From contig NZ_AKJF01000057.1 in assembly GCF_000282475.1 (NCBI RefSeq), forward strand, positions 23,915 through 87,914: 64,000 nucleotides of DNA, read 5' to 3'. Under the pieces are notes generated by a model that was given only the letters and a program-made list of their open reading frames with translations, had not been told where the DNA came from and ran no database searches. This document shows, in pieces, positions 1 to 64,000 of this stretch. How positions within the stretch are numbered: position 1 is the stretch's first letter; the number at the start of each line of letters is the position of its first letter. The translations under genes and the position numbers were made by a program. The DNA comes from Pseudomonas sp. GM78. Lineage in GTDB: Bacteria; Pseudomonadota; Gammaproteobacteria; Pseudomonadales; Pseudomonadaceae.

Positions 1-1559
1 AAGCGGAAAGCGGGATGCTCGCCCGTGGTCAGGAAATCCAGCAACTGGGTCTTGAACGCGAAGAGCGTGAAGCGGCCGTCGAAGCCCTGGAAACCGAATT
101 GCAAAACCTGCGGGCGCAACAGCGCCAGCAGGAAAACGGTCGTGAACATTTGCGCCGTCTGCTGCAAGACGAAGCCCGCCAGCAAGGTGAGTTGAAAGCT
201 CAATTGTCGGCCGGCAAAGCCAAGGCCGAGCAGTTGACCTTGCGCCGCACGCGCCTTGATGAAGAACTCCAGGAGTTGGCCGAACAGCGGGCCCTGGAAC
301 ATGAACACATCGGCGAAGCCCGCCTGCAATTGCAGGAAGCGCTCGACAGCATGGCGCTGGACACCGAACAGCGCGAGCTGCTGCTGGCCCAGCGCGACAG
401 CTTGCGCGAACGACTTGACCGGGTGCGTCAGGAAGCCCGTCAGCACAAGGATCACGCCCATCAACTGGCCGTGCGCCTGGGCTCGCTGCGGGCCCAGCAT
501 GATTCGACGCGCCAGGCCCTTGAGCGCCTGGAAATGCAGGCCGAACGCCTGACGGAAAAACGCGAGCAACTGAGCCTCAATCTGGAGGAGGGCGAGGCGC
601 CGCTGGAAGAGTTGCGCCTCAAGCTCGAAGAACTGCTCGACAAGCGCATGACCGTCGACGAAGAACTCAAGACCGCGCAGATCGCCCTGGAAGACGCCGA
701 CCGCGAATTGCGTGATGCCGAAAAGCGCCGCAACCAGGCCGAACAGCAGTCCCAGCTGATTCGCGGCCAGCTCGAAAACCAGCGCATGGAATGGCAAGCC
801 CTGACCGTGCGCCGCAAGGCTTTGCAGGACCAGTTGCTCGAAGACGGCTACGACCTGCACGGCGTGCTGGCCACGCTGACCGCCGAGGCCAGCGAGAAAG
901 CCGCCGAGGAAGAACTCGAGCGCATTGGCGCGCGGATCCAGCGCCTGGGCGCGATCAACCTCGCGGCCATCGATGAATACCAGCAACAATCGGAGCGTAA
1001 ACGTTATCTGGACGCCCAGAACGACGACCTGGTCGAAGCGCTCGACACGCTCGAGAACGTGATCCGCAAGATCGACAAGGAAACCCGAAACCGTTTCAAA
1101 GATACCTTTGATCAGATCAATGGCGGTTTACAGGCCCTTTTCCCAAAAGTTTTCGGTGGAGGACGCGCGTATTTGGAACTGACGGGCGAAGATCTACTCG
1201 ATACAGGGGTGACGATCATGGCGCAGCCGCCCGGAAAGAAGAACAGCACCATCCATTTGCTCTCCGGTGGCGAAAAAGCCCTGACCGCATTGGCCCTGGT
1301 TTTTGCGATCTTCAAGTTGAACCCGGCGCCGTTCTGCATGCTCGATGAAGTGGACGCGCCATTGGATGACGCCAACGTTGGACGCTATGCACGACTGGTC
1401 AAGGAGATGTCGCAGACGGTGCAGTTCATCTATATCACCCACAACAAGATCGCCATGGAAATGGCCGAGCAATTGATGGGGGTGACGATGCACGAACCGG
1501 GATGCTCGCGTCTGGTGGCGGTGGATGTCGAGGAGGCCATGGCGATGGTGGACGCCTGA
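1..1559 (+). CDS. smc: Chromosome partition protein SMC (3' part)
   Basis: SMC is the ATPase of the bacterial condensin complex (with ScpA/ScpB) that organises and segregates the chromosome. The window opens inside the gene: the frame is open from the first bases, so the true start lies to the left and only about 518 of the usual ~1160 residues are present. What is visible is a long Glu/Gln/Arg-rich coiled coil, then a C-terminal ATPase head with the ABC signature ([13 protein letters not shown]) and Walker B ([12 protein letters not shown]), ending in a hinge-distal tail typical of SMC. The downstream zipA-ligA order is the usual Pseudomonas arrangement. The identification is firm; only the N-terminal head and hinge are missing. 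Confidence 0.95.
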
Positions 1560-1814
1560 AACTGGGGTTTCAGGGGGGACTTCTTAGGAGTGGGACGCAA
1601 TTAGCCATGCCGACTTGCTGGCCAATCGACATATTCGAGGGACCAACGTGCCAGACGGTGTAAAGTTGCCTTTGGTCGTGCTAGTTTAATGTCAATTTTT
1701 CGTATACGTGGGTAAAACGCCTGTCAGAACATAGAGTTGGCGCCACGTTTTAAAGCGGTTTACAGAATGTAAGCCCCTTATTTTTCAGCATTTTTTATAG
1801 AGGCACGGGATTAC

Positions 1815-2660
1815 ATGGAAATCGGTCTGCGCGAGTGGCTGATCGTCATCGGCATTATTGTCATTGCCGGTATTCTTTTCGATGGCTGGCGCCGTATGCG
1901 CGGCGGCAAGGGAAAACTGAAATTCCGTCTCGACCGGAGCCTGTCCAACCTGCCCGACGAGGACACCAGCCCCGAGCTGTTGGGCCCGTCTCGCGTCCTG
2001 GATACGCACAAGGAACCGCAACTGGACGAGCAGGACCTGCCGTCGGTGAGCATGCCGGCCCGCGAATCGGGCTCCAAGCGTGGCAAGCGTGGCCATGGCG
2101 AGCCTTCCCAGGGCGACATGAACCTGAGCCTCGACCTGGACGGCGGCCCGAGCTTCAGCAGCCGTGACGACGATTTCCCCGATGACACCAAGGCAGCGCC
2201 TGCTGTCAGCGACAAGGAACAGCCGCAAGCCGAAGAAGTGCTGGTGATCAGCGTGATCTGCCGCGACCCAGCCGGCTTCAAAGGCCCGGCGCTGCTGCAG
2301 AACATTCTCGAGAGCGGCCTGCGTTTTGGCGAAATGGACATCTTCCACCGCCACGAAAGCATGGCGGGCAATGGCGAAGTGCTGTTCTCCATGGCCAACG
2401 CGGTCAAGCCTGGCGTCTTCGACCTGGACGACATCGACCACTTCAGCACCCCGGCCGTGAGCTTCTTCCTCGGCCTGCCAGGCCCGCGTCATCCCAAGCA
2501 GGCCTTCGATGTGATGGTGGCTGCGGCGCGTAAATTGTCGCAAGAGTTGAACGGTGAACTGAAGGACGACCAGCGCAGCGTACTGACCGCCCAGACGATC
2601 GAGCACTACCGTCAGCGCATCGTTGAATTCGAACGTCGCGCACTGACCCAGAAGCGCTGA
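1815..2660 (+). CDS. zipA: Cell division protein ZipA
   Basis: ZipA anchors FtsZ to the inner membrane at the septum. The 281-residue protein has a single N-terminal membrane segment (about residues 7-23, [15 protein letters not shown]) followed by a basic stretch, a variable Pro/Asp/Ser-rich linker, and a C-terminal FtsZ-binding domain (about 140-281). It starts with ATG behind a GAGGCACGGG-like purine stretch. It is separated from smc by 255 bp holding its own promoter region, and is followed by an intrinsic terminator before ligA. Size and layout fit Pseudomonas ZipA. Confidence 0.93.
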
Positions 2661-2696
2661 TATTTGCAACAATGATGTGTACAGCATCAACAAATT

Positions 2697-5095
<2,399 letters not shown>

Positions 5096-5102
5096 CTTCG
5101 CC

Positions 5103-5176
5103 AAGATCGCAGCCTTCGGCAGCTCCTACAGGGTATACGCAACACAATGTAGGAGCTGCCGCAGGCTGCGATCTTT
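5103..5176. repeat. REPIN (TGTAGGAGCTGCCG type)
   Basis: Two inverted copies of a REP unit (left arm AAGATCGCAGCC...AGCTCCTACA, right arm TGTAGGAGCTGCCG...GCGATCTT) separated by a short spacer. The same unit recurs at 47428-47521 and 53803-53883. It lies just after ligA, which has no other visible terminator. Confidence 0.9.
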
Positions 5177-5256
5177 TGATTTGCCCCCGCAGAGCGTGGG
5201 AACGATCTGCGCCCAGGAATGATCTAGTCTTGGCAAGCCCCAGGGAGAGATCGCTC

Positions 5257-6423
5257 ATGTACCGCTTCTTCGAACAGCTCACCTCGCGCATCGCTGCCCC
5301 CTTCATCGGCGAAAGCTCGCGCAACAGCAAGATCTGGCCCTGTCGTTGCGGCCAGTCGCTGTTCTTTCGCAACAGCCAATGCCTGGCCTGTTCCGCAGCC
5401 CTGGGTTATCAACCGCAGCAAAGTCGCTTGTCCTCGCTGCAACCGGGCGAACAACCCGACACCTGGCTGCTCGATGCCGATCCCGGCGCGGGCCTGTTCC
5501 GTCGCTGCGCCAATCTCGATTCGCCCGCCGCGTGCAATTGGCTGCTGCCAGCCAATGACCACGACTCGCTGTGCATCGCCTGTAGCCTGAACCGCATCAT
5601 CCCCGACTTATCCATCTCCGAAAACCACGAACGCTGGCGCAAGGTGGAAACCGCCAAGCGCCGATTGGTCGCGCAATTGGTCAGCCTCGGGTTGCCAGTT
5701 ATCCCGAAAACCCTCGACGAAGAAATCGGCCTGGCCTTCGATTTCATCGGCGTCGATCTCGAAGGCAAGGCACCCACCACCGGCCACGCCAACGGCCTGA
5801 TCACCCTCGACATCAAGGAAGCCGACGACGCCCACCGCGAACAGGTACGGGTGCAAATGCACGAACCCTATCGCACCTTGCTCGGGCATTTCCGTCACGA
5901 AGTCGGGCATTACTACTGGGATCGCCTGATTGCCAACAGCGACTGGCTGGAACCCTTTCGCGGCCTGTTCGGCGAAGAACGCGCCAGCTACGCCGAGGCC
6001 CTGGAACGGCATTATCAACAAGGCGCGCCGCTCGACTGGCAGCAGCAATACGTCAGCGCCTACGCCACCATGCACCCCTGGGAAGACTGGGCCGAAACCT
6101 GGGCGCACTACCTGCACATGATGGACGCGGTCGACACCGCGCTCGGGTTTGGCATGAGCGCACGGGAAATGGACCTCGACTATCAGCCCTTTTTTCCCCC
6201 CAGCACCCTCTACGATCCGCAACATCCCGGCGGCACCGCGTTCCTGTCATTCGTCAATGCGTGGATCGAACTGGCCGGCATGCTCAACGAGCTGTCGCGC
6301 AGCATGGGCCAGCCAGATTTCTACCCCTTCGTGCTGCCGCCCGCGGTGATCGCCAAGCTGCACTTCATCCACCTGGTGATCCAGCGCGAGGGCGGCAGGG
6401 CGGATGAGGTACTGGCGCAATAG
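5257..6423 (+). CDS. Zinc-binding metallopeptidase-like protein
   Basis: A 388-residue protein of the family annotated as putative zinc-binding metallopeptidase (peptidase_Mx/DUF2248 type). Visible features: an N-terminal four-Cys zinc ribbon (CRCGQ...CLAC, about 30-50), a second Cys pair (CIACSLN, near 115), and a catalytic-looking HEVGHYYWD motif (near 217, HExxH-like with Glu as general base), with a downstream conserved Glu region (EDWAETWAHYLHM). ATG 5257 follows AGGGAGAGA and is preferred to the longer frame from 5176, which would run through the REPIN. Substrate is unknown. No operon partner is evident; an 89-bp gap separates it from the PepSY operon. Confidence 0.75.
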   Translation: MYRFFEQLTSRIAAPFIGESSRNSKIWPCRCGQSLFFRNSQCLACSAALGYQPQQSRLSSLQPGEQPDTWLLDADPGAGLFRRCANLDSPAACNWLLPANDHDSLCIACSLNRIIPDLSISENHERWRKVETAKRRLVAQLVSLGLPVIPKTLDEEIGLAFDFIGVDLEGKAPTTGHANGLITLDIKEADDAHREQVRVQMHEPYRTLLGHFRHEVGHYYWDRLIANSDWLEPFRGLFGEERASYAEALERHYQQGAPLDWQQQYVSAYATMHPWEDWAETWAHYLHMMDAVDTALGFGMSAREMDLDYQPFFPPSTLYDPQHPGGTAFLSFVNAWIELAGMLNELSRSMGQPDFYPFVLPPAVIAKLHFIHLVIQREGGRADEVLAQ

Positions 6424-6439
6424 TTATACATGATGGCAA

Positions 6440-6455
6440 TTCAGTTTCAATTAAG
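6440..6455 (+). promoter_or_regulatory. Candidate response-regulator box before PepSY operon
   Basis: TTCAG-N6-TTAAG lies 58 bp before the first PepSY start. This differs by one base from TTAAG-N6-TTAAG, the box described for BqsR/CarR in P. aeruginosa, whose operon also pairs small PepSY/DUF proteins with a two-component system. Autoregulation by the regulator at 7148-7816 is an inference. Confidence 0.4.
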
Positions 6456-6512
6456 TTGGTTTCGCTAAGGTGGCCCCCGTAGGCAACACATAAAAGAATA
6501 CGGAGACACCCC

Positions 6513-6821
6513 ATGAAATCCTTCACTGCCCTGACCATCGCATCCCTCATCGGCCTGACCGCCAGCCTCGCCCATGCGCGCGACCTCGGCCCCGACGAAG
6601 CCCTGAGGCTGCGCGACGCTGGTACCATTGTGTCTTTCGAGAAGCTCAATGCCGCAGCGCTGGCCAAGCATCCCGGTTCCACCGTCACCGAAACCGAACT
6701 GGAAGAAGAGTACGGCAAGTACATCTACCAGGTTGAACTGCGCGATCCGCAGGGCATCGAGTGGGACCTGGAGCTGGACGCGGTCAGCGGGCAGATTCTC
6801 AAGGATCATCAGGACACGTAA
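6513..6821 (+). CDS. Periplasmic PepSY-domain protein (first of pair)
   Basis: A 102-residue protein with a Sec signal peptide (cleavage after about residue 22, LAHA-RD) and one PepSY-like domain covering the rest (EKLNAAALAKHPGS...YIYQVELRDPQG...VSGQILKDHQD). PepSY proteins are often linked to metal or cell-envelope sensing. It starts the four-gene operon with a second PepSY gene, a response regulator and a sensor kinase; its TAA stop overlaps the ATG of the next gene. It may modulate signal input to the kinase; this is inference from context. Confidence 0.85.
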   Translation: MKSFTALTIASLIGLTASLAHARDLGPDEALRLRDAGTIVSFEKLNAAALAKHPGSTVTETELEEEYGKYIYQVELRDPQGIEWDLELDAVSGQILKDHQDT

Positions 6822-7144
6822 TGACGCTGCATGCCTTTTCACATCGACGCGTCAGCGCCCGCCTGGCGCTGGCGCTGCTGGTTTTTTGCTCGGTGGTGGC
6901 GGCCCGCGACCTCGACCAGGACGAGGCCCTGCGCCTGCGCCAACAAGGTGTCATCCTGCCGCTCGAGCAACTGTTGCAGCAGGCCCTGGATCGTTATCCG
7001 GGGGCCAAGCTGCTGGAAGCCGAGCTCGAAGAGAAGCACGACGTCTACATTTATGAAGTCGAATTGCTGACCCGCGACGGCGTGGTCCGCGAGCTCGACA
7101 TCGACGCCACCACCGGCCGTTTACTCAAAGACAAGGAAGATTGA
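6821..7144 (+). CDS. Periplasmic PepSY-domain protein (second of pair)
   Basis: A 107-residue paralogue of the preceding protein: signal peptide (LALALLVFCSVVAA) followed by RDLDQDEALRLRQQG, nearly the same mature start as its neighbour, and a PepSY domain ending TGRLLKDKED. ATG 6821 shares its first base with the preceding stop (TAATG), so translation is probably coupled; the frame is open further upstream but that part is inside the first gene. The duplication within one operon suggests the two proteins act together or have split roles beside the adjacent two-component system. Confidence 0.85.
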   Translation: MTLHAFSHRRVSARLALALLVFCSVVAARDLDQDEALRLRQQGVILPLEQLLQQALDRYPGAKLLEAELEEKHDVYIYEVELLTRDGVVRELDIDATTGRLLKDKED

Positions 7145-7147
7145 CCG

Positions 7148-7816
7148 ATGCGCTTGCTCCTGGTGGAAGACCACGTGCCGCTGGCCGACGAACTGGTGGC
7201 CGGCCTCAATCGCCAAGGGTATGCCGTGGACTGGCTGGCCGACGGTCGCGACGCCGTGTACCAGGGCAGCACCGAGCCCTACGACTTGATCATCCTCGAC
7301 CTCGGCCTGCCGGGGGTCCCCGGGCTTGAGGTATTGACCCAGTGGCGCGCCGGAGGTCTCACGACGCCGGTGCTGATCCTCACCGCCCGCGGTTCCTGGG
7401 CCGAGCGCATCGAAGGCCTCAAGGCCGGCGCCGACGACTACCTGACCAAGCCGTTCCACCCCGAAGAACTGCACCTGCGCATCCAGGCCCTGTTGCGCCG
7501 CTCCCACGGCCAGGTCAATCAACCGACCCTGAAGGCGGCCGGGCTGCAACTGGATGAAGGGCGCCAGTGCGTGACCCGCGATGGCGCCGACATCCAGCTC
7601 ACGGCCGCCGAGTTTCGCCTGTTGCGTTACTTCATGCTGCACCCGGAACAGATCCTGTCCAAAAGCCACCTGGCCGAACACCTCTACGACGGCGAAACCG
7701 AGCGCGACTCGAATGTGCTGGAAGTCCACGTCAATCACCTGCGGCGCAAACTCGGGCGCAACGTGATCGAAACCCGTCGCGGCCAGGGTTACCTGCTCGG
7801 TGGACAAGCCCGGTGA
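7148..7816 (+). CDS. OmpR/PhoB-family response regulator
   Basis: A 222-residue DNA-binding regulator: receiver domain (about 1-115) with acidic pocket (EDH), phospho-acceptor Asp in [10 protein letters not shown] (near residue 51), conserved Thr (LTARGSW) and Lys (TKPFHPEEL), then a winged-helix output domain (about 125-220, [10 protein letters not shown]...VNHLRRKLG...RRGQGYLL). It begins 3 bp after the PepSY stop behind AAGGAAGA and overlaps the kinase start by 4 bp. It resembles the PmrA/QseB/PhoP branch; which orthologue it is cannot be settled by eye. Confidence 0.93.
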
Positions 7817-9126
7817 AGTCGATCCAGCGCCGTTTGAGCCTGGGCCTGATCAGCGTGATGGTCATCGTCGGCCTGGTGCTGGCGCAAACCAGCCTGTGGC
7901 TGTTCGAAGTGGGCTTGCAGCGCTACCTCGAAGCCGGGTTGCGCAACGACAGCGAAACCCTGTTGATAGCGCTGGTTCGCGGCCCCCAAGGCTTGCAACT
8001 GGACGAGCGACTGTTGTCGCCGGCGTATCAGCGGCCGTTTTCCGGCCACTACTTCCGCATCGATTTTGCCGACAGCCACTGGCGTTCCCGCTCGCTCTGG
8101 GACCAGGAACTGCCACGCCTCGAGCGTCCGGGCCTGGAGAGCAACCTGCAACTGGGCCCGGAAGGCCAACAGTTGCTGGTGCTGCGTTCGGACTATCGAC
8201 GCCTGGGCCAGTCGATTTCCATCAGCGTGGCGCAGGACTACACGCCGGTGCGCGAGAGCTTCCAGCGCATGCAGCAGATCGGCCTCGGGCTGGGGCTGGC
8301 GGGCCTGCTGCTGATCCTCCTGCTGCAACGGCTCACCGTGCGGCGCGCCTTGCGTCCGCTGGAAAAGGCTCGGGAACAGATCGCGCAACTGCAACAGGGT
8401 CAGCGCTCGCAACTCGACGATCAGGTGCCGATCGAACTGGAACCGCTGGTGACCCAGATCAACCACTTGCTGGCTCACACCGAAGACAGCCTCAAGCGTT
8501 CACGCAATGCCTTGGGCAACCTCGGCCACGCCCTGAAAACCCCGTTGGCAGTGTTATTGAGCCTGGCCTCCAGCGAACAACTCGACGCGCACCCGCAACT
8601 GCGCCAGGTCCTCAAGGAGCAACTGGAACAGGTCCGCCTGCGACTCAATCGCGAACTCAACCGCGCCCGCCTGGCCGGCGACGCCTTGCCAGGTGCCTTG
8701 TTCGATTGCGATGCCGAACTGCCGGGATTGCTCGCCACCCTGAACATGATCCACGGCGAACACCTGCACCTCAGCTATGTTGCGCCGACCGGCCTGCAGT
8801 TGCCCTGGGACCGCGAAGACCTGCTGGAACTGCTCGGCAACCTGTTGGACAACGCCTGTAAATGGGCGGACGCCGAAGTGCGCCTGAGCGTGGTCGAAAC
8901 CGCGCAAGCCTACGAATTAAACGTGGAAGATGACGGCCCGGGGATTCCCCAGGACCAGCGCGACCAAGTCTTCAGCCGCGGCACCCGCCTGGATGAGCAG
9001 ACCGACGGGCATGGCCTGGGCCTGGGCATCGTGCGCGACATCGTCGACACCTGGGGCGGGGTGTTGCTGCTGCACGAAAGCGAGTGGGGCGGCCTGAAAG
9101 TGACCATCGATTTGCCCAAACGCTAA
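7813..9126 (+). CDS. PhoQ-like sensor histidine kinase
   Basis: A 437-residue inner-membrane kinase starting at GTG 7813, which overlaps the regulator stop (GTGA). Two membrane segments (about 12-32 and 155-175) flank a periplasmic sensor of about 120 residues. The H-box reads [12 protein letters not shown] instead of the common SHELRTPL, as in PhoQ relatives; N-box (NLLDNACKW), G1 ([10 protein letters not shown]) and G2 (GHGLGLGIV) follow. The open frame extends upstream to 7567 but that part lies inside the regulator. With the two PepSY proteins it forms a complete envelope-sensing operon; ligand (divalent cation is a guess from relatives) is not shown by sequence. Confidence 0.9.
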
Positions 9127-9139
9127 AACAGCGGGACGC

Positions 9140-10150
9140 TCAACGCCCCTCGAGCAACCCGGCCGCCTGATCCAGCAAGGCCAAAGGCTCCTTCGCCTTG
9201 TGGATATCCACCGACAGCAACTGACGAAACTTGCGTGCCCCCGGAAACCCGGTGCCCAGCCCCAGCACATGCCGGGTGATATGGTGCATCGCCCCACCGG
9301 CTTCCAGATGCGCAGCGATATAAGGCCGCAACTGCGCCAACGCCTCGGCGCGCGTGATCACCGGCGCAGTGCTGCCAAACAACTGCTGATCCACCTCGGC
9401 CATCACGTAAGGGTTGTGATAAGCCTCACGCCCGAGCATCACCCCGTCGAACGTCTGTAAATGCTCATGACAGGCTTCCAGGCTCTTGATCCCGCCGTTG
9501 AGAATAATCTCCAACTCCGGATAATCCGCCTTCAACCGCGCGGCCACGTCATAACGCAGGGGCGGAATATCGCGATTCTCCTTCGGCGACAACCCCTCCA
9601 GAATCGCAATCCGCGCATGCACGGTAAAACTGGTGCAACCGGCATCACGCACCGTACCGACGAAATCGCACAGCTCTTCATAACTGTCACGCCCGTTGAT
9701 CCCGATCCGATGCTTCACCGTCACCGGAATCGACACCGCATCGCGCATCGCCTTCACACAATCGGCCACCAACTGCGGATGCCCCATCAGGCACGCCCCG
9801 ATCATATTGTTCTGCACCCGGTCACTGGGGCAGCCCACATTCAGATTCACCTCATCGTACCCATGCTCCTGCGCCATCCGCGCACACGCCGCCAAGTCCA
9901 ACGGCACACTGCCGCCCAACTGCAACGCCAACGGATGCTCGGCCTCGTTGTGTCGCAGAAACCGCTCGTGATCGCCGTTGAGCAGGGCACCGGTGGTGAC
10001 CATCTCGGTGTAGAGCAGGGCGTTCTTCGACAGCAGGCGCAGGAAGAAACGACAGTGACGGTCGGTCCAATCCATCATGGGTGCAACGCTGAACCGCCGA
10101 GACAGCGCAGGGCGTGTGTTTGTTGGGCTGGAGTGGGTGTTTGGTACCAT
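9140..10150 (-). CDS. dusA: tRNA-dihydrouridine(20/20a) synthase DusA
   Basis: FMN-dependent reductase forming dihydrouridine at positions 20/20a of tRNA. The 336-residue protein begins with a short variable tail then RRFSVAPMMDWTDRHCR, and has the conserved catalytic region NVGCPSDRVQ (Cys near residue 107) and FMN-binding segments (NGGIKS, DGVMLGREAY). dusA 5' ends are established insertion sites for tyrosine-integrase islands, and an integrase gene lies immediately upstream and divergent. The first dozen codons (up to SRRFSV) sit at the element junction and may have been supplied by the island; alternative starts are possible there. Confidence 0.93.
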   Translation of the reverse strand: MVPNTHSSPTNTRPALSRRFSVAPMMDWTDRHCRFFLRLLSKNALLYTEMVTTGALLNGDHERFLRHNEAEHPLALQLGGSVPLDLAACARMAQEHGYDEVNLNVGCPSDRVQNNMIGACLMGHPQLVADCVKAMRDAVSIPVTVKHRIGINGRDSYEELCDFVGTVRDAGCTSFTVHARIAILEGLSPKENRDIPPLRYDVAARLKADYPELEIILNGGIKSLEACHEHLQTFDGVMLGREAYHNPYVMAEVDQQLFGSTAPVITRAEALAQLRPYIAAHLEAGGAMHHITRHVLGLGTGFPGARKFRQLLSVDIHKAKEPLALLDQAAGLLEGR

Positions 10151-10208
10151 TTTGCTCTACATATTTTCAGCGTGTTTTGGGGCGTTTTCGGGCGTTTTTT
10201 GACTCTCG

Positions 10209-10248
10209 GTGGTACGATGTACCACTTCAAAACTGACGCGTACCACTT
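10209..10248. repeat. GTACC-containing dyad and direct repeat before integrase
   Basis: GTGGTAC-GAT-GTACCAC is a perfect 7-bp-arm dyad (10209-10225), and GTACCACTT recurs at 10219-10227 and 10240-10248; a further GGTACC lies at the dusA start (10143-10148). Such clustered repeats beside an integrase gene may be arm-type binding sites or an autoregulatory operator. Confidence 0.5.
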
Positions 10249-10253
10249 TCGAT

Positions 10254-11378
10254 ATGGCGACTATCAGGGCAAGAAAACTGGCGGATGGGACAGTGAGCTA
10301 CACGGCTCAGATCCGCATCAAGCGCGACGGAGTGCAAGTCTACCAAGAGAGCCAGACCTTCGCCCGAAAACAGGCGGCTCAGGCCTGGGTGCGTCGACGT
10401 GAGGCAGATCTCGATCAACCTGGTGCGATTGAGCGAGCGAATCGCAAGGGGATTACCGTCCAGGACATGATCAAGCGATACCTGGTCGAAATGGAGAAAG
10501 CCCGACCGCTGGGCAAGACCAAGGAAGCCACCCTCAATGCCATTGCAGCGTCGGATTTTGGTCAGACCATTGACTCCGACATAAACAGCCAACGGTTGGT
10601 GGACTTTGCGCTCTGGCGTATGAGCAAGGAGGGCGGTGGCGTTCAACCGCAGACTGCTGGCAATGACCTGGCCCATCTTGGGGCTGTTTTGTCGATTGCT
10701 CGACCTGCATGGGGATATGAGGTCGATCCGCATGCGATGGCGGATGCTCGAAAAGTGTTGAGGAAGCTGGGCTACAACATGAAGAGCCGAGAGCGGGACC
10801 GGCGCCCCACATTGGGTGAGCTTGATAAGTTGCTCGAACATTTCAGTGGCATACTGCATCGACGTCCCAGCTCAATCAATATGCTTAAGGTGACTGGTTT
10901 CGCGTTGTTTTCGACGCGAAGGCAGGATGAGATCTGTCGCATTCTCTGGGCTGATGTCGATGAAGCTGGCCAGCGCGTCTTGGTGCGGGATATGAAGAAC
11001 CCTGGTCAGAAGATCGGCAACGATGTTTGGTGCTACATCCCCGATGAAGCGTGGCGAATTCTGAAGACCATGCCAAAGTCGTGTGCTGAGATTTTTCCCT
11101 ACAATTCGTCGTCTATTTCAACAAGCTGGGCGAAGGCTTGCAAATTTCTGGAGATTGAGGACCTGCACTTTCATGATCTGCGCCACGATGGGGTAAGCAG
11201 ATTGTTTGAGATTGATTGGGATATTCCGAGGGTGGCGAATGTTTCAGGTCATCGAGATTGGAATTCGCTGCGACGGTATACTCATTTGCGGGGGAGAGGT
11301 AACCATTACGCGAAGTGGCCGTGGCTGGAAACGATTGTCCAGGCACCTGTGAGGCTGGGTGCCTGGACAATGAAGTAG
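10254..11378 (+). CDS. Tyrosine-type site-specific integrase
   Basis: A 374-residue phage-type integrase. The N-terminal ~60 residues form an arm-binding domain (MATIRARKLADGTVSYTAQIR), then a core-binding SAM-like domain (about 65-165) and a C-terminal catalytic domain with the Arg of STRRQDE, the HDLRH box, the GH of VSGHRDW and the nucleophilic Tyr in LRRYTHL. ATG 10254 matches the family start; GTG 10209 is an in-frame alternative. It points away from dusA, the usual orientation in dusA-inserted islands. The 3' end contains a strong inverted repeat. All catalytic residues appear present, so the enzyme may be functional. Confidence 0.92.
   Translation: MATIRARKLADGTVSYTAQIRIKRDGVQVYQESQTFARKQAAQAWVRRREADLDQPGAIERANRKGITVQDMIKRYLVEMEKARPLGKTKEATLNAIAASDFGQTIDSDINSQRLVDFALWRMSKEGGGVQPQTAGNDLAHLGAVLSIARPAWGYEVDPHAMADARKVLRKLGYNMKSRERDRRPTLGELDKLLEHFSGILHRRPSSINMLKVTGFALFSTRRQDEICRILWADVDEAGQRVLVRDMKNPGQKIGNDVWCYIPDEAWRILKTMPKSCAEIFPYNSSSISTSWAKACKFLEIEDLHFHDLRHDGVSRLFEIDWDIPRVANVSGHRDWNSLRRYTHLRGRGNHYAKWPWLETIVQAPVRLGAWTMK
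11335..11370. repeat. 13-bp-arm inverted repeat within integrase 3' end
   Basis: TTGTCCAGGCACC and its exact complement GGTGCCTGGACAA are separated by 10 bp, inside the last codons of the integrase gene. It could be an RNA hairpin controlling the 3' end or a protein-binding site. Confidence 0.6.
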
Positions 11379-11389
11379 TCATCTAGGGA

Positions 11390-11435
11390 GAGCTAGCGTT
11401 TGCCACTCTGCTAGCTCCCAGTATGTCATTTTTTT
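11390..11435. terminator. Convergent terminator-like hairpin after integrase
   Basis: Stem GAGCTAGC / GCTAGCTC (12-bp loop) follows the integrase stop; a T-run begins about 10 bp beyond it. It sits between two convergent genes. The T-tract is not directly adjacent, so strength is uncertain. Confidence 0.4.
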
Positions 11436-11623
11436 GGAGGCCCGCCGTTTCCTGATCCCGGTGTTTCTCCCCCCCCGCCACCACCATCATCATCGTCAGC
11501 ATAGACAATTCCGAGACAAGGTTTATAGTTCGAGCACTCAATGTTCTGAATGTTTGCTTGTGCTGTATGAGCTCCTATGAAGAATAGAATTATTGCTATT
11601 CTAAAACATGTTGTGAGTTTCAA
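11426..11623 (-). CDS. Small secreted Cys/Gly-rich peptide (unknown)
   Basis: A 65-residue product starting at TTG, supported by AGGAG seven bases upstream. The first ~23 residues are a signal peptide (IAIILFFIGAHTAQA), followed by a two-cysteine segment (ECSNYKPC), an Asp run, and a low-complexity Gly/Pro/Lys tail (GGGGGGETPGSG...). It lies 22 bp downstream of the two-TM protein gene on the same strand, so they are probably co-transcribed. I do not recognise a family. AT-rich codon use and location in the island suggest transfer. Confidence 0.6.
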   Translation of the reverse strand: MKLTTCFRIAIILFFIGAHTAQANIQNIECSNYKPCLGIVYADDDDGGGGGGETPGSGNGGPPKK

Positions 11624-11645
11624 TGTGCGCTCTCCTCATAAGTTT

Positions 11646-12518
11646 TTATAAGGCTACTGGTTGAATTATCACATCTGTTGCTTGCCAGCATTTGTCTGTC
11701 GTATCTTCTCCCTTGGTTGTAATTACTTTTAAATATGGTATTTCCTCTTTTAGTGGTGGTTTGACTGTGTCTATTGTGCATAAATTATTGTTGTTTGCTT
11801 CTTTTTGATAAAAAGCAAACCATATTCTTATCAGCTTTACACTTGGGGGGATATCGAAGATCGAAGTTATATTGACGGGGTTTGGATTTCCGCCTTTTAC
11901 AATAATCGGGTCGTTTGTATATTCTTCAAATACTTTTGCATAAAGGCAGCTTTTGATTTCCTTGCAAGTTAAGTTGCTGGTATCAATTGTTTTGTCATAC
12001 AGGTCTTCATTGTGTACGTCAATTTTCCCTGTGAAAATTGTTGCGGCTTCGGTGTTTTTATTTGTCAGTGGGAATGCGTGTAAAGTTAATTGCGCTCGAA
12101 TTTGTTTTCCGACTTTAAAGTACTTAATGCTTTCGAACTTTACATCAAATCGAGCTTCGTTATCTGGGGGTGGGTCAATTGTTGTATTCATGTATATTGC
12201 AAATGTCGTGACGCTTAAGGCGATTGTCGCCAAAAAGCAAACAACGATCGCAGTGATTTTGAATGTTTTTACACGATTCTGAGTTTGCTCCAAAGCGAGC
12301 TTGTACTGTTGGTCTTTAGTTAGTTTGTCGGTGTTGATGTCAGTGGTGGCTAAAACTTTTCTTACGAGTGTTGCTTGTTGCTCGGTAGTGGCGGTTCGAA
12401 TTAGGCGTTCATCGCGTGCCGAGTGCACCTTAAATACCCATGCGGCGGTGGCTGCAAGGAATGCAATAAGCGATATCCAAGTGCTTATATTGGCGATGAT
12501 GCCCCAGGCCACGACCAT
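11646..12518 (-). CDS. Two-TM membrane protein with periplasmic domain (unknown)
   Basis: Up to 290 residues. Membrane segments at about 6-28 and 89-111 flank a charged cytoplasmic helix (KVHSARDERLIRTATTEQQ...); the remaining ~180 residues should be periplasmic and contain four cysteines (TCKEIKSC, LCTI, KCWQ), compatible with disulfides. AGGAG lies only one base before ATG 12518 but seven bases before in-frame GTG 12512, so translation may start at 12512. Base composition is much more AT-rich than the chromosome. A perfect 16-bp palindrome lies about 65 bp upstream. No family recognised; with the secreted peptide it forms an apparent two-gene cargo unit. Confidence 0.7.
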   Translation of the reverse strand: MVVAWGIIANISTWISLIAFLAATAAWVFKVHSARDERLIRTATTEQQATLVRKVLATTDINTDKLTKDQQYKLALEQTQNRVKTFKITAIVVCFLATIALSVTTFAIYMNTTIDPPPDNEARFDVKFESIKYFKVGKQIRAQLTLHAFPLTNKNTEAATIFTGKIDVHNEDLYDKTIDTSNLTCKEIKSCLYAKVFEEYTNDPIIVKGGNPNPVNITSIFDIPPSVKLIRIWFAFYQKEANNNNLCTIDTVKPPLKEEIPYLKVITTKGEDTTDKCWQATDVIIQPVAL

Positions 12519-12580
12519 ACTCCTCTTCAGATAGCGTTGTTGTGCGTAGTATCGCCTCTACCTTTTCGGGATGTTCACTT

Positions 12581-12596
12581 TGGGTAAATTTACCCA
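12581..12596. promoter_or_regulatory. Perfect palindrome, candidate operator
   Basis: TGGGTAAATTTACCCA is a perfect 16-bp palindrome 63 bp upstream of the two-TM protein start. Its size and position suit a dimeric repressor site, but no regulator gene is adjacent. Confidence 0.5.
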
Positions 12597-12826
12597 ATAG
12601 CATTAGGTTTGGCAGGCAAATCGCGATAAGTCAAGGAGCGGGGGAGTCGCCGCTAACCGATGGAGAGTAGGGCTGTTGGACGCTCTACTCTTCCTATGCT
12701 TTGCTGGGTGAAGGGAGTTTTCTACTCAGCCGTTCTTGCTTTGTCAAACACACGATACAGGCAGTTAGTTTGTTTTACTATTCAAGGGGTTGCATCTCTC
12801 TTTTTTAATATCTATCTAGCTTAGGT

Positions 12827-12861
12827 CAACAGCAGGCACGTCAATTACGTGCCTGCTGTTG
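12827..12861. repeat. Perfect 15-bp-arm inverted repeat
   Basis: CAACAGCAGGCACGT and its exact complement ACGTGCCTGCTGTTG flank a CAATT loop. No T-tract follows on either strand, so it is not a standard terminator. It could be a recombination site, transcript-end hairpin or remnant transposon end. Confidence 0.8.
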
Positions 12862-13031
12862 AGTGGCCCGCTTGATTGGTTCAATAATTGTAATTGGCTA
12901 TAAGCGCGTGCCGAGTTATTTCGGATTTAATAGGATTTATGGGTTCCGTTAAGCTGATTGCATTCTTTTACAGCAGCTGCCCGTTGTGTCTCCAGGTAAT
13001 CGGCAAAATCTTTAATATTAACTCCCTTAGG

Positions 13032-13195
13032 GAAAAGGGGGCGGATTTATTTTTTAAAAAGAGAAAAAAGGGAAAAGGGGACCGATTTATTATTTTAGAC
13101 GCAGGCGCGTAAAAAACAAAAAATAAATCTGTCCCCTTTTTCACTCGTCCCCTTTTTCACTCTTTTTCACTTTTTCAGTCCTTTTTCAGTCTCGG
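13032..13195. repeat. AAAAGGGGAC-type repeat cluster with long dyad
   Basis: A G-rich/A-rich unit (AAAAGGGGGCGGATTTATT near 13034, AAAAGGGGACCGATTTATT at 13073) recurs in inverted form (AATAAATCTGTCCCCTTTT ending 13140), making a long imperfect hairpin 13073-13140. It is followed by short tandem units TTTTTCACT (three) and TTTTTCAGTC (two). It looks like a non-autonomous repeat element; no transposase gene is next to it. Confidence 0.7.
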
Positions 13196-13258
13196 CCAAC
13201 ATGGCGACAGTTTCATAGGCCGCAGTTGAATGCGGCCAGAGTGCTGTCCCAGCGCTCA

Positions 13259-13777
13259 TCAGGTGAACGGAAGCATCATGGTAATTGGGGACAGTTGCGG
13301 GCAACGAATGAATCCCGCCTTTTCGTAATACCCCACCAGACGATCAGTGAGTGGGTGCACCAAAAGAGCCGTTGACGCGACGTCGCTGGACGCGGAAATT
13401 GCACGAATAATGGCGTCCTTGAGTAGATCTAGGGACAGTCCCGTGCCCTGGGCAGTCTTACATACCCCCATGCGACCCAAGATGGTCACTGGGTGCTGAT
13501 CTGGAGAATTGCGCTGCGCCCGTTTGGGCATCACATCTGCGCGCATCACCACGCCGTTCGACAATGTGTAGTAGCCGACGACGGTGCTGGTGCCCTTGAT
13601 ACAGGTGACAAACACGGAAGCGTGCTTGGCGTTCTGCGCTTTGAGAGCCCTTTTTGTCAGGTACTCGTTGATAGATTCATCACCACAATCAAAAGCGCTC
13701 AAATCGTGGCTTACAGACAATTTTTCCGGGGCGCTTAGCTCCACCGGGGTGGTCGTTCGAGTAGTTGGCGAAGACAT
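13259..13777 (-). CDS. GNAT-fold toxin, TacT/AtaT-like
   Basis: A 172-residue acetyltransferase of the type that acetylates aminoacyl-tRNA and blocks translation. Family features: ELSAPEKLS...FDCGDESINEYLTKRALKAQ at the start, VVGYYTLSNG beta-strand region, an acetyl-CoA loop (LGRMGVCKTAQGTGLSLDLL), LLVHPLTD and the C-terminal GYYEKAGF with catalytic-type Tyr. ATG 13777 is chosen because AAGGAA lies six bases upstream; it gives a 43-bp overlap with the antitoxin. GTG 13744 is an alternative. It is the distal gene of the pair, as in TacAT modules. Confidence 0.85.
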   Translation of the reverse strand: MSSPTTRTTTPVELSAPEKLSVSHDLSAFDCGDESINEYLTKRALKAQNAKHASVFVTCIKGTSTVVGYYTLSNGVVMRADVMPKRAQRNSPDQHPVTILGRMGVCKTAQGTGLSLDLLKDAIIRAISASSDVASTALLVHPLTDRLVGYYEKAGFIRCPQLSPITMMLPFT

Positions 13778-14043
13778 TCGTTGTTCCTTACGGGATTCGA
13801 CTGTAAGGCTTGTTCGAACGCGTCAAACTCACTGTCTGCAAGGCTGAACAGGCGCTGATCCAGGATGACTTCCTCAGCTTTTTTACAGGCAGCATCTAGG
13901 ATGAAGCTGGTCCGATCGCTTCCAGAAATGGCTACGGCCACGTCGATCAAGTCTCGCTTTCTAAAGTCGACCCGCATATTGATAGGGACGGCTTTGGTTT
14001 TTTCTGTTGCAGCGGTCTTCGCAGGCAAAAGAGTAGTGGTCAT
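13735..14043 (-). CDS. DUF1778 antitoxin, TacA-like
   Basis: A 102-residue antitoxin from ATG 14043 (AGGACC upstream); the frame can extend to a TTG at 14067 but spacing there is poor. The central part (PINMRVDFRKRDLIDVAVAISGSDRTSFILDAA) is a ribbon-helix-helix DUF1778 domain that should bind operator DNA; the C-terminal part (FSLADSEFDAFEQALQSNP) matches the region that wraps around and neutralises TacT-type toxins. An N-terminal Thr/Lys-rich extension of about 20 residues is unusual. It overlaps the toxin gene. Confidence 0.85.
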   Translation of the reverse strand: MTTTLLPAKTAATEKTKAVPINMRVDFRKRDLIDVAVAISGSDRTSFILDAACKKAEEVILDQRLFSLADSEFDAFEQALQSNPVRNNECLRQLLERPPRWS

Positions 14044-14153
14044 GATTTTGGTCCTGTTGTTGCTCAAGCTTCCTCAAATATGCGGCAGTGCGCTTTAGCC
14101 ACCGCGTGGCTGGGATGCATTGGCTCACCCCATGGATAAATCATAGGGCTGCT

Positions 14154-14172
14154 GTGTAGCTGTTGTCTACAC
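14154..14172. promoter_or_regulatory. Inverted repeat upstream of TacA-like gene
   Basis: GTGTAG-N7-CTACAC, a 6-bp-arm dyad about 110 bp before the antitoxin start, with a partial copy (GGCTACAC) 20 bp further. It may be an autoregulatory operator; evidence is positional only. Confidence 0.35.
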
Positions 14173-14275
14173 GTAACGCATTCGGCTACACAAGTCCTGC
14201 TGAACGGTAGGGGGCGCAATAGTGAGGGACAGCGGGAAAAAAGATCCCGCCGCGTGACTCGTCATGAGCCCCCAC

Positions 14276-14635
14276 TTATTCAGGCGGATCAATCTGATCA
14301 AGCACCCGATTCGCCGTGATCTCCGCCAACATGATGCTGTTTGAAATTCCCAATAGGGCATTGCGCGACTCACCGTCCAGATGATCCACCAAGTGATGAA
14401 TCATCACATCGACTGAAGCCAGCGTCTCGACCAGAAAAACCGCCAAAGTTTCGGTTTTCACCTCTGGGTCGACGATAAACAGTGTGCAAGGTCTACGCGG
14501 GGTGGCTTTGATGTCGGCAATTGAAGGGCCGCGGAAGTCGAGGTCGCGTTCGGCGGCTTCGTTGAGTTTTGTTGAATCGCGCTCGTACGGGGTTACCGGC
14601 TCGGAGTCCGGCGGGTTTGGTGTGACCTTGATCAT
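14276..14635 (-). CDS. DUF6124-like small protein
   Basis: A 119-residue soluble acidic protein resembling a Pseudomonas-specific family (DUF6124): N-terminal MIKVTPNPPDSEPVTPYERDS, a middle LFIVDPEVKTETLAVFLVETLASV and C-terminal ISNSIMLAEITANRVLDQID. Function unknown. It starts at ATG 14635 with AGGAG upstream. Preceding it is a ~350-bp highly structured non-coding region. Such genes occur in many copies in pseudomonads, often in accessory regions. Confidence 0.7.
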   Translation of the reverse strand: MIKVTPNPPDSEPVTPYERDSTKLNEAAERDLDFRGPSIADIKATPRRPCTLFIVDPEVKTETLAVFLVETLASVDVMIHHLVDHLDGESRNALLGISNSIMLAEITANRVLDQIDPPE

Positions 14636-14639
14636 AGTG

Positions 14640-14985
14640 AAACTCCTAGTTCGAAAAAAGGAGCCTTCACCTCGCTACCAAACGAGGGGTGGCGGCCATA
14701 CGCGGGTTGGTAGACCGGTAACTAGGACCCGGCGCTCCCGAGGGAGCCCTACGCATGGCCACCATAAAGCAGAGCCCGAAAAGGGTCTGTGAGCGGTGAG
14801 CTATACGACTAGTTGATCCGGGCTACCAAACCCGATCGCTGTTTTCAGCGACCGGAAAACGATAGAGCCCAGGCCCTAGGCGCACAAGCCGGCGGATTCT
14901 GGCGTAGCGGTAGGCAACGGCGCAAGGTCTTGTAGCTTTCAGGAAGTAAGCTGTAGGTGATTTAAACAAGTACCATAAAAAAGTA
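14640..14985. ncRNA. Candidate structured RNA region (strand uncertain)
   Basis: No coding frame but dense hairpins. Hairpin A (14670-14687): CCTCG-CTACCAAA-CGAGG. Hairpin B (14819-14834): CGGG-CTACCAAA-CCCG, with the same eight-base loop. Between them TTGGTAG (14707-14713) is complementary to the loops, allowing a pseudoknot or kissing pair. Further stems: GCTCCC-GA-GGGAGC (14734-14747) and TCGCTG-TTTT-CAGCGA (14836-14851). On the + strand a terminator-like hairpin follows at 14985; on the - strand it would be the leader of the DUF6124-like gene. I do not know a named RNA family matching it. Confidence 0.45.
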
Positions 14986-15017
14986 GGACGTCCCCGAGAG
15001 GCGTCCTTTTCTATTTG
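14985..15017. terminator. Bidirectional terminator-like hairpin
   Basis: AGGACG / CGTCCT stem with an 11-bp loop; the + strand continues TTTTCTATTT and the - strand ACTTTTTTATGG. It separates the structured region from the lipoprotein copy and could end a + strand transcript of that region. Confidence 0.55.
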
Positions 15018-15027
15018 AGATGCAACG

Positions 15028-15369
15028 GATCCTGAACCAATGCTGTCACTCAGCAGGGTTTCATTATGGCCGGCAGGCCAACGGCCTAGGATGGAGGCTC
15101 CAGCCCAAACCACTGCGCCTCCCCGCAGGAATCTGAAAAATGATCTCAAACGTAATCAAAGTCGCGCTAGTCGCCGGTGCTTTGCTGTTGAGCGCCTGTT
15201 CAGGGGCGAGTACCCGAAGCTGTTATTCCGAAGACTGCCAGTCGTCTGATGGCTTGGACCTAGCCATAGCAGTAACACCGCCAAACTGAATTTCCATGGC
15301 AGTGCGCTTGGCAGCAGTTTCAACGAATACAGTTCAGGTCTGTTGCATGACGATTGATCCGCCACGAAC
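15028..15369 (+). repeat. Diverged direct repeat, copy 1
   Basis: Aligns with 16969-17311: upstream region beginning GATCCTGAAC, the shared leader AGGAATCTGAAAA, and a small lipoprotein gene through its stop. The repeat flanks the PHD-RelE module, the hicB remnant and the DUF6429 gene. Confidence 0.8.
15140..15357 (+). pseudogene. Frameshifted small lipoprotein gene (copy 1)
   Basis: Starts MISNVIKVALVAGALLLSAC with a clear lipobox (LSAC), parallel to the intact gene at 17081-17299. After GLDLAI the frame shifts (net indel of about two bases relative to copy 2) and stops at 15289 after 49 residues, while homology continues in another frame to the ancestral stop near 15357. The truncated 49-residue peptide could still be made and lipidated, but the conserved C-terminal part (HGSALGSSF) is lost. 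Confidence 0.7.
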
Positions 15370-15438
15370 CACTTGAACCAGCAAAATCAATTCCTACCTT
15401 TTGCTCCGCCCCCTTTGGTTCCCAGCTTGCTGAAAACG

Positions 15439-15470
15439 CCAATTTAGACCAATATAAGGACCTAAATTGG
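15439..15470. promoter_or_regulatory. Operator-like dyad before PHD-RelE module
   Basis: CCAATTTAG and CTAAATTGG, perfect 9-bp inverted arms separated by 14 bp, ending 11 bp before the antitoxin ATG. This is where a PHD/YefM-type antitoxin is expected to bind for autoregulation; the dyad also spans the likely promoter and abuts the GGAG ribosome-binding site. Confidence 0.7.
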
Positions 15471-15480
15471 AGTCTTAATC

Positions 15481-15726
15481 ATGCAAAGCGTATTGGCCGA
15501 TATTGCCGTCAGCGTATCTGAATTGAAGAAAAATCCTTCGGCAGTACTGAGTGGCGCCCATGGCAGCCCAGTCGCCGTCCTCAACCATAATCGTGTCATG
15601 GGCTACATGGTCCCAGCCGATGTCTTCGAAGCCATGATGGAGCGGCTGGACGATCTGGATCTGGCGGAGCTGGTCCGCGCTCGCCGCCACGAAACGCCCG
15701 TGCCGGTAGAACTGGATGACTTATAA
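15481..15726 (+). CDS. PHD/YefM-family antitoxin
   Basis: An 81-residue antitoxin: N-terminal PHD-type dimerisation/DNA-binding fold (ADIAVSVSELKKNPSAVLSGA...GSPVAVLNHNRVMGYMVPADVFEAMMERLDDL), followed by an acidic C-terminal tail (ELVRARRHETPVPVELDDL) that should neutralise the toxin. The shape matches StbD-type antitoxins. It overlaps the toxin gene by 11 bp and lies just after an operator-like dyad. Confidence 0.88.
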   Translation: MQSVLADIAVSVSELKKNPSAVLSGAHGSPVAVLNHNRVMGYMVPADVFEAMMERLDDLDLAELVRARRHETPVPVELDDL

Positions 15727-16000
15727 GCTCGAATTCCTGCCTTCGGCACGCAAGGAGTGGGACAAATTGGGCCGTACCTTGCGCGACCAACTCAAAAAAA
15801 AGCTCGCCGAACGATTGGAAAATCCCAGAGTGCCAGCGGATGCGCTGCATGGGATGCCGGACTGCTACAAGATCAAGTTGAAATCATCCGGGTACAGGTT
15901 GGTGTATGAGGTTATTGAAGCGCGCATCGTGGTTTCGGTGGTAGCAGTAGGGAAGCGGGAGCGTAGTGCGGTGTATGAGCGTGCGAAGAAGCCTCGTTGA
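15716..16000 (+). CDS. RelE/ParE-family toxin
   Basis: A 94-residue basic toxin with the RelE fold: LEFLPSARKEWDKLGRTLRDQLKKKLAERLENP, then CYKIKLKSSGYRLVYEV and VVAVGKRERSAVYERAKK. The Arg/Lys/Tyr set near the C-terminus is typical of ribosome-dependent mRNA interferases of the RelE/StbE branch. ATG 15716 lies inside the antitoxin gene end, giving translational coupling. The module appears intact. Confidence 0.88.
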   Translation: MTYKLEFLPSARKEWDKLGRTLRDQLKKKLAERLENPRVPADALHGMPDCYKIKLKSSGYRLVYEVIEARIVVSVVAVGKRERSAVYERAKKPR

Positions 16001-16160
16001 GCGGCTGCGGTAGGTTCAGCAAAAGTAACCTCCCTACATGATTCCCGGACTTTGCCTACAGCTCCATCGAGGCTCACCTCGATATTCTGGTCGCCGACCT
16101 GCACAAAATCTGAATCTTGCGTGACGCCCTGGCTTTCCTTGAACAGGCAGGAGTTACCCC

Positions 16161-16379
16161 GTGAATATGATGAACTGCAACGGCTACGCCGCCCGCATTG
16201 ACTACAGTGACGAAGACGGCCTGTTTGTTGGGCACATCGTGGGTATCAAGGATGTCGTGGGTTTTCACGGCGCGTCAGTCAGTGAGCTCCGAGCGGTATT
16301 TGAAGAGGCCGTCACCGATTACCTGGAGACCTGCGCGAAACTCGGACGCGCACCGCAGAAACCTACTCGGGCATCCTGA
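16161..16379 (+). pseudogene. Truncated HicB-family antitoxin remnant
   Basis: From GTG 16161 (AGGAG seven bases upstream) a 72-residue frame encodes the HicB partially degraded RNase-H-like fold: GYAARIDYSDEDGLFVGHIVGIKDVVGFHG...VSELRAVFEEAVTDYLETCAKLG. It stops after APQKPTRAS. In a neighbouring frame the bases continue as YSGILSLRL, close to the KPYSGxLxLR junction normally leading into the C-terminal Arc-type DNA-binding domain, so a one-base deletion appears to have cut the gene. No HicA toxin is adjacent; upstream bases 16020-16160 encode only fragmentary frames. It could survive as an orphan N-domain protein. Confidence 0.65.
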
Positions 16380-16426
16380 GCTTGCGCCTGGTGCAGAGCT
16401 CAATGAATACGAGCGGAGCAACCATC

Positions 16427-16687
16427 ATGGAATACGACGACAAACTGATTGAAGAAGCCGTGCTTGCCCTGTTGGCAATCTTCAGCTTCGATGACGGCCG
16501 AGCTTGGAAACGGTTCGACTTCGAGACCACGAGCCGATTGCATGAACAGGGTTTCATCAGTAATCCGGTGAACAAGAACAAATCGATCTGGTTGACGGAG
16601 GAAGGGTTGGAGCGAGGTCTGCAGATAGCCGATCGGTTGTTTGGGGTGAGAGCTCAAGGGGAGCCTGCAGCCAACCCTGAGACGTGA
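16427..16687 (+). CDS. DUF6429-like small protein
   Basis: An 86-residue acidic protein starting MEYDDKLIEEAVLALLAI, with a mid-region RAWKRFDFETTSRLHEQGFISNPVNKNKSIWLTEEGL that looks like a winged-helix fragment; resembles the DUF6429 family. ATG 16427 is chosen as it matches the family start; the frame is open upstream through the hicB remnant. Function unknown; such genes are common in accessory DNA. Confidence 0.65.
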   Translation: MEYDDKLIEEAVLALLAIFSFDDGRAWKRFDFETTSRLHEQGFISNPVNKNKSIWLTEEGLERGLQIADRLFGVRAQGEPAANPET

Positions 16688-16708
16688 CTTCAGGCTACGT
16701 CATGCAGG

Positions 16709-16816
16709 CTAAACAAGGTCATCTTCATCGTCTCGCAGGTGGCGATACCAGCCATACAACGCCAAGGCAAGGATGGCGAAGATGATGACTATGAGGAGGA
16801 TGACTACGTAATGAAT
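16709..16816 (-). CDS. Possible 35-residue membrane peptide
   Basis: An open frame reading HYVVILLIVIIFAILALALYGW then a charged tail RHLRDDEDDLV. It would be a single transmembrane peptide with a cytoplasmic acidic end. The only start codon available is a rare ATT and there is no clear ribosome-binding site, so it may be a decayed gene. Reported because the hydrophobic/charged pattern is unlikely to be random. Confidence 0.3.
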   Translation of the reverse strand: MHYVVILLIVIIFAILALALYGWYRHLRDDEDDLV

Positions 16817-16968
16817 TTACTCAGTGCCTTCGGCGTGAGTGTCTGTTTGGAATGCGTCCTTGCCGGTGAGCGAATGTAAGCTCCCGGAAAACAGCTGTCT
16901 TTAATACATAAGTTTGGGGGAGGGGTAGCGGTTCGACGGACGCTGGGAGAGTTGTGCGCAAAACCACC

Positions 16969-17311
16969 GATCCTGAACGAACCCTGTCACTCATCCAGGT
17001 TTCATTATAGGAGACGGGTCAGCGGTCTAGGATGAAGACGTCGGCTCAAATCACCGTACCTCCTCACAGGAATCTGAAAAATGATCTCAACCCAAATCAA
17101 AGTCGCGCTAATCGCCAGTGCTTTGCTGTTGAGCGCCTGTTCGGGGACGAGCACCCACTGCTGCTATTTTGAAGACTGCCAACCGTCTGCTGGCTTCACC
17201 CCGAGCCAAAGCAACACCGCCAGCAAGCTGAATTTCCACGGCAGTGCGCTTGGCAGCAGCTTCAGCGAATACAGCTCAGGTTTACTGCATGACGACTGAT
17301 TCGTCACGAAT
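16969..17311 (+). repeat. Diverged direct repeat, copy 2
   Basis: Counterpart of 15028-15369, sharing the upstream GATCCTGAAC region, AGGAATCTGAAAA leader and the lipoprotein gene. The copies are about 1.9 kb apart in direct orientation. Confidence 0.8.
17081..17299 (+). CDS. Small lipoprotein (intact copy 2)
   Basis: A 72-residue lipoprotein: signal peptide with lipobox LSAC (Cys 20), mature part with a Cys cluster (STHCCYFEDCQPS) and a conserved tail LNFHGSALGSSFSEYSSGLLHDD. AGGAA lies upstream of ATG. A diverged, frameshifted copy is at 15140. It is convergent with pvdS (46 bp apart). Function unknown; the cysteines after the lipidation site are notable. Confidence 0.7.
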   Translation: MISTQIKVALIASALLLSACSGTSTHCCYFEDCQPSAGFTPSQSNTASKLNFHGSALGSSFSEYSSGLLHDD

Positions 17312-17345
17312 CTCAGAACGGCTTTTATGATCCAACGATCAAGTC

Positions 17346-17894
17346 TCAACGCTGGGCAAACGTATCCGCCCGACTCCCCGACACCTTCCGACAATGCACC
17401 AACGCATCCCGAATCATGAAGTTCACCAACGTCGGTGACACCCCCAACTCCTTGGCAATGTCCTTCTGCGGCACGCCATGCAAGCGGTACATCTCGAAGG
17501 CATAACGCGTCCGGCTTGGCAGTTCGGTCAGGGCGTCGGCGATGTGTTCCAGGGTGGAGAAGTTGATGTGCGAGGTTTCCGGGGAGGCGCCCTGGATGAC
17601 CACGTTGAGGCCTTCTTCTTCAGGGCCGGAATATTTCTGTTCCAGGGCCTGCTTGCGGTAGTGGTCGATGGCCAGGTTGCGCACGATCTGGAACAGGTAG
17701 CTGAGCTGCGCCTTGAACGAGGAGGTGATGTTCGGCGCCGATTGCAGGCGGAAGAACGCGTCTTGCACCACATCTTCAGCGCGCGAGCGGCAGCCGGTGA
17801 TGCGGGCTGCAATCTTGACCAGTATCAGTCGATTGTCGACGAATGCCTGAAGTAGCGGCGAATCGCACCTGCTTGTGGACGCTTGTTCCGTCAT
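17346..17894 (-). CDS. pvdS: Iron-starvation ECF sigma factor PvdS
   Basis: Directs RNA polymerase to pyoverdine genes through TAAAT-N16-CGT promoters. The 182-residue protein has sigma region 2 (VKIAARITGCRSRAEDVVQDAFFRL, about 25-50, and LSYLFQIVRNLAIDHYRK) and region 4 (LPSRTRYAFEMYRLHG...KDIAKELGVSPTLVNFMIRDAL, about 120-165), and closely matches P. aeruginosa PvdS. It is divergent from pvdL across a 374-bp region with a Fur box, the expected iron control. Post-translational control by an FpvR-like anti-sigma factor is known for the family, but no such gene is in the window. Confidence 0.96.
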   Translation of the reverse strand: MTEQASTSRCDSPLLQAFVDNRLILVKIAARITGCRSRAEDVVQDAFFRLQSAPNITSSFKAQLSYLFQIVRNLAIDHYRKQALEQKYSGPEEEGLNVVIQGASPETSHINFSTLEHIADALTELPSRTRYAFEMYRLHGVPQKDIAKELGVSPTLVNFMIRDALVHCRKVSGSRADTFAQR

Positions 17895-17979
17895 TGGAGA
17901 TCACCTTGCTGCCAATAGGTTAGTGGGACGACAAGAAGGCCGGGGCCGCCCTACACATCGAGCGACAAATTATGTTGAA

Positions 17980-17999
17980 TGATAATGATTGTCAATTGA
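17980..17999. promoter_or_regulatory. Fur box in pvdS promoter
   Basis: GATAATGATTGTCAATTG matches the Fur consensus (GATAATGATAATCATTATC) strongly in its left half. It lies about 86 bp upstream of the pvdS start, consistent with repression of pvdS by Fur-Fe2+. Confidence 0.8.
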
Positions 18000-18088
18000 G
18001 AAAGAGAAGTAATGCGCCTGAAAGGTGCAGAGTGAGAACTGCGACACGCTGTCGCGCCACGGCCTGCTTGGTGCGCAAGGCTGTCGAC

Positions 18089-18112
18089 TAATTATTTGCC
18101 AGGGTCATCCGT
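18089..18112 (+). promoter_or_regulatory. PvdS-type (IS box) promoter of pvdL
   Basis: TAATT-N16-CGT, one mismatch in the -35 element from TAAAT-N16-CGT, in the pvdS-pvdL spacer 157 bp upstream of the pvdL start. Orientation fits transcription of pvdL. Confidence 0.65.
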
Positions 18113-18268
18113 TCTCATTGGTGAATGGCTCCGGGCTGCAGCCCCGGACACCACCGCATTGCCAATGCCTTGCGCGGTCGGCGAAGACCGCGTCCTGCAT
18201 GCCCCCCGATGGGGCGTGACGTTACGACATCGATTCCAATTGCAAGCCGAATTCAGGCAGGAAACCTC

Positions 18269-21200
18269 ATGACCGACGCGTTCGAACTCCCCAGCACTCT
18301 GGTCCAAGCCCTCCAGCGCCGCGCGGCCGTCACGCCGGATCGGGTGGCCTTGCGTTTTCTCGCCGAAACCCAGGACCAGGCTGTGGTGCTCAGTTATCGC
18401 GAGCTGGATCAGCGGGCGCGGACGATTGCCGGCGCGCTGCAGGCCGAGGCCGGTTTTGGCGAGCGTGCGGTGTTGCTGTTTCCCAGTGGCCCTGATTACG
18501 TCGCGGCGTTTTTCGGCTGCCTGTATGCCGGGGTGATCGCGGTGCCGGCCTATCCGCCGGAGTCGGCGCGCCGGTATCATCAGGAGCGGTTGCTGTCGAT
18601 CATCGGCGATGCGGAGCCGCGCCTGTTGCTGACCAGTGCCGGCCTGCGCGATTCGTTGCTGCAAATCGAAGGGGCGCCGCCGCTGTTGTGTGTCGATACC
18701 CTCGACAGCGCCCACGCCGATCGCTGGGTCGCGCCAGCCCTGGCAGACGATGACATCGCCTTCCTGCAATACACCTCTGGTTCCACCGCTTTGCCCAAGG
18801 GCGTGCAGGTCAGCCACGGCAACCTGGTGGCCAACGAATTGCTGATCCGCCACGGTTTCGGCATCGACCTGAACCCCGACGACGTGATCGTCAGCTGGCT
18901 GCCGCTGTACCACGACATGGGCCTGATCGGCGGCCTGTTGCAGCCGATTTTCAGTGGCGTGCCGTGCGTGTTGATGTCGCCGGCGTACTTCCTCGGCCGA
19001 CCGTTGCGCTGGCTCGAAGCGATCAGTGAATACGGCGGGACTATTAGCGGCGGGCCGGATTTTGCCTATCGCCTGTGCAGCGAACGGGTCAGTGAGTCGG
19101 CCCTGGAGCGCCTCGACCTGAGCGGCTGGCGCGTGGCGTATTCCGGGTCGGAACCGATTCGCCTCGACACCCTGGAACGCTTCGCCGAGAAGTTCGCCAC
19201 CTGCGGTTTCAGCGAAGACAGTTTCATGGCCTCCTACGGTCTGGCGGAAGCCACGCTGTTCGTTGCCGGCACTCCGCGTGGCCAAGGCATCGGCAATTTG
19301 CGAGTCGACGATCAGGCACTCGCGCAAAACCGTGCCGAGGCCGGCGAGGGCAGCGCGATCATGAGCTGCGGCATCAGCCAGCCGGATCACGCGGTGTTGA
19401 TCATGGACCCGGCGTCGCTCAGCGAACTGGCTGACAACGCGGTCGGTGAAGTCTGGGCCGCTGGGCCGAGCATCGCCCACGGTTACTGGCGCAACCCCGA
19501 GGCCTCGGCCAAGACCTTCGTCCAGCACGCAGATAAAAAATGGCTGCGTACCGGCGACCTGGGCTTCATCCGCGACGGTGAACTGTTCATCACCGGGCGC
19601 CTGAAAGACATGCTGATCGTGCGCGGCCACAACCTTTATCCACAGGACATCGAGCAGACTGTCGAGCGTGAAGTGGAGGTGGTGCGCAAGGGGCGCGTCG
19701 CTGCCTTTGCGGTGAGTGTTGACGGCCAGGAAGGCATCGGCATCGCCGCGGAAATCAGCCGCAGCGTGCAAAAAATCCTCCCGCCCGAAGCCTTGATCAA
19801 GGCTATCCGCCAGTCCGTGGCCGAGGCGTATCAGGAAACGCCGAGCGTGGTGCTGCTGCTCAATCCGGGCGCCTTGCCCAAGACTTCCAGCGGCAAGCTG
19901 CAACGCTCGGCGTGCCGTAATCGCCTGGTCGATGGCAGCCTCGACAGTTATGCTCTGTTCCCTTCGGCGGTCACAGAGAGCGCAGGCAATGGCGAGTCCG
20001 CCTCGGAGCTGCAAAGCCTGATCGGGCAGATCTGGTGTGAGCAATTGCAGGTCAAGCAGGTCGCTGCCGACGATCATTTCTTCCTGCTGGGCGGTAACTC
20101 CATCGCGGCCACGCAAGTGGTGGCGCGCCTACGTGAAACACTCGGCCTGGAGCTGAACCTGCGCCTGCTGTTCGAAGCGCCGACCCTTGGCGCCTTCGCT
20201 GAAGTAGTGGCTCGGCAACAACAAGACGGTGGCCTCGCCCAAGGCGCGATCACCACGCTGTCGCGCAGCGAAGCCATGCCGCAATCCCTGGCGCAAAATC
20301 GCCTGTGGATCACCTGGCAGCTCGACCCGCAGAGCAGCGCCTACAACATTCCCGGTGCCTTGCGCCTGCGTGGCGAACTGGACGAAGACGCCCTGCGCGT
20401 CAGTTTCCAGCAGTTGATCGAGCGTCACGAATCCCTGCGCACGCGCTTCTTCGAGCGTGACGGGGTGGCGTTGCAGCAGGTGGATGCGGCCGCTGAATTC
20501 AATCTGCAGCGCATCGACATCAGCGATTTGCCGATGGCCGAGCGTGAAGCCCGGGCGCAACAAATTCGTGAGGACGAAGCGCACACTCAGTTCGACCTGG
20601 AGAAAGGTCCGTTGCTCTGGGTGACGCTGGTGCGCCTCGACGACGAAGATCACCAACTGCTGGTAACGCTGCACCACATCATCGCCGATGGCTGGTCGAT
20701 GAATGTGTTGATCGACGAATTTTCCCGGCTGTACGCGGCGGCAGCCCAAGGACAACAGGCCACGCTCGCGCCATTGCCAACCCAGTACGCCGACTATGGC
20801 AGTTGGCAGCGCCAATGGCTGGCGCAAGGGGAGGGCGAGCGCCAACTGGCTTACTGGAAGGCGCAGTTGGGCGAGGAGCATCCAACCCTGAACCTGGCCA
20901 GCGACCATCCGCGCTCGGCGCAACAGCTGCACAGCGCCGCCCGCCATACCGTGCGCCTGGGGGCGGACTTGAGCGATGCCATTCGCCAGACCGCCCAGGC
21001 CCACCAAGCCACGCCGTACATGCTGTTGCTCACCGCGTTCCAGAGCCTGTTGCATCGCTACAGCGGTGCGCGCGACATCCGCATCGGCGTGCCCAATGCC
21101 AACCGTCCGCGCCTGGAAACCCAAGGCCTGATCGGCTTCTTCATCAACACCCAGGTGCTGCGTGCCGAGGTGGATTCGCGGCTGCCATTCGTAGAGTTGC

Positions 21201-24200
21201 TGGCGCAAACCCGGCAGGCCGCGCTGGGCGCACAGGCGCATCAGGACCTGCCGTTCGAGCAACTGCTCGAGGCGTTCCCGCAGGCGCGTGAACAGGGCCT
21301 GTTCCAGGTCATGTTCAACCACCAGCAACGGGATCTCAGTGCCTTGAAGCGCTTGCCCGGGCTGCTCGCCGAAGAGCTGCCGTGGCACAGTCGCGAGGCC
21401 AAGTTCGACCTGCAGTTGCACAGCGAAGAAGATCGCAACGGGCGCTTGAGCCTGTCCTTCGACTACGCCAGCGAGCTGTTCGATGCCGCAACCATCGAGC
21501 GTCTGGCCGAGCATTACCGCAACCTGTTGCGCGCCATCAGTAAGCAACCGCAAACCGCCATCGGCGACCTGCCAACGCTGACCGGGCCTGAGTTCGATCA
21601 GCAGGCGCAGTGGGCCGTTGCCCCGTTCCCGCCTGCCCGCCGCTGGCTGCCGGAGCTGCTCAACGAACAGGCTCGCCTGACCCCGGAACGCACCGCGCTG
21701 GTGTGGGACGGCGGCAGCCTGGATTTCGCCGAACTGCACACCCAGGCCAATCGCCTGGCCCACTACCTGCGCGACAAAGGCGTCGGCCCGGATGTGTGCG
21801 TGGCGATTGCCGCCGAGCGTTCGCCGCAACTGCTGATCGGCCTGTTGGCGATCATCAAGGCCGGTGGCGCCTACGTGCCACTCGATCCGGATTACCCGGC
21901 CGAACGCCTGGCCTACATGCTCAGCGACAGCGGCGTGGAGTTGCTGCTGACGCAAACTCAATTGCTCGATCGCTTGCCAGCGACCGACGGCGTCAGCGTG
22001 ATCGCGATGGACGCCCTGCATCTGGAAAGCTGGCCAAGCCACACGCCGGGCCTGCACCTGCACGGCGACAACCTGGCCTATGTGATCTACACCTCCGGCT
22101 CCACCGGCCAACCGAAAGGCGTCGGCAACACCCACGCGGCCCTCGCCGAACGCCTGCAATGGATGCAGGACACTTACCGCCTGAATGAAACCGATGTGCT
22201 GATGCAGAAAGCGCCGATCAGTTTCGACGTGTCGGTGTGGGAGTGCTTCTGGCCGCTGATCACCGGGGCCCGGCTGCTGCTTGCCGGGCCGGGTGAACAC
22301 CGCGATCCGCAGCGCATCGCGCAGCTGGTCCAAGCGTACGGCGTGACCACGCTGCACTTCGTGCCGCCGCTGCTGGCGTTGTTCATCGACGAACCGCTGA
22401 GTGCCGAATGCACCAGCCTGCGCCGGCTGTTCTCCGGCGGCGAAGCGCTGCCGGCCGAGCTGCGCAACCGCGTGCTGCAACAACTGCCGGCCGTGCAGTT
22501 GCACAACCGCTACGGCCCGACCGAAACCGCGATCAACGTGACCCATTGGCACTGCTCCCGTGCCGATGGCGAGCGCTCGCCGATTGGCCGGCCGCTGGGT
22601 AACGTGATCTGCCGCGTACTCGACAGTGATCTGAATCCCGTACCGGCCGGCGTGCCAGGTGAACTGTGCATCAGCGGCATCGGCCTGGCCCGTGGTTATC
22701 TGGGTCGCCCGGGCCTGACCGCCGAGCGTTTTGTGGTCGATCCTTTGGGCGAGCAGGGCGCGCGCCTGTACCGCACCGGTGACCGTGCGCGCTGGACCAC
22801 CGATGGCGTGATCGAATACCTCGGACGTCTCGATCAGCAGGTCAAACTGCGCGGCTTTCGCGTCGAGCCGGAAGAAATCGAAGCGCGGCTGTTGGCGCAA
22901 GTCGGTGTCGCCCAAGCCGTGGTGCTGGTGCGCGAAACGTCGGCCGGTGGCCAGTTGATCGGCTACTACACCGCCGACTCCACTGAGTCCGCAGAAGCCC
23001 AAAACACCCGCCTGAAAACCGCACTGGCGGCCGAACTGCCGGAGTACATGGTCCCGGCACAGCTGATGCGCCTGAACGAAATGCCCCTCAGTCCGAGCGG
23101 CAAACTCGACCGTCGTGCCCTGCCGGAACCGCAATGGCAGGTGCGCGAACACGTCGAACCGGTGACCGAACTGCAACAGCAGATCGCCGGTATCTGGCGT
23201 GCCGTGCTGGGTCTCGAGCAAGTCGGCCTGCGCGATGACTTCTTCGCCCTCGGCGGCCATTCGCTGCTGGCCACGCAAATCATTTCCCGCACACGCCAGG
23301 CCTGCGACGTCGAGTTGCCGTTGCGCGCGCTATTCGAAAACAGTGAGCTGGGCGCGTATGCCGAACAGGTGCGCCTGATCCAGGCCAGCGGCCGTACCAA
23401 CGAACAGCCGCCGATCGCCAAGGTCGACCGCAGCCAAGCGGTGCCGCTGTCCTATTCCCAGCAGCGCATGTGGTTCCTCTGGCAGATGGAGCCGGACAGC
23501 CCGGCCTACAACGTCGGTGGCATGGCGCGCTTGCGCGGGGTGCTGGATGTCGAGCGTTTCGAGGCCGCGTTGCAGGCCTTGATCCTGCGTCACGAAACCC
23601 TGCGCACCACCTTCCCGAGCGTCGATGGCGTCGCGCGCCAGCAGGTGCATGCCGAGACGGGTGTGCGCATCGACTGCAAGGACTTCACCGCGCTGGATGC
23701 CGATGGCCGTGAGTGGCAAGTCCAGCAACTGGCCGACGATGAAGCGCACAAGCCTTTCGATCTGGAAACCGGACCGCTGCTGCGCGCCTGCCTGGTCAAG
23801 ACCGCCGAGCAGGAACACTACCTGGTGCTGACCCTGCACCACATCGTCACCGAAGGCTGGGCGATGGACATCTTTGCCCGGGAACTCACTGCGCTGTACG
23901 AAGCCTTGGTCGAGGATCGTGAATCACCGCTGGCACCGTTGCCGGTGCAGTACCTGGATTACAGCGTCTGGCAGCGCCAATGGCTGGAGTCCGGTGAGCG
24001 CCAGCGCCAGCTCGATTACTGGACCGCGCAGCTGGGTCGTGAGCATCCACTGCTGGAATTGCCGGCCGACCGTCCGCGTCCTCCGGTACAAAGCCACCAG
24101 GGCGAGTTGTACCGTTTCGACCTGAGCGATGACCTGGCGGCACGGGTGCGTGCCTTCAATGCGCAAAACGGCTTGACCCTGTTCATGACCATGACCGCCG

Positions 24201-27200
24201 CCCTGGCCACGTTGCTGTATCGCTATAGCGGCCAGACCGACCTGCGCATCGGCGCGCCGGTGGCCAACCGGATTCGTCCGGAAAGCGAAGGGCTGATCGG
24301 CGCGTTCCTCAACACCCAGGTGCTGCGTTGCCAGCTCGATGGGCAGATGTCCGTCGGCGAGTTGTTCGAGCAGGTTCGCCACACCGTGATCGAGGGCCAG
24401 TCCCATCAGGACCTGCCGTTCGATCATCTGGTCGAAGCCTTGCAGCCACCGCGCAGCGCCGCCTACAACCCGCTGTTCCAGGTGATGTGCAACGTGCAGC
24501 GCTGGGAGTTCCAGCAGACCCGCACCCTGGCCGGCATGACCGTGCAATACCTGGCCAACGATGCCCGCGCGACCAAGTTCGACCTCAACCTGGAAGTCAC
24601 CGACCTCGACCATCGCCTCGGTTGCTGCCTGACCTACAGCACCGATCTGTTCGACGAGCCACGCATTGCGCGCATGGCCGCCCATTGGCGCAACCTGCTG
24701 GAGGCGCTGATTGCTGATCCGCAGCAGCGCCTCAGTGAGTTGCCGTTGCTCGAAACCGGCGAACAGCAACAGCTGCTCGACAGCCTTGGCGTTGAGCCGG
24801 GCGAGCATCGACTCGACCAGTGCATCCATCAGCTGTTCAGCGAACAGGCCCTGGCGCGCCCCGATGCGCCGGCCCTGACCTTCGCCGGACAAACCCTGAG
24901 CTACGCCGAGCTCGACAGCCGCGCCAATCGCCTGGCCTGGATGCTGCGCGAGCGCGGTGTCGGCCCGCAGGTGCGGGTGGGTCTGGCGCTGGAGCGTTCG
25001 CTGGAGATGGTCGTCGGCCTGCTGGCGATCCTCAAGGCCGGTGGCGCCTACGTGCCGCTGGACCCGGAATACCCGCTGGATCGCTTGCACTACATGATCG
25101 AAGACAGCGGCGTCGGTTTGCTGCTCAGTGACGCTGCGATGTTCCAGGCCCTCGGCGATTTTCCCGCGGGCGTCGGCCGCTGGTGTCTGGAGGAAGACAG
25201 CGGGTTGCTGGCCAACTACCCGGTCAGCGCACTGCCGCCGATCAGCCTGCCACAACATCAGGCGTACCTGATCTACACCTCGGGCTCCACCGGTAAGCCG
25301 AAAGGCGTGGTGGTGTCCCACGGCGAAATCGCCATGCATTGCCGCGCGGTGATCGAGCGTTTCGGCATGCGCCCGGATGACTGCGAGTTGCACTTCTATT
25401 CGATCAACTTCGACGCCGCCACCGAGCGTCTATTAGTGCCGCTGTTGAGCGGTGCCCAAGTTGTGCTGCGCGCCCAGGGCCAATGGGACGCGCAAGAGAT
25501 CTGCGGGCTGATCCGTCGCCACCACATCAACATCCTCGGTTTCACCCCGAGCTACGGCAGCCAGTTGGCGCAGTGGCTGGCGACGCAAAATGCAACCCTG
25601 CCGGTGCGCATGATCATCACCGGCGGCGAGGCGCTGACCGGTGAACACCTGGCGCGGATTCGTGCGGCGTTCAAGCCGAAGCTGTTCTTCAATGCCTACG
25701 GCCCGACGGAAACGGTGGTCATGCCACTGGCCAGCCTGGCCCCCGAGGTGTTGGAGGAGGGCGCCGGCAGCGTGCCGATCGGCAGCGTGATCGGCGACCG
25801 CGTGGCTTACATTCTCGATGCCGACCTGGCGTTGGTGCCGCAGGGCGCGACCGGCGAGTTGTACGTCGGTGGTGCCGGCCTGGCCCAGGGTTATCACCAA
25901 CGTGCGGGCATGACGGCGGAGCGCTTTGTTGCCGATCCGTTTGCCGGCAACGGCGGGCGTATCTATCGCACTGGCGACCTGGTGCGCCAGCGTGCCGATG
26001 GCCTGGTGGAATACCTCGGGCGTATTGACCATCAAGTGAAGATTCGTGGTTTCCGCATCGAGCTGGGCGAGATTGAAACCCGTTTGCTGGAACATGAATC
26101 GGTGCGTGAAGCGGTTGTGTTGGCGCTCGATGCACCGAGCGGCAAACAACTGGTTGGCTATCTGGTAGCCGACGTCGCCGAACAGGACGAGTCGCAACAA
26201 ACCGCACTGCGTGAATCACTCAAGTCGCACCTCAAATCCCAGCTGCCGGATTATATGGTGCCGACTCACCTGATCCTGCTGGCGAGCATGCCGCTGACCG
26301 CCAACGGCAAACTCGACCGCCGCGCACTGCCGGCGCCAGACCCGGAGTTGAACCGCCAGCAGTATGTGGCGCCCAGCAATGAGCTGGAGCTGACGTTGGC
26401 GCAGATCTGGTGCGAAGTGCTGAACGTCGAGCAGGTGGGGCTCAACGATAACTTCTTCGAACTCGGTGGCGACTCGATCCTGTCGATTCAGGTGGTCAGC
26501 CGCGCGCGCCAGCAGGGCATTCACTTCAGCCCCCGCGACCTGTTCCAGCACCAGACCGTGCAGACCCTCGCCGCCGTGGCGACCCGCACCGAACAGGTCA
26601 CCGCCGAGCAAGGTTTGCTCAGCGGCGAGTCGCACCTGACGCCGATCCAGCACTGGTTCTTCGACACTGCCATTCCCCAGCGCCAACACTGGAACCAGGC
26701 GTTGCTGCTGCAACCGAGCGTGACCCTGGAACCCCATCGCCTGGAGCAAGCGCTGCTGGCGGTGATTGAGCAGCATGATGCGTTGCGCTTGCGCTTCAGC
26801 CAGGTGGGCGGTCAATGGCAGGCGCAGCACCAGGCGCTTTCCGATATGCCGGTGCTGTGGCAAGTCCGCGTCGCGTCCATGGACAAATGCGCTGCTTTGT
26901 TCGCCGACGCCCAGCGCAGCCTCGATCTCGAAGAGGGGCCGTTGCTGCGGGTGTTGCTGGTCGATGGTCCCCAGGGTCAGCAGCGCTTGTTCATCGCGAT
27001 TCACCACCTGGTGATCGACGGCGTTTCATGGCGCGTGCTGCTGGACGATCTGCAGAACGTCTATCGCCAACTCGATGCGCAACAACCGATGAAACTGCCG
27101 GCCAAGACCAGCGCCTTCAAGGATTGGGCCGCGCGCTTGCAGGCCTATGCTGGCAGCGAGTCCCTGCGTGAAGAACTGGGCTGGTGGCAAGCGCAATTGG

Positions 27201-30200
27201 CCGGGCCGAGCGCCGAATTGCCTTGCGATCGGCCGGAAGGTGGTCGTCAGCAGCGGCATGCGCAAACCGTCAGCGTGCGCCTCGACAGCGAGCGCACCCG
27301 GCAATTGCTGCAACAGGCGCCGAGTGCTTATCGCACCCAGGTCAATGACCTGTTGCTGACCGCGTTGGCCCGTGTGCTGTGCCGTTGGAGCGGTCACGAA
27401 TCGGCGCTGGTTCAACTCGAAGGCCATGGCCGCGAGGCGCTGTTCGACGAGATCGACCTGACCCGCACCGTCGGCTGGTTCACCAGCGCCTACCCGCTGC
27501 GCCTGACACCCTCGAACATCGAGGAGGCGGCCGGGCAGGGCGCATCGATCAAGGCGATCAAGGAGCAACTGCGCGCCGTGCCGCACAAAGGGCTGGGGTA
27601 TGGCGTGCTGCGTTATCTGGCGGATGAGCCGAGCCGCCAGCGCATGGCCGAACTGCCGGCGGCGCCGATCACCTTCAACTACCTGGGGCAGTTCGACCAG
27701 AGCTTTGCGGCCGATGCGCTGTTCCATCCGCTGGATGAGGCCATTGGCGCGGCCCACGATGCGCAGGCGCCGCTGCCGAATGAATTGAGCGTCGACAGTC
27801 AGGTCTACGGCGGCGAACTGGTGCTGCGCTGGACCTTCAGCGCCGAACGGTATGAGCCTCAGACCATCAGCGAGCTGGCCGATGCTTACCTCGGCGAATT
27901 GCGCAGCCTGATCGAACACTGCCTGCGCGATGACGCGGGCGGCCTGACGCCGTCGGACTTCCCGCTGGCGAAACTGAACCAGACGCAACTGGATGCGCTG
28001 CCGATTGCCGCGGGGCAGATCGAAGACGTCTACCCGCTGACGCCGATGCAGGAAGGCATGCTGCTGCACACCCTGCTGGAACCCGGCACAGGCCTGTACT
28101 ACATGCAGGATCGCTACCGCATCAACAGCGAGCTCGATGCGCAGCGGTTCGCCCAGGCCTGGCAAGCGGTGATCGCTCGCCACGAAGCCTTGCGCGCCTC
28201 GTTCTGCTGGAACGTCGGCGAAGACATGCTGCAGGTCATCCACAAGCCGGGCGGCACGCCGATCGAGTACCTGGACTGGACCGAGATCGCCGCCGTCGAG
28301 CAGGAGCCGAAGCTGCAGGCCTTGCTCAAGTCCGAGCGCGAGGCCGGGTTCGATCTGCTCAACCAGGCACCGTTCCACCTGCGCTTGATCCGGGTGGGCG
28401 CGGAGCGTTACTGGTTCATGATGAGCAACCACCACATCCTGATCGATGCCTGGTGCCGTTCGTTGCTGATGAACGACTTCTTCGAAATCTACACCGCCCT
28501 CGGCGAAGGCCGGGAAGCGCAGTTAGCCTTGCCGCCGCGTTATCGCGACTACATCGCCTGGCTGCAACACCAGAGCCTGGCCGAAGCGCGGCAGTGGTGG
28601 AAAACCAACCTGCAGGGGTTTGAGCGGACCACGCCGATCCCGAGCGACCGGCCGTTCCTGCGCGAACATGCCGGCGACAGCGGCGGCATGATCGTCGGCG
28701 ACCGCTATACCCGCCTCGATGCCCGTGACGGTGCACGGCTACGTGAACTGGCCCAGGCGCATCAGCTGACCATCAACACCTTCGCCCAGGCAGCGTGGGC
28801 CCTGGTATTGCGCCGGTTGAGCGGCGATCGCGACGTGCTGTTCGGGGTCACGGTGGCCGGGCGCCCGGTCGAGATGCCGGAGATGCAACGCACCGTCGGC
28901 CTGTTCATCAACAGCATTGCGTTGCGGGTGAAAATGCCTGACGACGATCAGCGTTGCAGCGTGCGCCAATGGCTGAGCGGTTTGCTCGACAGCAACATGC
29001 AACTGCGTGAGTACGAGTACCTGCCGCTGGTGAGCATCCAGGAAAACAGCGAACTGCCCAAGGGCCAGCCGCTGTTCGACAGCCTGTTCGTGTTCGAAAA
29101 CGCCCCGGTGGAAGTCTCGGTACTGGACCGTGCGCAAAGCCTGAAGGCGACCTCGGATTCGGGCCGCACCCACACCAACTTCCCGCTGACGGCGGTGTGT
29201 TATCCAGGTGATGACCTGGGCTTGCACCTGTCCTACGACCAGCGATATTTCGATGAGTCCACCGTCGAACGCATGCTCGGCGAGTTCAAGCGCCTGCTGC
29301 TGGCGTTGGTCGAAGGCTTCCATGGCGACATGGCAGACCTGCCGCTGCTGGGGGACGAGGAGCAGGACTTCCTGATCCACGGCTGCAACCAGAGCGAACA
29401 CAAATACCCCCTGGAGCAGAGCTACGTTGCCTTGTTTGAAGCGCAAGTGGCGGAGCATCCGCAGCAGATTGCCGCCAGTTGCCTGGATCAGCAATACAGC
29501 TACTTCGAATTGAACCAGCGCAGTAACCGCCTCGGCCATGCGCTGATTGCCGCTGGCGTCGGGCTGGATCAACCGGTGGCGCTGCTGGCCGAACGCAGCC
29601 TCGATTTGCTCGGCATGATCATCGGCAGCTTCAAGGCCGGTGCCGGTTATCTGCCGCTGGACCCGGGGCTGCCGAGCCAGCGCCTGAGTCGCATCATCGA
29701 CTTGAGCCGCACGCCGTTGCTGCTGTGCACCCGCGCCTGTCACGCACAAGCACTGGCGTTGCTGGATGAGTTCGGTTGCGCCAGTCGGCCGCGGTTGCTG
29801 GTGTGGGAAGATGTGCAGGCGAGCGCTGTCTCGGTGGCCAACCCGGGCATCCACAGCGGGCCGGACAACCTGGCCTACGTGATCTACACCTCCGGCTCCA
29901 CCGGTTTGCCCAAGGGCGTGATGGTCGAGCAGCGCGGCATGCTCAATAACCAGTTGAGCAAGGTGCCTTACCTGAGCCTGGGCGAGGCAGACGTGATTGC
30001 CCAGACCGCTTCGCAAAGCTTCGATATTTCGGTCTGGCAGTTCCTCGCTGCGCCGTTGTTCGGCGCGCGGGTGGACATCGTGCCGAACACCGTCGCCCAT
30101 GACCCGCAGGGTTTGCTCGCCCACGTTCAAAGCCAGGGCATCACCGTGCTGGAAAGCGTGCCGTCGCTGATCCAGGGCATGCTCGCCCAGGAACGCATGA

Positions 30201-31264
30201 GCCTCGATGGCCTGCGCTGGATGCTGCCGACAGGGGAGGCGATGCCGCCGGAGCTGGCGCATCAATGGCTGCTGCGCTACCCGCAGATCGGGCTGGTGAA
30301 TGCCTATGGCCCGGCGGAATGCTCGGATGACGTGGCGTTCTTCCGCGTCGACATGGCCTCCACCCGCGGCAGCTACTTGCCGATCGGTACGCCGACCGAC
30401 AACAACCGCCTGTACCTGCTCGACGGCGCGCTGGAATTGGTGCCGCTGGGTGCGGTGGGCGAGTTGTGCGTGGCGGGCACCGGGGTCGGGCGCGGCTACG
30501 TCAGCGATCCGCTGCGCACGGCCCAGGTTTTTGTGCCGAACCCGTTCGGCGCACCGGGCGATCGCCTGTATCGCACCGGCGACCTGGCCCGCCGTCGCAG
30601 TGACGGCGTGCTGGAATACGTCGGGCGTATCGACCATCAGGTGAAGATTCGCGGCTACCGCATCGAACTGGGTGAGATCGAAGCGCGCCTGCACGAACAG
30701 CCGCAAATCCGCGATGCGGCGGTCGGGGTGCAGGAAGGGGTCAATGGCAAGCACCTGGTGGGCTACCTGGTGGCGGCGGATGCAACGCTGAATCCGGTTG
30801 ATTGCCTGGAGCGCATCAAGCAACGCCTGCGCGCCGAACTGCCGGAATACATGGTGCCGCTGCACTGGCTGTGGCTCGACAGGCTGCCACTCAACGCCAA
30901 CGGCAAACTAGATCGCAAGGCCCTGCCGGCGTTGGAGATCGGCCAGTTGCAAAGCCAGGACTACCAGGCACCGCGCAACGACCTGGAGCGAACGTTGGCG
31001 GACATCTGGGCCGAGGTGCTGAGGGTCGAGAAAGTCGGCATCCGCGACAACTTCTTCGAACTGGGCGGGCATTCGCTGCTGGCCACGCAGATCGCCTCGC
31101 GGGTGCAGAAAACCCTGCAGCGCGATGTGCCGCTGCGGGCGATGTTCGAATGCAGCACGGTGGAGGAACTGGCCGGGTACATCGATGGGTTGGCGGCCAG
31201 CGACATCACCGAGGAGAAGGTGGACCGGTTGAATGACTTGATGGCGGAGCTGGAGGGGCTTTGA
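18269..31264 (+). CDS. pvdL: Pyoverdine chromophore NRPS PvdL
   Basis: A 4331-residue cytoplasmic synthetase that starts pyoverdine: it loads a fatty acid, then L-Glu, D-Tyr and L-Dab, the chromophore precursor. Domains: fatty-acyl-AMP ligase (about 1-580, YTSGST near 168); T1 (Ser 611 in LGGNS); C1 (HHIIADG at 802); A1 (about 1131-1600); T2 (Ser 1665); C2 (HHIVTEG at 1857, Glu replacing the usual Asp of HHxxxDG); A2 (about 2190-2660); T3 (Ser 2736 in LGGDS, the form before epimerases); E (HHLVIDG at 2912); C3 of DCL type (HHILIDA at 3388); A3 (about 3720-4190); T4 (Ser 4269); no thioesterase. A3 residues read D-I-W-E-L-T-A-D-D, the known Dab code. ATG 18269 follows AGGA at proper spacing; the frame extends upstream to 18125 without support. 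Length matches P. aeruginosa PvdL (~4340). Confidence 0.96.
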
Positions 31265-31279
31265 TTCTCTAGTGTCTGT

Positions 31280-31389
31280 GCCGGCCCCAATCGCTGGCAA
31301 GCCAGCTCCCACAGGTTCGTTGGTGAACACATAACATGTGAACACCACAAAACCCTGTGGGAGCTGGCTTGCCAGCGAAGGGGCCGGTA
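31280..31389. repeat. REPIN (GCTGGCTTGCCAGC type)
   Basis: Inverted units GGCAAGCCAGCTCCCACAGG and CCTGTGGGAGCTGGCTTGCC with flanking GGCCCC/GGGGCC, 16 bp after the pvdL stop. It may also act as the 3' transcript-end structure of pvdL. Confidence 0.9.
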
Positions 31390-31470
31390 CAGACGCATAC
31401 AATCGTGTGATTGACGGCAAACCGTCAGCCGCTCAATCTTCCGGCTCCATTTTCAAACGGAGCCACTGCG

Positions 31471-32283
31471 ATGCCCTTCGTAACCATCGACGGCCAACCC
31501 CTCCACTACATCGATCAAGGCACCGGCCCGGCCGTCCTGCTGGCCGGCAGTTACCTGTGGGACCAGGCCATGTGGGCGCCGCAGATTGCCGCATTGTCGC
31601 AACAGTACCGGGTGATCGCCCTGGACCTGTGGGGCCACGGTGAATCCGGATCGCTGCCTGTCGGTACAACCTCACTAAACGACATCGCACGCCAGGTCTT
31701 GGCCTTGCTCGATCACCTGGACATCGATCGCGTGACCCTGGTCGGACTGTCAGTGGGGGGCATGTGGGGTGTGCGTCTGGCGCTGTCGGCACCGCAACGG
31801 CTCAACGGGCTGGTGCTGATGGACACCTACGTCGGCGTAGAGCCGGAACCGACCCGGCAGTACTACTTTTCACTGTTCAAGATGATTGAGGAAACCGGCG
31901 TCATTTCCGAGCAATTGCTGGATATCGTGGTGCCGATCTTCTTCCGTCCGGGCATCGATCCGCATTCGGCGCTGTACCAGGATTTTCGCGCCAAACTCGC
32001 CGCGCTGCCGCCTGAGCGATTGCGCGAAAGCATCGTACCGATGGGGCGGATCACCTTTGGCCGGGATGATTTGTTGCCGCGTCTGGGTGAGTTGAATGCC
32101 GCAACCACGTTGCTGATATGTGGCGATCAGGACAAGCCACGTCCGCCCAGCGAAACGATTGAAATGGCCGGGATGATTGGTTGCCCGTATGTGCTGGTGC
32201 CGGAGGCGGGGCATATTTCCAATCTGGAGAATCCGGGGTTTGTCACCGAGGCGCTGCTCGAGTTTTTAGCCCAGAGAAATTAG
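31471..32283 (+). CDS. Alpha/beta-fold hydrolase
   Basis: A 270-residue hydrolase: oxyanion/early motif AGSYLWDQAMWAPQ, nucleophile elbow GLSVGG (Ser near 93), acid in GDQD region, and catalytic His in EAGHISNLENP (near 247). This pattern resembles BioH/3-oxoadipate enol-lactonase-like enzymes; substrate is unknown. ATG 31471 follows CGGAG; the longer frame from 31411 lacks support. It is bracketed by two REPINs and is not evidently linked to pvdL transcription, though it takes the place where a thioesterase-like pyoverdine gene might be expected. Treat any pyoverdine role as speculation. Confidence 0.8.
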   Translation: MPFVTIDGQPLHYIDQGTGPAVLLAGSYLWDQAMWAPQIAALSQQYRVIALDLWGHGESGSLPVGTTSLNDIARQVLALLDHLDIDRVTLVGLSVGGMWGVRLALSAPQRLNGLVLMDTYVGVEPEPTRQYYFSLFKMIEETGVISEQLLDIVVPIFFRPGIDPHSALYQDFRAKLAALPPERLRESIVPMGRITFGRDDLLPRLGELNAATTLLICGDQDKPRPPSETIEMAGMIGCPYVLVPEAGHISNLENPGFVTEALLEFLAQRN

Positions 32284-32294
32284 TCGATTGTGAT

Positions 32295-32370
32295 GGCCCC
32301 ATCGCGAGCAGGCTCGCTCCCACAGGGAAATGCAATCACCTGTGGGAGCGAGCCTGCTCGCGATGGCGGC
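32295..32370. repeat. REPIN (GAGCCTGCTCGCGA type)
   Basis: Inverted units CATCGCGAGCAGGCTCGCTC and GAGCGAGCCTGCTCGCGATG around a short loop, between the convergent hydrolase and dsbG genes. The same unit forms the insertion inside fpvD. Confidence 0.9.
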
Positions 32371-32399
32371 GGTGAGTTCACCACCGAATCATCGGAAAA

Positions 32400-33167
32400 T
32401 TATTTCGGCCCGAGAATCTTCGCCAGCTTGTCCGGCGCCGGCGCCCCTTGCTGTTGCTGCAACTCGCCCTTGTCATCCATGTAGAAAATCGCCGGAGTGG
32501 CTTGCAGCTCCAGGTCTTCCATCAGTTGCATGTTGGCCGCGAGTTTCGCCTGAATCGCCGGCGGTACATCCTTCAAGGCCTTGAGCGAGCTGCTCTTGCC
32601 TGCGGCTTCGTGGTCGTACAGGGCCTTTTGCGGGTCCTTGGCGGCGAGCAGCGCCGCGGATTTGCCCGGGCTGTCCTCACGGATGATCCCGACCATGATG
32701 TGCCGCAACTGCACCTTGCCGGCCTTGACCCACGGCCGCGCCTGTTCCCAGAACATGCTGCAGTAAGGGCAGTTCGGATCGCTGAACATGTAGACGATCC
32801 GTGGTGCATCCTTCTTGCCGTCGGCGATCCAGTTGCTTGATTCCATCTTGGCCCAGACTTCCTTGGACATTGGTGCGTACACCAGTTTCTGCAACGGCGC
32901 GCTGCTCAGGTCATTGCCTTCGGCGTCGTACAGATTACCCAGCAAAACGTGCTTGCCATCGGGCGTCAGGTACAGCGCCATGCCGCGGTTCTGGTATTGC
33001 GCCGCGTAGCCGCGCAAACCATCGGGGGCGTCGAATTGACCGACGATTTTCGCGCCCTTGGCTTCAATCTTCTTGATCGCCTCGGGCAGCTCTTCGGCCT
33101 GCACCGTTGGCAGGTGCAGCAGGGCGGCACCCAGGCTCAGGGTCAGCAGGTGGCGGAGGCGGGGCAT
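32400..33167 (-). CDS. dsbG: Thiol:disulfide interchange protein DsbG
   Basis: Periplasmic disulfide isomerase/sulfenic acid reductase. The 255-residue protein has a signal peptide (about 1-24), an N-terminal dimerisation domain (about 25-100), and a thioredoxin-fold domain with the active site CPYC (near 137, SDPNCPYCSMFW) and cis-Pro in ATPAIF. ATG 33167 is supported by AAGGAA; it overlaps the preceding gene by 25 bp. It is the last gene of a dsbD-dsbE-like-dsbG operon; DsbD would keep it reduced. Confidence 0.92.
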   Translation of the reverse strand: MPRLRHLLTLSLGAALLHLPTVQAEELPEAIKKIEAKGAKIVGQFDAPDGLRGYAAQYQNRGMALYLTPDGKHVLLGNLYDAEGNDLSSAPLQKLVYAPMSKEVWAKMESSNWIADGKKDAPRIVYMFSDPNCPYCSMFWEQARPWVKAGKVQLRHIMVGIIREDSPGKSAALLAAKDPQKALYDHEAAGKSSSLKALKDVPPAIQAKLAANMQLMEDLELQATPAIFYMDDKGELQQQQGAPAPDKLAKILGPK

Positions 33168-33997
33168 GGCAGTTTCCTTGAAGAAGTGGCAGGAACGGAA
33201 TCGAAGTTTTCCAGGGCGCGAGCCAGGCTGGCTTGCGACAGCTCGCCCAGATGACTGCCCAACAGGCGACCGTCGGGGCTATAGAACAGCGTAGTTGGCA
33301 ATGCCATGGAGCCGACGGCCTGGCCCAGACGACCTCCGCCGTCGAACAGCACGTTGGACAGGCTCAGGCCCTGGGTTTCCAGGAACGTGCTGACGCTCTG
33401 CATGCTTTCGGCCTGATTGACGAACAGGAAGGTCAGGTCGGGGCGCTGTTGCTGGGCGTGTTCCAGCACCGGCATTTCCCGGCGGCAGGGCGGGCACCAG
33501 GTGGCCCAGAGATTGATCACCAGCGGGCCGCCCTTGTAGTCCGCCAATTGCACGGTTTCACCGGCGGAATTGCGCAGGCTGATGTCCGGCAAGCGCGTGC
33601 CCTGTTCAAAAATGCTCAGCGAGAAGGTCGCCAGCAACCAGAACGCCAGGCCGCTGGCCACGCCGAAGCCCAGTGGACGGCGCAGGCCCGGGCGACGCCA
33701 GCCACGGTAGAGCGTGGCGAGCACCAGCGCGATGACCCCGGGCCAGGCGAGGAAACCGCCGTCGCGCAGGTCGATGACCTGCCAGGGATCGCTGCGGTAG
33801 TGCGTCCAGTAAACGGCGACGAAACCGATGCGGGCCGCGAGCATGCCGATCAGGAACAGGCCGAACAGTACCGACTCGGGGTTCTCGCCACCGCGCTTGG
33901 CCACCCGCCAACCGACGAACGTCGCCAGCGCCAAGGCACTGATCAGCAGCAGGTGGTTAAGCGCGATGGCAAAGGTGCCGAGGGTAAAAGTCAGCAT
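33143..33997 (-). CDS. Membrane-anchored TlpA/DsbE-like thioredoxin
   Basis: A 284-residue protein with an N-terminal membrane part (about four hydrophobic helices within residues 1-125) followed by a periplasmic TlpA-type redoxin domain with active site WCPPC (WATWCPPCRREMP, near 168) and cis-Pro (ALPTT). It probably receives electrons from the DsbD encoded just before it (TAATG overlap) and passes them to client proteins. This corresponds in position to the DsbE-like gene of the P. aeruginosa dsbDEG cluster (PA2476-PA2478 region), based on memory of that locus. Confidence 0.85.
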   Translation of the reverse strand: MLTFTLGTFAIALNHLLLISALALATFVGWRVAKRGGENPESVLFGLFLIGMLAARIGFVAVYWTHYRSDPWQVIDLRDGGFLAWPGVIALVLATLYRGWRRPGLRRPLGFGVASGLAFWLLATFSLSIFEQGTRLPDISLRNSAGETVQLADYKGGPLVINLWATWCPPCRREMPVLEHAQQQRPDLTFLFVNQAESMQSVSTFLETQGLSLSNVLFDGGGRLGQAVGSMALPTTLFYSPDGRLLGSHLGELSQASLARALENFDSVPATSSRKLPCPASATC

Positions 33998-35733
33998 TAA
34001 CGGGCGTCTCGGGTGGTGGTCCAGCGTTGCAGGAAAGTGTCGGCATCGACCTCGCCGGTGATGCGCTGGCTACGTCGCTCGATGCCGTCGGTGCCTATCC
34101 ACAGAAGGCTCGGTGGGCCTGGCACCTTGTAACGGCCGAGCAGTTCGCGGCTGGCGGCATTGTCGGCGGTGACATCCAGTCGGAGCAAGCGCACGTCGCT
34201 CAAGGCTTGCAGTACCTTCGCCTTGCCGAACACCTGTTTTTCCATGACCTTGCACGACACGCACCAGTCGGCATAGTAATCCAGCAGCACCCACTGGCCC
34301 TGCATTTGGGCCGCATCGAGTTCCCGTTGCAGGGCCGCAGGGTCCTTGATCGTGGTGAAGGCGTCGTGGCCGCTTGGCACGGCGGCGACGGCCGAGCTGG
34401 AAGCGCGGAAGACCTGCAACGGTTTGAACAGATCATCACTGCCCCCCGCCGCGCCGATCAGCAACAGGCTGCCCCACAAACCCAGCAGGAGCGAGGTGGC
34501 GCCGAACAGGTGAGCGATGCGGCCAAAACCGTCCGACTGCTTCCACGCGCTATAAGCCGCGACCACCAGCAACGCACCGCACAAGCCAACCCACAGCGAT
34601 TCATCCAGCACCGGGCGCAGCATCAGCAATGCGGTGGCGAGGAACAGGAAGCCGAAGATGCCTTTGAGCAGGTTCATCCAGGCGCCAGGCTTGGGCAGGA
34701 AGCGATTGCCGACTGTCACCAGCAGCAACAATGGCACACCGATTCCGATGCCCATGGCAAACAGGATCAAGCCACCGTGCAGCGCGTTGCCGCTCTGCGC
34801 GATGTAGAGCAGCGCGCCGGCCAGCGGCGCGGTCATGCACGGGCCGACCAGCAGACCGGATAACGCGCCCAGCGCACCGGCGCCGATCAGGCTGCCACCG
34901 CGCTGATTGCGTGAAACGTTTTCCAGCCGGTCACGCACGGCCACCGGCAGTTGCAGCTCGAAGAAGCCGAACATCGGCAATGCCAGCAGCACGAAAATCG
35001 CTGCGAAACTGCCCAGCAACCAAGGGTTCTGCAACCAGGCTTGCAGGTTCGCCCCGAGGGATGCAGCCAACACGCCCATCGCCGCATACACCAACGCCAT
35101 GCTCACCACATAACTGCCGGCCAGGGCCACGCCGCGCCTCGGCGTCGCGCCGCTGCCGACGATCAGCCCGGCCAGAATGGGCAACATCGGCAGCGAACAC
35201 GGGGTGAACGCCAGCAACAGGCCCAGCCCGAAGAACACCAACAGGCTCCAACCCAATGCGCGCTGCTGCAGATTGCTGGCCAGGGCCTGGTCCGGCGCTT
35301 CGTCTACCGCGCCAGCCAGGGATTTACCGCCCAGATCCACGACTTTGGTTTGTGGCGGATAACACAGGCCGGCATCGGCACAGCCCTGGAAGCCGACCTT
35401 GATCTGGGCGGTCGCGCCTGCCGGGATCTTCAGCTCAAGGCCTTGGCGATAAACCTGCTGTTCGCCGAAGAATTCATCGCTGTGGAATTCCCCCTCCGGC
35501 AAAACGGGATGCTGGTCGACAGTCAAACCGTCGAACTTCAAGCGCTTCTGATACAGGTAATAGCCATCGGCAATCTGCCAGAACAACTGGGTTTCGCCGG
35601 ACTCAAGGCGTTCAGAAGTGAAAACGAACGCTTTGTCGACCGGGAGAAAGTCGGGTTTTGTCTCGAACGGATTGCTGCCAGCCTGGGTCAGGCCGGAAAA
35701 CAGCAGGGCGACGAGTAGAAACAGCTGGCGCAT
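33997..35733 (-). CDS. dsbD: Protein-disulfide reductase DsbD
   Basis: Transfers electrons from cytoplasmic thioredoxin across the inner membrane to periplasmic Dsb/Ccm proteins. 578 residues: signal peptide (1-18), N-terminal immunoglobulin-like domain with redox Cys pair (CADAGLCYPP), central eight-helix domain with the conserved Cys (FTPCSLPMLP and VGPCMTAPL), and C-terminal thioredoxin domain with WCVSC. All three cysteine pairs are present. First gene of the operon; divergent 153 bp from the response regulator gene. Confidence 0.94.
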   Translation of the reverse strand: MRQLFLLVALLFSGLTQAGSNPFETKPDFLPVDKAFVFTSERLESGETQLFWQIADGYYLYQKRLKFDGLTVDQHPVLPEGEFHSDEFFGEQQVYRQGLELKIPAGATAQIKVGFQGCADAGLCYPPQTKVVDLGGKSLAGAVDEAPDQALASNLQQRALGWSLLVFFGLGLLLAFTPCSLPMLPILAGLIVGSGATPRRGVALAGSYVVSMALVYAAMGVLAASLGANLQAWLQNPWLLGSFAAIFVLLALPMFGFFELQLPVAVRDRLENVSRNQRGGSLIGAGALGALSGLLVGPCMTAPLAGALLYIAQSGNALHGGLILFAMGIGIGVPLLLLVTVGNRFLPKPGAWMNLLKGIFGFLFLATALLMLRPVLDESLWVGLCGALLVVAAYSAWKQSDGFGRIAHLFGATSLLLGLWGSLLLIGAAGGSDDLFKPLQVFRASSSAVAAVPSGHDAFTTIKDPAALQRELDAAQMQGQWVLLDYYADWCVSCKVMEKQVFGKAKVLQALSDVRLLRLDVTADNAASRELLGRYKVPGPPSLLWIGTDGIERRSQRITGEVDADTFLQRWTTTRDAR

Positions 35734-35886
35734 GGAAAAGCCTTATCCTTTAGCAAGTGAGCTGCACAATGGGTGGCGGCGATTAACCGATGATTAACCC
35801 TGGCCGCCTTGTGGCTGGGGCACTTGCGGCATAATGTCCTCTTAATCGGTCACCGGCCTAATAGCGTTATTTACACGAGGCTTTCC

Positions 35887-36570
35887 ATGCACGTACTGGT
35901 TTGCGAAGACGATGAGTTGATTGCCAGCGGCATCGTTGCCGGCCTGACAGCCCAGGGCCTGACCGTGGAACACGTCGCCACCGCGTCGGCGGCGCGGGCG
36001 ATGCTCAAGGTGGCCGAATTCGACGTCATGGTCCTCGACCTCGGTTTGCCAGACGAGGACGGGCTGAAGCTGTTGCAGCAGTTGCGCCATCATGGCCTGG
36101 AGATCCCTGTACTGATCCTCACCGCCCGGGATTCGGTCACTGACCGTGTCGACGGCCTGCAAGCGGGCGCCGACGATTACCTGCTCAAGCCGTTCGACCT
36201 GCGCGAACTTGCCGCACGCCTGCACACGCTGTTGCGGCGGGTAGCGGGGCGTAGCGTCAACCTGATCGAGCACGGTGCCCTGACTTACGACCCGAGCAGC
36301 CGCGAAACCATGCTTGGCGGTCAGCCAGTGGATCTGTCCCGTCGTGAACAGTCACTGTTGCAAGCCTTGTTGCACAACCGTGGCCGGGTGCTGTCCACCG
36401 AGCAGTTGAAAGACAGCGTCTACGGATTCAACGACGAACTGGAAAGCAACGCCCTCAACGTCCATATCCATCACCTGCGGCGCAAGCTCGGCAACGGCAT
36501 CGTCGAGACCGTGCGCGGCCTGGGCTATCGCCTGGGGCCGGCTGATGGCGCAGAGGAATTGAAAAAGTGA
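35887..36570 (+). CDS. Response regulator, DsbR-type
   Basis: A 227-residue OmpR-family regulator: receiver with Asp in MVLDLGLPDEDG (near 51), Thr (LTARDSVTD), Lys (LKPFDLREL), and winged helix with HHLRRKLGNG...RGLGYRLGP. ATG 35887 is the family start; the frame is open further upstream to 35809. Divergent from dsbD, it parallels the P. aeruginosa PA2479 gene (named DsbR in a copper-responsive system controlling dsb genes); that equivalence is inferred from synteny and should be confirmed. Confidence 0.9.
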   Translation: MHVLVCEDDELIASGIVAGLTAQGLTVEHVATASAARAMLKVAEFDVMVLDLGLPDEDGLKLLQQLRHHGLEIPVLILTARDSVTDRVDGLQAGADDYLLKPFDLRELAARLHTLLRRVAGRSVNLIEHGALTYDPSSRETMLGGQPVDLSRREQSLLQALLHNRGRVLSTEQLKDSVYGFNDELESNALNVHIHHLRRKLGNGIVETVRGLGYRLGPADGAEELKK

Positions 36571-37892
36571 TGAGCCTGCGTTTGCGCCTGAGCCTGACGC
36601 TCGGTGGCGCTTTTGCCCTGATCTGGGCGCTGGCCGCGGCCTGGATGCTCAGCGACCTGCGCAACCAGATGATGTTTTCCCTCGACCAGCGCCTGGTGGC
36701 CTCGGCGCGCATGGTCGCCGGGCTCATGGAGCAACTGCCGCCGTTGCCGAGCAAGGGCGAGGGCACCCATTTCAGTGCCGAGCAACTGAACATTCCCGGC
36801 GGCATGGCGTGCCAGGTCAGTTCGTTGCGCGGTGAAATCCTCGCCCGCAGCCACAGTGATCCGGGGCAAACCCTGGAAGCCGAGAAAATGGGGTTCCACG
36901 ACCAGATCATCGACGGCGCACCGTGGCGCAGTTTCACCCTGGCCCGTGGCGACCTGCGGATCACCACGGCCGACCGGCAGATCGAACGCGAGGCGCTGAA
37001 CATGTCGATCCTGCTGGCCGCTTCGGTGCCGGTGGGCGTGGCGCTGCTCGGTTGCCTGTGCCTGCTCTGGCTCGGTATCGGCCAGGGTCTGGCGCCGCTC
37101 AATCGCATGCGCGACGCCTTGATGCGCCGCAGCCCGGACTCCCTCGAGCCTTTGCAGGTGCAGCCGTTGCCCAGTGAACTGCAACCCTTGCTCGACACGC
37201 AGAACCAGTTGTTCCAGCGCATCGGCAAGACCATCGAACGCGAACGTCGGCTGACTGGCGACGCAGCCCATGAATTGCGCAGCCCGCTGACCGCGATCAA
37301 GACTCACCTGCAAGTGGCACGCATGACCGAAGGCGAGGCCCGGGATCAATCCCTGGCCCGGGCCGAAGAGGGTGCCGACCGCCTGCATCGCACGCTCGAA
37401 CAACTGCTGTTGCTGGCACGGGTCGAGGGCAGCCTGTCGTTTGACGATGGCGTGCAGTGCAGTGCCGAACAGGTGGCGAAACTGGCGATACAGGACACCG
37501 CCGGTGGTGATCGCCAGCGCATCAGGCTCCAGCTGCCGACCAGGGTTTCCCACGCCCCGGTGAAAATGCCCTCGGTGCTGTCGATTGCCGCACTGCGCAA
37601 CCTCCTCGATAACGCCTTGCGCCATACGCCTGGCGACGGGCCGGTGGAGCTGAGCCTGCAAACCACCGGTAACCGCGTGCAGTTCGTGGTGCGCGACCAT
37701 GGCCCGGGCATTGCCGATGACGACCTGCAACACCTGACCCAACGCTTCTGGCGCAACGGCCAGAGCAACGGTTGTGGCCTCGGCCTGGCGATTGTCCAGG
37801 CGATCGTGCAGCGCTGCGGTTGTACCCTGCGTTTCGACAGTCGGCCGGATGGCTTGCGGGTGGAGCTGACGATGCCGTTGCAACCGGTGTAA
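36570..37892 (+). CDS. Sensor histidine kinase, DsbS-type
   Basis: A 440-residue inner-membrane kinase (ATG 36570 overlaps the regulator TGA as TGATG; GTG 36567 is also possible). Two membrane segments (about 10-30 and 147-170) enclose a ~115-residue periplasmic sensor. H-box HELRSPLTAIKTHL, N-box LLDNALRHT, G1 DHGPGIADD, G2 NGCGLGLAIV. It forms a divergent pair with the dsb operon; in P. aeruginosa the matching kinase responds to copper. A periplasmic Cys lies in GGMACQVSS, which could take part in metal or redox sensing (inference). Confidence 0.88.
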   Translation: MSLRLRLSLTLGGAFALIWALAAAWMLSDLRNQMMFSLDQRLVASARMVAGLMEQLPPLPSKGEGTHFSAEQLNIPGGMACQVSSLRGEILARSHSDPGQTLEAEKMGFHDQIIDGAPWRSFTLARGDLRITTADRQIEREALNMSILLAASVPVGVALLGCLCLLWLGIGQGLAPLNRMRDALMRRSPDSLEPLQVQPLPSELQPLLDTQNQLFQRIGKTIERERRLTGDAAHELRSPLTAIKTHLQVARMTEGEARDQSLARAEEGADRLHRTLEQLLLLARVEGSLSFDDGVQCSAEQVAKLAIQDTAGGDRQRIRLQLPTRVSHAPVKMPSVLSIAALRNLLDNALRHTPGDGPVELSLQTTGNRVQFVVRDHGPGIADDDLQHLTQRFWRNGQSNGCGLGLAIVQAIVQRCGCTLRFDSRPDGLRVELTMPLQPV

Positions 37893-38011
37893 CGAACCGC
37901 ATAAAACCTATGGCGGCCCTGGCGCACATCAAATGTAACGCCTGTCGATTGGCCGCCCGGATCCCACAGGACTATCGTTGTTCCTACTCAATGGATTGAG
38001 GGGAGCGCACC

Positions 38012-38494
38012 ATGGAAGCATCCGTACACACCTGCAAGGCAACCCCGGCCGACGCCGGCATCATCAGTCGCATTATCGAGCGCTCCATCCGGGTCGGTTG
38101 CGTGCTCGACCACCGCAACAACCTGCGAACCGTGGCCAACTGGACCCACAACAAGACCATCGAACACATTCTTCCCTGGTTCACCGACCGGCGGTTGTAC
38201 CTGAACATCGCCCTGTTGCAGGACAAGCCCGTGGGTGTCGCCATGGCCGCCAGCCACGGCAAGGTAGCGTTCTGCTACGTACTGCCGGAATGGTTTCGTC
38301 GCGGGGCCGGGCAAGCGCTGGTGCGCGATCTCGAAGGCTGGTTGATCGAACAGGGCCTGCGCCATTCACGACTCAACAGCACCCGCACCGGCGAAGCCTT
38401 TTATCGGCACCTGGGTTATCAGGCGTATGCCCAGGCGTTCGCGGTAGCGGGCCTGTATGCCATCCCCATGCACAAAGCGTTGCCTGAGGTCTAA
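38012..38494 (+). CDS. GNAT-family N-acetyltransferase
   Basis: A 160-residue acetyltransferase: TPADAGIISRIIERSI, the acetyl-CoA loop region VLPEWFRRGAGQALVRDLEGW (Q/RxxGxG-like), and a C-terminal TRTGEAFYRHLGYQAY. Substrate unknown. Its TAA stop is part of the PvdS-type promoter of pvdH, 58 bp upstream of pvdH. No PvdS promoter is seen before this gene, so it is probably not itself iron-regulated unless by read-through. Confidence 0.85.
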   Translation: MEASVHTCKATPADAGIISRIIERSIRVGCVLDHRNNLRTVANWTHNKTIEHILPWFTDRRLYLNIALLQDKPVGVAMAASHGKVAFCYVLPEWFRRGAGQALVRDLEGWLIEQGLRHSRLNSTRTGEAFYRHLGYQAYAQAFAVAGLYAIPMHKALPEV

Positions 38495-38515
38495 ATCCTC
38501 GGACTCCTGATGCGT
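38492..38515 (+). promoter_or_regulatory. PvdS-type (IS box) promoter of pvdH
   Basis: TAAAT-N16-CGT, an exact match to the iron-starvation box, with TAA serving as the stop codon of the GNAT gene. It lies 37 bp before the pvdH ATG. Confidence 0.9.
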
Positions 38516-38551
38516 TTCCAGAACAGGAAAACCTTATTGAGGGGTCGAGAG

Positions 38552-39964
38552 ATGTCAGTCGCTACCAGGCTTGTGCAAGACCAGTCGGCCCGGATCACTC
38601 CGGTGCCGGCCGAGACGTTTTATCAGTTCAACGAATCGCCGTTGCTGGCGCGTCAAAAACAGCAGGAGTCCAACGCCCGCAGTTACCCGCGGCGAATTCC
38701 CCTGGCACTCAAGCGCGCCAAGGGCCTGTATGTGGAAGACGTCGAAGGCCGCACGTTCATCGATTGCCTGGCCGGCGCCGGCACACTCGCCCTGGGGCAC
38801 AACCACCCGGTGGTGATCGAAGCGATCCAGCGCGTGCTGGCCGACGAACTGCCGCTGCACACCCTGGACCTGACCACGCCGGTCAAGGATCAGTTCGTCC
38901 AGGACCTGTTCGGCTTGTTACCGAAAGCCTTGGCTGAGCAAGCGAAGATCCAGTTCTGCGGTCCCACCGGCACCGATGCGGTGGAAGCCGCGCTGAAACT
39001 GGTGCGTACGGCCACCGGCCGCAGCACCGTGCTGTCGTTCCAGGGCGGTTACCACGGCATGAGCCAGGGCGCTTTGAGTTTGATGGGCAGCCTGGGGCCG
39101 AAAAAACCTTTGGGCGCCTTGCTCAGCAACGGCGTGCAGTTCATGCCGTATCCCTACGATTACCGTTGCCCGTTTGGCCTGGGCGGCGCGCAGGGGGTGA
39201 AGGCCAACCTCAATTACCTGGAAAACCTGTTGAACGATCCCGAGGCCGGCGTGCAACTGCCGGCGGCAGTGATCGTTGAAGTGGTACAGGGAGAGGGCGG
39301 GGTGATCCCGGCCGATCTCGACTGGTTGCGCGGCTTGCGCCGGATTACCGAAAAAGCCGGCGTGGCGTTGATCGTCGACGAGATTCAGAGCGGCTTTGCC
39401 CGCACCGGCAAGATGTTCGCCTTCGAGCACGCCGGGATCATTCCGGACGTGGTGGTGATGTCCAAGGCCATCGGCGGCAGCCTGCCATTGGCCGTGGTGG
39501 TCTATCGCGACTGGCTCGACACCTGGCTGCCGGGCGCCCATGCCGGGACTTTCCGCGGTAATCAGATGGCGATGGCCGCCGGTTCTGCTGTGATGCGTTA
39601 CCTGGTCGAACACAAGGTTTGCGAACATGCCGCCGCCATGGGCGAGCGCCTGGGCGAGCACCTGCGCATCCTGCAGCGGGATTTCCCGCAGCTGGGCGAT
39701 ATTCGAGGTCGAGGCCTGATGCTCGGTGTGGAGCTTATCGATCCGGCCGGCGTGCCGGATGCCCTGGGTCATCCGCCGGCGTTCGCGCGACTGGCGCCGC
39801 TGGTGCAGCGCGAATGCCTCAAGCGCGGCTTGATCCTTGAACTGGGCGGCCGCCAGGGTGCCGTGGTGCGCTTCCTGCCACCGCTGGTAATCACCGCCGC
39901 GGAAATCGACCGGGTGGCCGAGATTTTCGGCAGGGCCCTGGCCGCTGCCACCGCCAGCCTCTAA
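38552..39964 (+). CDS. pvdH: L-2,4-diaminobutyrate:2-ketoglutarate 4-aminotransferase PvdH
   Basis: PLP-dependent class III aminotransferase that makes L-2,4-diaminobutyrate from aspartate semialdehyde and glutamate; Dab is the substrate of the third amino-acid module of PvdL. 470 residues with CGPTGTDAVEAALKLVRTATGR, the FQGGYHGMSQGAL motif, DEIQSGFARTG and the PLP Lys in MSKAIGG. It matches P. aeruginosa PvdH closely (SPLLARQ...SNARSYPRRIPLAL). ATG 38552 fits the family start and has GAGGGG upstream; the ORF could run from 38510. Transcribed from an exact PvdS promoter. Confidence 0.95.
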   Translation: MSVATRLVQDQSARITPVPAETFYQFNESPLLARQKQQESNARSYPRRIPLALKRAKGLYVEDVEGRTFIDCLAGAGTLALGHNHPVVIEAIQRVLADELPLHTLDLTTPVKDQFVQDLFGLLPKALAEQAKIQFCGPTGTDAVEAALKLVRTATGRSTVLSFQGGYHGMSQGALSLMGSLGPKKPLGALLSNGVQFMPYPYDYRCPFGLGGAQGVKANLNYLENLLNDPEAGVQLPAAVIVEVVQGEGGVIPADLDWLRGLRRITEKAGVALIVDEIQSGFARTGKMFAFEHAGIIPDVVVMSKAIGGSLPLAVVVYRDWLDTWLPGAHAGTFRGNQMAMAAGSAVMRYLVEHKVCEHAAAMGERLGEHLRILQRDFPQLGDIRGRGLMLGVELIDPAGVPDALGHPPAFARLAPLVQRECLKRGLILELGGRQGAVVRFLPPLVITAAEIDRVAEIFGRALAAATASL

Positions 39965-39985
39965 ATTTCCCGAGCCCTGGAACGT
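39962..39985 (+). promoter_or_regulatory. PvdS-type (IS box) promoter of mbtH-like gene
   Basis: TAAAT-N16-CGT, exact match; TAA is the pvdH stop codon. It lies 61 bp before the MbtH-like ATG, so that gene has its own iron-starvation promoter. Confidence 0.9.
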
Positions 39986-40045
39986 TCCTTCTACATAGCG
40001 GCTGCACACAGCGTGCAGCCCACCCTACAGCGATGGAGAAACAGC

Positions 40046-40273
40046 ATGACGTCAGTATTCGACCGCGAGGACATCCTCTTTCAGGTCGTGGTCAACCACG
40101 AAGAGCAATACTCGATCTGGCCGGACTACAAAACCGTGCCTGAGGGCTGGCGTACCGTGGGCAAAAGCGGGTTGAAAAAGGAATGCCTGGCCTACATCGA
40201 AGAGACCTGGACGGATATGCGTCCGCTGAGCCTGCGTCAGAAGATGGACGAGCAGGCGGCTGTGGCGCACTGA
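40046..40273 (+). CDS. MbtH-family NRPS accessory protein
   Basis: A 75-residue MbtH-like protein, a non-enzymatic partner that binds and activates NRPS adenylation domains. Conserved family residues are visible: [10 protein letters not shown], the three Trp residues (W in [18 protein letters not shown]) and S/T-K near [22 protein letters not shown] precedes ATG. It lies between pvdH and the fpv operon as PA2412 does in P. aeruginosa, so PvdL and the other pyoverdine NRPSs are the probable partners. A strong terminator follows. Confidence 0.93.
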
Positions 40274-40285
40274 GTCAACGCCTGC

Positions 40286-40325
40286 AAAAAAACCGCTGAA
40301 CCGGAAAGGTCAGCGGTTTTTTTTG
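40286..40325 (+). terminator. Intrinsic terminator after mbtH-like gene
   Basis: ACCGCTGA / TCAGCGGT stem with a 10-base loop, flanked by A-run and T-run (TTTTTTTT), so it may work in both directions between the convergent mbtH-like and fpvF genes. Confidence 0.9.
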
Positions 40326-40342
40326 TGCCGGGACGACATACC

Positions 40343-40434
40343 CTTGTAGGAGCCCGGCTTGCCGGCGAAGGCGTCCTTGAGCGTTGCGCTAGTCTTTCGT
40401 GCGCCTTCGCCGGCAAGCCGGGCTCCTACAGGGG
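40343..40434. repeat. REPIN (CCCGGCTTGCCGGCGAA type)
   Basis: Inverted units TGTAGGAGCCCGGCTTGCCG and CGGCAAGCCGGGCTCCTACA separated by ~40 bp, between the mbtH-like terminator and the fpvF stop. Confidence 0.9.
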
Positions 40435-40444
40435 CGTTTCGCCG

Positions 40445-41347
40445 CTACGCGCCGCTCAACCCCTTGATCAGCAGATCCACATCCCCTTCCAATTCGGCCA
40501 CCGGATCGGCGGCGTCGACACTCAACACCACCAACCGACTCCCAGCCTCGGCAATCACCGCTTTCACCGCGTCTGAGGGCTGCCGATGATGCAACACCAC
40601 CGCCACGTCATTGTCCTTGAGCGTCACCCCCAACTCCTTCAGCGCCTCCGGCGTCCATTCGGCATCCGGCCGTGCATCCTGCCCGACCAACTCCAGATTG
40701 AGCCCGCCGATCAGGTAGCCAAAGTGATCGCTGAGGCTCACCACGCTTAGGTTGTCCGCGGCGGCCAGACGCGCCTCACTGTCGGCGCTGAGTTTGAGCA
40801 AGCGCTGTTTCAGTGCCGCCAGGTTCGCCTCGATCGCAGGCTTGGCAGTGGGGGCCAGGCGTACCAGGTCCGCGGCCATCACGTCGGCCATGCGTCCCAT
40901 GTTGTTGCTGGCCAGCCAGGGCTGGCTGTTCAAGCCATCGACCTGGTTGCCAGGCTGCACGGCAATGCCGGGCAGGGCGCCATCCACCGGACGGGCGGCG
41001 TCGACTTCGATGATGCGGATATTGCTGCGCCGCGAGATCGGGTACAGCGGATCATCCGGCCACAGCGAGCGCACGCCGATCACCGCATCGGCGCCGGTCG
41101 CCAGCTTGGCCAGCGCCGGAGCACCACGGCCGGTGAAGTAGGCGGTCTGGCGGCTGCCTGGCAGGTTGGCTGGTGCCGCGCGCTCGAGGCTGACATCGGT
41201 GCCTTTGAGCAGCACTTCGCCCAGGCCATAGGTGATTGGCAGTGAAGCCAGTACCCGCAGCGGTTTGCCGCTGTCAGCGCCGACGGCGGTTGTGGCCAGC
41301 CCGCACAGGGCGAGCGCCAGGGTCAGTTGTCGCAGAGAAAATGACAT
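40445..41347 (-). CDS. fpvF: Periplasmic metal-binding protein FpvF
   Basis: A 300-residue cluster A-I (ZnuA/TroA-like) solute-binding protein with signal peptide (1-24, TTAVGA-DS). In P. aeruginosa FpvC and FpvF bind ferripyoverdine/iron in the periplasm and work with the FpvD-FpvE transporter after FpvG-dependent reduction. Here the usual His metal ligands are sparse (HFGYLIGG, LHHRQPSD), agreeing with the family view that FpvF interacts with pyoverdine rather than being a plain zinc binder. Last gene of the operon, contiguous with fpvE. Confidence 0.88.
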   Translation of the reverse strand: MSFSLRQLTLALALCGLATTAVGADSGKPLRVLASLPITYGLGEVLLKGTDVSLERAAPANLPGSRQTAYFTGRGAPALAKLATGADAVIGVRSLWPDDPLYPISRRSNIRIIEVDAARPVDGALPGIAVQPGNQVDGLNSQPWLASNNMGRMADVMAADLVRLAPTAKPAIEANLAALKQRLLKLSADSEARLAAADNLSVVSLSDHFGYLIGGLNLELVGQDARPDAEWTPEALKELGVTLKDNDVAVVLHHRQPSDAVKAVIAEAGSRLVVLSVDAADPVAELEGDVDLLIKGLSGA

Positions 41348-42247
41348 TTATCCAAGGTTCCCTTTGAGGCTGGGGACGACGCCGCGCGCGATGGCGGCCA
41401 GGGCGAAGGCGATACCGGCCACCAGGATGATCGCGGCACCGGACGGGATCGGCAGGTCAAAGACGATCGGCGCTAGAATCCCGCACAGCGTGCTCACTGT
41501 GGCGATCAGCACCGAGCACCAGAAGAAGCCCTTCAGTGACTGGCTGAGCAGGCGCGCCGCCGCGGCCGGTATCACCAACAGCGCACCGACCAGGATGGCG
41601 CCGATGACTTTCACGGCGGCGACGGTGATCAGCGTTACCAGGATCACGAACAGGTAATCCAGGGACTTCACCGCCACCCCGCGCACCGCCGCCAGTTGCG
41701 GGTTGAAGCTGGCGAGCATGATGCGGTTGTACAGCGGCAAGGCCAGGGCCATGACCAGCGCGCCGACGATGGCCAGCACCAACAGGTCATTGCCGTTGAC
41801 CGTCAGCACCGAGCCGAACAGCACGTTCTCGAGGATGTGCACGTTGATCTTGCCCGCCAGGATCAGCAGCAGGCTGGCGCCCAGCGCCAACGACACCGAC
41901 AGGAACACACCGATCAAGGTATCCGGCGCCAGGCCCGTGCGGTTGCGCAGGTAATTAAGCAAAATGCCGAACAGCAGGCAGTAACCGAACAGGCTGCCGT
42001 AGGGCCCGGTGTAGGGTTCGCCCAGCAGGATGCCGATAGCCACGCCGGTCAGTGCCGCGTGTCCCACCGCTTCGGAGAAAAATGCGAAGCGCTTGACCAC
42101 CACCAGGGTGCCCAGACCGCCCAGCACCGGACCAATCAACAGGCCGGCGAGCAAGGCGTTGACCACAAATCCATAGGCCAGCGCCTCAGGCAGATAACCC
42201 GACGAGGCCCAGCCCTGGACCATCAAACGAAAGGCTTCGTAACTCAT
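41348..42247 (-). CDS. fpvE: Iron ABC transporter permease FpvE
   Basis: A 299-residue ZnuB/ABC-3 type permease with about eight membrane helices (ALAYGFVVNALLAGLLIG, TLVVVKRFAFFSEAVGHAAL, etc.). The HAALTGVAIG segment is the coupling region of the family. ATG 42247 overlaps the fpvD stop (TGATG); the frame extends 51 codons upstream into fpvD and is not coding there. Imports iron released from ferripyoverdine from the periplasm to the cytoplasm with FpvD. Confidence 0.92.
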   Translation of the reverse strand: MSYEAFRLMVQGWASSGYLPEALAYGFVVNALLAGLLIGPVLGGLGTLVVVKRFAFFSEAVGHAALTGVAIGILLGEPYTGPYGSLFGYCLLFGILLNYLRNRTGLAPDTLIGVFLSVSLALGASLLLILAGKINVHILENVLFGSVLTVNGNDLLVLAIVGALVMALALPLYNRIMLASFNPQLAAVRGVAVKSLDYLFVILVTLITVAAVKVIGAILVGALLVIPAAAARLLSQSLKGFFWCSVLIATVSTLCGILAPIVFDLPIPSGAAIILVAGIAFALAAIARGVVPSLKGNLG

Positions 42248-43092
42248 CAGGCAGCGCTCCGTGGATGGGTCGAGAACAAGCTCAGCAGGCGATCGGGGGT
42301 CAGCGCCTGTTGTGGCGTGGCATCGAACAGCACGCGGCGGTTGAGCCCGGTGACGTGATCGGCCAGGCGTCCAACCGCTTCCAGATCGTGCTCGATCCAC
42401 AGCACGGTGATGCCCGCCGCGCGCCAGTCGCCCAACAAGCGTTCGAACACCCGGATGCCGGCTTCATCGAGGGCCGACATCGGTTCGTCGAGCACCAGCA
42501 GTTGTGGTGCCGGAATCAGGCCTTGCGCCAACAACACCCGCTGGCGCTCGCCGCCCGACAGCGCACCCATGCGCCGCTTGCGTTTGTCCTGCATGCCGAC
42601 CCGTTCCAGCGCCTCGCCAATCGCCTTCGCGTAGTGTTTGCTCAAACCGAGGAACGCTGGACGCCGCTGGCACATCGCGGCCATGAAATCGTCGACGGTC
42701 ATTGGCAGACCGCGATCGAATTCCAGTGCCTGGGGCACGTAGCCGATCGTTCCCGGTTCGCCCGGCCATTGCAGGCTCAAGCGGCCCTGGTGCGGCATCT
42801 GCCCGAGCAGGGTCTTGATCAACGAACTTTTGCCGCCACCGTTAGGGCCGACCAGTGCATGCACGCTGCCGGGCCGAACTTGAAAAGTGACGTTGTCGAG
42901 GATGGTAGTGCGACCGAGGGTCAGGCTGACGTCGGCAAAATCCAGGGTCGGCCCCGAAACCTGTGGGAGCGAGCCTGCTCGCGATTGCGGTGTGTCATTC
43001 AATGATGATGGCGCCTGACTGGACGCCTTCGCGAGCAGGCTCGCTCCCACAGGGGATTGTGCATCGCCCAGGATAGTTTCTTTAGATGTCAT
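42247..43092 (-). CDS. fpvD: Iron ABC transporter ATPase FpvD, with in-frame REPIN insertion
   Basis: A 281-residue ABC ATPase: Walker A GPNGGGKSS, Q-loop region YVPQAL, signature LSGGERQRV, Walker B LLVLDEPMSALDE, H-loop WIEHD. Energises FpvE. ATG 43092 overlaps the fpvC stop (ATGA). Unusual: codons about 13-44 are encoded by a 93-bp REPIN (42961-43053) and give a low-complexity stretch (SPVGASLLAK...RAGSLPQ) before the conserved domain begins at LDFADVSLTLGR. The insert is a multiple of three, so the frame and translational coupling are retained. The extension lies ahead of the ATPase core and is likely tolerated. Confidence 0.9.
   Translation of the reverse strand: MTSKETILGDAQSPVGASLLAKASSQAPSSLNDTPQSRAGSLPQVSGPTLDFADVSLTLGRTTILDNVTFQVRPGSVHALVGPNGGGKSSLIKTLLGQMPHQGRLSLQWPGEPGTIGYVPQALEFDRGLPMTVDDFMAAMCQRRPAFLGLSKHYAKAIGEALERVGMQDKRKRRMGALSGGERQRVLLAQGLIPAPQLLVLDEPMSALDEAGIRVFERLLGDWRAAGITVLWIEHDLEAVGRLADHVTGLNRRVLFDATPQQALTPDRLLSLFSTHPRSAA
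42961..43053. repeat. REPIN inside fpvD coding sequence
   Basis: Inverted units CTGTGGGAGCGAGCCTGCTC and GAGCAGGCTCGCTCCCACAG, the same type as 32295-32370, spanning 93 bp within the fpvD N-terminal region. Confidence 0.93.
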
Positions 43093-44015
43093 GCCCCGGA
43101 CTCCTGAATCGCCCGCACCACAGTGTTGAGGTTGCCGGTCATTTCCTTTTCGTACTTGTCGGCGGTGTATTCGCCGTAGGAGATATGCGACAGCGGGTAC
43201 AGCTTGACCCCGGATTCGCGCTGGATGGTGTCGACGTAGGTGGAAGGGAAATCCATCTCCGAGAAGATCACTTTCACGTCCAGCTCACGCAGTTGGTCGA
43301 TGGTCTTTTTCAGCTGGCTGGGGCTGGGTTCGATACCGTGGGCCGGCTCGACCACCGCCGTCACTTCCAGGCCGAATTCGCGCAGCAGGTAATCGTAGGC
43401 GGCGTGAACCGTGGCCACGCGCAGTTCGGCGTTCGGTGCCGCGGTCAGTTTGGCCAGGGCGTCGGCGCGCATCTTGCGCAGGCGCTTGCCGTAGGCACGG
43501 GCGTTCTCGGTGTAGGTCTTGGCATTGGCCGGGTCGAGTTTTCCCAGTTCGCGGGCGATATTGTTGACCTGGGCGATCGAGGCGCTGATCGACAGGAAGG
43601 TGTGCGGGTTGACCACTTTGCCTGCGCCACGCGCGGCGACGCCGGTGGCGGCCAGCAGCGGCACGTTTTCGTTGGCCTCGATCACCGACACGTTCGGCGT
43701 TTCACTGGCGGCGATCATGCGGTCGGCGAAGTCGTCATGGCCGACGCCGTTGAGCACGATCACGTCGAGCCCGCTGATGCGCTTGATGTCTTCGGCCCGT
43801 GGCTCGTAGGCGTGGGGGTTGAAGCCGGCGGGAATCAGCGGCACCACCTCGGCCTTGTCGCCGACAATGTTGGCCACGTAGCTGTAATACGGGTGCAGGG
43901 TGATGCCGATGCGCAGGCGCTTGGCCTCATCGGCGCTGGCCAGGGGTGTCAGCAGGCAGGCCAGCAGGCCGACCAGTGACAGGCGCAGGAAAGAACGTAG
44001 CGATGAAATAGGCAT
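43089..44015 (-). CDS. fpvC: Periplasmic metal-binding protein FpvC
   Basis: A 308-residue cluster A-I solute-binding protein with signal peptide (about 1-28, LTPLASA-DE). Metal-ligand type residues: HPYYSYVANIVG, GFNPHAYEP, VNPHTFLS, TVHAAYDYLL, and Asp/Glu near the C-terminus (FSEMDFPS). In the Fpv system FpvC binds the ferrous iron released from pyoverdine and hands it to FpvDE. 35 bp separate it from fpvK; it overlaps fpvD by 4 bp. Confidence 0.9.
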   Translation of the reverse strand: MPISSLRSFLRLSLVGLLACLLTPLASADEAKRLRIGITLHPYYSYVANIVGDKAEVVPLIPAGFNPHAYEPRAEDIKRISGLDVIVLNGVGHDDFADRMIAASETPNVSVIEANENVPLLAATGVAARGAGKVVNPHTFLSISASIAQVNNIARELGKLDPANAKTYTENARAYGKRLRKMRADALAKLTAAPNAELRVATVHAAYDYLLREFGLEVTAVVEPAHGIEPSPSQLKKTIDQLRELDVKVIFSEMDFPSTYVDTIQRESGVKLYPLSHISYGEYTADKYEKEMTGNLNTVVRAIQESGA

Positions 44016-44050
44016 GGGAAAGCGGTCTTCTCTCGGAGGAAGGCGAGGGT

Positions 44051-44623
44051 TCAGTGCCGGTGCTGGCGGGTCACGCCGGCATCGAATTGCGCGACGACCT
44101 GCTGCCAGCCGGCGCCTTCGAGCGTGGCGTCGCTGAGGTCGGATGGGGCCTTGAGGTCGGCGGCGCGGTTGAGCCAGATGTCCGGGGCGTCGTCGCCAGC
44201 ACTCAGGCGCATCAGGAACGAGCCGGCCACGGCGATGCTCTGGCTCTGCCCGAAATACGCCCTGGCGTCGAGCAACTGCCAGGCATGGCCACCGCGGCTG
44301 ACTGAGCTTGCGTCCTGGGCAAAGGGAGCAAAGCCTTCATCGGCGAGGGTTTCGGGTGTCGGCAGGCTCTGTTGTTCCTGGCGCAGCAAGTGAATCTCAT
44401 CCAGCGTCACGCGCAAATCGGCGTAGATGCCTTGTTCGGACGCGCTCAGATCGCGGCGGGCGTCCAGTTGATGACTGTTGACGCTGCTCACTTGCTGCGA
44501 CTCGCCGCGCCAGGCGACCACCGAACCTGCCACCGCCAGGATCATCAGGCACAACAGCAAGACGTAGAGGGTTTCATGGCCGGCACCGGCCGGGCGGACA
44601 ATGTGCGTGGTTGGCGTACTCAT
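44051..44623 (-). CDS. fpvK: Inner-membrane protein FpvK
   Basis: A 190-residue protein with one N-terminal membrane helix (about 19-39, LYVLLLCLMILAVAGSVVAW) and a periplasmic coiled-coil-prone region (LDEIHLLRQEQQSLPTPE). Member of the small conserved family found only with FpvGHJ; FpvG/H/J/K associate in the inner membrane and support ferripyoverdine reduction. Exact role is not known. Overlaps fpvJ by 4 bp (ATGA). Confidence 0.85.
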   Translation of the reverse strand: MSTPTTHIVRPAGAGHETLYVLLLCLMILAVAGSVVAWRGESQQVSSVNSHQLDARRDLSASEQGIYADLRVTLDEIHLLRQEQQSLPTPETLADEGFAPFAQDASSVSRGGHAWQLLDARAYFGQSQSIAVAGSFLMRLSAGDDAPDIWLNRAADLKAPSDLSDATLEGAGWQQVVAQFDAGVTRQHRH

Positions 44624-44949
44624 GGGCTTTCGATGTCCGCCTGGTCAATCTCGACCACATGGCCGGGGCCTGCGTCGAACAGCACATAGAACTCGGCCCC
44701 TGGCTTCTTGAAGGTCAGGGTCGAGTCGGCCCCGAGCTTGCCCGGCACCAGGATGGTTTCGTCGTAGCCGATCACGTCCAGGGTCACGCCCGGCGCACCA
44801 CTGCCGTCGGAAAAGCCGCCGGTGCACTGGATCTGCTCGGCGTCGATGGCCTTGCATTCGCACATCGGGTTGTGGGCCAGGGCGCTGGCGCTGAAGCCTA
44901 TGCTGAGCACCAGCAACGCGGCGCGCAAAGGGCGGATTAGGTTGATCAT
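44620..44949 (-). CDS. fpvJ: Small periplasmic protein FpvJ
   Basis: A 109-residue protein with signal peptide (about 1-25, ASALAHNP) and a compact mature domain with a cysteine set (MCECKAIDAEQIQC) suited to disulfide or metal binding. Part of the FpvGHJK inner-membrane/periplasm assembly; FpvJ is needed for efficient iron release in P. aeruginosa. ATG 44949 overlaps the fpvH stop (ATGA); the frame extends upstream inside fpvH without meaning. Confidence 0.85.
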   Translation of the reverse strand: MINLIRPLRAALLVLSIGFSASALAHNPMCECKAIDAEQIQCTGGFSDGSGAPGVTLDVIGYDETILVPGKLGADSTLTFKKPGAEFYVLFDAGPGHVVEIDQADIESP

Positions 44950-45488
44950 GGTTTGCCTCCTTGGGTGGATAGCCAGGCGAGGGTGGCGGGGGAGGCCTGG
45001 CTCAGAGGAATGGATGCCTGGTGCATGGAGCCGTCCCAGCCTTCCATGGTGATCCACAGTTCGGCGTCGGCCTTGGTTTTTGTCGGGACCGGCAGCATGG
45101 CGCCCATGCGGTAGGGCGTGCCGAAGAAAATCACCCCGGCGGCACGAAGGCTGCGTGGCTTGCCGATGCGCAGGTAAGTCGCCTTGACCTGCTCGCGGCA
45201 GCTGTCGCACAGCGCGGCGTTGAAGCTTTTCATATAGCCGGCCGGGCCGTCGGGCCGTGGTGCTTCGTTACGAAGTTCGGCCAGGCGCAGGCTCCAGGGG
45301 CCGACCTGGACTTCGCCGATTTCCCGCTCGCCCAGGCCCGTGTCGCCGCGAAACAGCGCGGCATCGGCGAAGTATTTGGGCATGAAACCCAGCGGCACCA
45401 GCAACAGCAGAACGTTGATGTGGAAACGCCATTTGTGCCAGAAGCGGCTCAGCGTCGAACGGGGTGCTTGAGTGGCGACCTGGCTCAT
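44946..45488 (-). CDS. fpvH: Inner-membrane protein FpvH
   Basis: A 180-residue protein with one membrane helix (about 24-42, FHINVLLLLVPLGFMPKYF) and a periplasmic domain with a CDSC pair (AALCDSCREQV), a possible redox or metal site. Belongs to the FpvGHJK group. Overlaps fpvG by 4 bp and fpvJ by 4 bp, showing tight translational coupling of the operon. Confidence 0.87.
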   Translation of the reverse strand: MSQVATQAPRSTLSRFWHKWRFHINVLLLLVPLGFMPKYFADAALFRGDTGLGEREIGEVQVGPWSLRLAELRNEAPRPDGPAGYMKSFNAALCDSCREQVKATYLRIGKPRSLRAAGVIFFGTPYRMGAMLPVPTKTKADAELWITMEGWDGSMHQASIPLSQASPATLAWLSTQGGKP

Positions 45489-46684
45489 TGACTGACCTCC
45501 GTGGTTTCAGCGCTGCTGGCCGTGGCAGGCTCGTTGCGTGGGCGTTTGTTGCTGCGCTTGAGGGCGTTGGCCGTGGCCAGGGCAGTGCGCTTGGTCCAGA
45601 TCAACAGGCCGCTGAGCACCATCATGCTCAACAGCAGGCCGAAGAAGCACCAGATCAGCTTGATCCAGATCCCGCCGAAATCACCGGTGTGCAGCGGACG
45701 CATGGATTCGGTCACGAACTCCAGGCCCGAGCGGTCCGACAGCAGGCGCGTGGCGGCGACTTCGCCTGTGTACGGGTTGATGTCGGCGGTCTGGAACATC
45801 AGCGGATACCAGCTTCGCCCGCCCACCGACAGGTAGCTGTAGGCGTTGGCCGGCATACTGACAAAGCTCTCGTCGAGCCCCGGGATACGTTCCTTGGCCT
45901 CGCGGATAGCCGCTTCCAGGCTGATCATCGGTGCCGGCGCGCCATCGGTGGTGAGCGGCACGCTTTCACGCGGGACCACGGCCGCCACCGGCGCGGTGGA
46001 GATGGAAATCTGGTTGTCGAACATGAACGCTTCGATCAGGAACCAGGTGCTGGTGACGGAAATGACGGCGATGAACCAGATCGACCAGATGCCGCTGAGA
46101 CGGTGGAAATCGCCCCAGAAAATCCGTGCGCCATGGCGAATGCGCAGGGTTGGCCGGAAAAAGCCTTTCCAGAAGCGCTTGTACACCACGAGACCCGTCA
46201 CCAGGGAGGCCAGCATCGGCAGGCTGAGGAACGACACCAGGTACCAGCCCCAGCTGTAGCCGTTGGTGAACGGCACCAGCCACCAGCCGTGCAGGGCACG
46301 GGTGAATGCCTGGAAGTTGAACTGCGGAGCGGGGCCCTGGATGGCACCGGTGTATGGGTTGACGTACACCGTCAACTCACGCCCGTCGGGGTAGTTGACG
46401 CGCACGTCCAGGGCGAAATGCGCTTCGTCGGGGCGGCTGATGCTGTCGACGATGATGTCGGGCTCGGCTTGCCTGATCGCGGCGACGATCTGGTCGTAAT
46501 TGAGCCGTGGCGCGTCATCCGCAGGTTGACTTGCGCGCATTTGCGGATTGGCCAGCCAGACGATCTCCTGGCTGACCACCGCCAGCGTGCCGGTCACACA
46601 GACGATCAGCACGAAAAACCAGATCGGCAGTGCCAGCCAGCTGTGGACCAGGAACCAGATTTTTGAACGGGATTTCTTCGACAT
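45485..46684 (-). CDS. fpvG: Inner-membrane ferripyoverdine reductase FpvG
   Basis: A 399-residue PepSY-TM family protein, first gene of the operon. Four membrane segments (about 9-31, 138-162, 195-215, 340-362) carry conserved His residues (LVHSWLALP, ALHGWWLVP, DFHRLSG, PLHTGDFGG) expected to bind haem or pass electrons. FpvG reduces Fe3+ to Fe2+ in ferripyoverdine in the periplasm so that iron leaves the siderophore and pyoverdine is recycled. A PvdS-like promoter lies upstream at 46772-46795. Confidence 0.93.
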   Translation of the reverse strand: MSKKSRSKIWFLVHSWLALPIWFFVLIVCVTGTLAVVSQEIVWLANPQMRASQPADDAPRLNYDQIVAAIRQAEPDIIVDSISRPDEAHFALDVRVNYPDGRELTVYVNPYTGAIQGPAPQFNFQAFTRALHGWWLVPFTNGYSWGWYLVSFLSLPMLASLVTGLVVYKRFWKGFFRPTLRIRHGARIFWGDFHRLSGIWSIWFIAVISVTSTWFLIEAFMFDNQISISTAPVAAVVPRESVPLTTDGAPAPMISLEAAIREAKERIPGLDESFVSMPANAYSYLSVGGRSWYPLMFQTADINPYTGEVAATRLLSDRSGLEFVTESMRPLHTGDFGGIWIKLIWCFFGLLLSMMVLSGLLIWTKRTALATANALKRSNKRPRNEPATASSAETTEVSQ

Positions 46685-46771
46685 GGTTAAGGCGTCTTAT
46701 ATCGATGAAAGGCCTCTGCTACGGGCTTCGCAGCGATGAGGTCAATGGACGGTCCGGTCGCGGTTTTTCCT

Positions 46772-46795
46772 ACGCGAAAGGACTGCATCTATATA
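46772..46795 (-). promoter_or_regulatory. PvdS-like promoter of fpv operon
   Basis: On the minus strand, TATAT-N16-CGT: one mismatch from TAAAT in the -35 element, 88-111 bp before the fpvG start. Supports iron-starvation control of the uptake operon. Confidence 0.5.
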
Positions 46796-46863
46796 GGACG
46801 AATGAGCACCCGAAATCCCGAAGGGTGATATGAAAGAAAATGTTTCGTGTTTCGCCATACCAT

Positions 46864-46891
46864 CGTCGGAACGCCACCCGGCGTTCCGACG
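46864..46891. terminator. Strong hairpin after VOC gene
   Basis: CGTCGGAACGCC-ACCC-GGCGTTCCGACG, a perfect 12-bp stem, 26 bp after the VOC gene stop (minus strand). There is no T-tract, so it may be a transcript-stabilising or Rho-assisted end. Confidence 0.5.
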
Positions 46892-46917
46892 ACGAGGCCG
46901 CGCAGGCCTCGCAGATT

Positions 46918-47376
46918 TCACCCCTGCTGAAACATCTCCTTCGCCCGCTGCTCGATCTGCTCCTGGGTCAGGTCCTCTTTGCGCGTGGCCAGGAACCACA
47001 GATGCCCATAGGGATCCCTCAAGGTCCCGGAACGGTCGCCGTAAAACTGATCCTTGACCTCGGAAACCACGATGCCACCCGCATCGATGGCCTGTTTGTA
47101 GGACTTGTCCACATCGGTCACGTACAGATGCAGGCCCACCGACGGCGAGTTGTCTGGATTGCTCAACGGCCCTTGATCGCACGGAGTGCCGAGCATGATC
47201 GGGCAATCGCCAATGCGCAGTTCGGCGTGGCCGATGCTGCCGTCGGGCATGGCCAGGCGCATGACCTCGATGGCGCCGAAGGCTTTTTTGTAGAAATCGA
47301 TGGCTTCGGCGGCTTTTTGAATGCCCAGGTACGGGGTGATGCTGTGATAACCCTCTGGAATCGGTTTGACGCTCAT
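46918..47376 (-). CDS. VOC-family protein (glyoxalase/PhnB-like)
   Basis: A 152-residue vicinal-oxygen-chelate fold protein: TPYLGIQKAAEAIDFYKKAFGA at the start, IGHAELRIGDCPIMLG, and DPYGHLWFLATRKEDL near the end, resembling PhnB-like proteins. Metal ligands of true glyoxalases are only partly evident. ATG 47376 follows AAAAAGGAGAACC; the longer frame to 47481 passes through the REPIN. Substrate unknown. Confidence 0.85.
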   Translation of the reverse strand: MSVKPIPEGYHSITPYLGIQKAAEAIDFYKKAFGAIEVMRLAMPDGSIGHAELRIGDCPIMLGTPCDQGPLSNPDNSPSVGLHLYVTDVDKSYKQAIDAGGIVVSEVKDQFYGDRSGTLRDPYGHLWFLATRKEDLTQEQIEQRAKEMFQQG

Positions 47377-47427
47377 GATGGTTCTCCTTTTTATAGTGAG
47401 ACGAAGATCGCTCTCCAGCCGAACAAT

Positions 47428-47521
47428 TGTAGGAGCTGCCGAAGGCTGCGATCTTTTGTTTTGATCGTCAGCATGTTTCAAGTTTCAATAAAGATCGCAG
47501 TCTGCGGCAGCTCCTACAGGG
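47428..47521. repeat. REPIN (TGTAGGAGCTGCCG type)
   Basis: Inverted units TGTAGGAGCTGCCGAAGGCT and AGTCTGCGGCAGCTCCTACA around an AT-rich loop, upstream of the VOC gene and before the sfnB-like promoter. Confidence 0.9.
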
Positions 47522-47531
47522 TTCATCGGCA

Positions 47532-47567
47532 CTGTTCAGCCATCAACAGTGAAGCAACAGATTGCTT
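47532..47567. promoter_or_regulatory. Candidate SfnR upstream activating site (sfnB-like)
   Basis: CTGTT-N8-AACAG (47532-47549) followed by the perfect dyad AAGCAA-CAGA-TTGCTT (47552-47567), about 80 bp upstream of the -12 element. Similar CTGTTG/CAACAG and TTGC/GCAA dyads lie upstream of msuE. Confidence 0.55.
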
Positions 47568-47632
47568 GCCTTCGTCATGCGAAATCCCTCGAAAACGCTC
47601 TGAACCCCCTTTAAACACTGACCCGCGCCGTC

Positions 47633-47649
47633 AGGCACAGAAGCTGCAA
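47633..47649 (+). promoter_or_regulatory. Sigma-54 promoter of sfnB-like gene
   Basis: AGGCACAGAAGCTGC: GG and GC separated by exactly 10 bases, as required for -24/-12 recognition. It is 36 bp upstream of the ATG. First base differs from the TGGCAC consensus. Confidence 0.65.
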
Positions 47650-47684
47650 TGACCTTCGATAAACACCTGTATCGAGAGTCTTGT

Positions 47685-48899
47685 ATGTCCCAATCTGCCG
47701 TTTATCCGATCAACCCGCCGGCCGCCCACCGGATCGTCGACGAAGCCCAAGCGCTGCAGGTGGCCGAGCAGGTCGCCGCGATCCTGCTGGAGCAGGATGC
47801 CGAGCGCGACCGCACACGCCAGGTGCCCGCCGAGATCGTCGACCTGTATTCCAACAGTGGCCTGTGGGGCATTACCGTGCCCAGGGAATTCGGCGGCGCG
47901 CAGGTGTCCAGTGCGGTACTGGCGCAAGTCATCGCGATCATTTCGGCGGCCGATCCGTCCCTGGGGCAGATCCCGCAGAACCACTATTGCCTGCTCGAAG
48001 ACATTCGCCTGCAAGGCACCCCGCAGCAGCAGGCGCATTTCTTCGGCCTGGCCCTGCAAGGCCACCGGTTCGCCAATGCCTTGTCGGAAACCGGCGGCAA
48101 AAACGTGCAGGACATCCAGGCGACCATCCGCCGCTACGGCGACGGTCATGTGATCAATGGACGCAAGGGTTACTGCACCGGGTCGCTGTATGCCCACTGG
48201 CTGGCGGTGCTGGCGCTGGATGAAGAGCAGAAGGGTCAGTTGGCCTTTGTCGAACGCGGCACGCCAGGCCTGGTGATTGTCGACGACTGGGACAGCATCG
48301 GTCAGCGCACCACCTCCAGCGGCACCGTCTTGGCCGAGGATCTGCACGTCGCGGCGTTCAACCTGTTCCCGACGTACCGCTCCTACGAAAACCCGACCCT
48401 GGCCGGCCCGTTCGCCCAGTTGACCACCGCCGCCATCGATGCCGGCATCGCCCGTGCGGCCTTGCGCGACACCATCGCGTTCGTCCGGCAATCCGCCCGG
48501 CCATGGATCGACGCGGGCGTGGAAAAGGCTAGCGAAGACCCGCTGACCATCATTCAGGTCGGGGGGCTGGAGATTCGCCTGGAAGCCGCCGAAGCCTTGC
48601 TGGAACGGGCCGGTCGTGCGCTGGATGCTGCGCGTCCGGCACCCGATGAAGACAACGTTGCCCGTGCGTCCCTGGCCGTTGCCAAGGCCAAGGTGCTGAC
48701 CACTGAAATCGCCATTGAAGCCACCAACAAACTGTTCGAGCTCGGTGGCACCCGCTCGACCCTGAAAAAACACAACTTCGATCGCCACTGGCGCAACGCC
48801 CGGGTCCACACCCTGCACGACCCGGTACGCTGGAAATACCACGTGGTTGGTAACTGGCTGCTCAATGGCGTCAAACCTCCACGCCATGACTGGTCGTGA
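47685..48899 (+). CDS. SfnB-family sulfur-acquisition oxidoreductase
   Basis: A 404-residue acyl-CoA-dehydrogenase-fold flavoprotein of the type linked to sulfone/sulfonate use (SfnB family). Visible: LWGITVPREFGGAQ, IPQNHYCLLEDI, FANALSETGGKN, WDSIGQRTTSSGTV and the C-terminal RHWRNARVHTLHDPVRWK motif shared with MsuC in this window. It probably acts as an FMNH2-dependent monooxygenase rather than a dehydrogenase. ATG 47685 is the family start. Transcribed from a sigma-54 promoter; followed by MetI/MetQ-like genes. Confidence 0.88.
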   Translation: MSQSAVYPINPPAAHRIVDEAQALQVAEQVAAILLEQDAERDRTRQVPAEIVDLYSNSGLWGITVPREFGGAQVSSAVLAQVIAIISAADPSLGQIPQNHYCLLEDIRLQGTPQQQAHFFGLALQGHRFANALSETGGKNVQDIQATIRRYGDGHVINGRKGYCTGSLYAHWLAVLALDEEQKGQLAFVERGTPGLVIVDDWDSIGQRTTSSGTVLAEDLHVAAFNLFPTYRSYENPTLAGPFAQLTTAAIDAGIARAALRDTIAFVRQSARPWIDAGVEKASEDPLTIIQVGGLEIRLEAAEALLERAGRALDAARPAPDEDNVARASLAVAKAKVLTTEIAIEATNKLFELGGTRSTLKKHNFDRHWRNARVHTLHDPVRWKYHVVGNWLLNGVKPPRHDWS

Positions 48900-48901
48900 C
48901 C

Positions 48902-49567
48902 ATGGCCGAATTGTTCAAGAACATTTATTGGGCCGATATCGGCCAGGCCTGCCTCGACACCTTGAGCATGCTCGGCGCGGCCCTCGGTTTTACCGTGCTG
49001 TTGGGGTTGCCCCTGGGGGTGCTGCTGTTCCTCACCGGCAAGCGCCAATTGCATGAAGCGGTCGGTGTCTACCGGGTGCTGTCGGTGATCGTGAACATGC
49101 TGCGTTCGCTGCCGTTCATCATTCTGCTGATTGTGCTGATCCCCCTCACGACCCTATTGGTGGGCACATCGCTGGGGGTGCCGGGGACCATTCCACCGCT
49201 GGTGGTCGGTTGCACGCCGTTCTTCGCGCGGTTGGTGGAAACCGCGTTGCGCGAAGTCGATCGCGGGGTGGTGGAGGCGACCCAGGCCATGGGCGCCAAC
49301 ACCTGGCAAATCATTCGCTACACCTTGTTGCCGGAGGCTCGGGGAGGGCTGCTGGCGGCGGTCACGGTCACTGCGATCGTACTGGTCGACTACACGGCAA
49401 TGGCCGGGGTGATCGGCGGTGGCGGCCTGGGCGATCTGGCCATCCGCTACGGCTACCAGCGGTTCCAGACCGATGTGATGGTGGTCACCGTGGTGCTGTT
49501 GTTGATCCTGGTCCAGGCCCTGCAAATGAGCGGCGACCGACTGGTGGCGCGTTACAGCCACCGCTGA
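48902..49567 (+). CDS. MetI-like ABC transporter permease
   Basis: A 221-residue methionine-type permease with five membrane helices and the EAA loop (EATQAMGANTWQIIRYTLLPEARGGL). ATG 48902 lies 2 bp after the SfnB-like stop; GTG 48896 overlapping that stop is an alternative. Adjacent to a sulfur oxidoreductase, so the cargo may be methionine or a related organosulfur compound. No ATPase gene (MetN) follows. Confidence 0.88.
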   Translation: MAELFKNIYWADIGQACLDTLSMLGAALGFTVLLGLPLGVLLFLTGKRQLHEAVGVYRVLSVIVNMLRSLPFIILLIVLIPLTTLLVGTSLGVPGTIPPLVVGCTPFFARLVETALREVDRGVVEATQAMGANTWQIIRYTLLPEARGGLLAAVTVTAIVLVDYTAMAGVIGGGGLGDLAIRYGYQRFQTDVMVVTVVLLLILVQALQMSGDRLVARYSHR

Positions 49568-49639
49568 CGATTCAAATCAAAACAAACCGGCCACACGTGC
49601 GCCCCACGACGGCCATTGAAATCTGCCTTGGAGCACCGC

Positions 49640-50410
49640 ATGAAAAAGACCCTGGCCATACTGGCTGCCCTGATCTCGTTGAGCGCCCACGCCAACGAAA
49701 AACTCACCGTTGGCGCCACCCCCGTGCCGCACGCAGAGATCCTCGAATTCGTCAAACCGACGCTGGCCAAGGAAGGCGTGGACCTGGACATCAAAGTGTT
49801 CACCGATTTCATCCAGCCCAACCAGCAGCTGGCGCTGAAGAATCTCGACGCCAACTATTACCAGTACCGACCGTTCCTCGATGACTACAACAAGACCCGA
49901 CATACCGACCTGGTGCCGGTGGTGGGCGTGCACATCGAACCGTTCGGCGCTTATTCGACCAAGATCAAAAACATCGCCGAGCTCAAGGACGGCGCCAGCG
50001 TTTCGATCCCCAACGACCCGGTCAACACCGGTCGCGCCCTGGTGCTCCTGCACGAAGCGGGTCTGATCAAGCTCAAGGACCCGAGCAACACCCTGGCGAC
50101 TCAGCGGGACATCGTCGAAAACCCCAAGCACCTGAAAATCCGTGAACTGGAGGGCGCACTGCTGGCGCGTTCGGTGAGTCAGGTCGACTTGGCGTTCGTC
50201 TTCGCCAACTACGCCCTGGAGGCCGGGATCGATACCAACAGTGCCTTGATCGTGGAGAAGGGCAAGAGCCTGTACATCGAGTTCCTGGTGGCCCGGCCCG
50301 ACAACATCAACGACCCGGGCCTGCAGAAACTGGCCAAGGCGTTGAACTCCGATGAGGTGCGGCAGTTCATTTTGACGCGCTACAAGGGGCAGATTGCGCC
50401 GGGGTTCTAA
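49640..50410 (+). CDS. MetQ/NlpA-like substrate-binding protein
   Basis: A 256-residue periplasmic binding protein (NlpA family): signal peptide (about 1-20, LSAHA-NE), then LTVGATPVPHAEILEF, ...NQQLALKNLDANYYQYRPFLDD, VSIPNDPVNTGRAL. The signal peptide has no lipobox Cys, so unlike typical MetQ it may be soluble. Partner of the MetI-like permease upstream; specificity cannot be read from sequence. Confidence 0.9.
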   Translation: MKKTLAILAALISLSAHANEKLTVGATPVPHAEILEFVKPTLAKEGVDLDIKVFTDFIQPNQQLALKNLDANYYQYRPFLDDYNKTRHTDLVPVVGVHIEPFGAYSTKIKNIAELKDGASVSIPNDPVNTGRALVLLHEAGLIKLKDPSNTLATQRDIVENPKHLKIRELEGALLARSVSQVDLAFVFANYALEAGIDTNSALIVEKGKSLYIEFLVARPDNINDPGLQKLAKALNSDEVRQFILTRYKGQIAPGF

Positions 50411-50429
50411 ATCCTCGTCGATTTTGACG

Positions 50430-50528
50430 ACGCCATCGCGGGCAAGCCCGCTCCCACAGGGTTTGTGTTGAACGCAATTGTTGTAAACAACTCAAAACTT
50501 TGTGGGAGCGGGCTTGCCCGCGATGGCC
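50430..50528. repeat. REPIN (GGGCTTGCCCGCGAT type)
   Basis: Inverted units ATCGCGGGCAAGCCCGCTCC and GGAGCGGGCTTGCCCGCGAT between metQ-like and soxR (convergent genes). Confidence 0.9.
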
Positions 50529-50534
50529 GCGCCA

Positions 50535-51002
50535 CTATTTCGGGTCTGTCCCCGATTCCAGCAGATGCGCCCCCGGCCCACGCTCCCCCAGCACATCCGC
50601 AAAATTACGCAACGGACACGCCTCCATCGACAAACACCCACAGCCAATGCAGCCATTCAATTTGTCGCGCAACAACGTCAACTGATTGATCCGCTCATCC
50701 AGATCCCGACTCCACTGCGCCGACAGTACCTGCCAGTCCGCCGCCGTCGGTGCACGGTTATCCGGCAGGGATTTGAGCGCCTCGCCAATCTCCGCCAACG
50801 GAATGCCCAGCCGCTGCGCCACCTTGATCAATGCCACCCGCCGCAACACGTCCCGTGGATAACGTCGCTGGTTGCCCTGGTTGCGATTGCTCTTGATCAA
50901 CCCCTTCGATTCATAAAAGTGCAGCGCTGTGACCGCGACACCGCTGCGGGCGGCCAATTGGCCGACGCTGAGCTCCTTGTGCAGATTCTCCGAAGTGATC
51001 AT
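50535..51002 (-). CDS. soxR: Redox-sensitive transcriptional activator SoxR
   Basis: A 155-residue MerR-family regulator that senses superoxide/redox-cycling compounds through a [2Fe-2S] cluster. MerR helix-turn-helix near the N-terminus ([25 protein letters not shown]), dimer helix, and the cluster motif [12 protein letters not shown] (four Cys, about 118-130). Divergent promoter region contains a canonical SoxR box. Pseudomonads have no SoxS; SoxR acts directly on target genes, probably including the adjacent ABM gene. Confidence 0.96.
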
Positions 51003-51016
51003 TTGCAGATTGCCCC

Positions 51017-51047
51017 TTGACCTCTAGTTAACTGGAGGTTTTACCCT
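51017..51047 (+). promoter_or_regulatory. SoxR-controlled promoter
   Basis: TTGACC and TACCCT separated by 19 bp, the elongated MerR-type spacer, with the dyad CCTCTAGTTAACTGGAGG between them, close to the E. coli soxS box. Drives the ABM gene; soxR starts 14 bp away on the other strand. Confidence 0.88.
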
Positions 51048-51098
51048 GCACGCCTTCGGATCGCAAGATTCGCCTTGCACCTGAGTGGGGGATTATCC

Positions 51099-51464
51099 AT
51101 GCACGCGCCAGCGAAACATCGCAGCTTCACCCAACTGATCGAATTCGAAATCGAACCGCAGCAGCAGCCGGCGCTGGTGCAAGCGCTGTCACAGCAGACC
51201 GAGCGTCTGGCCCAGCACCACAGCGGCTTTCTGAGTGCCAGCATCCAGGCCAGCGAGGACGGACGGCGGGTACTCAATTATCTGCAATGGCAAACCCGTG
51301 AGGCGGGGGAGGCGGCGTTTCAGGCGTTTGAAAGCGGGGAACAGGATTTCTGGCAACTGATCCGCGCCCATCAGGCGAAGACCGTGACGTTCGGCTCGTT
51401 CCAGGTGCTGCACAGCCTGGAACGCAGCCACGACCACGGGTTGCACTGCAATCTGGTGGGTTAG
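51099..51464 (+). CDS. ABM-type monooxygenase-like protein (SoxR target)
   Basis: A 121-residue single-domain protein of the antibiotic-biosynthesis-monooxygenase ferredoxin-like fold: FTQLIEFEIEPQQQPALVQALSQQ, HSGFLSASIQASEDGRRVLNYLQW, EQDFWQLI, QVLHSLERS. ATG 51099 matches the family start. Its stop overlaps the sfnR stop on the other strand. Location behind a SoxR promoter suggests a role in handling redox-active aromatic compounds; inference. Confidence 0.82.
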   Translation: MHAPAKHRSFTQLIEFEIEPQQQPALVQALSQQTERLAQHHSGFLSASIQASEDGRRVLNYLQWQTREAGEAAFQAFESGEQDFWQLIRAHQAKTVTFGSFQVLHSLERSHDHGLHCNLVG

Positions 51465-52564
51465 ATCGACAGCTGCATCAAGCGCTCGCCCTGAATGTTT
51501 TCCGTGGGCCGGCGTTTGTTCACCGCCAGTTCACCGATCTTGATCAGGCGCGTGCGGGTCACGTTGCGGCTCAACCCCAGCAGGGCGGCGGTGTGCACCT
51601 GGTTGTAGTGGCTGAAACGATAGGCGGCACGCATCAAGGCGTCTTCGACTTTCTCATGCAGCGCGCCAGCCTGTTGTTCGAAGAGCTTCTGGAAAGCACG
51701 GTCGAGCAGGGCTTCGGCGCATTCGTCGACCTGGGTGTGGTAGTCGTCCTGACGCTCGATGCGCATGTTCGACAGGCGCAGGTCATCGCGTTCGATCACG
51801 CCGTTGCGGCAAATCAGCAGGGTGTGGTGAATCACGTTTTCCAGTTCGCGGATATTGCCCGGCCAACTGTAGCTGCGCAGTTTCAGTTCGGCCTCTTTGC
51901 TGATGGTGATGGTGCCGTAACCGAGGCGCTGGCTGTAGGCGTTGATGAAGTGACGCGTGAGCGGCAGGATGTCGCCCGGGCGGTCGCGCAGCGGGCTCAG
52001 TTCCAGACTGACGACGTCGAGCCGGTAATACAGGTCTTCGCGAAAGTGCCCGGCGTTGATGGCTTTTTCCAGTTGCACATTGGTGGCCGCGAGCACGCGC
52101 ACATCGATGGGAATGCTCTTGCGCGAACCCAGGCGCACCACTTCGCGCTCCTGCAACACGCGCAACAATTTGACCTGGATCGCCATCGGCAAATCACCGA
52201 TTTCATCGAGGAACAAGGTGCCCCCGTTGGCTTCCTCGAACCAGCCGGCCTTGGCGCTCAGGGCGCCGGTGAACGCGCCTTTTTCATGGCCGAACAATTC
52301 GGCTTCGACCAGGGATTCGGAGAACGCACCGCAATTCACCGCCACAAATGGCCGGTTGCGTCGGGCGCTGAGGTTGTGGATATGTCGCGCCACCAACTCT
52401 TTGCCGGTGCCGGTTTCACCAATGATCAGCACGCTGGCATCGCTCGGTGCGACTTGTTGCAGATGCGCCAGCAAGGCCTGGGACTTGGGGTCTTCGAAGA
52501 CCTGCGCCGTGGCGCGGATCGACGTGGCCAGAGCGGGCGAGGGCGGTAAGGTCAGCAGTTGCAT
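51461..52564 (-). CDS. sfnR: Sigma-54-dependent activator SfnR
   Basis: A 367-residue AAA+ enhancer-binding protein lacking an N-terminal sensory domain: Walker A GETGTGKE, GAFTGA loop (sigma-54 contact), Walker B GGTLFLDEIGDLP, Arg finger region LREDLYYRLDV, and C-terminal Fis-type helix-turn-helix (AALLGLSRNVTRTRL). SfnR activates sulfone/sulfonate genes under sulfur limitation in P. putida. Without a receiver or sensor domain its activity is probably set by expression level. Last gene of the msuEDC-sfnR unit. Confidence 0.93.
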   Translation of the reverse strand: MQLLTLPPSPALATSIRATAQVFEDPKSQALLAHLQQVAPSDASVLIIGETGTGKELVARHIHNLSARRNRPFVAVNCGAFSESLVEAELFGHEKGAFTGALSAKAGWFEEANGGTLFLDEIGDLPMAIQVKLLRVLQEREVVRLGSRKSIPIDVRVLAATNVQLEKAINAGHFREDLYYRLDVVSLELSPLRDRPGDILPLTRHFINAYSQRLGYGTITISKEAELKLRSYSWPGNIRELENVIHHTLLICRNGVIERDDLRLSNMRIERQDDYHTQVDECAEALLDRAFQKLFEQQAGALHEKVEDALMRAAYRFSHYNQVHTAALLGLSRNVTRTRLIKIGELAVNKRRPTENIQGERLMQLSI

Positions 52565-52588
52565 GGGGCACGCTCCTTGATGGGCAAG

Positions 52589-53776
52589 CTATGAATAGAA
52601 AGTCGGAATCGGCAGAGCCTGGTTCAGCGCCCAGTCACCCAGTTCCTGGAGTTTGTAATCCACCGGGTCGTGCAGGGTTTGCGTGCGCAGGTTGCGCCAA
52701 TGGCGGTCCAGGCGCAGCGAGGCATGGGTCGAGCGTGCACCGGTCACTTCGAACAAGCGGCTGCACAGCTCCAGGCCATTGCGCGTCGCCGCGACCTTGG
52801 CTGTGGCGATGGCGGTGGCGAGATGGCCGCGTTCTTCGGCACTGAGGTTCGGACCTTTGGCCCAAGCCTTGTCTAGTAGGTCGGCGGCACGTTCCACCAG
52901 CAACCGCACGCCTTCGAGGGCCACCCAGAATTCCCCGTAGTGACCCAGCACATAAGGGTCCTGGCGCACATCCTGGGAGGTTGATTTATGCCACGGCCGG
53001 GTTTCGGTGAGCGTGTATTGCCGCGCCTCTTCAAAGGCGCCTTCGGCGATGCCGAGGAACATGTGAGTGAACGTGAGCTGGGCGATCAGCGGGCGAAGAC
53101 AGGCGAACGGCGTACTCAACGGCCCCGGATCGAGCAGCAGTTCCGACTCTTCGACCCGTACCCGTTCGAAGGTTGCGCTGCCGCTGTCGGTCTGGCGTTG
53201 ACCGATGTTGTTCCAGTCGTTGTGCAGGCTGATGCCGCTGCGACCGCTGGGAATGGCGGCGATCAACAGCTTGCCGCCGGCGTTTTCATCCACCGCCGAG
53301 GCGATCAGCATTTCTGAATCGCTGGCGCCGGAGCAAAAACTCTTCTTGCCGGAAAACTCACGCCAGCCGCCGAGGTTTTTCACCACGGTGCGGGTGTCCA
53401 GCGGGTTGAGGGCATTACCCCAGAACCAGTTCTTGCGCGCGGTTTGTTCAAACCACGGCTGCCATTGCTCGGGCCGGGCGAACAGGCGCACGGTGGCGAG
53501 CATCAGGTGATGGAAACCGAAAACATGGGCAATCGAACTGTCGACCTTGGCGAACTCGCGCACGATGGCCAGGGTTTCACTCCAGGGGGCGCCGAGGCCG
53601 CCGAACTGGGTGGGAATACTTAACGCGAGCAGGCCGCTGTGGCGCAGGGCATCACGCTCGGCCTTGGGCGTACCGCCGCGTTCGTCGCGCTCGACGGCGG
53701 TCAAGGCAAACCCGGCGGCCAATTGGCGGGCGGTCTGCAACGGGGATATCAGGGCGCTTTGCGGTTTGGCAGTCAC
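52589..53776 (-). CDS. msuC: FMNH2-dependent methanesulfinate monooxygenase MsuC
   Basis: A 395-residue acyl-CoA-dehydrogenase-fold flavin monooxygenase. Visible: LLALSIPTQFGGLGAP, SSIAHVFGFHHLML, NDWNNIGQRQTDSGSA, and RHWRNLRTQTLHDPVDYK. MsuC converts methanesulfinate to methanesulfonate, feeding MsuD. GTG 53776 is chosen (AAGGA upstream); the open frame to 53920 runs through a REPIN and is rejected. Downstream of msuD, upstream of sfnR, as in P. aeruginosa PA2354-PA2357. Confidence 0.88.
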   Translation of the reverse strand: MTAKPQSALISPLQTARQLAAGFALTAVERDERGGTPKAERDALRHSGLLALSIPTQFGGLGAPWSETLAIVREFAKVDSSIAHVFGFHHLMLATVRLFARPEQWQPWFEQTARKNWFWGNALNPLDTRTVVKNLGGWREFSGKKSFCSGASDSEMLIASAVDENAGGKLLIAAIPSGRSGISLHNDWNNIGQRQTDSGSATFERVRVEESELLLDPGPLSTPFACLRPLIAQLTFTHMFLGIAEGAFEEARQYTLTETRPWHKSTSQDVRQDPYVLGHYGEFWVALEGVRLLVERAADLLDKAWAKGPNLSAEERGHLATAIATAKVAATRNGLELCSRLFEVTGARSTHASLRLDRHWRNLRTQTLHDPVDYKLQELGDWALNQALPIPTFYS

Positions 53777-53802
53777 GCGGGGGGATCCTTTTCTTGTGGA
53801 TC

Positions 53803-53883
53803 CTGTAGGAGCTGCCGCAGGCTGCGATCTTTTGATTTTAAAGATCAAGATCAAAAGATCGCAGCCTGCGGCAGTTCCTACAG
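53803..53883. repeat. REPIN between msuD and msuC
   Basis: Inverted units TGTAGGAGCTGCCGCAGGCT and AGCCTGCGGCAGTTCCTACA around an AT-rich loop, inside the msuEDC operon. It could differentially stabilise the upstream transcript part. Confidence 0.92.
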
Positions 53884-53894
53884 GACGGGTGACG

Positions 53895-55034
53895 TCAGGC
53901 TTTGGCGGGCAACACATCATTGGCGATCATTTCGCCAAACGGCCCGGTGAGGTTGGTGACGCCGCGACCTGCCAGGCTGGCATACGGCTCGGGCAACAGC
54001 GGGAACACCAGTTCGGCAAAACGATAGGCCTCTTCGAGGTGCGGGTAGCCGGAGAAGATGAAGCTCTCGATTCCCAGGTCCGCATACTCCTTGATCCGCG
54101 CCGCCACCTGCTGCGGATCGCCCACCAGTGCCGTCCCGGCACCGCCGCGCACCAGCCCGACACCGGCCCACAGGTTGGGTGAGATCTCCAGATTGTCACG
54201 GCGCCCGTCATGCAGGGCGGCCATGCGCCGCTGACCTTCGGAGTCGAAGCGCGAGAACGACTTCTGTGCGGCGGCGATGGTCTCGTCGCTGATGTGTTCG
54301 ATCAATTTGTCAGCGGCTTTCCAGGCTTCTTCGGCGGTTTCACGCACGATCACATGCAATCGAATCCCGAACTTCACCGTACGTCCATTGCGTGCGGCAC
54401 GTTCACGGACATCGGCGAGTTTTTGCGCCACGGCCGCCGGAGGTTCGCCCCAGGTCAGGTAGACATCGACCTGTTCGGCGGCCAGGTCATGGGCAGCATC
54501 GGACGAACCGCCGAAGTACAGCGGCGGATAGGGTTTCTGCACCGGCGGATACAGAGCCTTGGCGTTCTGTACCCGCAGGTGTTTACCTTCGAAATCCACC
54601 GATTCGCCTTGCAGAACGCGACGCCAGATCTTCAGGAATTCGTCAGTGACTTCGTAGCGCTCGCTGTGATCGAGGAAACTGCCGTCGCCACGGTTTTCAT
54701 CCGGGTCGCCGCCGGTCACCACATTGATCAGTAAACGGCCACCGGACAGTCGATCCAGGGTGGCGGCCATGCGCGCCGAAACTGTTGGCGAAATGATCCC
54801 CGGCCGGATCGCCACCAGGTACCGCAAGCGTTCGGTCAACGGCACCAGCGCCGAAGCGATCACCCACGAGTCTTCGCAGGAGCGCCCGGTCGGGATCAAC
54901 ACACCGTGGTAACCGAGGCTGTCCGCCGCCTGGGCCACCTGTTTCAGATAATTGAGCGTTACCGGGCGTGCGCCTTGCGTGGTGCCCAGGTAATGACCGT
55001 CGCCGTGGGTCGGCAGAAACCAGAAAACATCCAT
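53895..55034 (-). CDS. msuD: FMNH2-dependent methanesulfonate monooxygenase MsuD
   Basis: A 379-residue bacterial-luciferase-fold enzyme (SsuD/MsuD family) releasing sulfite from methanesulfonate (forming formaldehyde). Family features: [74 protein letters not shown] 55034 is preferred over TTG 55040 because AAGGA is seven bases before it. It uses reduced FMN from MsuE, encoded 10 bp upstream. Alkanesulfonate specificity (MsuD vs SsuD) is judged by operon context. Confidence 0.92.
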
Positions 55035-55044
55035 GAACAAATCC

Positions 55045-55608
55045 TTAAGCGATTTTCAGCAGATTGTTGGAGTGCACGCCGAACAACGGCGCGGCGCGTT
55101 CTGCAGCAAGGCGAATGCGGGCCTTCAATGGCTCACTGGTTATTTGGTAATTGGAGAAATCGGCTTCGGTGGCATACACGCCAATCGGCAAGGTCAAGGC
55201 CTGGAAGAAACTGAACAGCGGGCGCAGTTGATGATCGAGTACCAGCGCGTGACGTTCGCTGCCACCGGTGGCGGCCAGCAGGACCGGTGTGTCGATCAGC
55301 GCATTCAGGTCGATCAGATCGAACAGGTGCTTGAGCAGGCCCGGGTAGGAACCGCGATAAACCGGCGCGGCGACGATCAGCAAGTCGGCGTTTTCGATCG
55401 CTTGCAGTTCGGCTTCGATATCCGCCGCCAATTCCTGGCGGGACAGTGCCGCGCCCAGTGGCCGGGCAATATCACCCAGTTCGATGAGCTTGCTGTCGAT
55501 CGGCAGTTGCTCGGCCAACTGCGCCAACAGCGCTTGGGTCAGCACCAGGGTGCGCGAAGGGCGCCAGGTACCACCGGAGAGGGCAACGACTTTCAATGGA
55601 CGCGACAT
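55045..55608 (-). CDS. msuE: NADH-dependent FMN reductase MsuE
   Basis: A 187-residue flavodoxin-fold reductase supplying FMNH2 to MsuD and MsuC. Visible: [44 protein letters not shown] (FMN loop), [30 protein letters not shown] 55608 follows AAGGAACTGTTG; the frame to 55803 is not coding. First gene of the msu unit with a sigma-54 promoter and inverted repeats upstream. Confidence 0.93.
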
Positions 55609-55663
55609 CAACAGTTCCTTTTTAAACAGAAGCTCTGCGAGCAGTGAGTAGTCACCGGGTTGA

Positions 55664-55678
55664 GCAAGAGCTGTACCA
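55664..55678 (-). promoter_or_regulatory. Sigma-54 promoter of msuEDC-sfnR
   Basis: On the minus strand TGGTACAGCTCTTGC: GG-N10-GC with near-consensus TGGYAC and TTGC. It lies 56-70 bp upstream of the msuE ATG. Confidence 0.85.
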
Positions 55679-55762
55679 ATCCCTTGAGCCCCCGGATTAC
55701 CGGGCTTTCGGCGCCTTGAGCGGGTCGCGCTGTTGATTTTCAGGGGCTGTTTGTTGAATGAC

Positions 55763-55795
55763 TGTTGCCTGGCAAACAGTTGCTTGGGCAACAGT
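55763..55795. promoter_or_regulatory. Candidate SfnR upstream activating site (msuE)
   Basis: Two adjacent dyads, TTGCCTGGCAA and TTGCTTGGGCAA, enclosed by CTGTTGCC and GGGCAACAG, about 85-115 bp upstream of the -24 element; a typical distance for a sigma-54 activator. Confidence 0.6.
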
Positions 55796-55997
55796 GAATG
55801 CAATTGTTATAAAGGTTGTCTGTTATTCCTCAAAATACAATAAAACGATATTTATAGATCGTTAAGAAATATGAGGGCGTTGCAACGACCGCATTAGAAA
55901 AACCCGATAGCCACTATCGAGAGCGTTGATTTCTGCTCGGACAAAGGCGCGAGTAGCCTGTGTTCATTGCCCCGAACACGATGCCAGGACGCCGAAA

Positions 55998-56267
55998 ATG
56001 AAACCTCTAATCGCCACTTGCTTGCTGCTCGCGGTCTCTGTACTCGCCGGATGTGCCAGCCATGTTTCCCCGGAATTGCGTCCCTACACCGCTGAAGAAA
56101 CCCGCGAACTGGCGCTGGAAGCACTGAATCGTCGAGGCCTCTCCTTCGATGAATACCACGCGAAAAAAGCCGAACTGCTCGGCGAGCCACGGAAAACCTT
56201 TGGCTTCGACAAGCAGGGCGAAATGAACGCCGAGCGAGCTGTACAGCTGCACGGTCGTCAGAGCTGA
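55998..56267 (+). CDS. Small lipoprotein (unknown)
   Basis: An 89-residue lipoprotein: signal peptide and lipobox LAGC (Cys 19), followed by SHVSPELRPYTAEETRELALEALNRRGLSFDEYHAKKAELLG. The short helical mature part is charged. No recognised function; sits alone between msuE (divergent) and the LysE gene. Confidence 0.75.
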   Translation: MKPLIATCLLLAVSVLAGCASHVSPELRPYTAEETRELALEALNRRGLSFDEYHAKKAELLGEPRKTFGFDKQGEMNAERAVQLHGRQS

Positions 56268-56368
56268 GCGAAAACTGTACCGCTTGAACTTTCGCCCAAC
56301 TGTCCATGGGTTTCACGGAGCGTTCGCGATAGGGTCAATACCTGACTGACCCCGATGGACTACCACCC

Positions 56369-56983
56369 ATGACACTCTCACTCGATCTGCTGCTGGGCTT
56401 TGCCCTGTTTGCCCTCGTCACCTCGATCACACCCGGTCCGAACAACACCATGTTGCTGGCATCCGGGGTGAACTTCGGCTTCCATCGAACCATCCCCCAC
56501 ATGCTGGGCATCACCTGCGGATTCTTCGTGCTGGTCGTGGCGGTGGGGTTCGGGCTGGGCGCGGTGTTCCAGGCGTATCCTGTGCTCTACACCGTGCTGC
56601 GTTACGTCGGTGCGGCGTATTTGTTGTACCTGGCGTGGAAAATCGCCCATTCCGGGCCCGTCTCGGACAGCGGCAAAGGCGAGGCCAAGCCGATCAGCTA
56701 CCTGGGCGCCGCCGCGTTCCAGTGGGTCAACCCCAAGGCCTGGATCATGGCCATCGGTGCCATCAGCACCTACACACCGATGCAGGGCTATTTCACCAAC
56801 GTGATTGTGATTGCCGCGGTGTTCGCCCTGATCAACCTGCCGAGCGTCGGTGTGTGGGCCGCTTGCGGCACACTGTTACGCAATGTTCTCAAGGACCGGC
56901 GCTGGTTGCGCCTGTTCAACTGGGGCATGGCCGCGCTGCTGGTGGCGTCGCTGTATCCGATATTGCTCGAGAGCTTTAGCTGA
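56369..56983 (+). CDS. LysE/RhtB-family exporter
   Basis: A 204-residue inner-membrane amino-acid exporter with about six helices; N-terminal motif TSITPGPNNTMLLASGVNFG is diagnostic (TPGPN). AAFQWVNPKAW and KDRRWLRLFNWGMAALLV follow. Substrate among amino acids or derivatives is not predictable. No associated regulator is adjacent. Confidence 0.92.
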   Translation: MTLSLDLLLGFALFALVTSITPGPNNTMLLASGVNFGFHRTIPHMLGITCGFFVLVVAVGFGLGAVFQAYPVLYTVLRYVGAAYLLYLAWKIAHSGPVSDSGKGEAKPISYLGAAAFQWVNPKAWIMAIGAISTYTPMQGYFTNVIVIAAVFALINLPSVGVWAACGTLLRNVLKDRRWLRLFNWGMAALLVASLYPILLESFS

Positions 56984-57111
56984 CGCATTGCTTCAACCGC
57001 TTGCCCGATGCCTGTTAAGCTGGCTTTTCAGGAGCGTTCCTACGCACTTTTAAATGAAGTTGTTCTTCTTTAACGGCATCCGATCAGGTATTGGTAACCT
57101 TCTGGAAACCG

Positions 57112-57134
57112 AACGCAGCTCATAAGGCTGCGTT
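57112..57134 (+). terminator. Hairpin upstream of cysteine desulfurase gene
   Basis: AACGCAGC-N7-GCTGCGTT followed by TCG; it may end the LysE-type transcript, though the T-run is short. Confidence 0.35.
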
Positions 57135-57189
57135 TCGCCGTTTGCAGTCATGAGCTTCCTGATCCCGGAACACGCTCTGCGAGTCCTTT

Positions 57190-58347
57190 ATGAATAAACG
57201 TCCGCTGTATTTCGACTACGCCGCCACCACGCCGGTGGATGAGCGGGTCATCAAGATCATGGTCGAGTGCCTGGGCTTCGACGGTAACTTCGGCAACCCG
57301 GCCTCCAGCTCCCACGCCTTTGGCCAGCAGGCCCGGCAATCGGTAGAGCAGGCGCGGCGCCAGGTCGCCGAACTGGTCGGCGCCACGCCTGAACAGATCG
57401 TCTGGACCTCCGGTGCCACCGAATCCAACAACCTGGCCCTCAAGGGTGTGGCCCAGGCACGCGGCGTCGCCGGTGGCCATCTCATCACCAGCCAGATCGA
57501 ACACAAGGCCATCCTCGATACCGCCAGGCAGTTGCAGGAAAGCGGCGTGGCGGTGACGTACCTGGTGCCGGACGCCGATGGCCTGATCACCGCGCAAGCG
57601 GTCAGCGAAGCCATGCGCGAGGACACCTTCCTGGTGTCGCTGATGCTGGTCAACAATGAACTGGGCACGGTCAACGACATCCCGGCCATCGGCCAGGTGG
57701 TGCGCGAGCGCAACGCGTTGTTTCATGTCGACGCGGCGCAAGGCGCGGGCAAGGTGGCGATCGACCTGGCGCATTGGCCGGTGGACCTGATGTCCTTCTC
57801 GGCGCACAAGCTCTATGGCCCCAAAGGCATCGGCGCGTTGTATGTCGGCCCGCGTGCGCAGCAGCGCCTGCTGGCGCAGATCCACGGCGGCGGTCACGAA
57901 GGCGGCCTGCGTTCCGGTACCCTGGCGACCCACCAGATTGCCGCGATGGGCGCGGCCTTTGCCTTGGCAGCGGCCTCGTTCGATGAAGAAAAAGCCTTGA
58001 TCGTGCATCTGCGCGAACGCCTGCTTGAACAAGTACTGAGCATTCCGGGCGTGCGGCTCAATGGCAGTCCCACCCAACGCATCCCGCATACGTTGAGCCT
58101 GACCTTCAGTGAAGGCGAGTTCAATTCGGCGGCATTGCTCGCCTCGATGGCGTTTTCCGCGACCTCGGCCTGTAATTCCGCCAGCAACGCGCCATCCCAT
58201 GTGCTGCTGGCCCTGGGGCATGATGCCCGTACGGCGAGTCGCACCATTCGCTTGAGCCTGGGGCGTTTCACCACCGAACAGGATATCGATCAAGCGGTAC
58301 AGCTGATTAAGACCGCCTGCGCCAGTGCTCCGGCATTCTGGCAATAG
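57190..58347 (+). CDS. Cysteine desulfurase-like PLP enzyme (IscS/NifS family)
   Basis: A 385-residue class-V aminotransferase: YFDYAATTPVDERV, GNPASSSHAFGQ, SGATESNNLALKG, SQIEHKAILDT, HVDAAQGAGKV, PLP Lys in FSAHKLYGPKGIGALY, and GGGHEGGLRSGT. The Cys expected in the mobile loop near the C-terminus is seen as SACNSASNAPSHV. It is not in an isc or suf cluster, so it may be a second, specialised desulfurase. Next to an aminopeptidase gene 64 bp downstream. Confidence 0.9.
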   Translation: MNKRPLYFDYAATTPVDERVIKIMVECLGFDGNFGNPASSSHAFGQQARQSVEQARRQVAELVGATPEQIVWTSGATESNNLALKGVAQARGVAGGHLITSQIEHKAILDTARQLQESGVAVTYLVPDADGLITAQAVSEAMREDTFLVSLMLVNNELGTVNDIPAIGQVVRERNALFHVDAAQGAGKVAIDLAHWPVDLMSFSAHKLYGPKGIGALYVGPRAQQRLLAQIHGGGHEGGLRSGTLATHQIAAMGAAFALAAASFDEEKALIVHLRERLLEQVLSIPGVRLNGSPTQRIPHTLSLTFSEGEFNSAALLASMAFSATSACNSASNAPSHVLLALGHDARTASRTIRLSLGRFTTEQDIDQAVQLIKTACASAPAFWQ

Positions 58348-58411
58348 GGCAACAAAGTGCCGACTTCGATCGGCACCGAACAATAATGACGAGTGGTTAG
58401 CAGGAGTCACG

Positions 58412-60220
58412 ATGAATACGCAGTTTACGATCACCGGGTCAGTGCCCCAGCGCCTGGCGCAAACCCGCGAGCTGATGAGCCGGGAGGGCATCCATGCCTT
58501 GCTGGTGCCGTCGGCCGATCCCCACCTGTCCGAGTACCTGCCGGGTTACTGGCAGGGGCGTCAATGGCTGTCGGGTTTCCACGGTTCGGTCGGCACCCTG
58601 ATCGTTACCGCGGATTTCGCCGGCGTCTGGGCCGACAGCCGTTATTGGGAACAAGCGAGCAAGGAACTCAAGGGCAGTGGCATCGAGCTGGTCAAGCTGC
58701 AACCCGGCCAACCGGGGCCGCTGGACTGGCTGGCCGAGCAAACCCCGCAAGGCGGCGTGGTCGCGGTCGATGGCGCGGTGATGGCGGTGGCTTCCGCACG
58801 CACGCTGGGCAGCAAGCTCGAGGAGCGGGGCGCACGCCTGCGCACCGACATCGACCTGTTGAGTGAAGTCTGGAGCGACCGTCCGAGCCTGCCGAACGAA
58901 CCGATCTATCAGCACCTGCCGCCACAAGCCACCGTCAGCCGTGGCGAAAAACTCGGCAAGCTGCGTGAAACCCTGCAGGCACGGGGTGCCGACTGGCATT
59001 TCATCGCCACCCTGGATGACATCGCCTGGCTGTTCAACCTGCGCGGCGGCGATGTGTCGTTCAACCCGGTGTTTGTTTCTTTCGCCTTGATCAGCCAGCA
59101 GCAAGCGACGCTGTTCGTCGCGCTGAGCAAGGTCGATGCGCAGTTGCGTACGGTCCTGGAACAGGACGGCGTGACCCTGCGCGATTACAGCGAAGTGGCC
59201 GACGCCCTGCGCGCGGTGCCGACGGGGGCGAGCCTGCTGGTCGATTCAGCGCGAGTAACTGCAGGTTTGCTGGATAACCTCGACAGCGGTGTCAAACTAC
59301 TCGAAGGCCTGAATCCGACCACCCTTGCCAAGTCGCAGAAGAGCCTGGCTGACGCCGAACACATCCGCCAGGCCATGGAGCAGGACGGCGCAGCGCTGTG
59401 CGAATTCTTCACCTGGCTCGAATCGGCCTGGGGCCAAGAGCGTATTACCGAACTGACCATCGACGAAAAACTGACCGCAGCGCGTGAACGTCGGCCGGGC
59501 TATGTGTCGCTGAGCTTCAACACCATTGCCGCCTTCAACGCCAACGGCGCCATGCCCCATTACCACGCCACCGAAGAAGAGCACGCGGTGATCGAAGGTG
59601 ACGGTTTGTTGCTGATCGATTCCGGCGGCCAGTACCTGGGTGGCACCACCGACATCACGCGGATGGTCGCGGTCGGCACACCGACGCCAGAACAGAAGCG
59701 CGATTGCACCCGCGTACTCAAGGGCGTGATCGCCTTGTCCCGCGCGCAATTCCCCAAAGGCATCCTGTCGCCACTGCTGGACGCCATCGCCCGGGCGCCG
59801 ATCTGGGCCGAAAGCGTTGACTATGGTCATGGCACCGGTCACGGCGTCGGCTATTTCCTCAACGTACATGAAGGTCCGCAGGTGATTGCCTACCAGGCCG
59901 CGCCTGCACCGCAAACCGCCATGCTGCCAGGCATGATCACCTCGATCGAGCCAGGCACCTACCGTCCTGGCCGTTGGGGTGTGCGCATCGAGAACCTGGC
60001 GATGAACCGCGAGGCAGGCAGCAGCGAATTCGGCGAATTCCTCAAGTTCGAAACCCTGACCCTGTGCCCGATCGACACCCGCTGCCTGGACACTTCGCTG
60101 TTGAGCGAAGAGGAAAAGCAGTGGTTCAACGCTTACCACGCCCAAGTGCGCGAGCGTTTGAGCCCGTTGCTCGACGGCGCTGCGCTGGAGTGGTTGAACA
60201 CCCGTACTGCGGCTGTTTGA
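58412..60220 (+). CDS. Aminopeptidase P-family metallopeptidase
   Basis: A 602-residue M24B enzyme that removes N-terminal residues before proline. Two N-terminal creatinase-like domains (about 1-300), then the pita-bread catalytic domain with metal ligands visible in LLIDSGGQYLGGTTDITRM (two Asp), GHGTGHGVGYFLNVHEGP (His) and TSIEPGTYRPGRWGVRIEN (Glu). ATG 58412 is supported by CAGGAG; the frame from 58325 is overlapped by the upstream gene end. Longer than E. coli PepP (441) and similar to the eukaryotic-type three-domain form. Confidence 0.92.
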   Translation: MNTQFTITGSVPQRLAQTRELMSREGIHALLVPSADPHLSEYLPGYWQGRQWLSGFHGSVGTLIVTADFAGVWADSRYWEQASKELKGSGIELVKLQPGQPGPLDWLAEQTPQGGVVAVDGAVMAVASARTLGSKLEERGARLRTDIDLLSEVWSDRPSLPNEPIYQHLPPQATVSRGEKLGKLRETLQARGADWHFIATLDDIAWLFNLRGGDVSFNPVFVSFALISQQQATLFVALSKVDAQLRTVLEQDGVTLRDYSEVADALRAVPTGASLLVDSARVTAGLLDNLDSGVKLLEGLNPTTLAKSQKSLADAEHIRQAMEQDGAALCEFFTWLESAWGQERITELTIDEKLTAARERRPGYVSLSFNTIAAFNANGAMPHYHATEEEHAVIEGDGLLLIDSGGQYLGGTTDITRMVAVGTPTPEQKRDCTRVLKGVIALSRAQFPKGILSPLLDAIARAPIWAESVDYGHGTGHGVGYFLNVHEGPQVIAYQAAPAPQTAMLPGMITSIEPGTYRPGRWGVRIENLAMNREAGSSEFGEFLKFETLTLCPIDTRCLDTSLLSEEEKQWFNAYHAQVRERLSPLLDGAALEWLNTRTAAV

Positions 60221-60231
60221 CCGGATGTAGC

Positions 60232-60255
60232 CCGGGCGCTGGCTCCAGCGCCCGG
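60232..60255. terminator. Hairpin between convergent genes
   Basis: CCGGGCGCTGG-CT-CCAGCGCCCGG, an 11-bp perfect stem 11 bp after the aminopeptidase stop. No T-run; may serve both convergent transcripts. Confidence 0.5.
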
Positions 60256-60283
60256 TTCATGACGTCAACCTGGCTCTGGGGTT

Positions 60284-60874
60284 TTAACCCAGGGCTTCGA
60301 TGACAAAGTCCAGTCGATCCTGGCCGAAGTACAGCTGATCGCCGACAAACATGCTCGGTGCGCCGAATACGCCGCGTTGCACGGCTTTTTCGGTGGTTTC
60401 CTTGAGGGCGTTTTTGACCTCCTCGTCGACGGTCAGGGCCAGGATTTCTTCCGGGTCGAAACCGTTTTCGCTCAGCACTGCCCCGACAGTGGCCGGATCA
60501 TTGAGGTTGCGACCTTCGACCCACAGTGCCTTGAACAGGCAATCGATGAACCCGGCAAAGCGCTCAGGGTGACGCAACTGCATTCCTGTCACGGCACGCA
60601 TGAGCAGCAGTGTGTTGATCGGAAAGTGCGGGTTGATTTTCAGTGGCACACCGTAGCGTTTGGCGTACCGATCCAGGTCTATGAACATGTAGCGGCCCTT
60701 GGCAGGGATAGTCGCCGGGGAAGCGTTGCCGGTGGCTTTGAACACGCCGCCGAGCAGGACTGGCACGTAGATCAGCTGGCTGTCGGTCTGCTCACAGATC
60801 TTCGGTAGCTGGGTGTACGCCAGGTAGGTGGCGGGGCTGCCCAGGTCGAAATAGAACTCCACGGTTTTGCTCAT
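60284..60874 (-). CDS. 2-hydroxychromene-2-carboxylate isomerase-like (DsbA fold)
   Basis: A 196-residue kappa-class GST/DsbA-fold protein: VEFYFDLGSPATYLAY with Ser in place of the Dsb active Cys, as in HCCA isomerases, PINTLLLMRA, GVFGAPSMFVGDQLYFGQDRLDFV. The enzyme family isomerises glutathione-linked aromatic intermediates. ATG 60874 chosen by family start. Second gene of a TetR-controlled pair with an SDR, 35 bp downstream of it. Confidence 0.88.
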   Translation of the reverse strand: MSKTVEFYFDLGSPATYLAYTQLPKICEQTDSQLIYVPVLLGGVFKATGNASPATIPAKGRYMFIDLDRYAKRYGVPLKINPHFPINTLLLMRAVTGMQLRHPERFAGFIDCLFKALWVEGRNLNDPATVGAVLSENGFDPEEILALTVDEEVKNALKETTEKAVQRGVFGAPSMFVGDQLYFGQDRLDFVIEALG

Positions 60875-60909
60875 GGTCGATGCACTCTTCTTGTTGTCGT
60901 AAGGAAGGA

Positions 60910-61638
60910 TTACCAGCGTTCGCTCCAGGGGCGCAGGTCCAGCTCGAAGGTCCAGGCGTCGCGCGGCTGGCTGTGCAGGTACCAATAGTTCTCGGCGATG
61001 TGCTCGGGGTTGAGAATGCCGTCCTGGTCCTTGGTTGCGTACTTCTCGGGGAAGCTGTCACGAATGAAATCGGTGTCGATGGCGCCGTCGACCACGACGT
61101 GGGCGACGTGAATATTCATCGGCCCCAGTTCCCGGGCCATGCTTTGCGCCAGTGCACGGATCCCGTGCTTGGCCCCGGCGAACGCGGCAAAGCCTGCAGC
61201 ACCGCGTAAACCGGCAGTGGCGCCGGTGAACAGGAGAGTGCCCCGTTGCCGCTTGGCCATGCGCTTGGCCACTTCCCTGCCATTGAGAAAGCCTGAGAAA
61301 CAGGCCATTTCCCAGATCTTGAAATACTTGCGGGCAGTTTCTTCGAGAATGCTGCAGGGCACATTGGCGCCGATGTTGAACACGAACGCTTCGATCGGCC
61401 CGATATTGCTTTCGATTTGCTCGACCAGTGCAACCACATCGTCTTCTTTGCGGGCATCGCAGGCGAAGCCGTGGGCTTCACCGCCGCTGGCCCTGATGGT
61501 ATCGACCAGAGGCTGGAGCTTGTCCGCGCTGCGACGGGTCACGCAGGCCACGAATCCCTCCTGTGCAAACCGCTTGGCAATGGCGCCACCCGTGGCATCT
61601 CCCGCACCGACAACCAGTACGACCTTTTTGTTATTCAT
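60910..61638 (-). CDS. SDR-family protein with Phe in place of catalytic Tyr
   Basis: A 242-residue Rossmann-fold protein: cofactor motif VVGAGDATGGAIAKRF, NAG-like FNIGANVP, and a catalytic region where the usual Ser is Thr (LFTGATAGLRG) and the YxxxK motif is FAGAK. A known SDR subgroup has this change (GFAAFAGAK...LAQSMARELGP...HVVVDGAIDT), so it is probably a non-classical enzyme. First gene of the pair with an HCCA-isomerase-like gene; divergent from tetR. Confidence 0.88.
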   Translation of the reverse strand: MNNKKVVLVVGAGDATGGAIAKRFAQEGFVACVTRRSADKLQPLVDTIRASGGEAHGFACDARKEDDVVALVEQIESNIGPIEAFVFNIGANVPCSILEETARKYFKIWEMACFSGFLNGREVAKRMAKRQRGTLLFTGATAGLRGAAGFAAFAGAKHGIRALAQSMARELGPMNIHVAHVVVDGAIDTDFIRDSFPEKYATKDQDGILNPEHIAENYWYLHSQPRDAWTFELDLRPWSERW

Positions 61639-61652
61639 TGCCTGGACCCCTT

Positions 61653-61683
61653 TAGTAAACGATCGTTAACTAAACGAACGTTA
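61653..61683. promoter_or_regulatory. TetR-type operator
   Basis: TAAACGATCGTTAAC and TAAACGAACGTTATG, two near-identical palindromic units 15 bp apart, in the 93-bp region between the divergent SDR and TetR genes. Confidence 0.8.
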
Positions 61684-61731
61684 TGCTACGATTTGGCAGG
61701 CGTCAAGATCATCGAACCTGAGGGAAGGGCA

Positions 61732-62292
61732 ATGCGTTATTCAGCCAGTCACAAACTGGAAACCCGAGAGAAACTGCTGCAAAGCAGCGCACTGTCGGCC
61801 AAGCAATCCGGTTTTTCCACGGTGGGGGTCGACGGTTTGATGAAAGCCATCGGCTTGAGTGGAGGCGCGTTCTACAGTCACTTCGCGTCGAAGGACGAGT
61901 TGTTCGCTTCCATTGTCGAGCGCGAGTTGCGGCAAAGCCTGGAGCGTCTGAGGGCTGATCAGGATCGCGACAAATTCGAGCGTTGCCTCAAGCTCTACTT
62001 GAGCATGTCCCACGTCGAGCACCCGGAAACCGGTTGTGCATTACCGGCGTTGGGCGCCGAGATTGCTCGCTCCGATCCGCTGATTCGACAGCAGGCCGAG
62101 CACTGGATCTGCCAGCTTCAGGAGAGTTGGGCGCGGGTGCTGGAGAGCGACAGCCTGGCCTGGGCGATTCTGTCGCAATGCATCGGAGCCTTGGTGGTGG
62201 CGCGAATGCTGGTCACGCCGGATCTGCAGCGCAGGGTGCTGAAGTCCAGCCATGAGGAGATTGGCCGCCAGCTGTCAGGCCCGCGGGCCTGA
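61732..62292 (+). CDS. TetR-family transcriptional regulator
   Basis: A 186-residue regulator. N-terminal helix-turn-helix: HKLETREKLLQSSALSAKQSGFSTVGVDGLMKAIGLSGGAFYSHFASKDELF; C-terminal ligand domain with RHVEHPETGCALPALGAEIARSDP, a pattern common in repressors of xenobiotic-detoxification genes. ATG 61732. The divergent SDR/isomerase pair and operator repeats suggest it represses that pair and itself. Confidence 0.9.
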   Translation: MRYSASHKLETREKLLQSSALSAKQSGFSTVGVDGLMKAIGLSGGAFYSHFASKDELFASIVERELRQSLERLRADQDRDKFERCLKLYLSMSHVEHPETGCALPALGAEIARSDPLIRQQAEHWICQLQESWARVLESDSLAWAILSQCIGALVVARMLVTPDLQRRVLKSSHEEIGRQLSGPRA

Positions 62293-62305
62293 CAATGGCT
62301 TCAGA

Positions 62306-62587
62306 TCATTTGCAGATGACGATCATGCTGCGGCTGGTATAGCCCGCGGGGTTGAGTCCGAACGGGTAATCACCCGGCTCTTCCACGGCATCGCCGGATT
62401 TGGCGATGACCTTGTAGTTCTTGGGGGCGCACGAGTTGGCGGCGCTGGCGTAGCACTGGTCCCATGAGGACGAAAGCCCCGAACAGTTGATATGGATGCC
62501 TTTCCTGCCGTGTTTGGTCTGGGATTTGGAGGTCGCCGCGCAGCCCGCAACGGCAAGAACGGCGATCAGTATCAAAATTCGTTTCAT
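62306..62587 (-). CDS. Small lipoprotein (unknown)
   Basis: A 93-residue lipoprotein with lipobox VAGC (Cys 16) after a hydrophobic signal (RILILIAVLAVAG), mature part with four more Cys (INCSGLSSSWDQCYASAANSC...VIC). The even set of cysteines suggests disulfides. It resembles uncharacterised pseudomonad lipoproteins. ATG 62587 is the sensible start as it directly precedes the signal peptide. Confidence 0.78.
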   Translation of the reverse strand: MKRILILIAVLAVAGCAATSKSQTKHGRKGIHINCSGLSSSWDQCYASAANSCAPKNYKVIAKSGDAVEEPGDYPFGLNPAGYTSRSMIVICK

Positions 62588-62756
62588 TGCTGTCCTTGTA
62601 GCGTTCCCGGATCTGTCGCCCGGTCTGGCAGTATTCGCTTGCGCATGAAGCGTTTTGAAGTCCCTGTCCTGAAAAAGTCCATTTCTGACACTGGGTTGCG
62701 GGCCTAAACATGGCCTAATTGAGCGGCAAATACCAGAGCCTGTGCAAAACCGGTCG

Positions 62757-63644
62757 TCAATCGGCTGCAACGGCGGGCTTGGCGGCACTGCCCATGGTCA
62801 TGGTGGCACCCACGGAAGCCAGGATGATGCACAGGATGGCCATCCATTGTGACAAAGACAGGAACTCCTGCAGGAACAACAAACCGGACAAGGCGCCTAC
62901 CGCCGGTTCGATGCTCATCAATGTGCCGAAGGTCCTGGCCGGCATGCGCGTGAGGGCGACCATTTCCAGTGTGTAGGGGAGGGCCGTGGACAAAACGGCG
63001 ACACCGATGGCGATCGGAATCAAGGATGGGGTCAACAGCGCCGCTCCCGCATGAACAATGCCGATAGGGGCGACGAACAGTGCGGCAATCACGACGCCCA
63101 GGGCGGCAGTCTGCACACCGTTGTCGGCACCGGCCTTTTGCCCGAAAAGAATGTACAGCGCCCAGCAGACGCCTGCGCCCAATGCATAACCGGCTCCCAG
63201 CAGATCAATGCCTTGTGCCGTGGCACCCGTCGGTATCAACAGCAGCAAGCCGACAGCGGCAAGGGCTATCCACAAAAAGTCGATGGCGCGGCGTGAAGCA
63301 TAGATGGCAACGGCCAATGGCCCGGTGAACTCCAGTGCCACCGCGATACCCAGGGGGACCGAACGCAGGGACATATAGAAGAGGAAGTTCATGCCGCCCA
63401 GTGCCATGCCATAGACAATCACGGTGCGCAGTGATTTTGCGGTGAGCTTCGCCCGCCATGGGCGCAGCAGCAACACCATGATCACGCTGGCGAAGGTCAA
63501 TCGCAGGGTGGTGGTGCCCTGGGCGCCAATGATAGGGAACATGCTTTTGGCCAGCGAGGCTCCCGACTGAATCGATGCCATGGCTATTAATAGCAGGCCG
63601 ACCGAAAACAGGGTCGAGGCAAGGCTGCGCGGCTGATCATTCAT
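62757..63644 (-). CDS. EamA/RhtA-type exporter
   Basis: A 295-residue DMT-superfamily transporter with about ten membrane helices in two EamA repeats (about 10-140 and 150-285). It resembles threonine/homoserine exporter RhtA (GALAKSMFPIIGAQGTT-like start, PVALEFTGPLAVA, EPAVGALSGLLFL). ATG 63644 chosen on family start; the upstream in-frame extension (63710) is unsupported. Substrate uncertain. Confidence 0.88.
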   Translation of the reverse strand: MNDQPRSLASTLFSVGLLLIAMASIQSGASLAKSMFPIIGAQGTTTLRLTFASVIMVLLLRPWRAKLTAKSLRTVIVYGMALGGMNFLFYMSLRSVPLGIAVALEFTGPLAVAIYASRRAIDFLWIALAAVGLLLLIPTGATAQGIDLLGAGYALGAGVCWALYILFGQKAGADNGVQTAALGVVIAALFVAPIGIVHAGAALLTPSLIPIAIGVAVLSTALPYTLEMVALTRMPARTFGTLMSIEPAVGALSGLLFLQEFLSLSQWMAILCIILASVGATMTMGSAAKPAVAAD

Positions 63645-63722
63645 TGGGAGGCACCGTCCGGGGTATGGAACTTGAGTGTTGTACTTGGTATTGGGCAATA
63701 TACTGCGCAATCGATGCGGGCG

Positions 63723-63804
63723 CGTCTATATATAAGCCGTGTTTTTGTGCCCTTGATAGAAAAACCAAATCAATGCTTGACGGCAGATTCTGGAGGCCTA
63801 TAAT
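63723..63804 (+). promoter_or_regulatory. Strong promoter (rrn P1-like)
   Basis: TTGACG at 63777-63782, 16-bp spacer, perfect TATAAT at 63799-63804, followed by a GC-rich discriminator (TCGCCCC). AT-rich UP-element-like sequence precedes it. Layout is that of a stringently controlled rRNA promoter. Confidence 0.7.
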
Positions 63805-63922
63805 TCGCCCCACTTCCGGCGCAGTCGAAACGGAAAACTCCTTGGTAAACAATGAGTTACGCAGTTTTCGACAGCATGTTGCTTCAGCTTATCGAAGCCC
63901 GAAGGAAGTTGAAAAAGAGGTG

Positions 63923-63950
63923 TTGACAGCAGCGTGTAACGCTGTAGAAT
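63923..63950 (+). promoter_or_regulatory. Second tandem promoter and rRNA leader
   Basis: TTGACA (63923-63928), 16-bp spacer, TAGAAT (63945-63950), GC-rich discriminator, then leader text continuing to the window end (GACGAGAGATCTGAAGCGCA...) that matches the region I recall upstream of Pseudomonas 16S rRNA genes. The rRNA itself should begin right of the window. Confidence 0.72.
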
Positions 63951-64000
63951 TCGCCTCCCGCTGACGAGAGATCTGAAGCGCAAGTGGTTGAAGTTGTTAA

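Follow-up and report, generated by a model that had tools for sequence, protein, structure and literature searches.

The window, the 64,000-nt stretch of Pseudomonas sp. GM78 DNA analysed here (contig NZ_AKJF01000057.1, positions 23,915 to 87,914), contains a putative fpv locus. Its genes encode, in order, a PepSY_TM protein, some additional small proteins, a binding protein of the ZnuA type, an ABC ATPase, a permease of the ABC-3 family and another protein of the ZnuA type. Residues 65-205 of the ATPase, FpvD, match Pfam ABC_tran (5.2e-26). The gene order agrees with that of fpvGHJK beside fpvCDEF in the excerpted text of PMC6954188, and the fpv names were assigned from this order and that source; NCBIfam models matched four of the genes only below their curated cut-offs. 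Close to its 5' end, fpvD contains an in-frame REPIN, whose parts and neighbours are listed in Table 1.

Table 1 Features of the fpvC-fpvD-fpvE region and of the REPIN inside fpvD, in window coordinates.
Feature	Position	Strand	Evidence
fpvE, permease gene downstream of fpvD	41348..42250	-	Pfam ABC-3 2.4e-51
fpvD, ABC transporter ATPase with REPIN-encoded tail	42247..43092	-	ORF, 281 aa
REPIN, 93 nt, fpvD codons 14-44	42961..43053	-	inverted repeats, fold; 31 codons missing from empty alleles
Second REP arm, inverted; minus strand encodes SRAGSLPQ	42963..42984	+	exact REP match
REPIN loop, 44 nt	42985..43028	-	44 nt in 56/56 extractable carrier loops
First REP arm in gene direction, encodes VGASLLA	43029..43050	-	exact REP match GTGGGAGCGAGCCTGCTCGCGA
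fpvD codons 1-13, 5' of REPIN (MTSKETILGDAQS)	43054..43092	-	first six codons dN/dS 0.10
ATGA overlap, fpvC stop / fpvD start	43089..43092	-	ATG in 68/68 carriers
AGGAG ribosome-binding site, 8 nt 5' of fpvD start	43101..43105	-	AGGAG in 67/68 carriers
fpvC, periplasmic binding protein	43089..44015	-	Pfam ZnuA 7.2e-59

A repeat search over positions 42800-43200 returned a single inverted pair (42960-42989 and 43024-43053; 30 nt, 93% complementary, 34 nt apart), and here two GTGGGAGCGAGCCTGCTCGCGA units face each other across the 44-nt loop. The DNA folds into a perfect 25-bp stem (z -10.5, 0 of 200 shuffles as good), and the fold of the corresponding RNA (161 nt) was likewise matched by none of 200 shuffles (z -6.3). 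The initial annotation had placed a complete, in-frame 93-nt REPIN at 42961-43053, and both the coordinates and the hairpin were borne out. The encoded peptide, PVGASLLAKASSQAPSSLNDTPQSRAGSLPQ, is flanked in FpvD by MTSKETILGDAQS and VSGPTLDFADVSLTLGR. A check for the same REPIN class at other loci had also been suggested, and the unit GTGGGAGCGAGCNTGCTCGCGA occurs 258 times in the genome (137 + 121 copies), against none for the reversed control. The element therefore has the inverted REP pair forming one hairpin and the high copy number in its own genome that mark a REPIN, and its 88-nt span and 44-nt loop, the latter shared by 24 of 35 sampled loops, give the usual pair spacing. Its position inside fpvD departs from the extragenic position that is typical of the family, which is not part of REPIN structure. 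Three genes of the genome match Y1_Tnp. Two of them, the RAYT-like L201 and L202 (G000:C142 and C117), are flanked by other REP classes (GAGCCAGCC and GAGCTGGCTT); with the patterns tried, the class found in fpvD lay beside none of the three, and no REP was seen at the third. The GAGCCAGCC and GAGCTGGCTT variants themselves recur as fpvD arms in L036 and L135. A further REP pair of the fpvD class, in the opposite arrangement, lies elsewhere in the window at 32302-32363 (G000:C57:56216-56277).

We searched 398 sampled genomes of the genus, of which 101 gave a match at E up to 1e-142. The match spanned the insert with an open frame in 61 of the 398 genomes, and in G034 it spanned the insert with a stop. 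Among the carriers with a species name are P. umsongensis, P. azerbaijanoccidentalis, P. koreensis and P. rustica. The REPIN in fpvD is no oddity of one genome: a private insertion is rejected by these 61 genomes, and the element occurs in dozens of species, with a mixture of filled and empty alleles. The gap of about 31 residues that the initial annotation had proposed to look for in orthologues was found, since L035 has 43 residues before GPT against 12 in empty alleles. The comparison set held 68 carrier sequences, all different and in frame, and 105 further sequences. Left out of it were L047, L057, L021 and L075 (fpvC stop misplaced or no usable upstream sequence), L050 and L188 (N in the hairpin), the out-of-frame L012, L052 and L184, six duplicates and, as unresolved, L107, L109, L110 and L112. 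The frame is broken inside the REPIN in L012 (G034), and most of the REPIN is lost in L052 (P. crudilactis UCMA 17988) and L184 (G067), where no good start is left for the core; these frame losses may be real or assembly errors. The score of 68 in-frame to three out-of-frame alleles reflects the choice of carriers for being in frame. L139 (G275), which is not in the carrier set, carries a tandem duplicate of the fpvC end, fpvD start and REPIN around the fpvD start at 1501, with both copies open. The N runs of L050 and L188 sit at the hairpin, where assemblers perhaps fail.

The fpvD start had been described as overlapping the fpvC stop, and the shared ATGA is indeed there, its ATG kept in all 68 carriers. 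AGGAG precedes it in 67 of them and GGAG in the remaining one, in every case at a spacing of 8 nt, and the six codons that open fpvD, 5' of the REPIN, evolve at a dN/dS of 0.10 across the 68 sequences. Inside the REPIN, in-frame candidate starts over the 68 carriers comprise 82 GTG, 70 TTG and 7 ATG codons, one with a Shine-Dalgarno (SD)-like match; the REP's own GTG is in frame in 61 carriers. The stretch examined 3' of the REPIN held 16 TTG, 4 GTG and 1 ATG over the same set, and later codons with an SD-like match number five in all. A start and ribosome site are thus conserved 5' of the REP and none is consistent 3' of it, as an intragenic coding REP should have. Judged by sequence, GTG and TTG starts inside the REPIN are possible, almost all of them without an SD match. 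A start 3' of the insert, which the initial annotation had raised against its own reading, is not supported.

The REPIN had also been said to have become part of the reading frame, and the loop agrees, with no in-frame stop in 68 carriers against 38 and 63 of the 68 in the other two frames. Of 22 other 88-nt REPINs sampled from the genome, 16 (forward) and 17 (reverse) have this frame open, which puts the share expected to contain a stop without constraint at about a quarter. The tail 5' of the REPIN falls into seven length classes, and the tree requires 32 or more length changes, each of whole codons, among alleles that had been chosen as in frame. These patterns suggest that fpvD is translated through the REPIN from the upstream ATG. 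The residues themselves behave differently from the frame. The loop had a pN/pS of 0.77 in frame, with 0.79 for one of the other frames and 0.96 for the second, and its dN/dS was 0.70 against 0.056 for the core, both being pairwise values that ignore kinship. Purifying selection on the added residues was considered and is unsupported, because the in-frame loop value is close to that of a wrong frame. A widely shared extension under purifying selection had been named as an outcome that would overturn the initial annotation; the wide sharing is there, the selection on residues is not. Selection would appear to keep the frame and the absence of stops, and hardly the residues. The alignment of the loop over the 68 carriers (loops of 44 nt could be extracted from 56 of them) has no gap. 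In an AlphaFold2 model built from 34 sequences, residues 1-41 have pLDDT under 50 while 174 of the 281 residues reach 90, and the added tail of FpvD is probably disordered. Most likely, the REPIN-encoded tail is tolerated and disordered, and its DNA still belongs to the REP pool.

We built a tree from fpvC ends and fpvD cores with 164 rows (171 before distant loci were removed; L015 and L065 are not in it). All 68 in-frame carriers group in a single 95-row clade (SH-aLRT 98), together with 27 non-carriers. Of the latter, 23 rows (20 distinct) are clean empties with a tail of 12 residues (10 once), like the outgroup tails, and four (L009, L168, L169 and L172) resemble remnants or intermediates. 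The carrier label needs 17 changes on the tree, 14 of them forced by starred branches. The alleles of L043 and L126 resemble those of L123 and L125, yet both loci are placed among empty alleles in a starred clade. Codon 4 of fpvD reads K or R in 64 of the 68 carriers and Q in all 23 clade empties. We infer from the placement of carriers on the tree that filled and empty alleles have been exchanged between species. REP counts had a median of 530 in 60 carrier genomes, with the GGGCCTG variant omitted, against 254 in 19 clean-empty genomes, one of which (G129) lies just outside the 95-row clade (p 0.003, kinship ignored).

The arms and the loop of the REPIN differ in their history. Synonymous divergence is low in the arms (pS 0.14 and 0.16; the core has 0.43, and its 15-codon windows range over 0.29-0.60), and the arms are mosaics of REP variants; a variant 15 nt longer appears on the tree at least 12 times on the right and at least four times on the left. 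Four exact REP classes were counted in 60 carrier genomes, leaving out arms that match none of the four (20/60 left, 28/60 right). The class of the arm was the commonest of the four in its own genome in 27 of 40 cases on the left and 25 of 32 on the right. Mean own-class share was 0.564 for left arms against 0.353 when shuffled, and 0.641 against 0.279 for right arms, with 0 of 5000 shuffles as high on either side, the shuffles ignoring kinship; tree-independent pairs almost always pointed in the same direction, and no class had a median p under 0.05. The loop of the window, by contrast, has a mean identity of 0.75 to the fpvD loops of other species (n=55, minimum 0.45) and of 0.50 to 35 other REPIN loops of its own genome (maximum 0.68), which suggests that the fpvD REPIN loop is mostly orthologous. 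Since the loop is orthologous in this sense and the arms match the pool, the arms appear to have been replaced while the loop was kept, as between L117 and L131, which share the same tail, have loops one nt apart and differ in a short versus a long right arm. The loops of L045, L159 and L160 differ, so replacement of the whole REPIN may also occur.

The explanation that we consider probable is a single REPIN insertion that gave FpvD a translated, tolerated tail, spread by recombination and had its arms rewritten from the REP pool. REPs frequently land just 3' of gene ends, and a REPIN would have entered some 40 nt beyond the fpvC stop, most likely in a single event, in an ancestor shared by part of the P. 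fluorescens complex. Because fpvD starts within the fpvC stop codon, the insert would have fallen inside fpvD, and it would have survived because its 93 nt correspond to 31 codons and because, in this REPIN class, the VGASLLA frame usually stays open. Translation from the overlapping ATG would then place a disordered tail, presumably without function, ahead of the ABC domain, and the filled allele would have moved among species by recombination. The arms would still be rewritten from the REP pool of each genome, perhaps by gene conversion, so that the N-terminus of FpvD would drift with the repeat population.

Conservation of the hairpin for expression is unlikely, though with an appreciable chance, and can be true together with most of this explanation. 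The hairpin would protect the fpvC mRNA or slow entry into fpvD, giving more binding protein than ATPase, and the tail would be a by-product. Such a role fits the perfect 25-bp stem and its RNA fold, the few synonymous changes in the arms and the second locus described below, where the REP pair again lies directly 3' of the upstream gene's stop. In E. coli a REP between malE and malF goes with more binding protein being made than the next product. That REP too stands behind a binding-protein gene in a transport operon, but in an untranslated spacer, whereas the fpvD REPIN is inside the next gene. The conservation of the arms can be explained without function because they follow the genome pool, and a hairpin kept for expression sits poorly with the 23 clean empty rows within the carrier clade, the partial losses in L168, L169 and L172, and the repeated origin of the long arm, which alters the stem. 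Translating ribosomes would, moreover, be expected to melt it.

That local REPINs inserted independently, several times, at a single hot spot, which we regard as quite unlikely, would account for the 17 changes of the carrier label (at least 14 forced), for arms that match the local pool and for the higher REP counts in carriers than in clean empties when kinship is ignored. It would not account for a loop shared across species beyond its likeness to the genome's other REPINs, for the same join in minimal alleles, or for the codon 4 difference between carriers and clade empties. That the tail is a domesticated, functional segment of FpvD is very improbable, for although it is kept in many species and its loop is free of gaps, loop pN/pS is no lower than in one wrong frame, the model gives the tail low confidence and probable disorder, and several lineages have lost it in part or whole. 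Misannotation, with a start after or inside the REPIN and the REPIN as leader, is barely credible given the conserved ATG, AGGAG and upstream codons, the stop-free frame and the few candidate starts 3' of the REPIN, even though GTG and TTG codons stand in frame within it, several REPs of this genome precede genes with their own later ATG (e.g. L204, L211, L213, L218) and the excerpted text of PMC3733652 suspects it for the majority of N-terminal REPs in P. putida and in two further species.

We scanned 62 other REP clusters of this genome, a part of the 258 copies. A coding-score scan found none of the 62 with strong coding on both sides, and is blind to short N-terminal tails, fpvD itself scoring only 0.6 upstream. 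A structural scan of the same clusters gave six candidates (L210, L211, L215, L225, L231 and L258), of which L225 and L258 seem by eye to have ordinary later starts and only L210 has an ATGA junction. The REP pair at window 32302-32363, as L235, was a candidate in neither scan. At L210 a VWA-TPR gene ends in a stop that overlaps the start ATG of its downstream neighbour. A REP pair in frame follows this ATG and precedes a hydrophobic, signal-like stretch. We inspected 34 related loci by eye and resolved 25, the other nine standing outside the counts: both arms are encoded in 19 (including two of this genome; L295 and L320 are alike), half in two and none in four, namely the distant L296-L298 and L319. 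Loci of this second gene are L293 (G000:C21:33219-34616, minus strand), L295, L299, L301-L304, L306, L309 and L310.

The distance from the start codon that overlaps a stop to the beginning of the REP is 41 nt in fpvD and 25 nt at L210, and we propose for both loci that a REP landing close behind an upstream 3' end came to lie inside the next gene because of the ATGA junction. A wider reading, plausible but tentative, is that at ATGA junctions, where there is no spacer, REPs landing past one gene become the N-terminus of the next and are then rewritten from the pool. The layout is seen at two loci, fpvD and the gene after the VWA-TPR gene, and the pool match comes from fpvD alone; two loci are no proof of a rule. 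If the reading is true, an abundant non-coding repeat keeps editing several proteins at once across a whole species complex. Tight operon junctions are suggested as sites where repeats turn into protein. Alleles in dozens of species, whether filled, empty, partly lost, broken, duplicated or arm-swapped, form a natural series for testing whether intragenic repeats are translated and whether the genome pool homogenises REP arms. For annotators, the fpvD start should not be shifted downstream.

Intragenic REPs are already known; what is new here is the depth, the frame and start tests and the pool match. According to the excerpted text of PMC3733652, several species were already known in 2013 to have REPs within genes, with GTAG and CGTC REPs found as singles and dimers inside ORFs, including N-terminal cases in P. 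putida. For P. entomophila and S. wittichii, the same excerpts place most of the REPs found between convergent genes within 20 bp of the 3' ends, and those between same-direction genes likewise close to the upstream 3' end. The fpvD REPIN resembles these singles and dimers in ORFs and their N-terminal cases; that source suspected most of the N-terminal ones to lack a coding role, whereas in fpvD start, frame and stops were tested across 68 sequences, and beyond the cases in those excerpts fpvD has empty alleles and REP-pool matching. The classic example of palindromic repeats in frame is the Rickettsia RPEs, which, as excerpted from the same source, likewise sit in probably functional proteins, but they are another, CGTC-tagged repeat, and the likeness to a Pseudomonas REPIN at an operon junction is one of analogy only. 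REPIN-RAYT populations of Pseudomonas share the inverted REP hairpin, high copy number and usual spacing, but the excerpted parts of PMC3116915 and PMC8049555 treat REPINs as extragenic, whereas the fpvD copy is within a reading frame. Among the matches listed, a literature search found no title on REPs in fpvD, and the matches listed for a search on fpvD and REPINs did not mention fpvD.

A search with the REPIN peptide in six genomes (150 candidates scored in each) ranked fpvD first in G000, G033, G158, G204 and G074, and a REPIN elsewhere first in G109. One of the 30 loci returned, L287 (G033:C4:300382-300474), is a further candidate, a REPIN with coding score on both sides in one open frame, which may be antisense.
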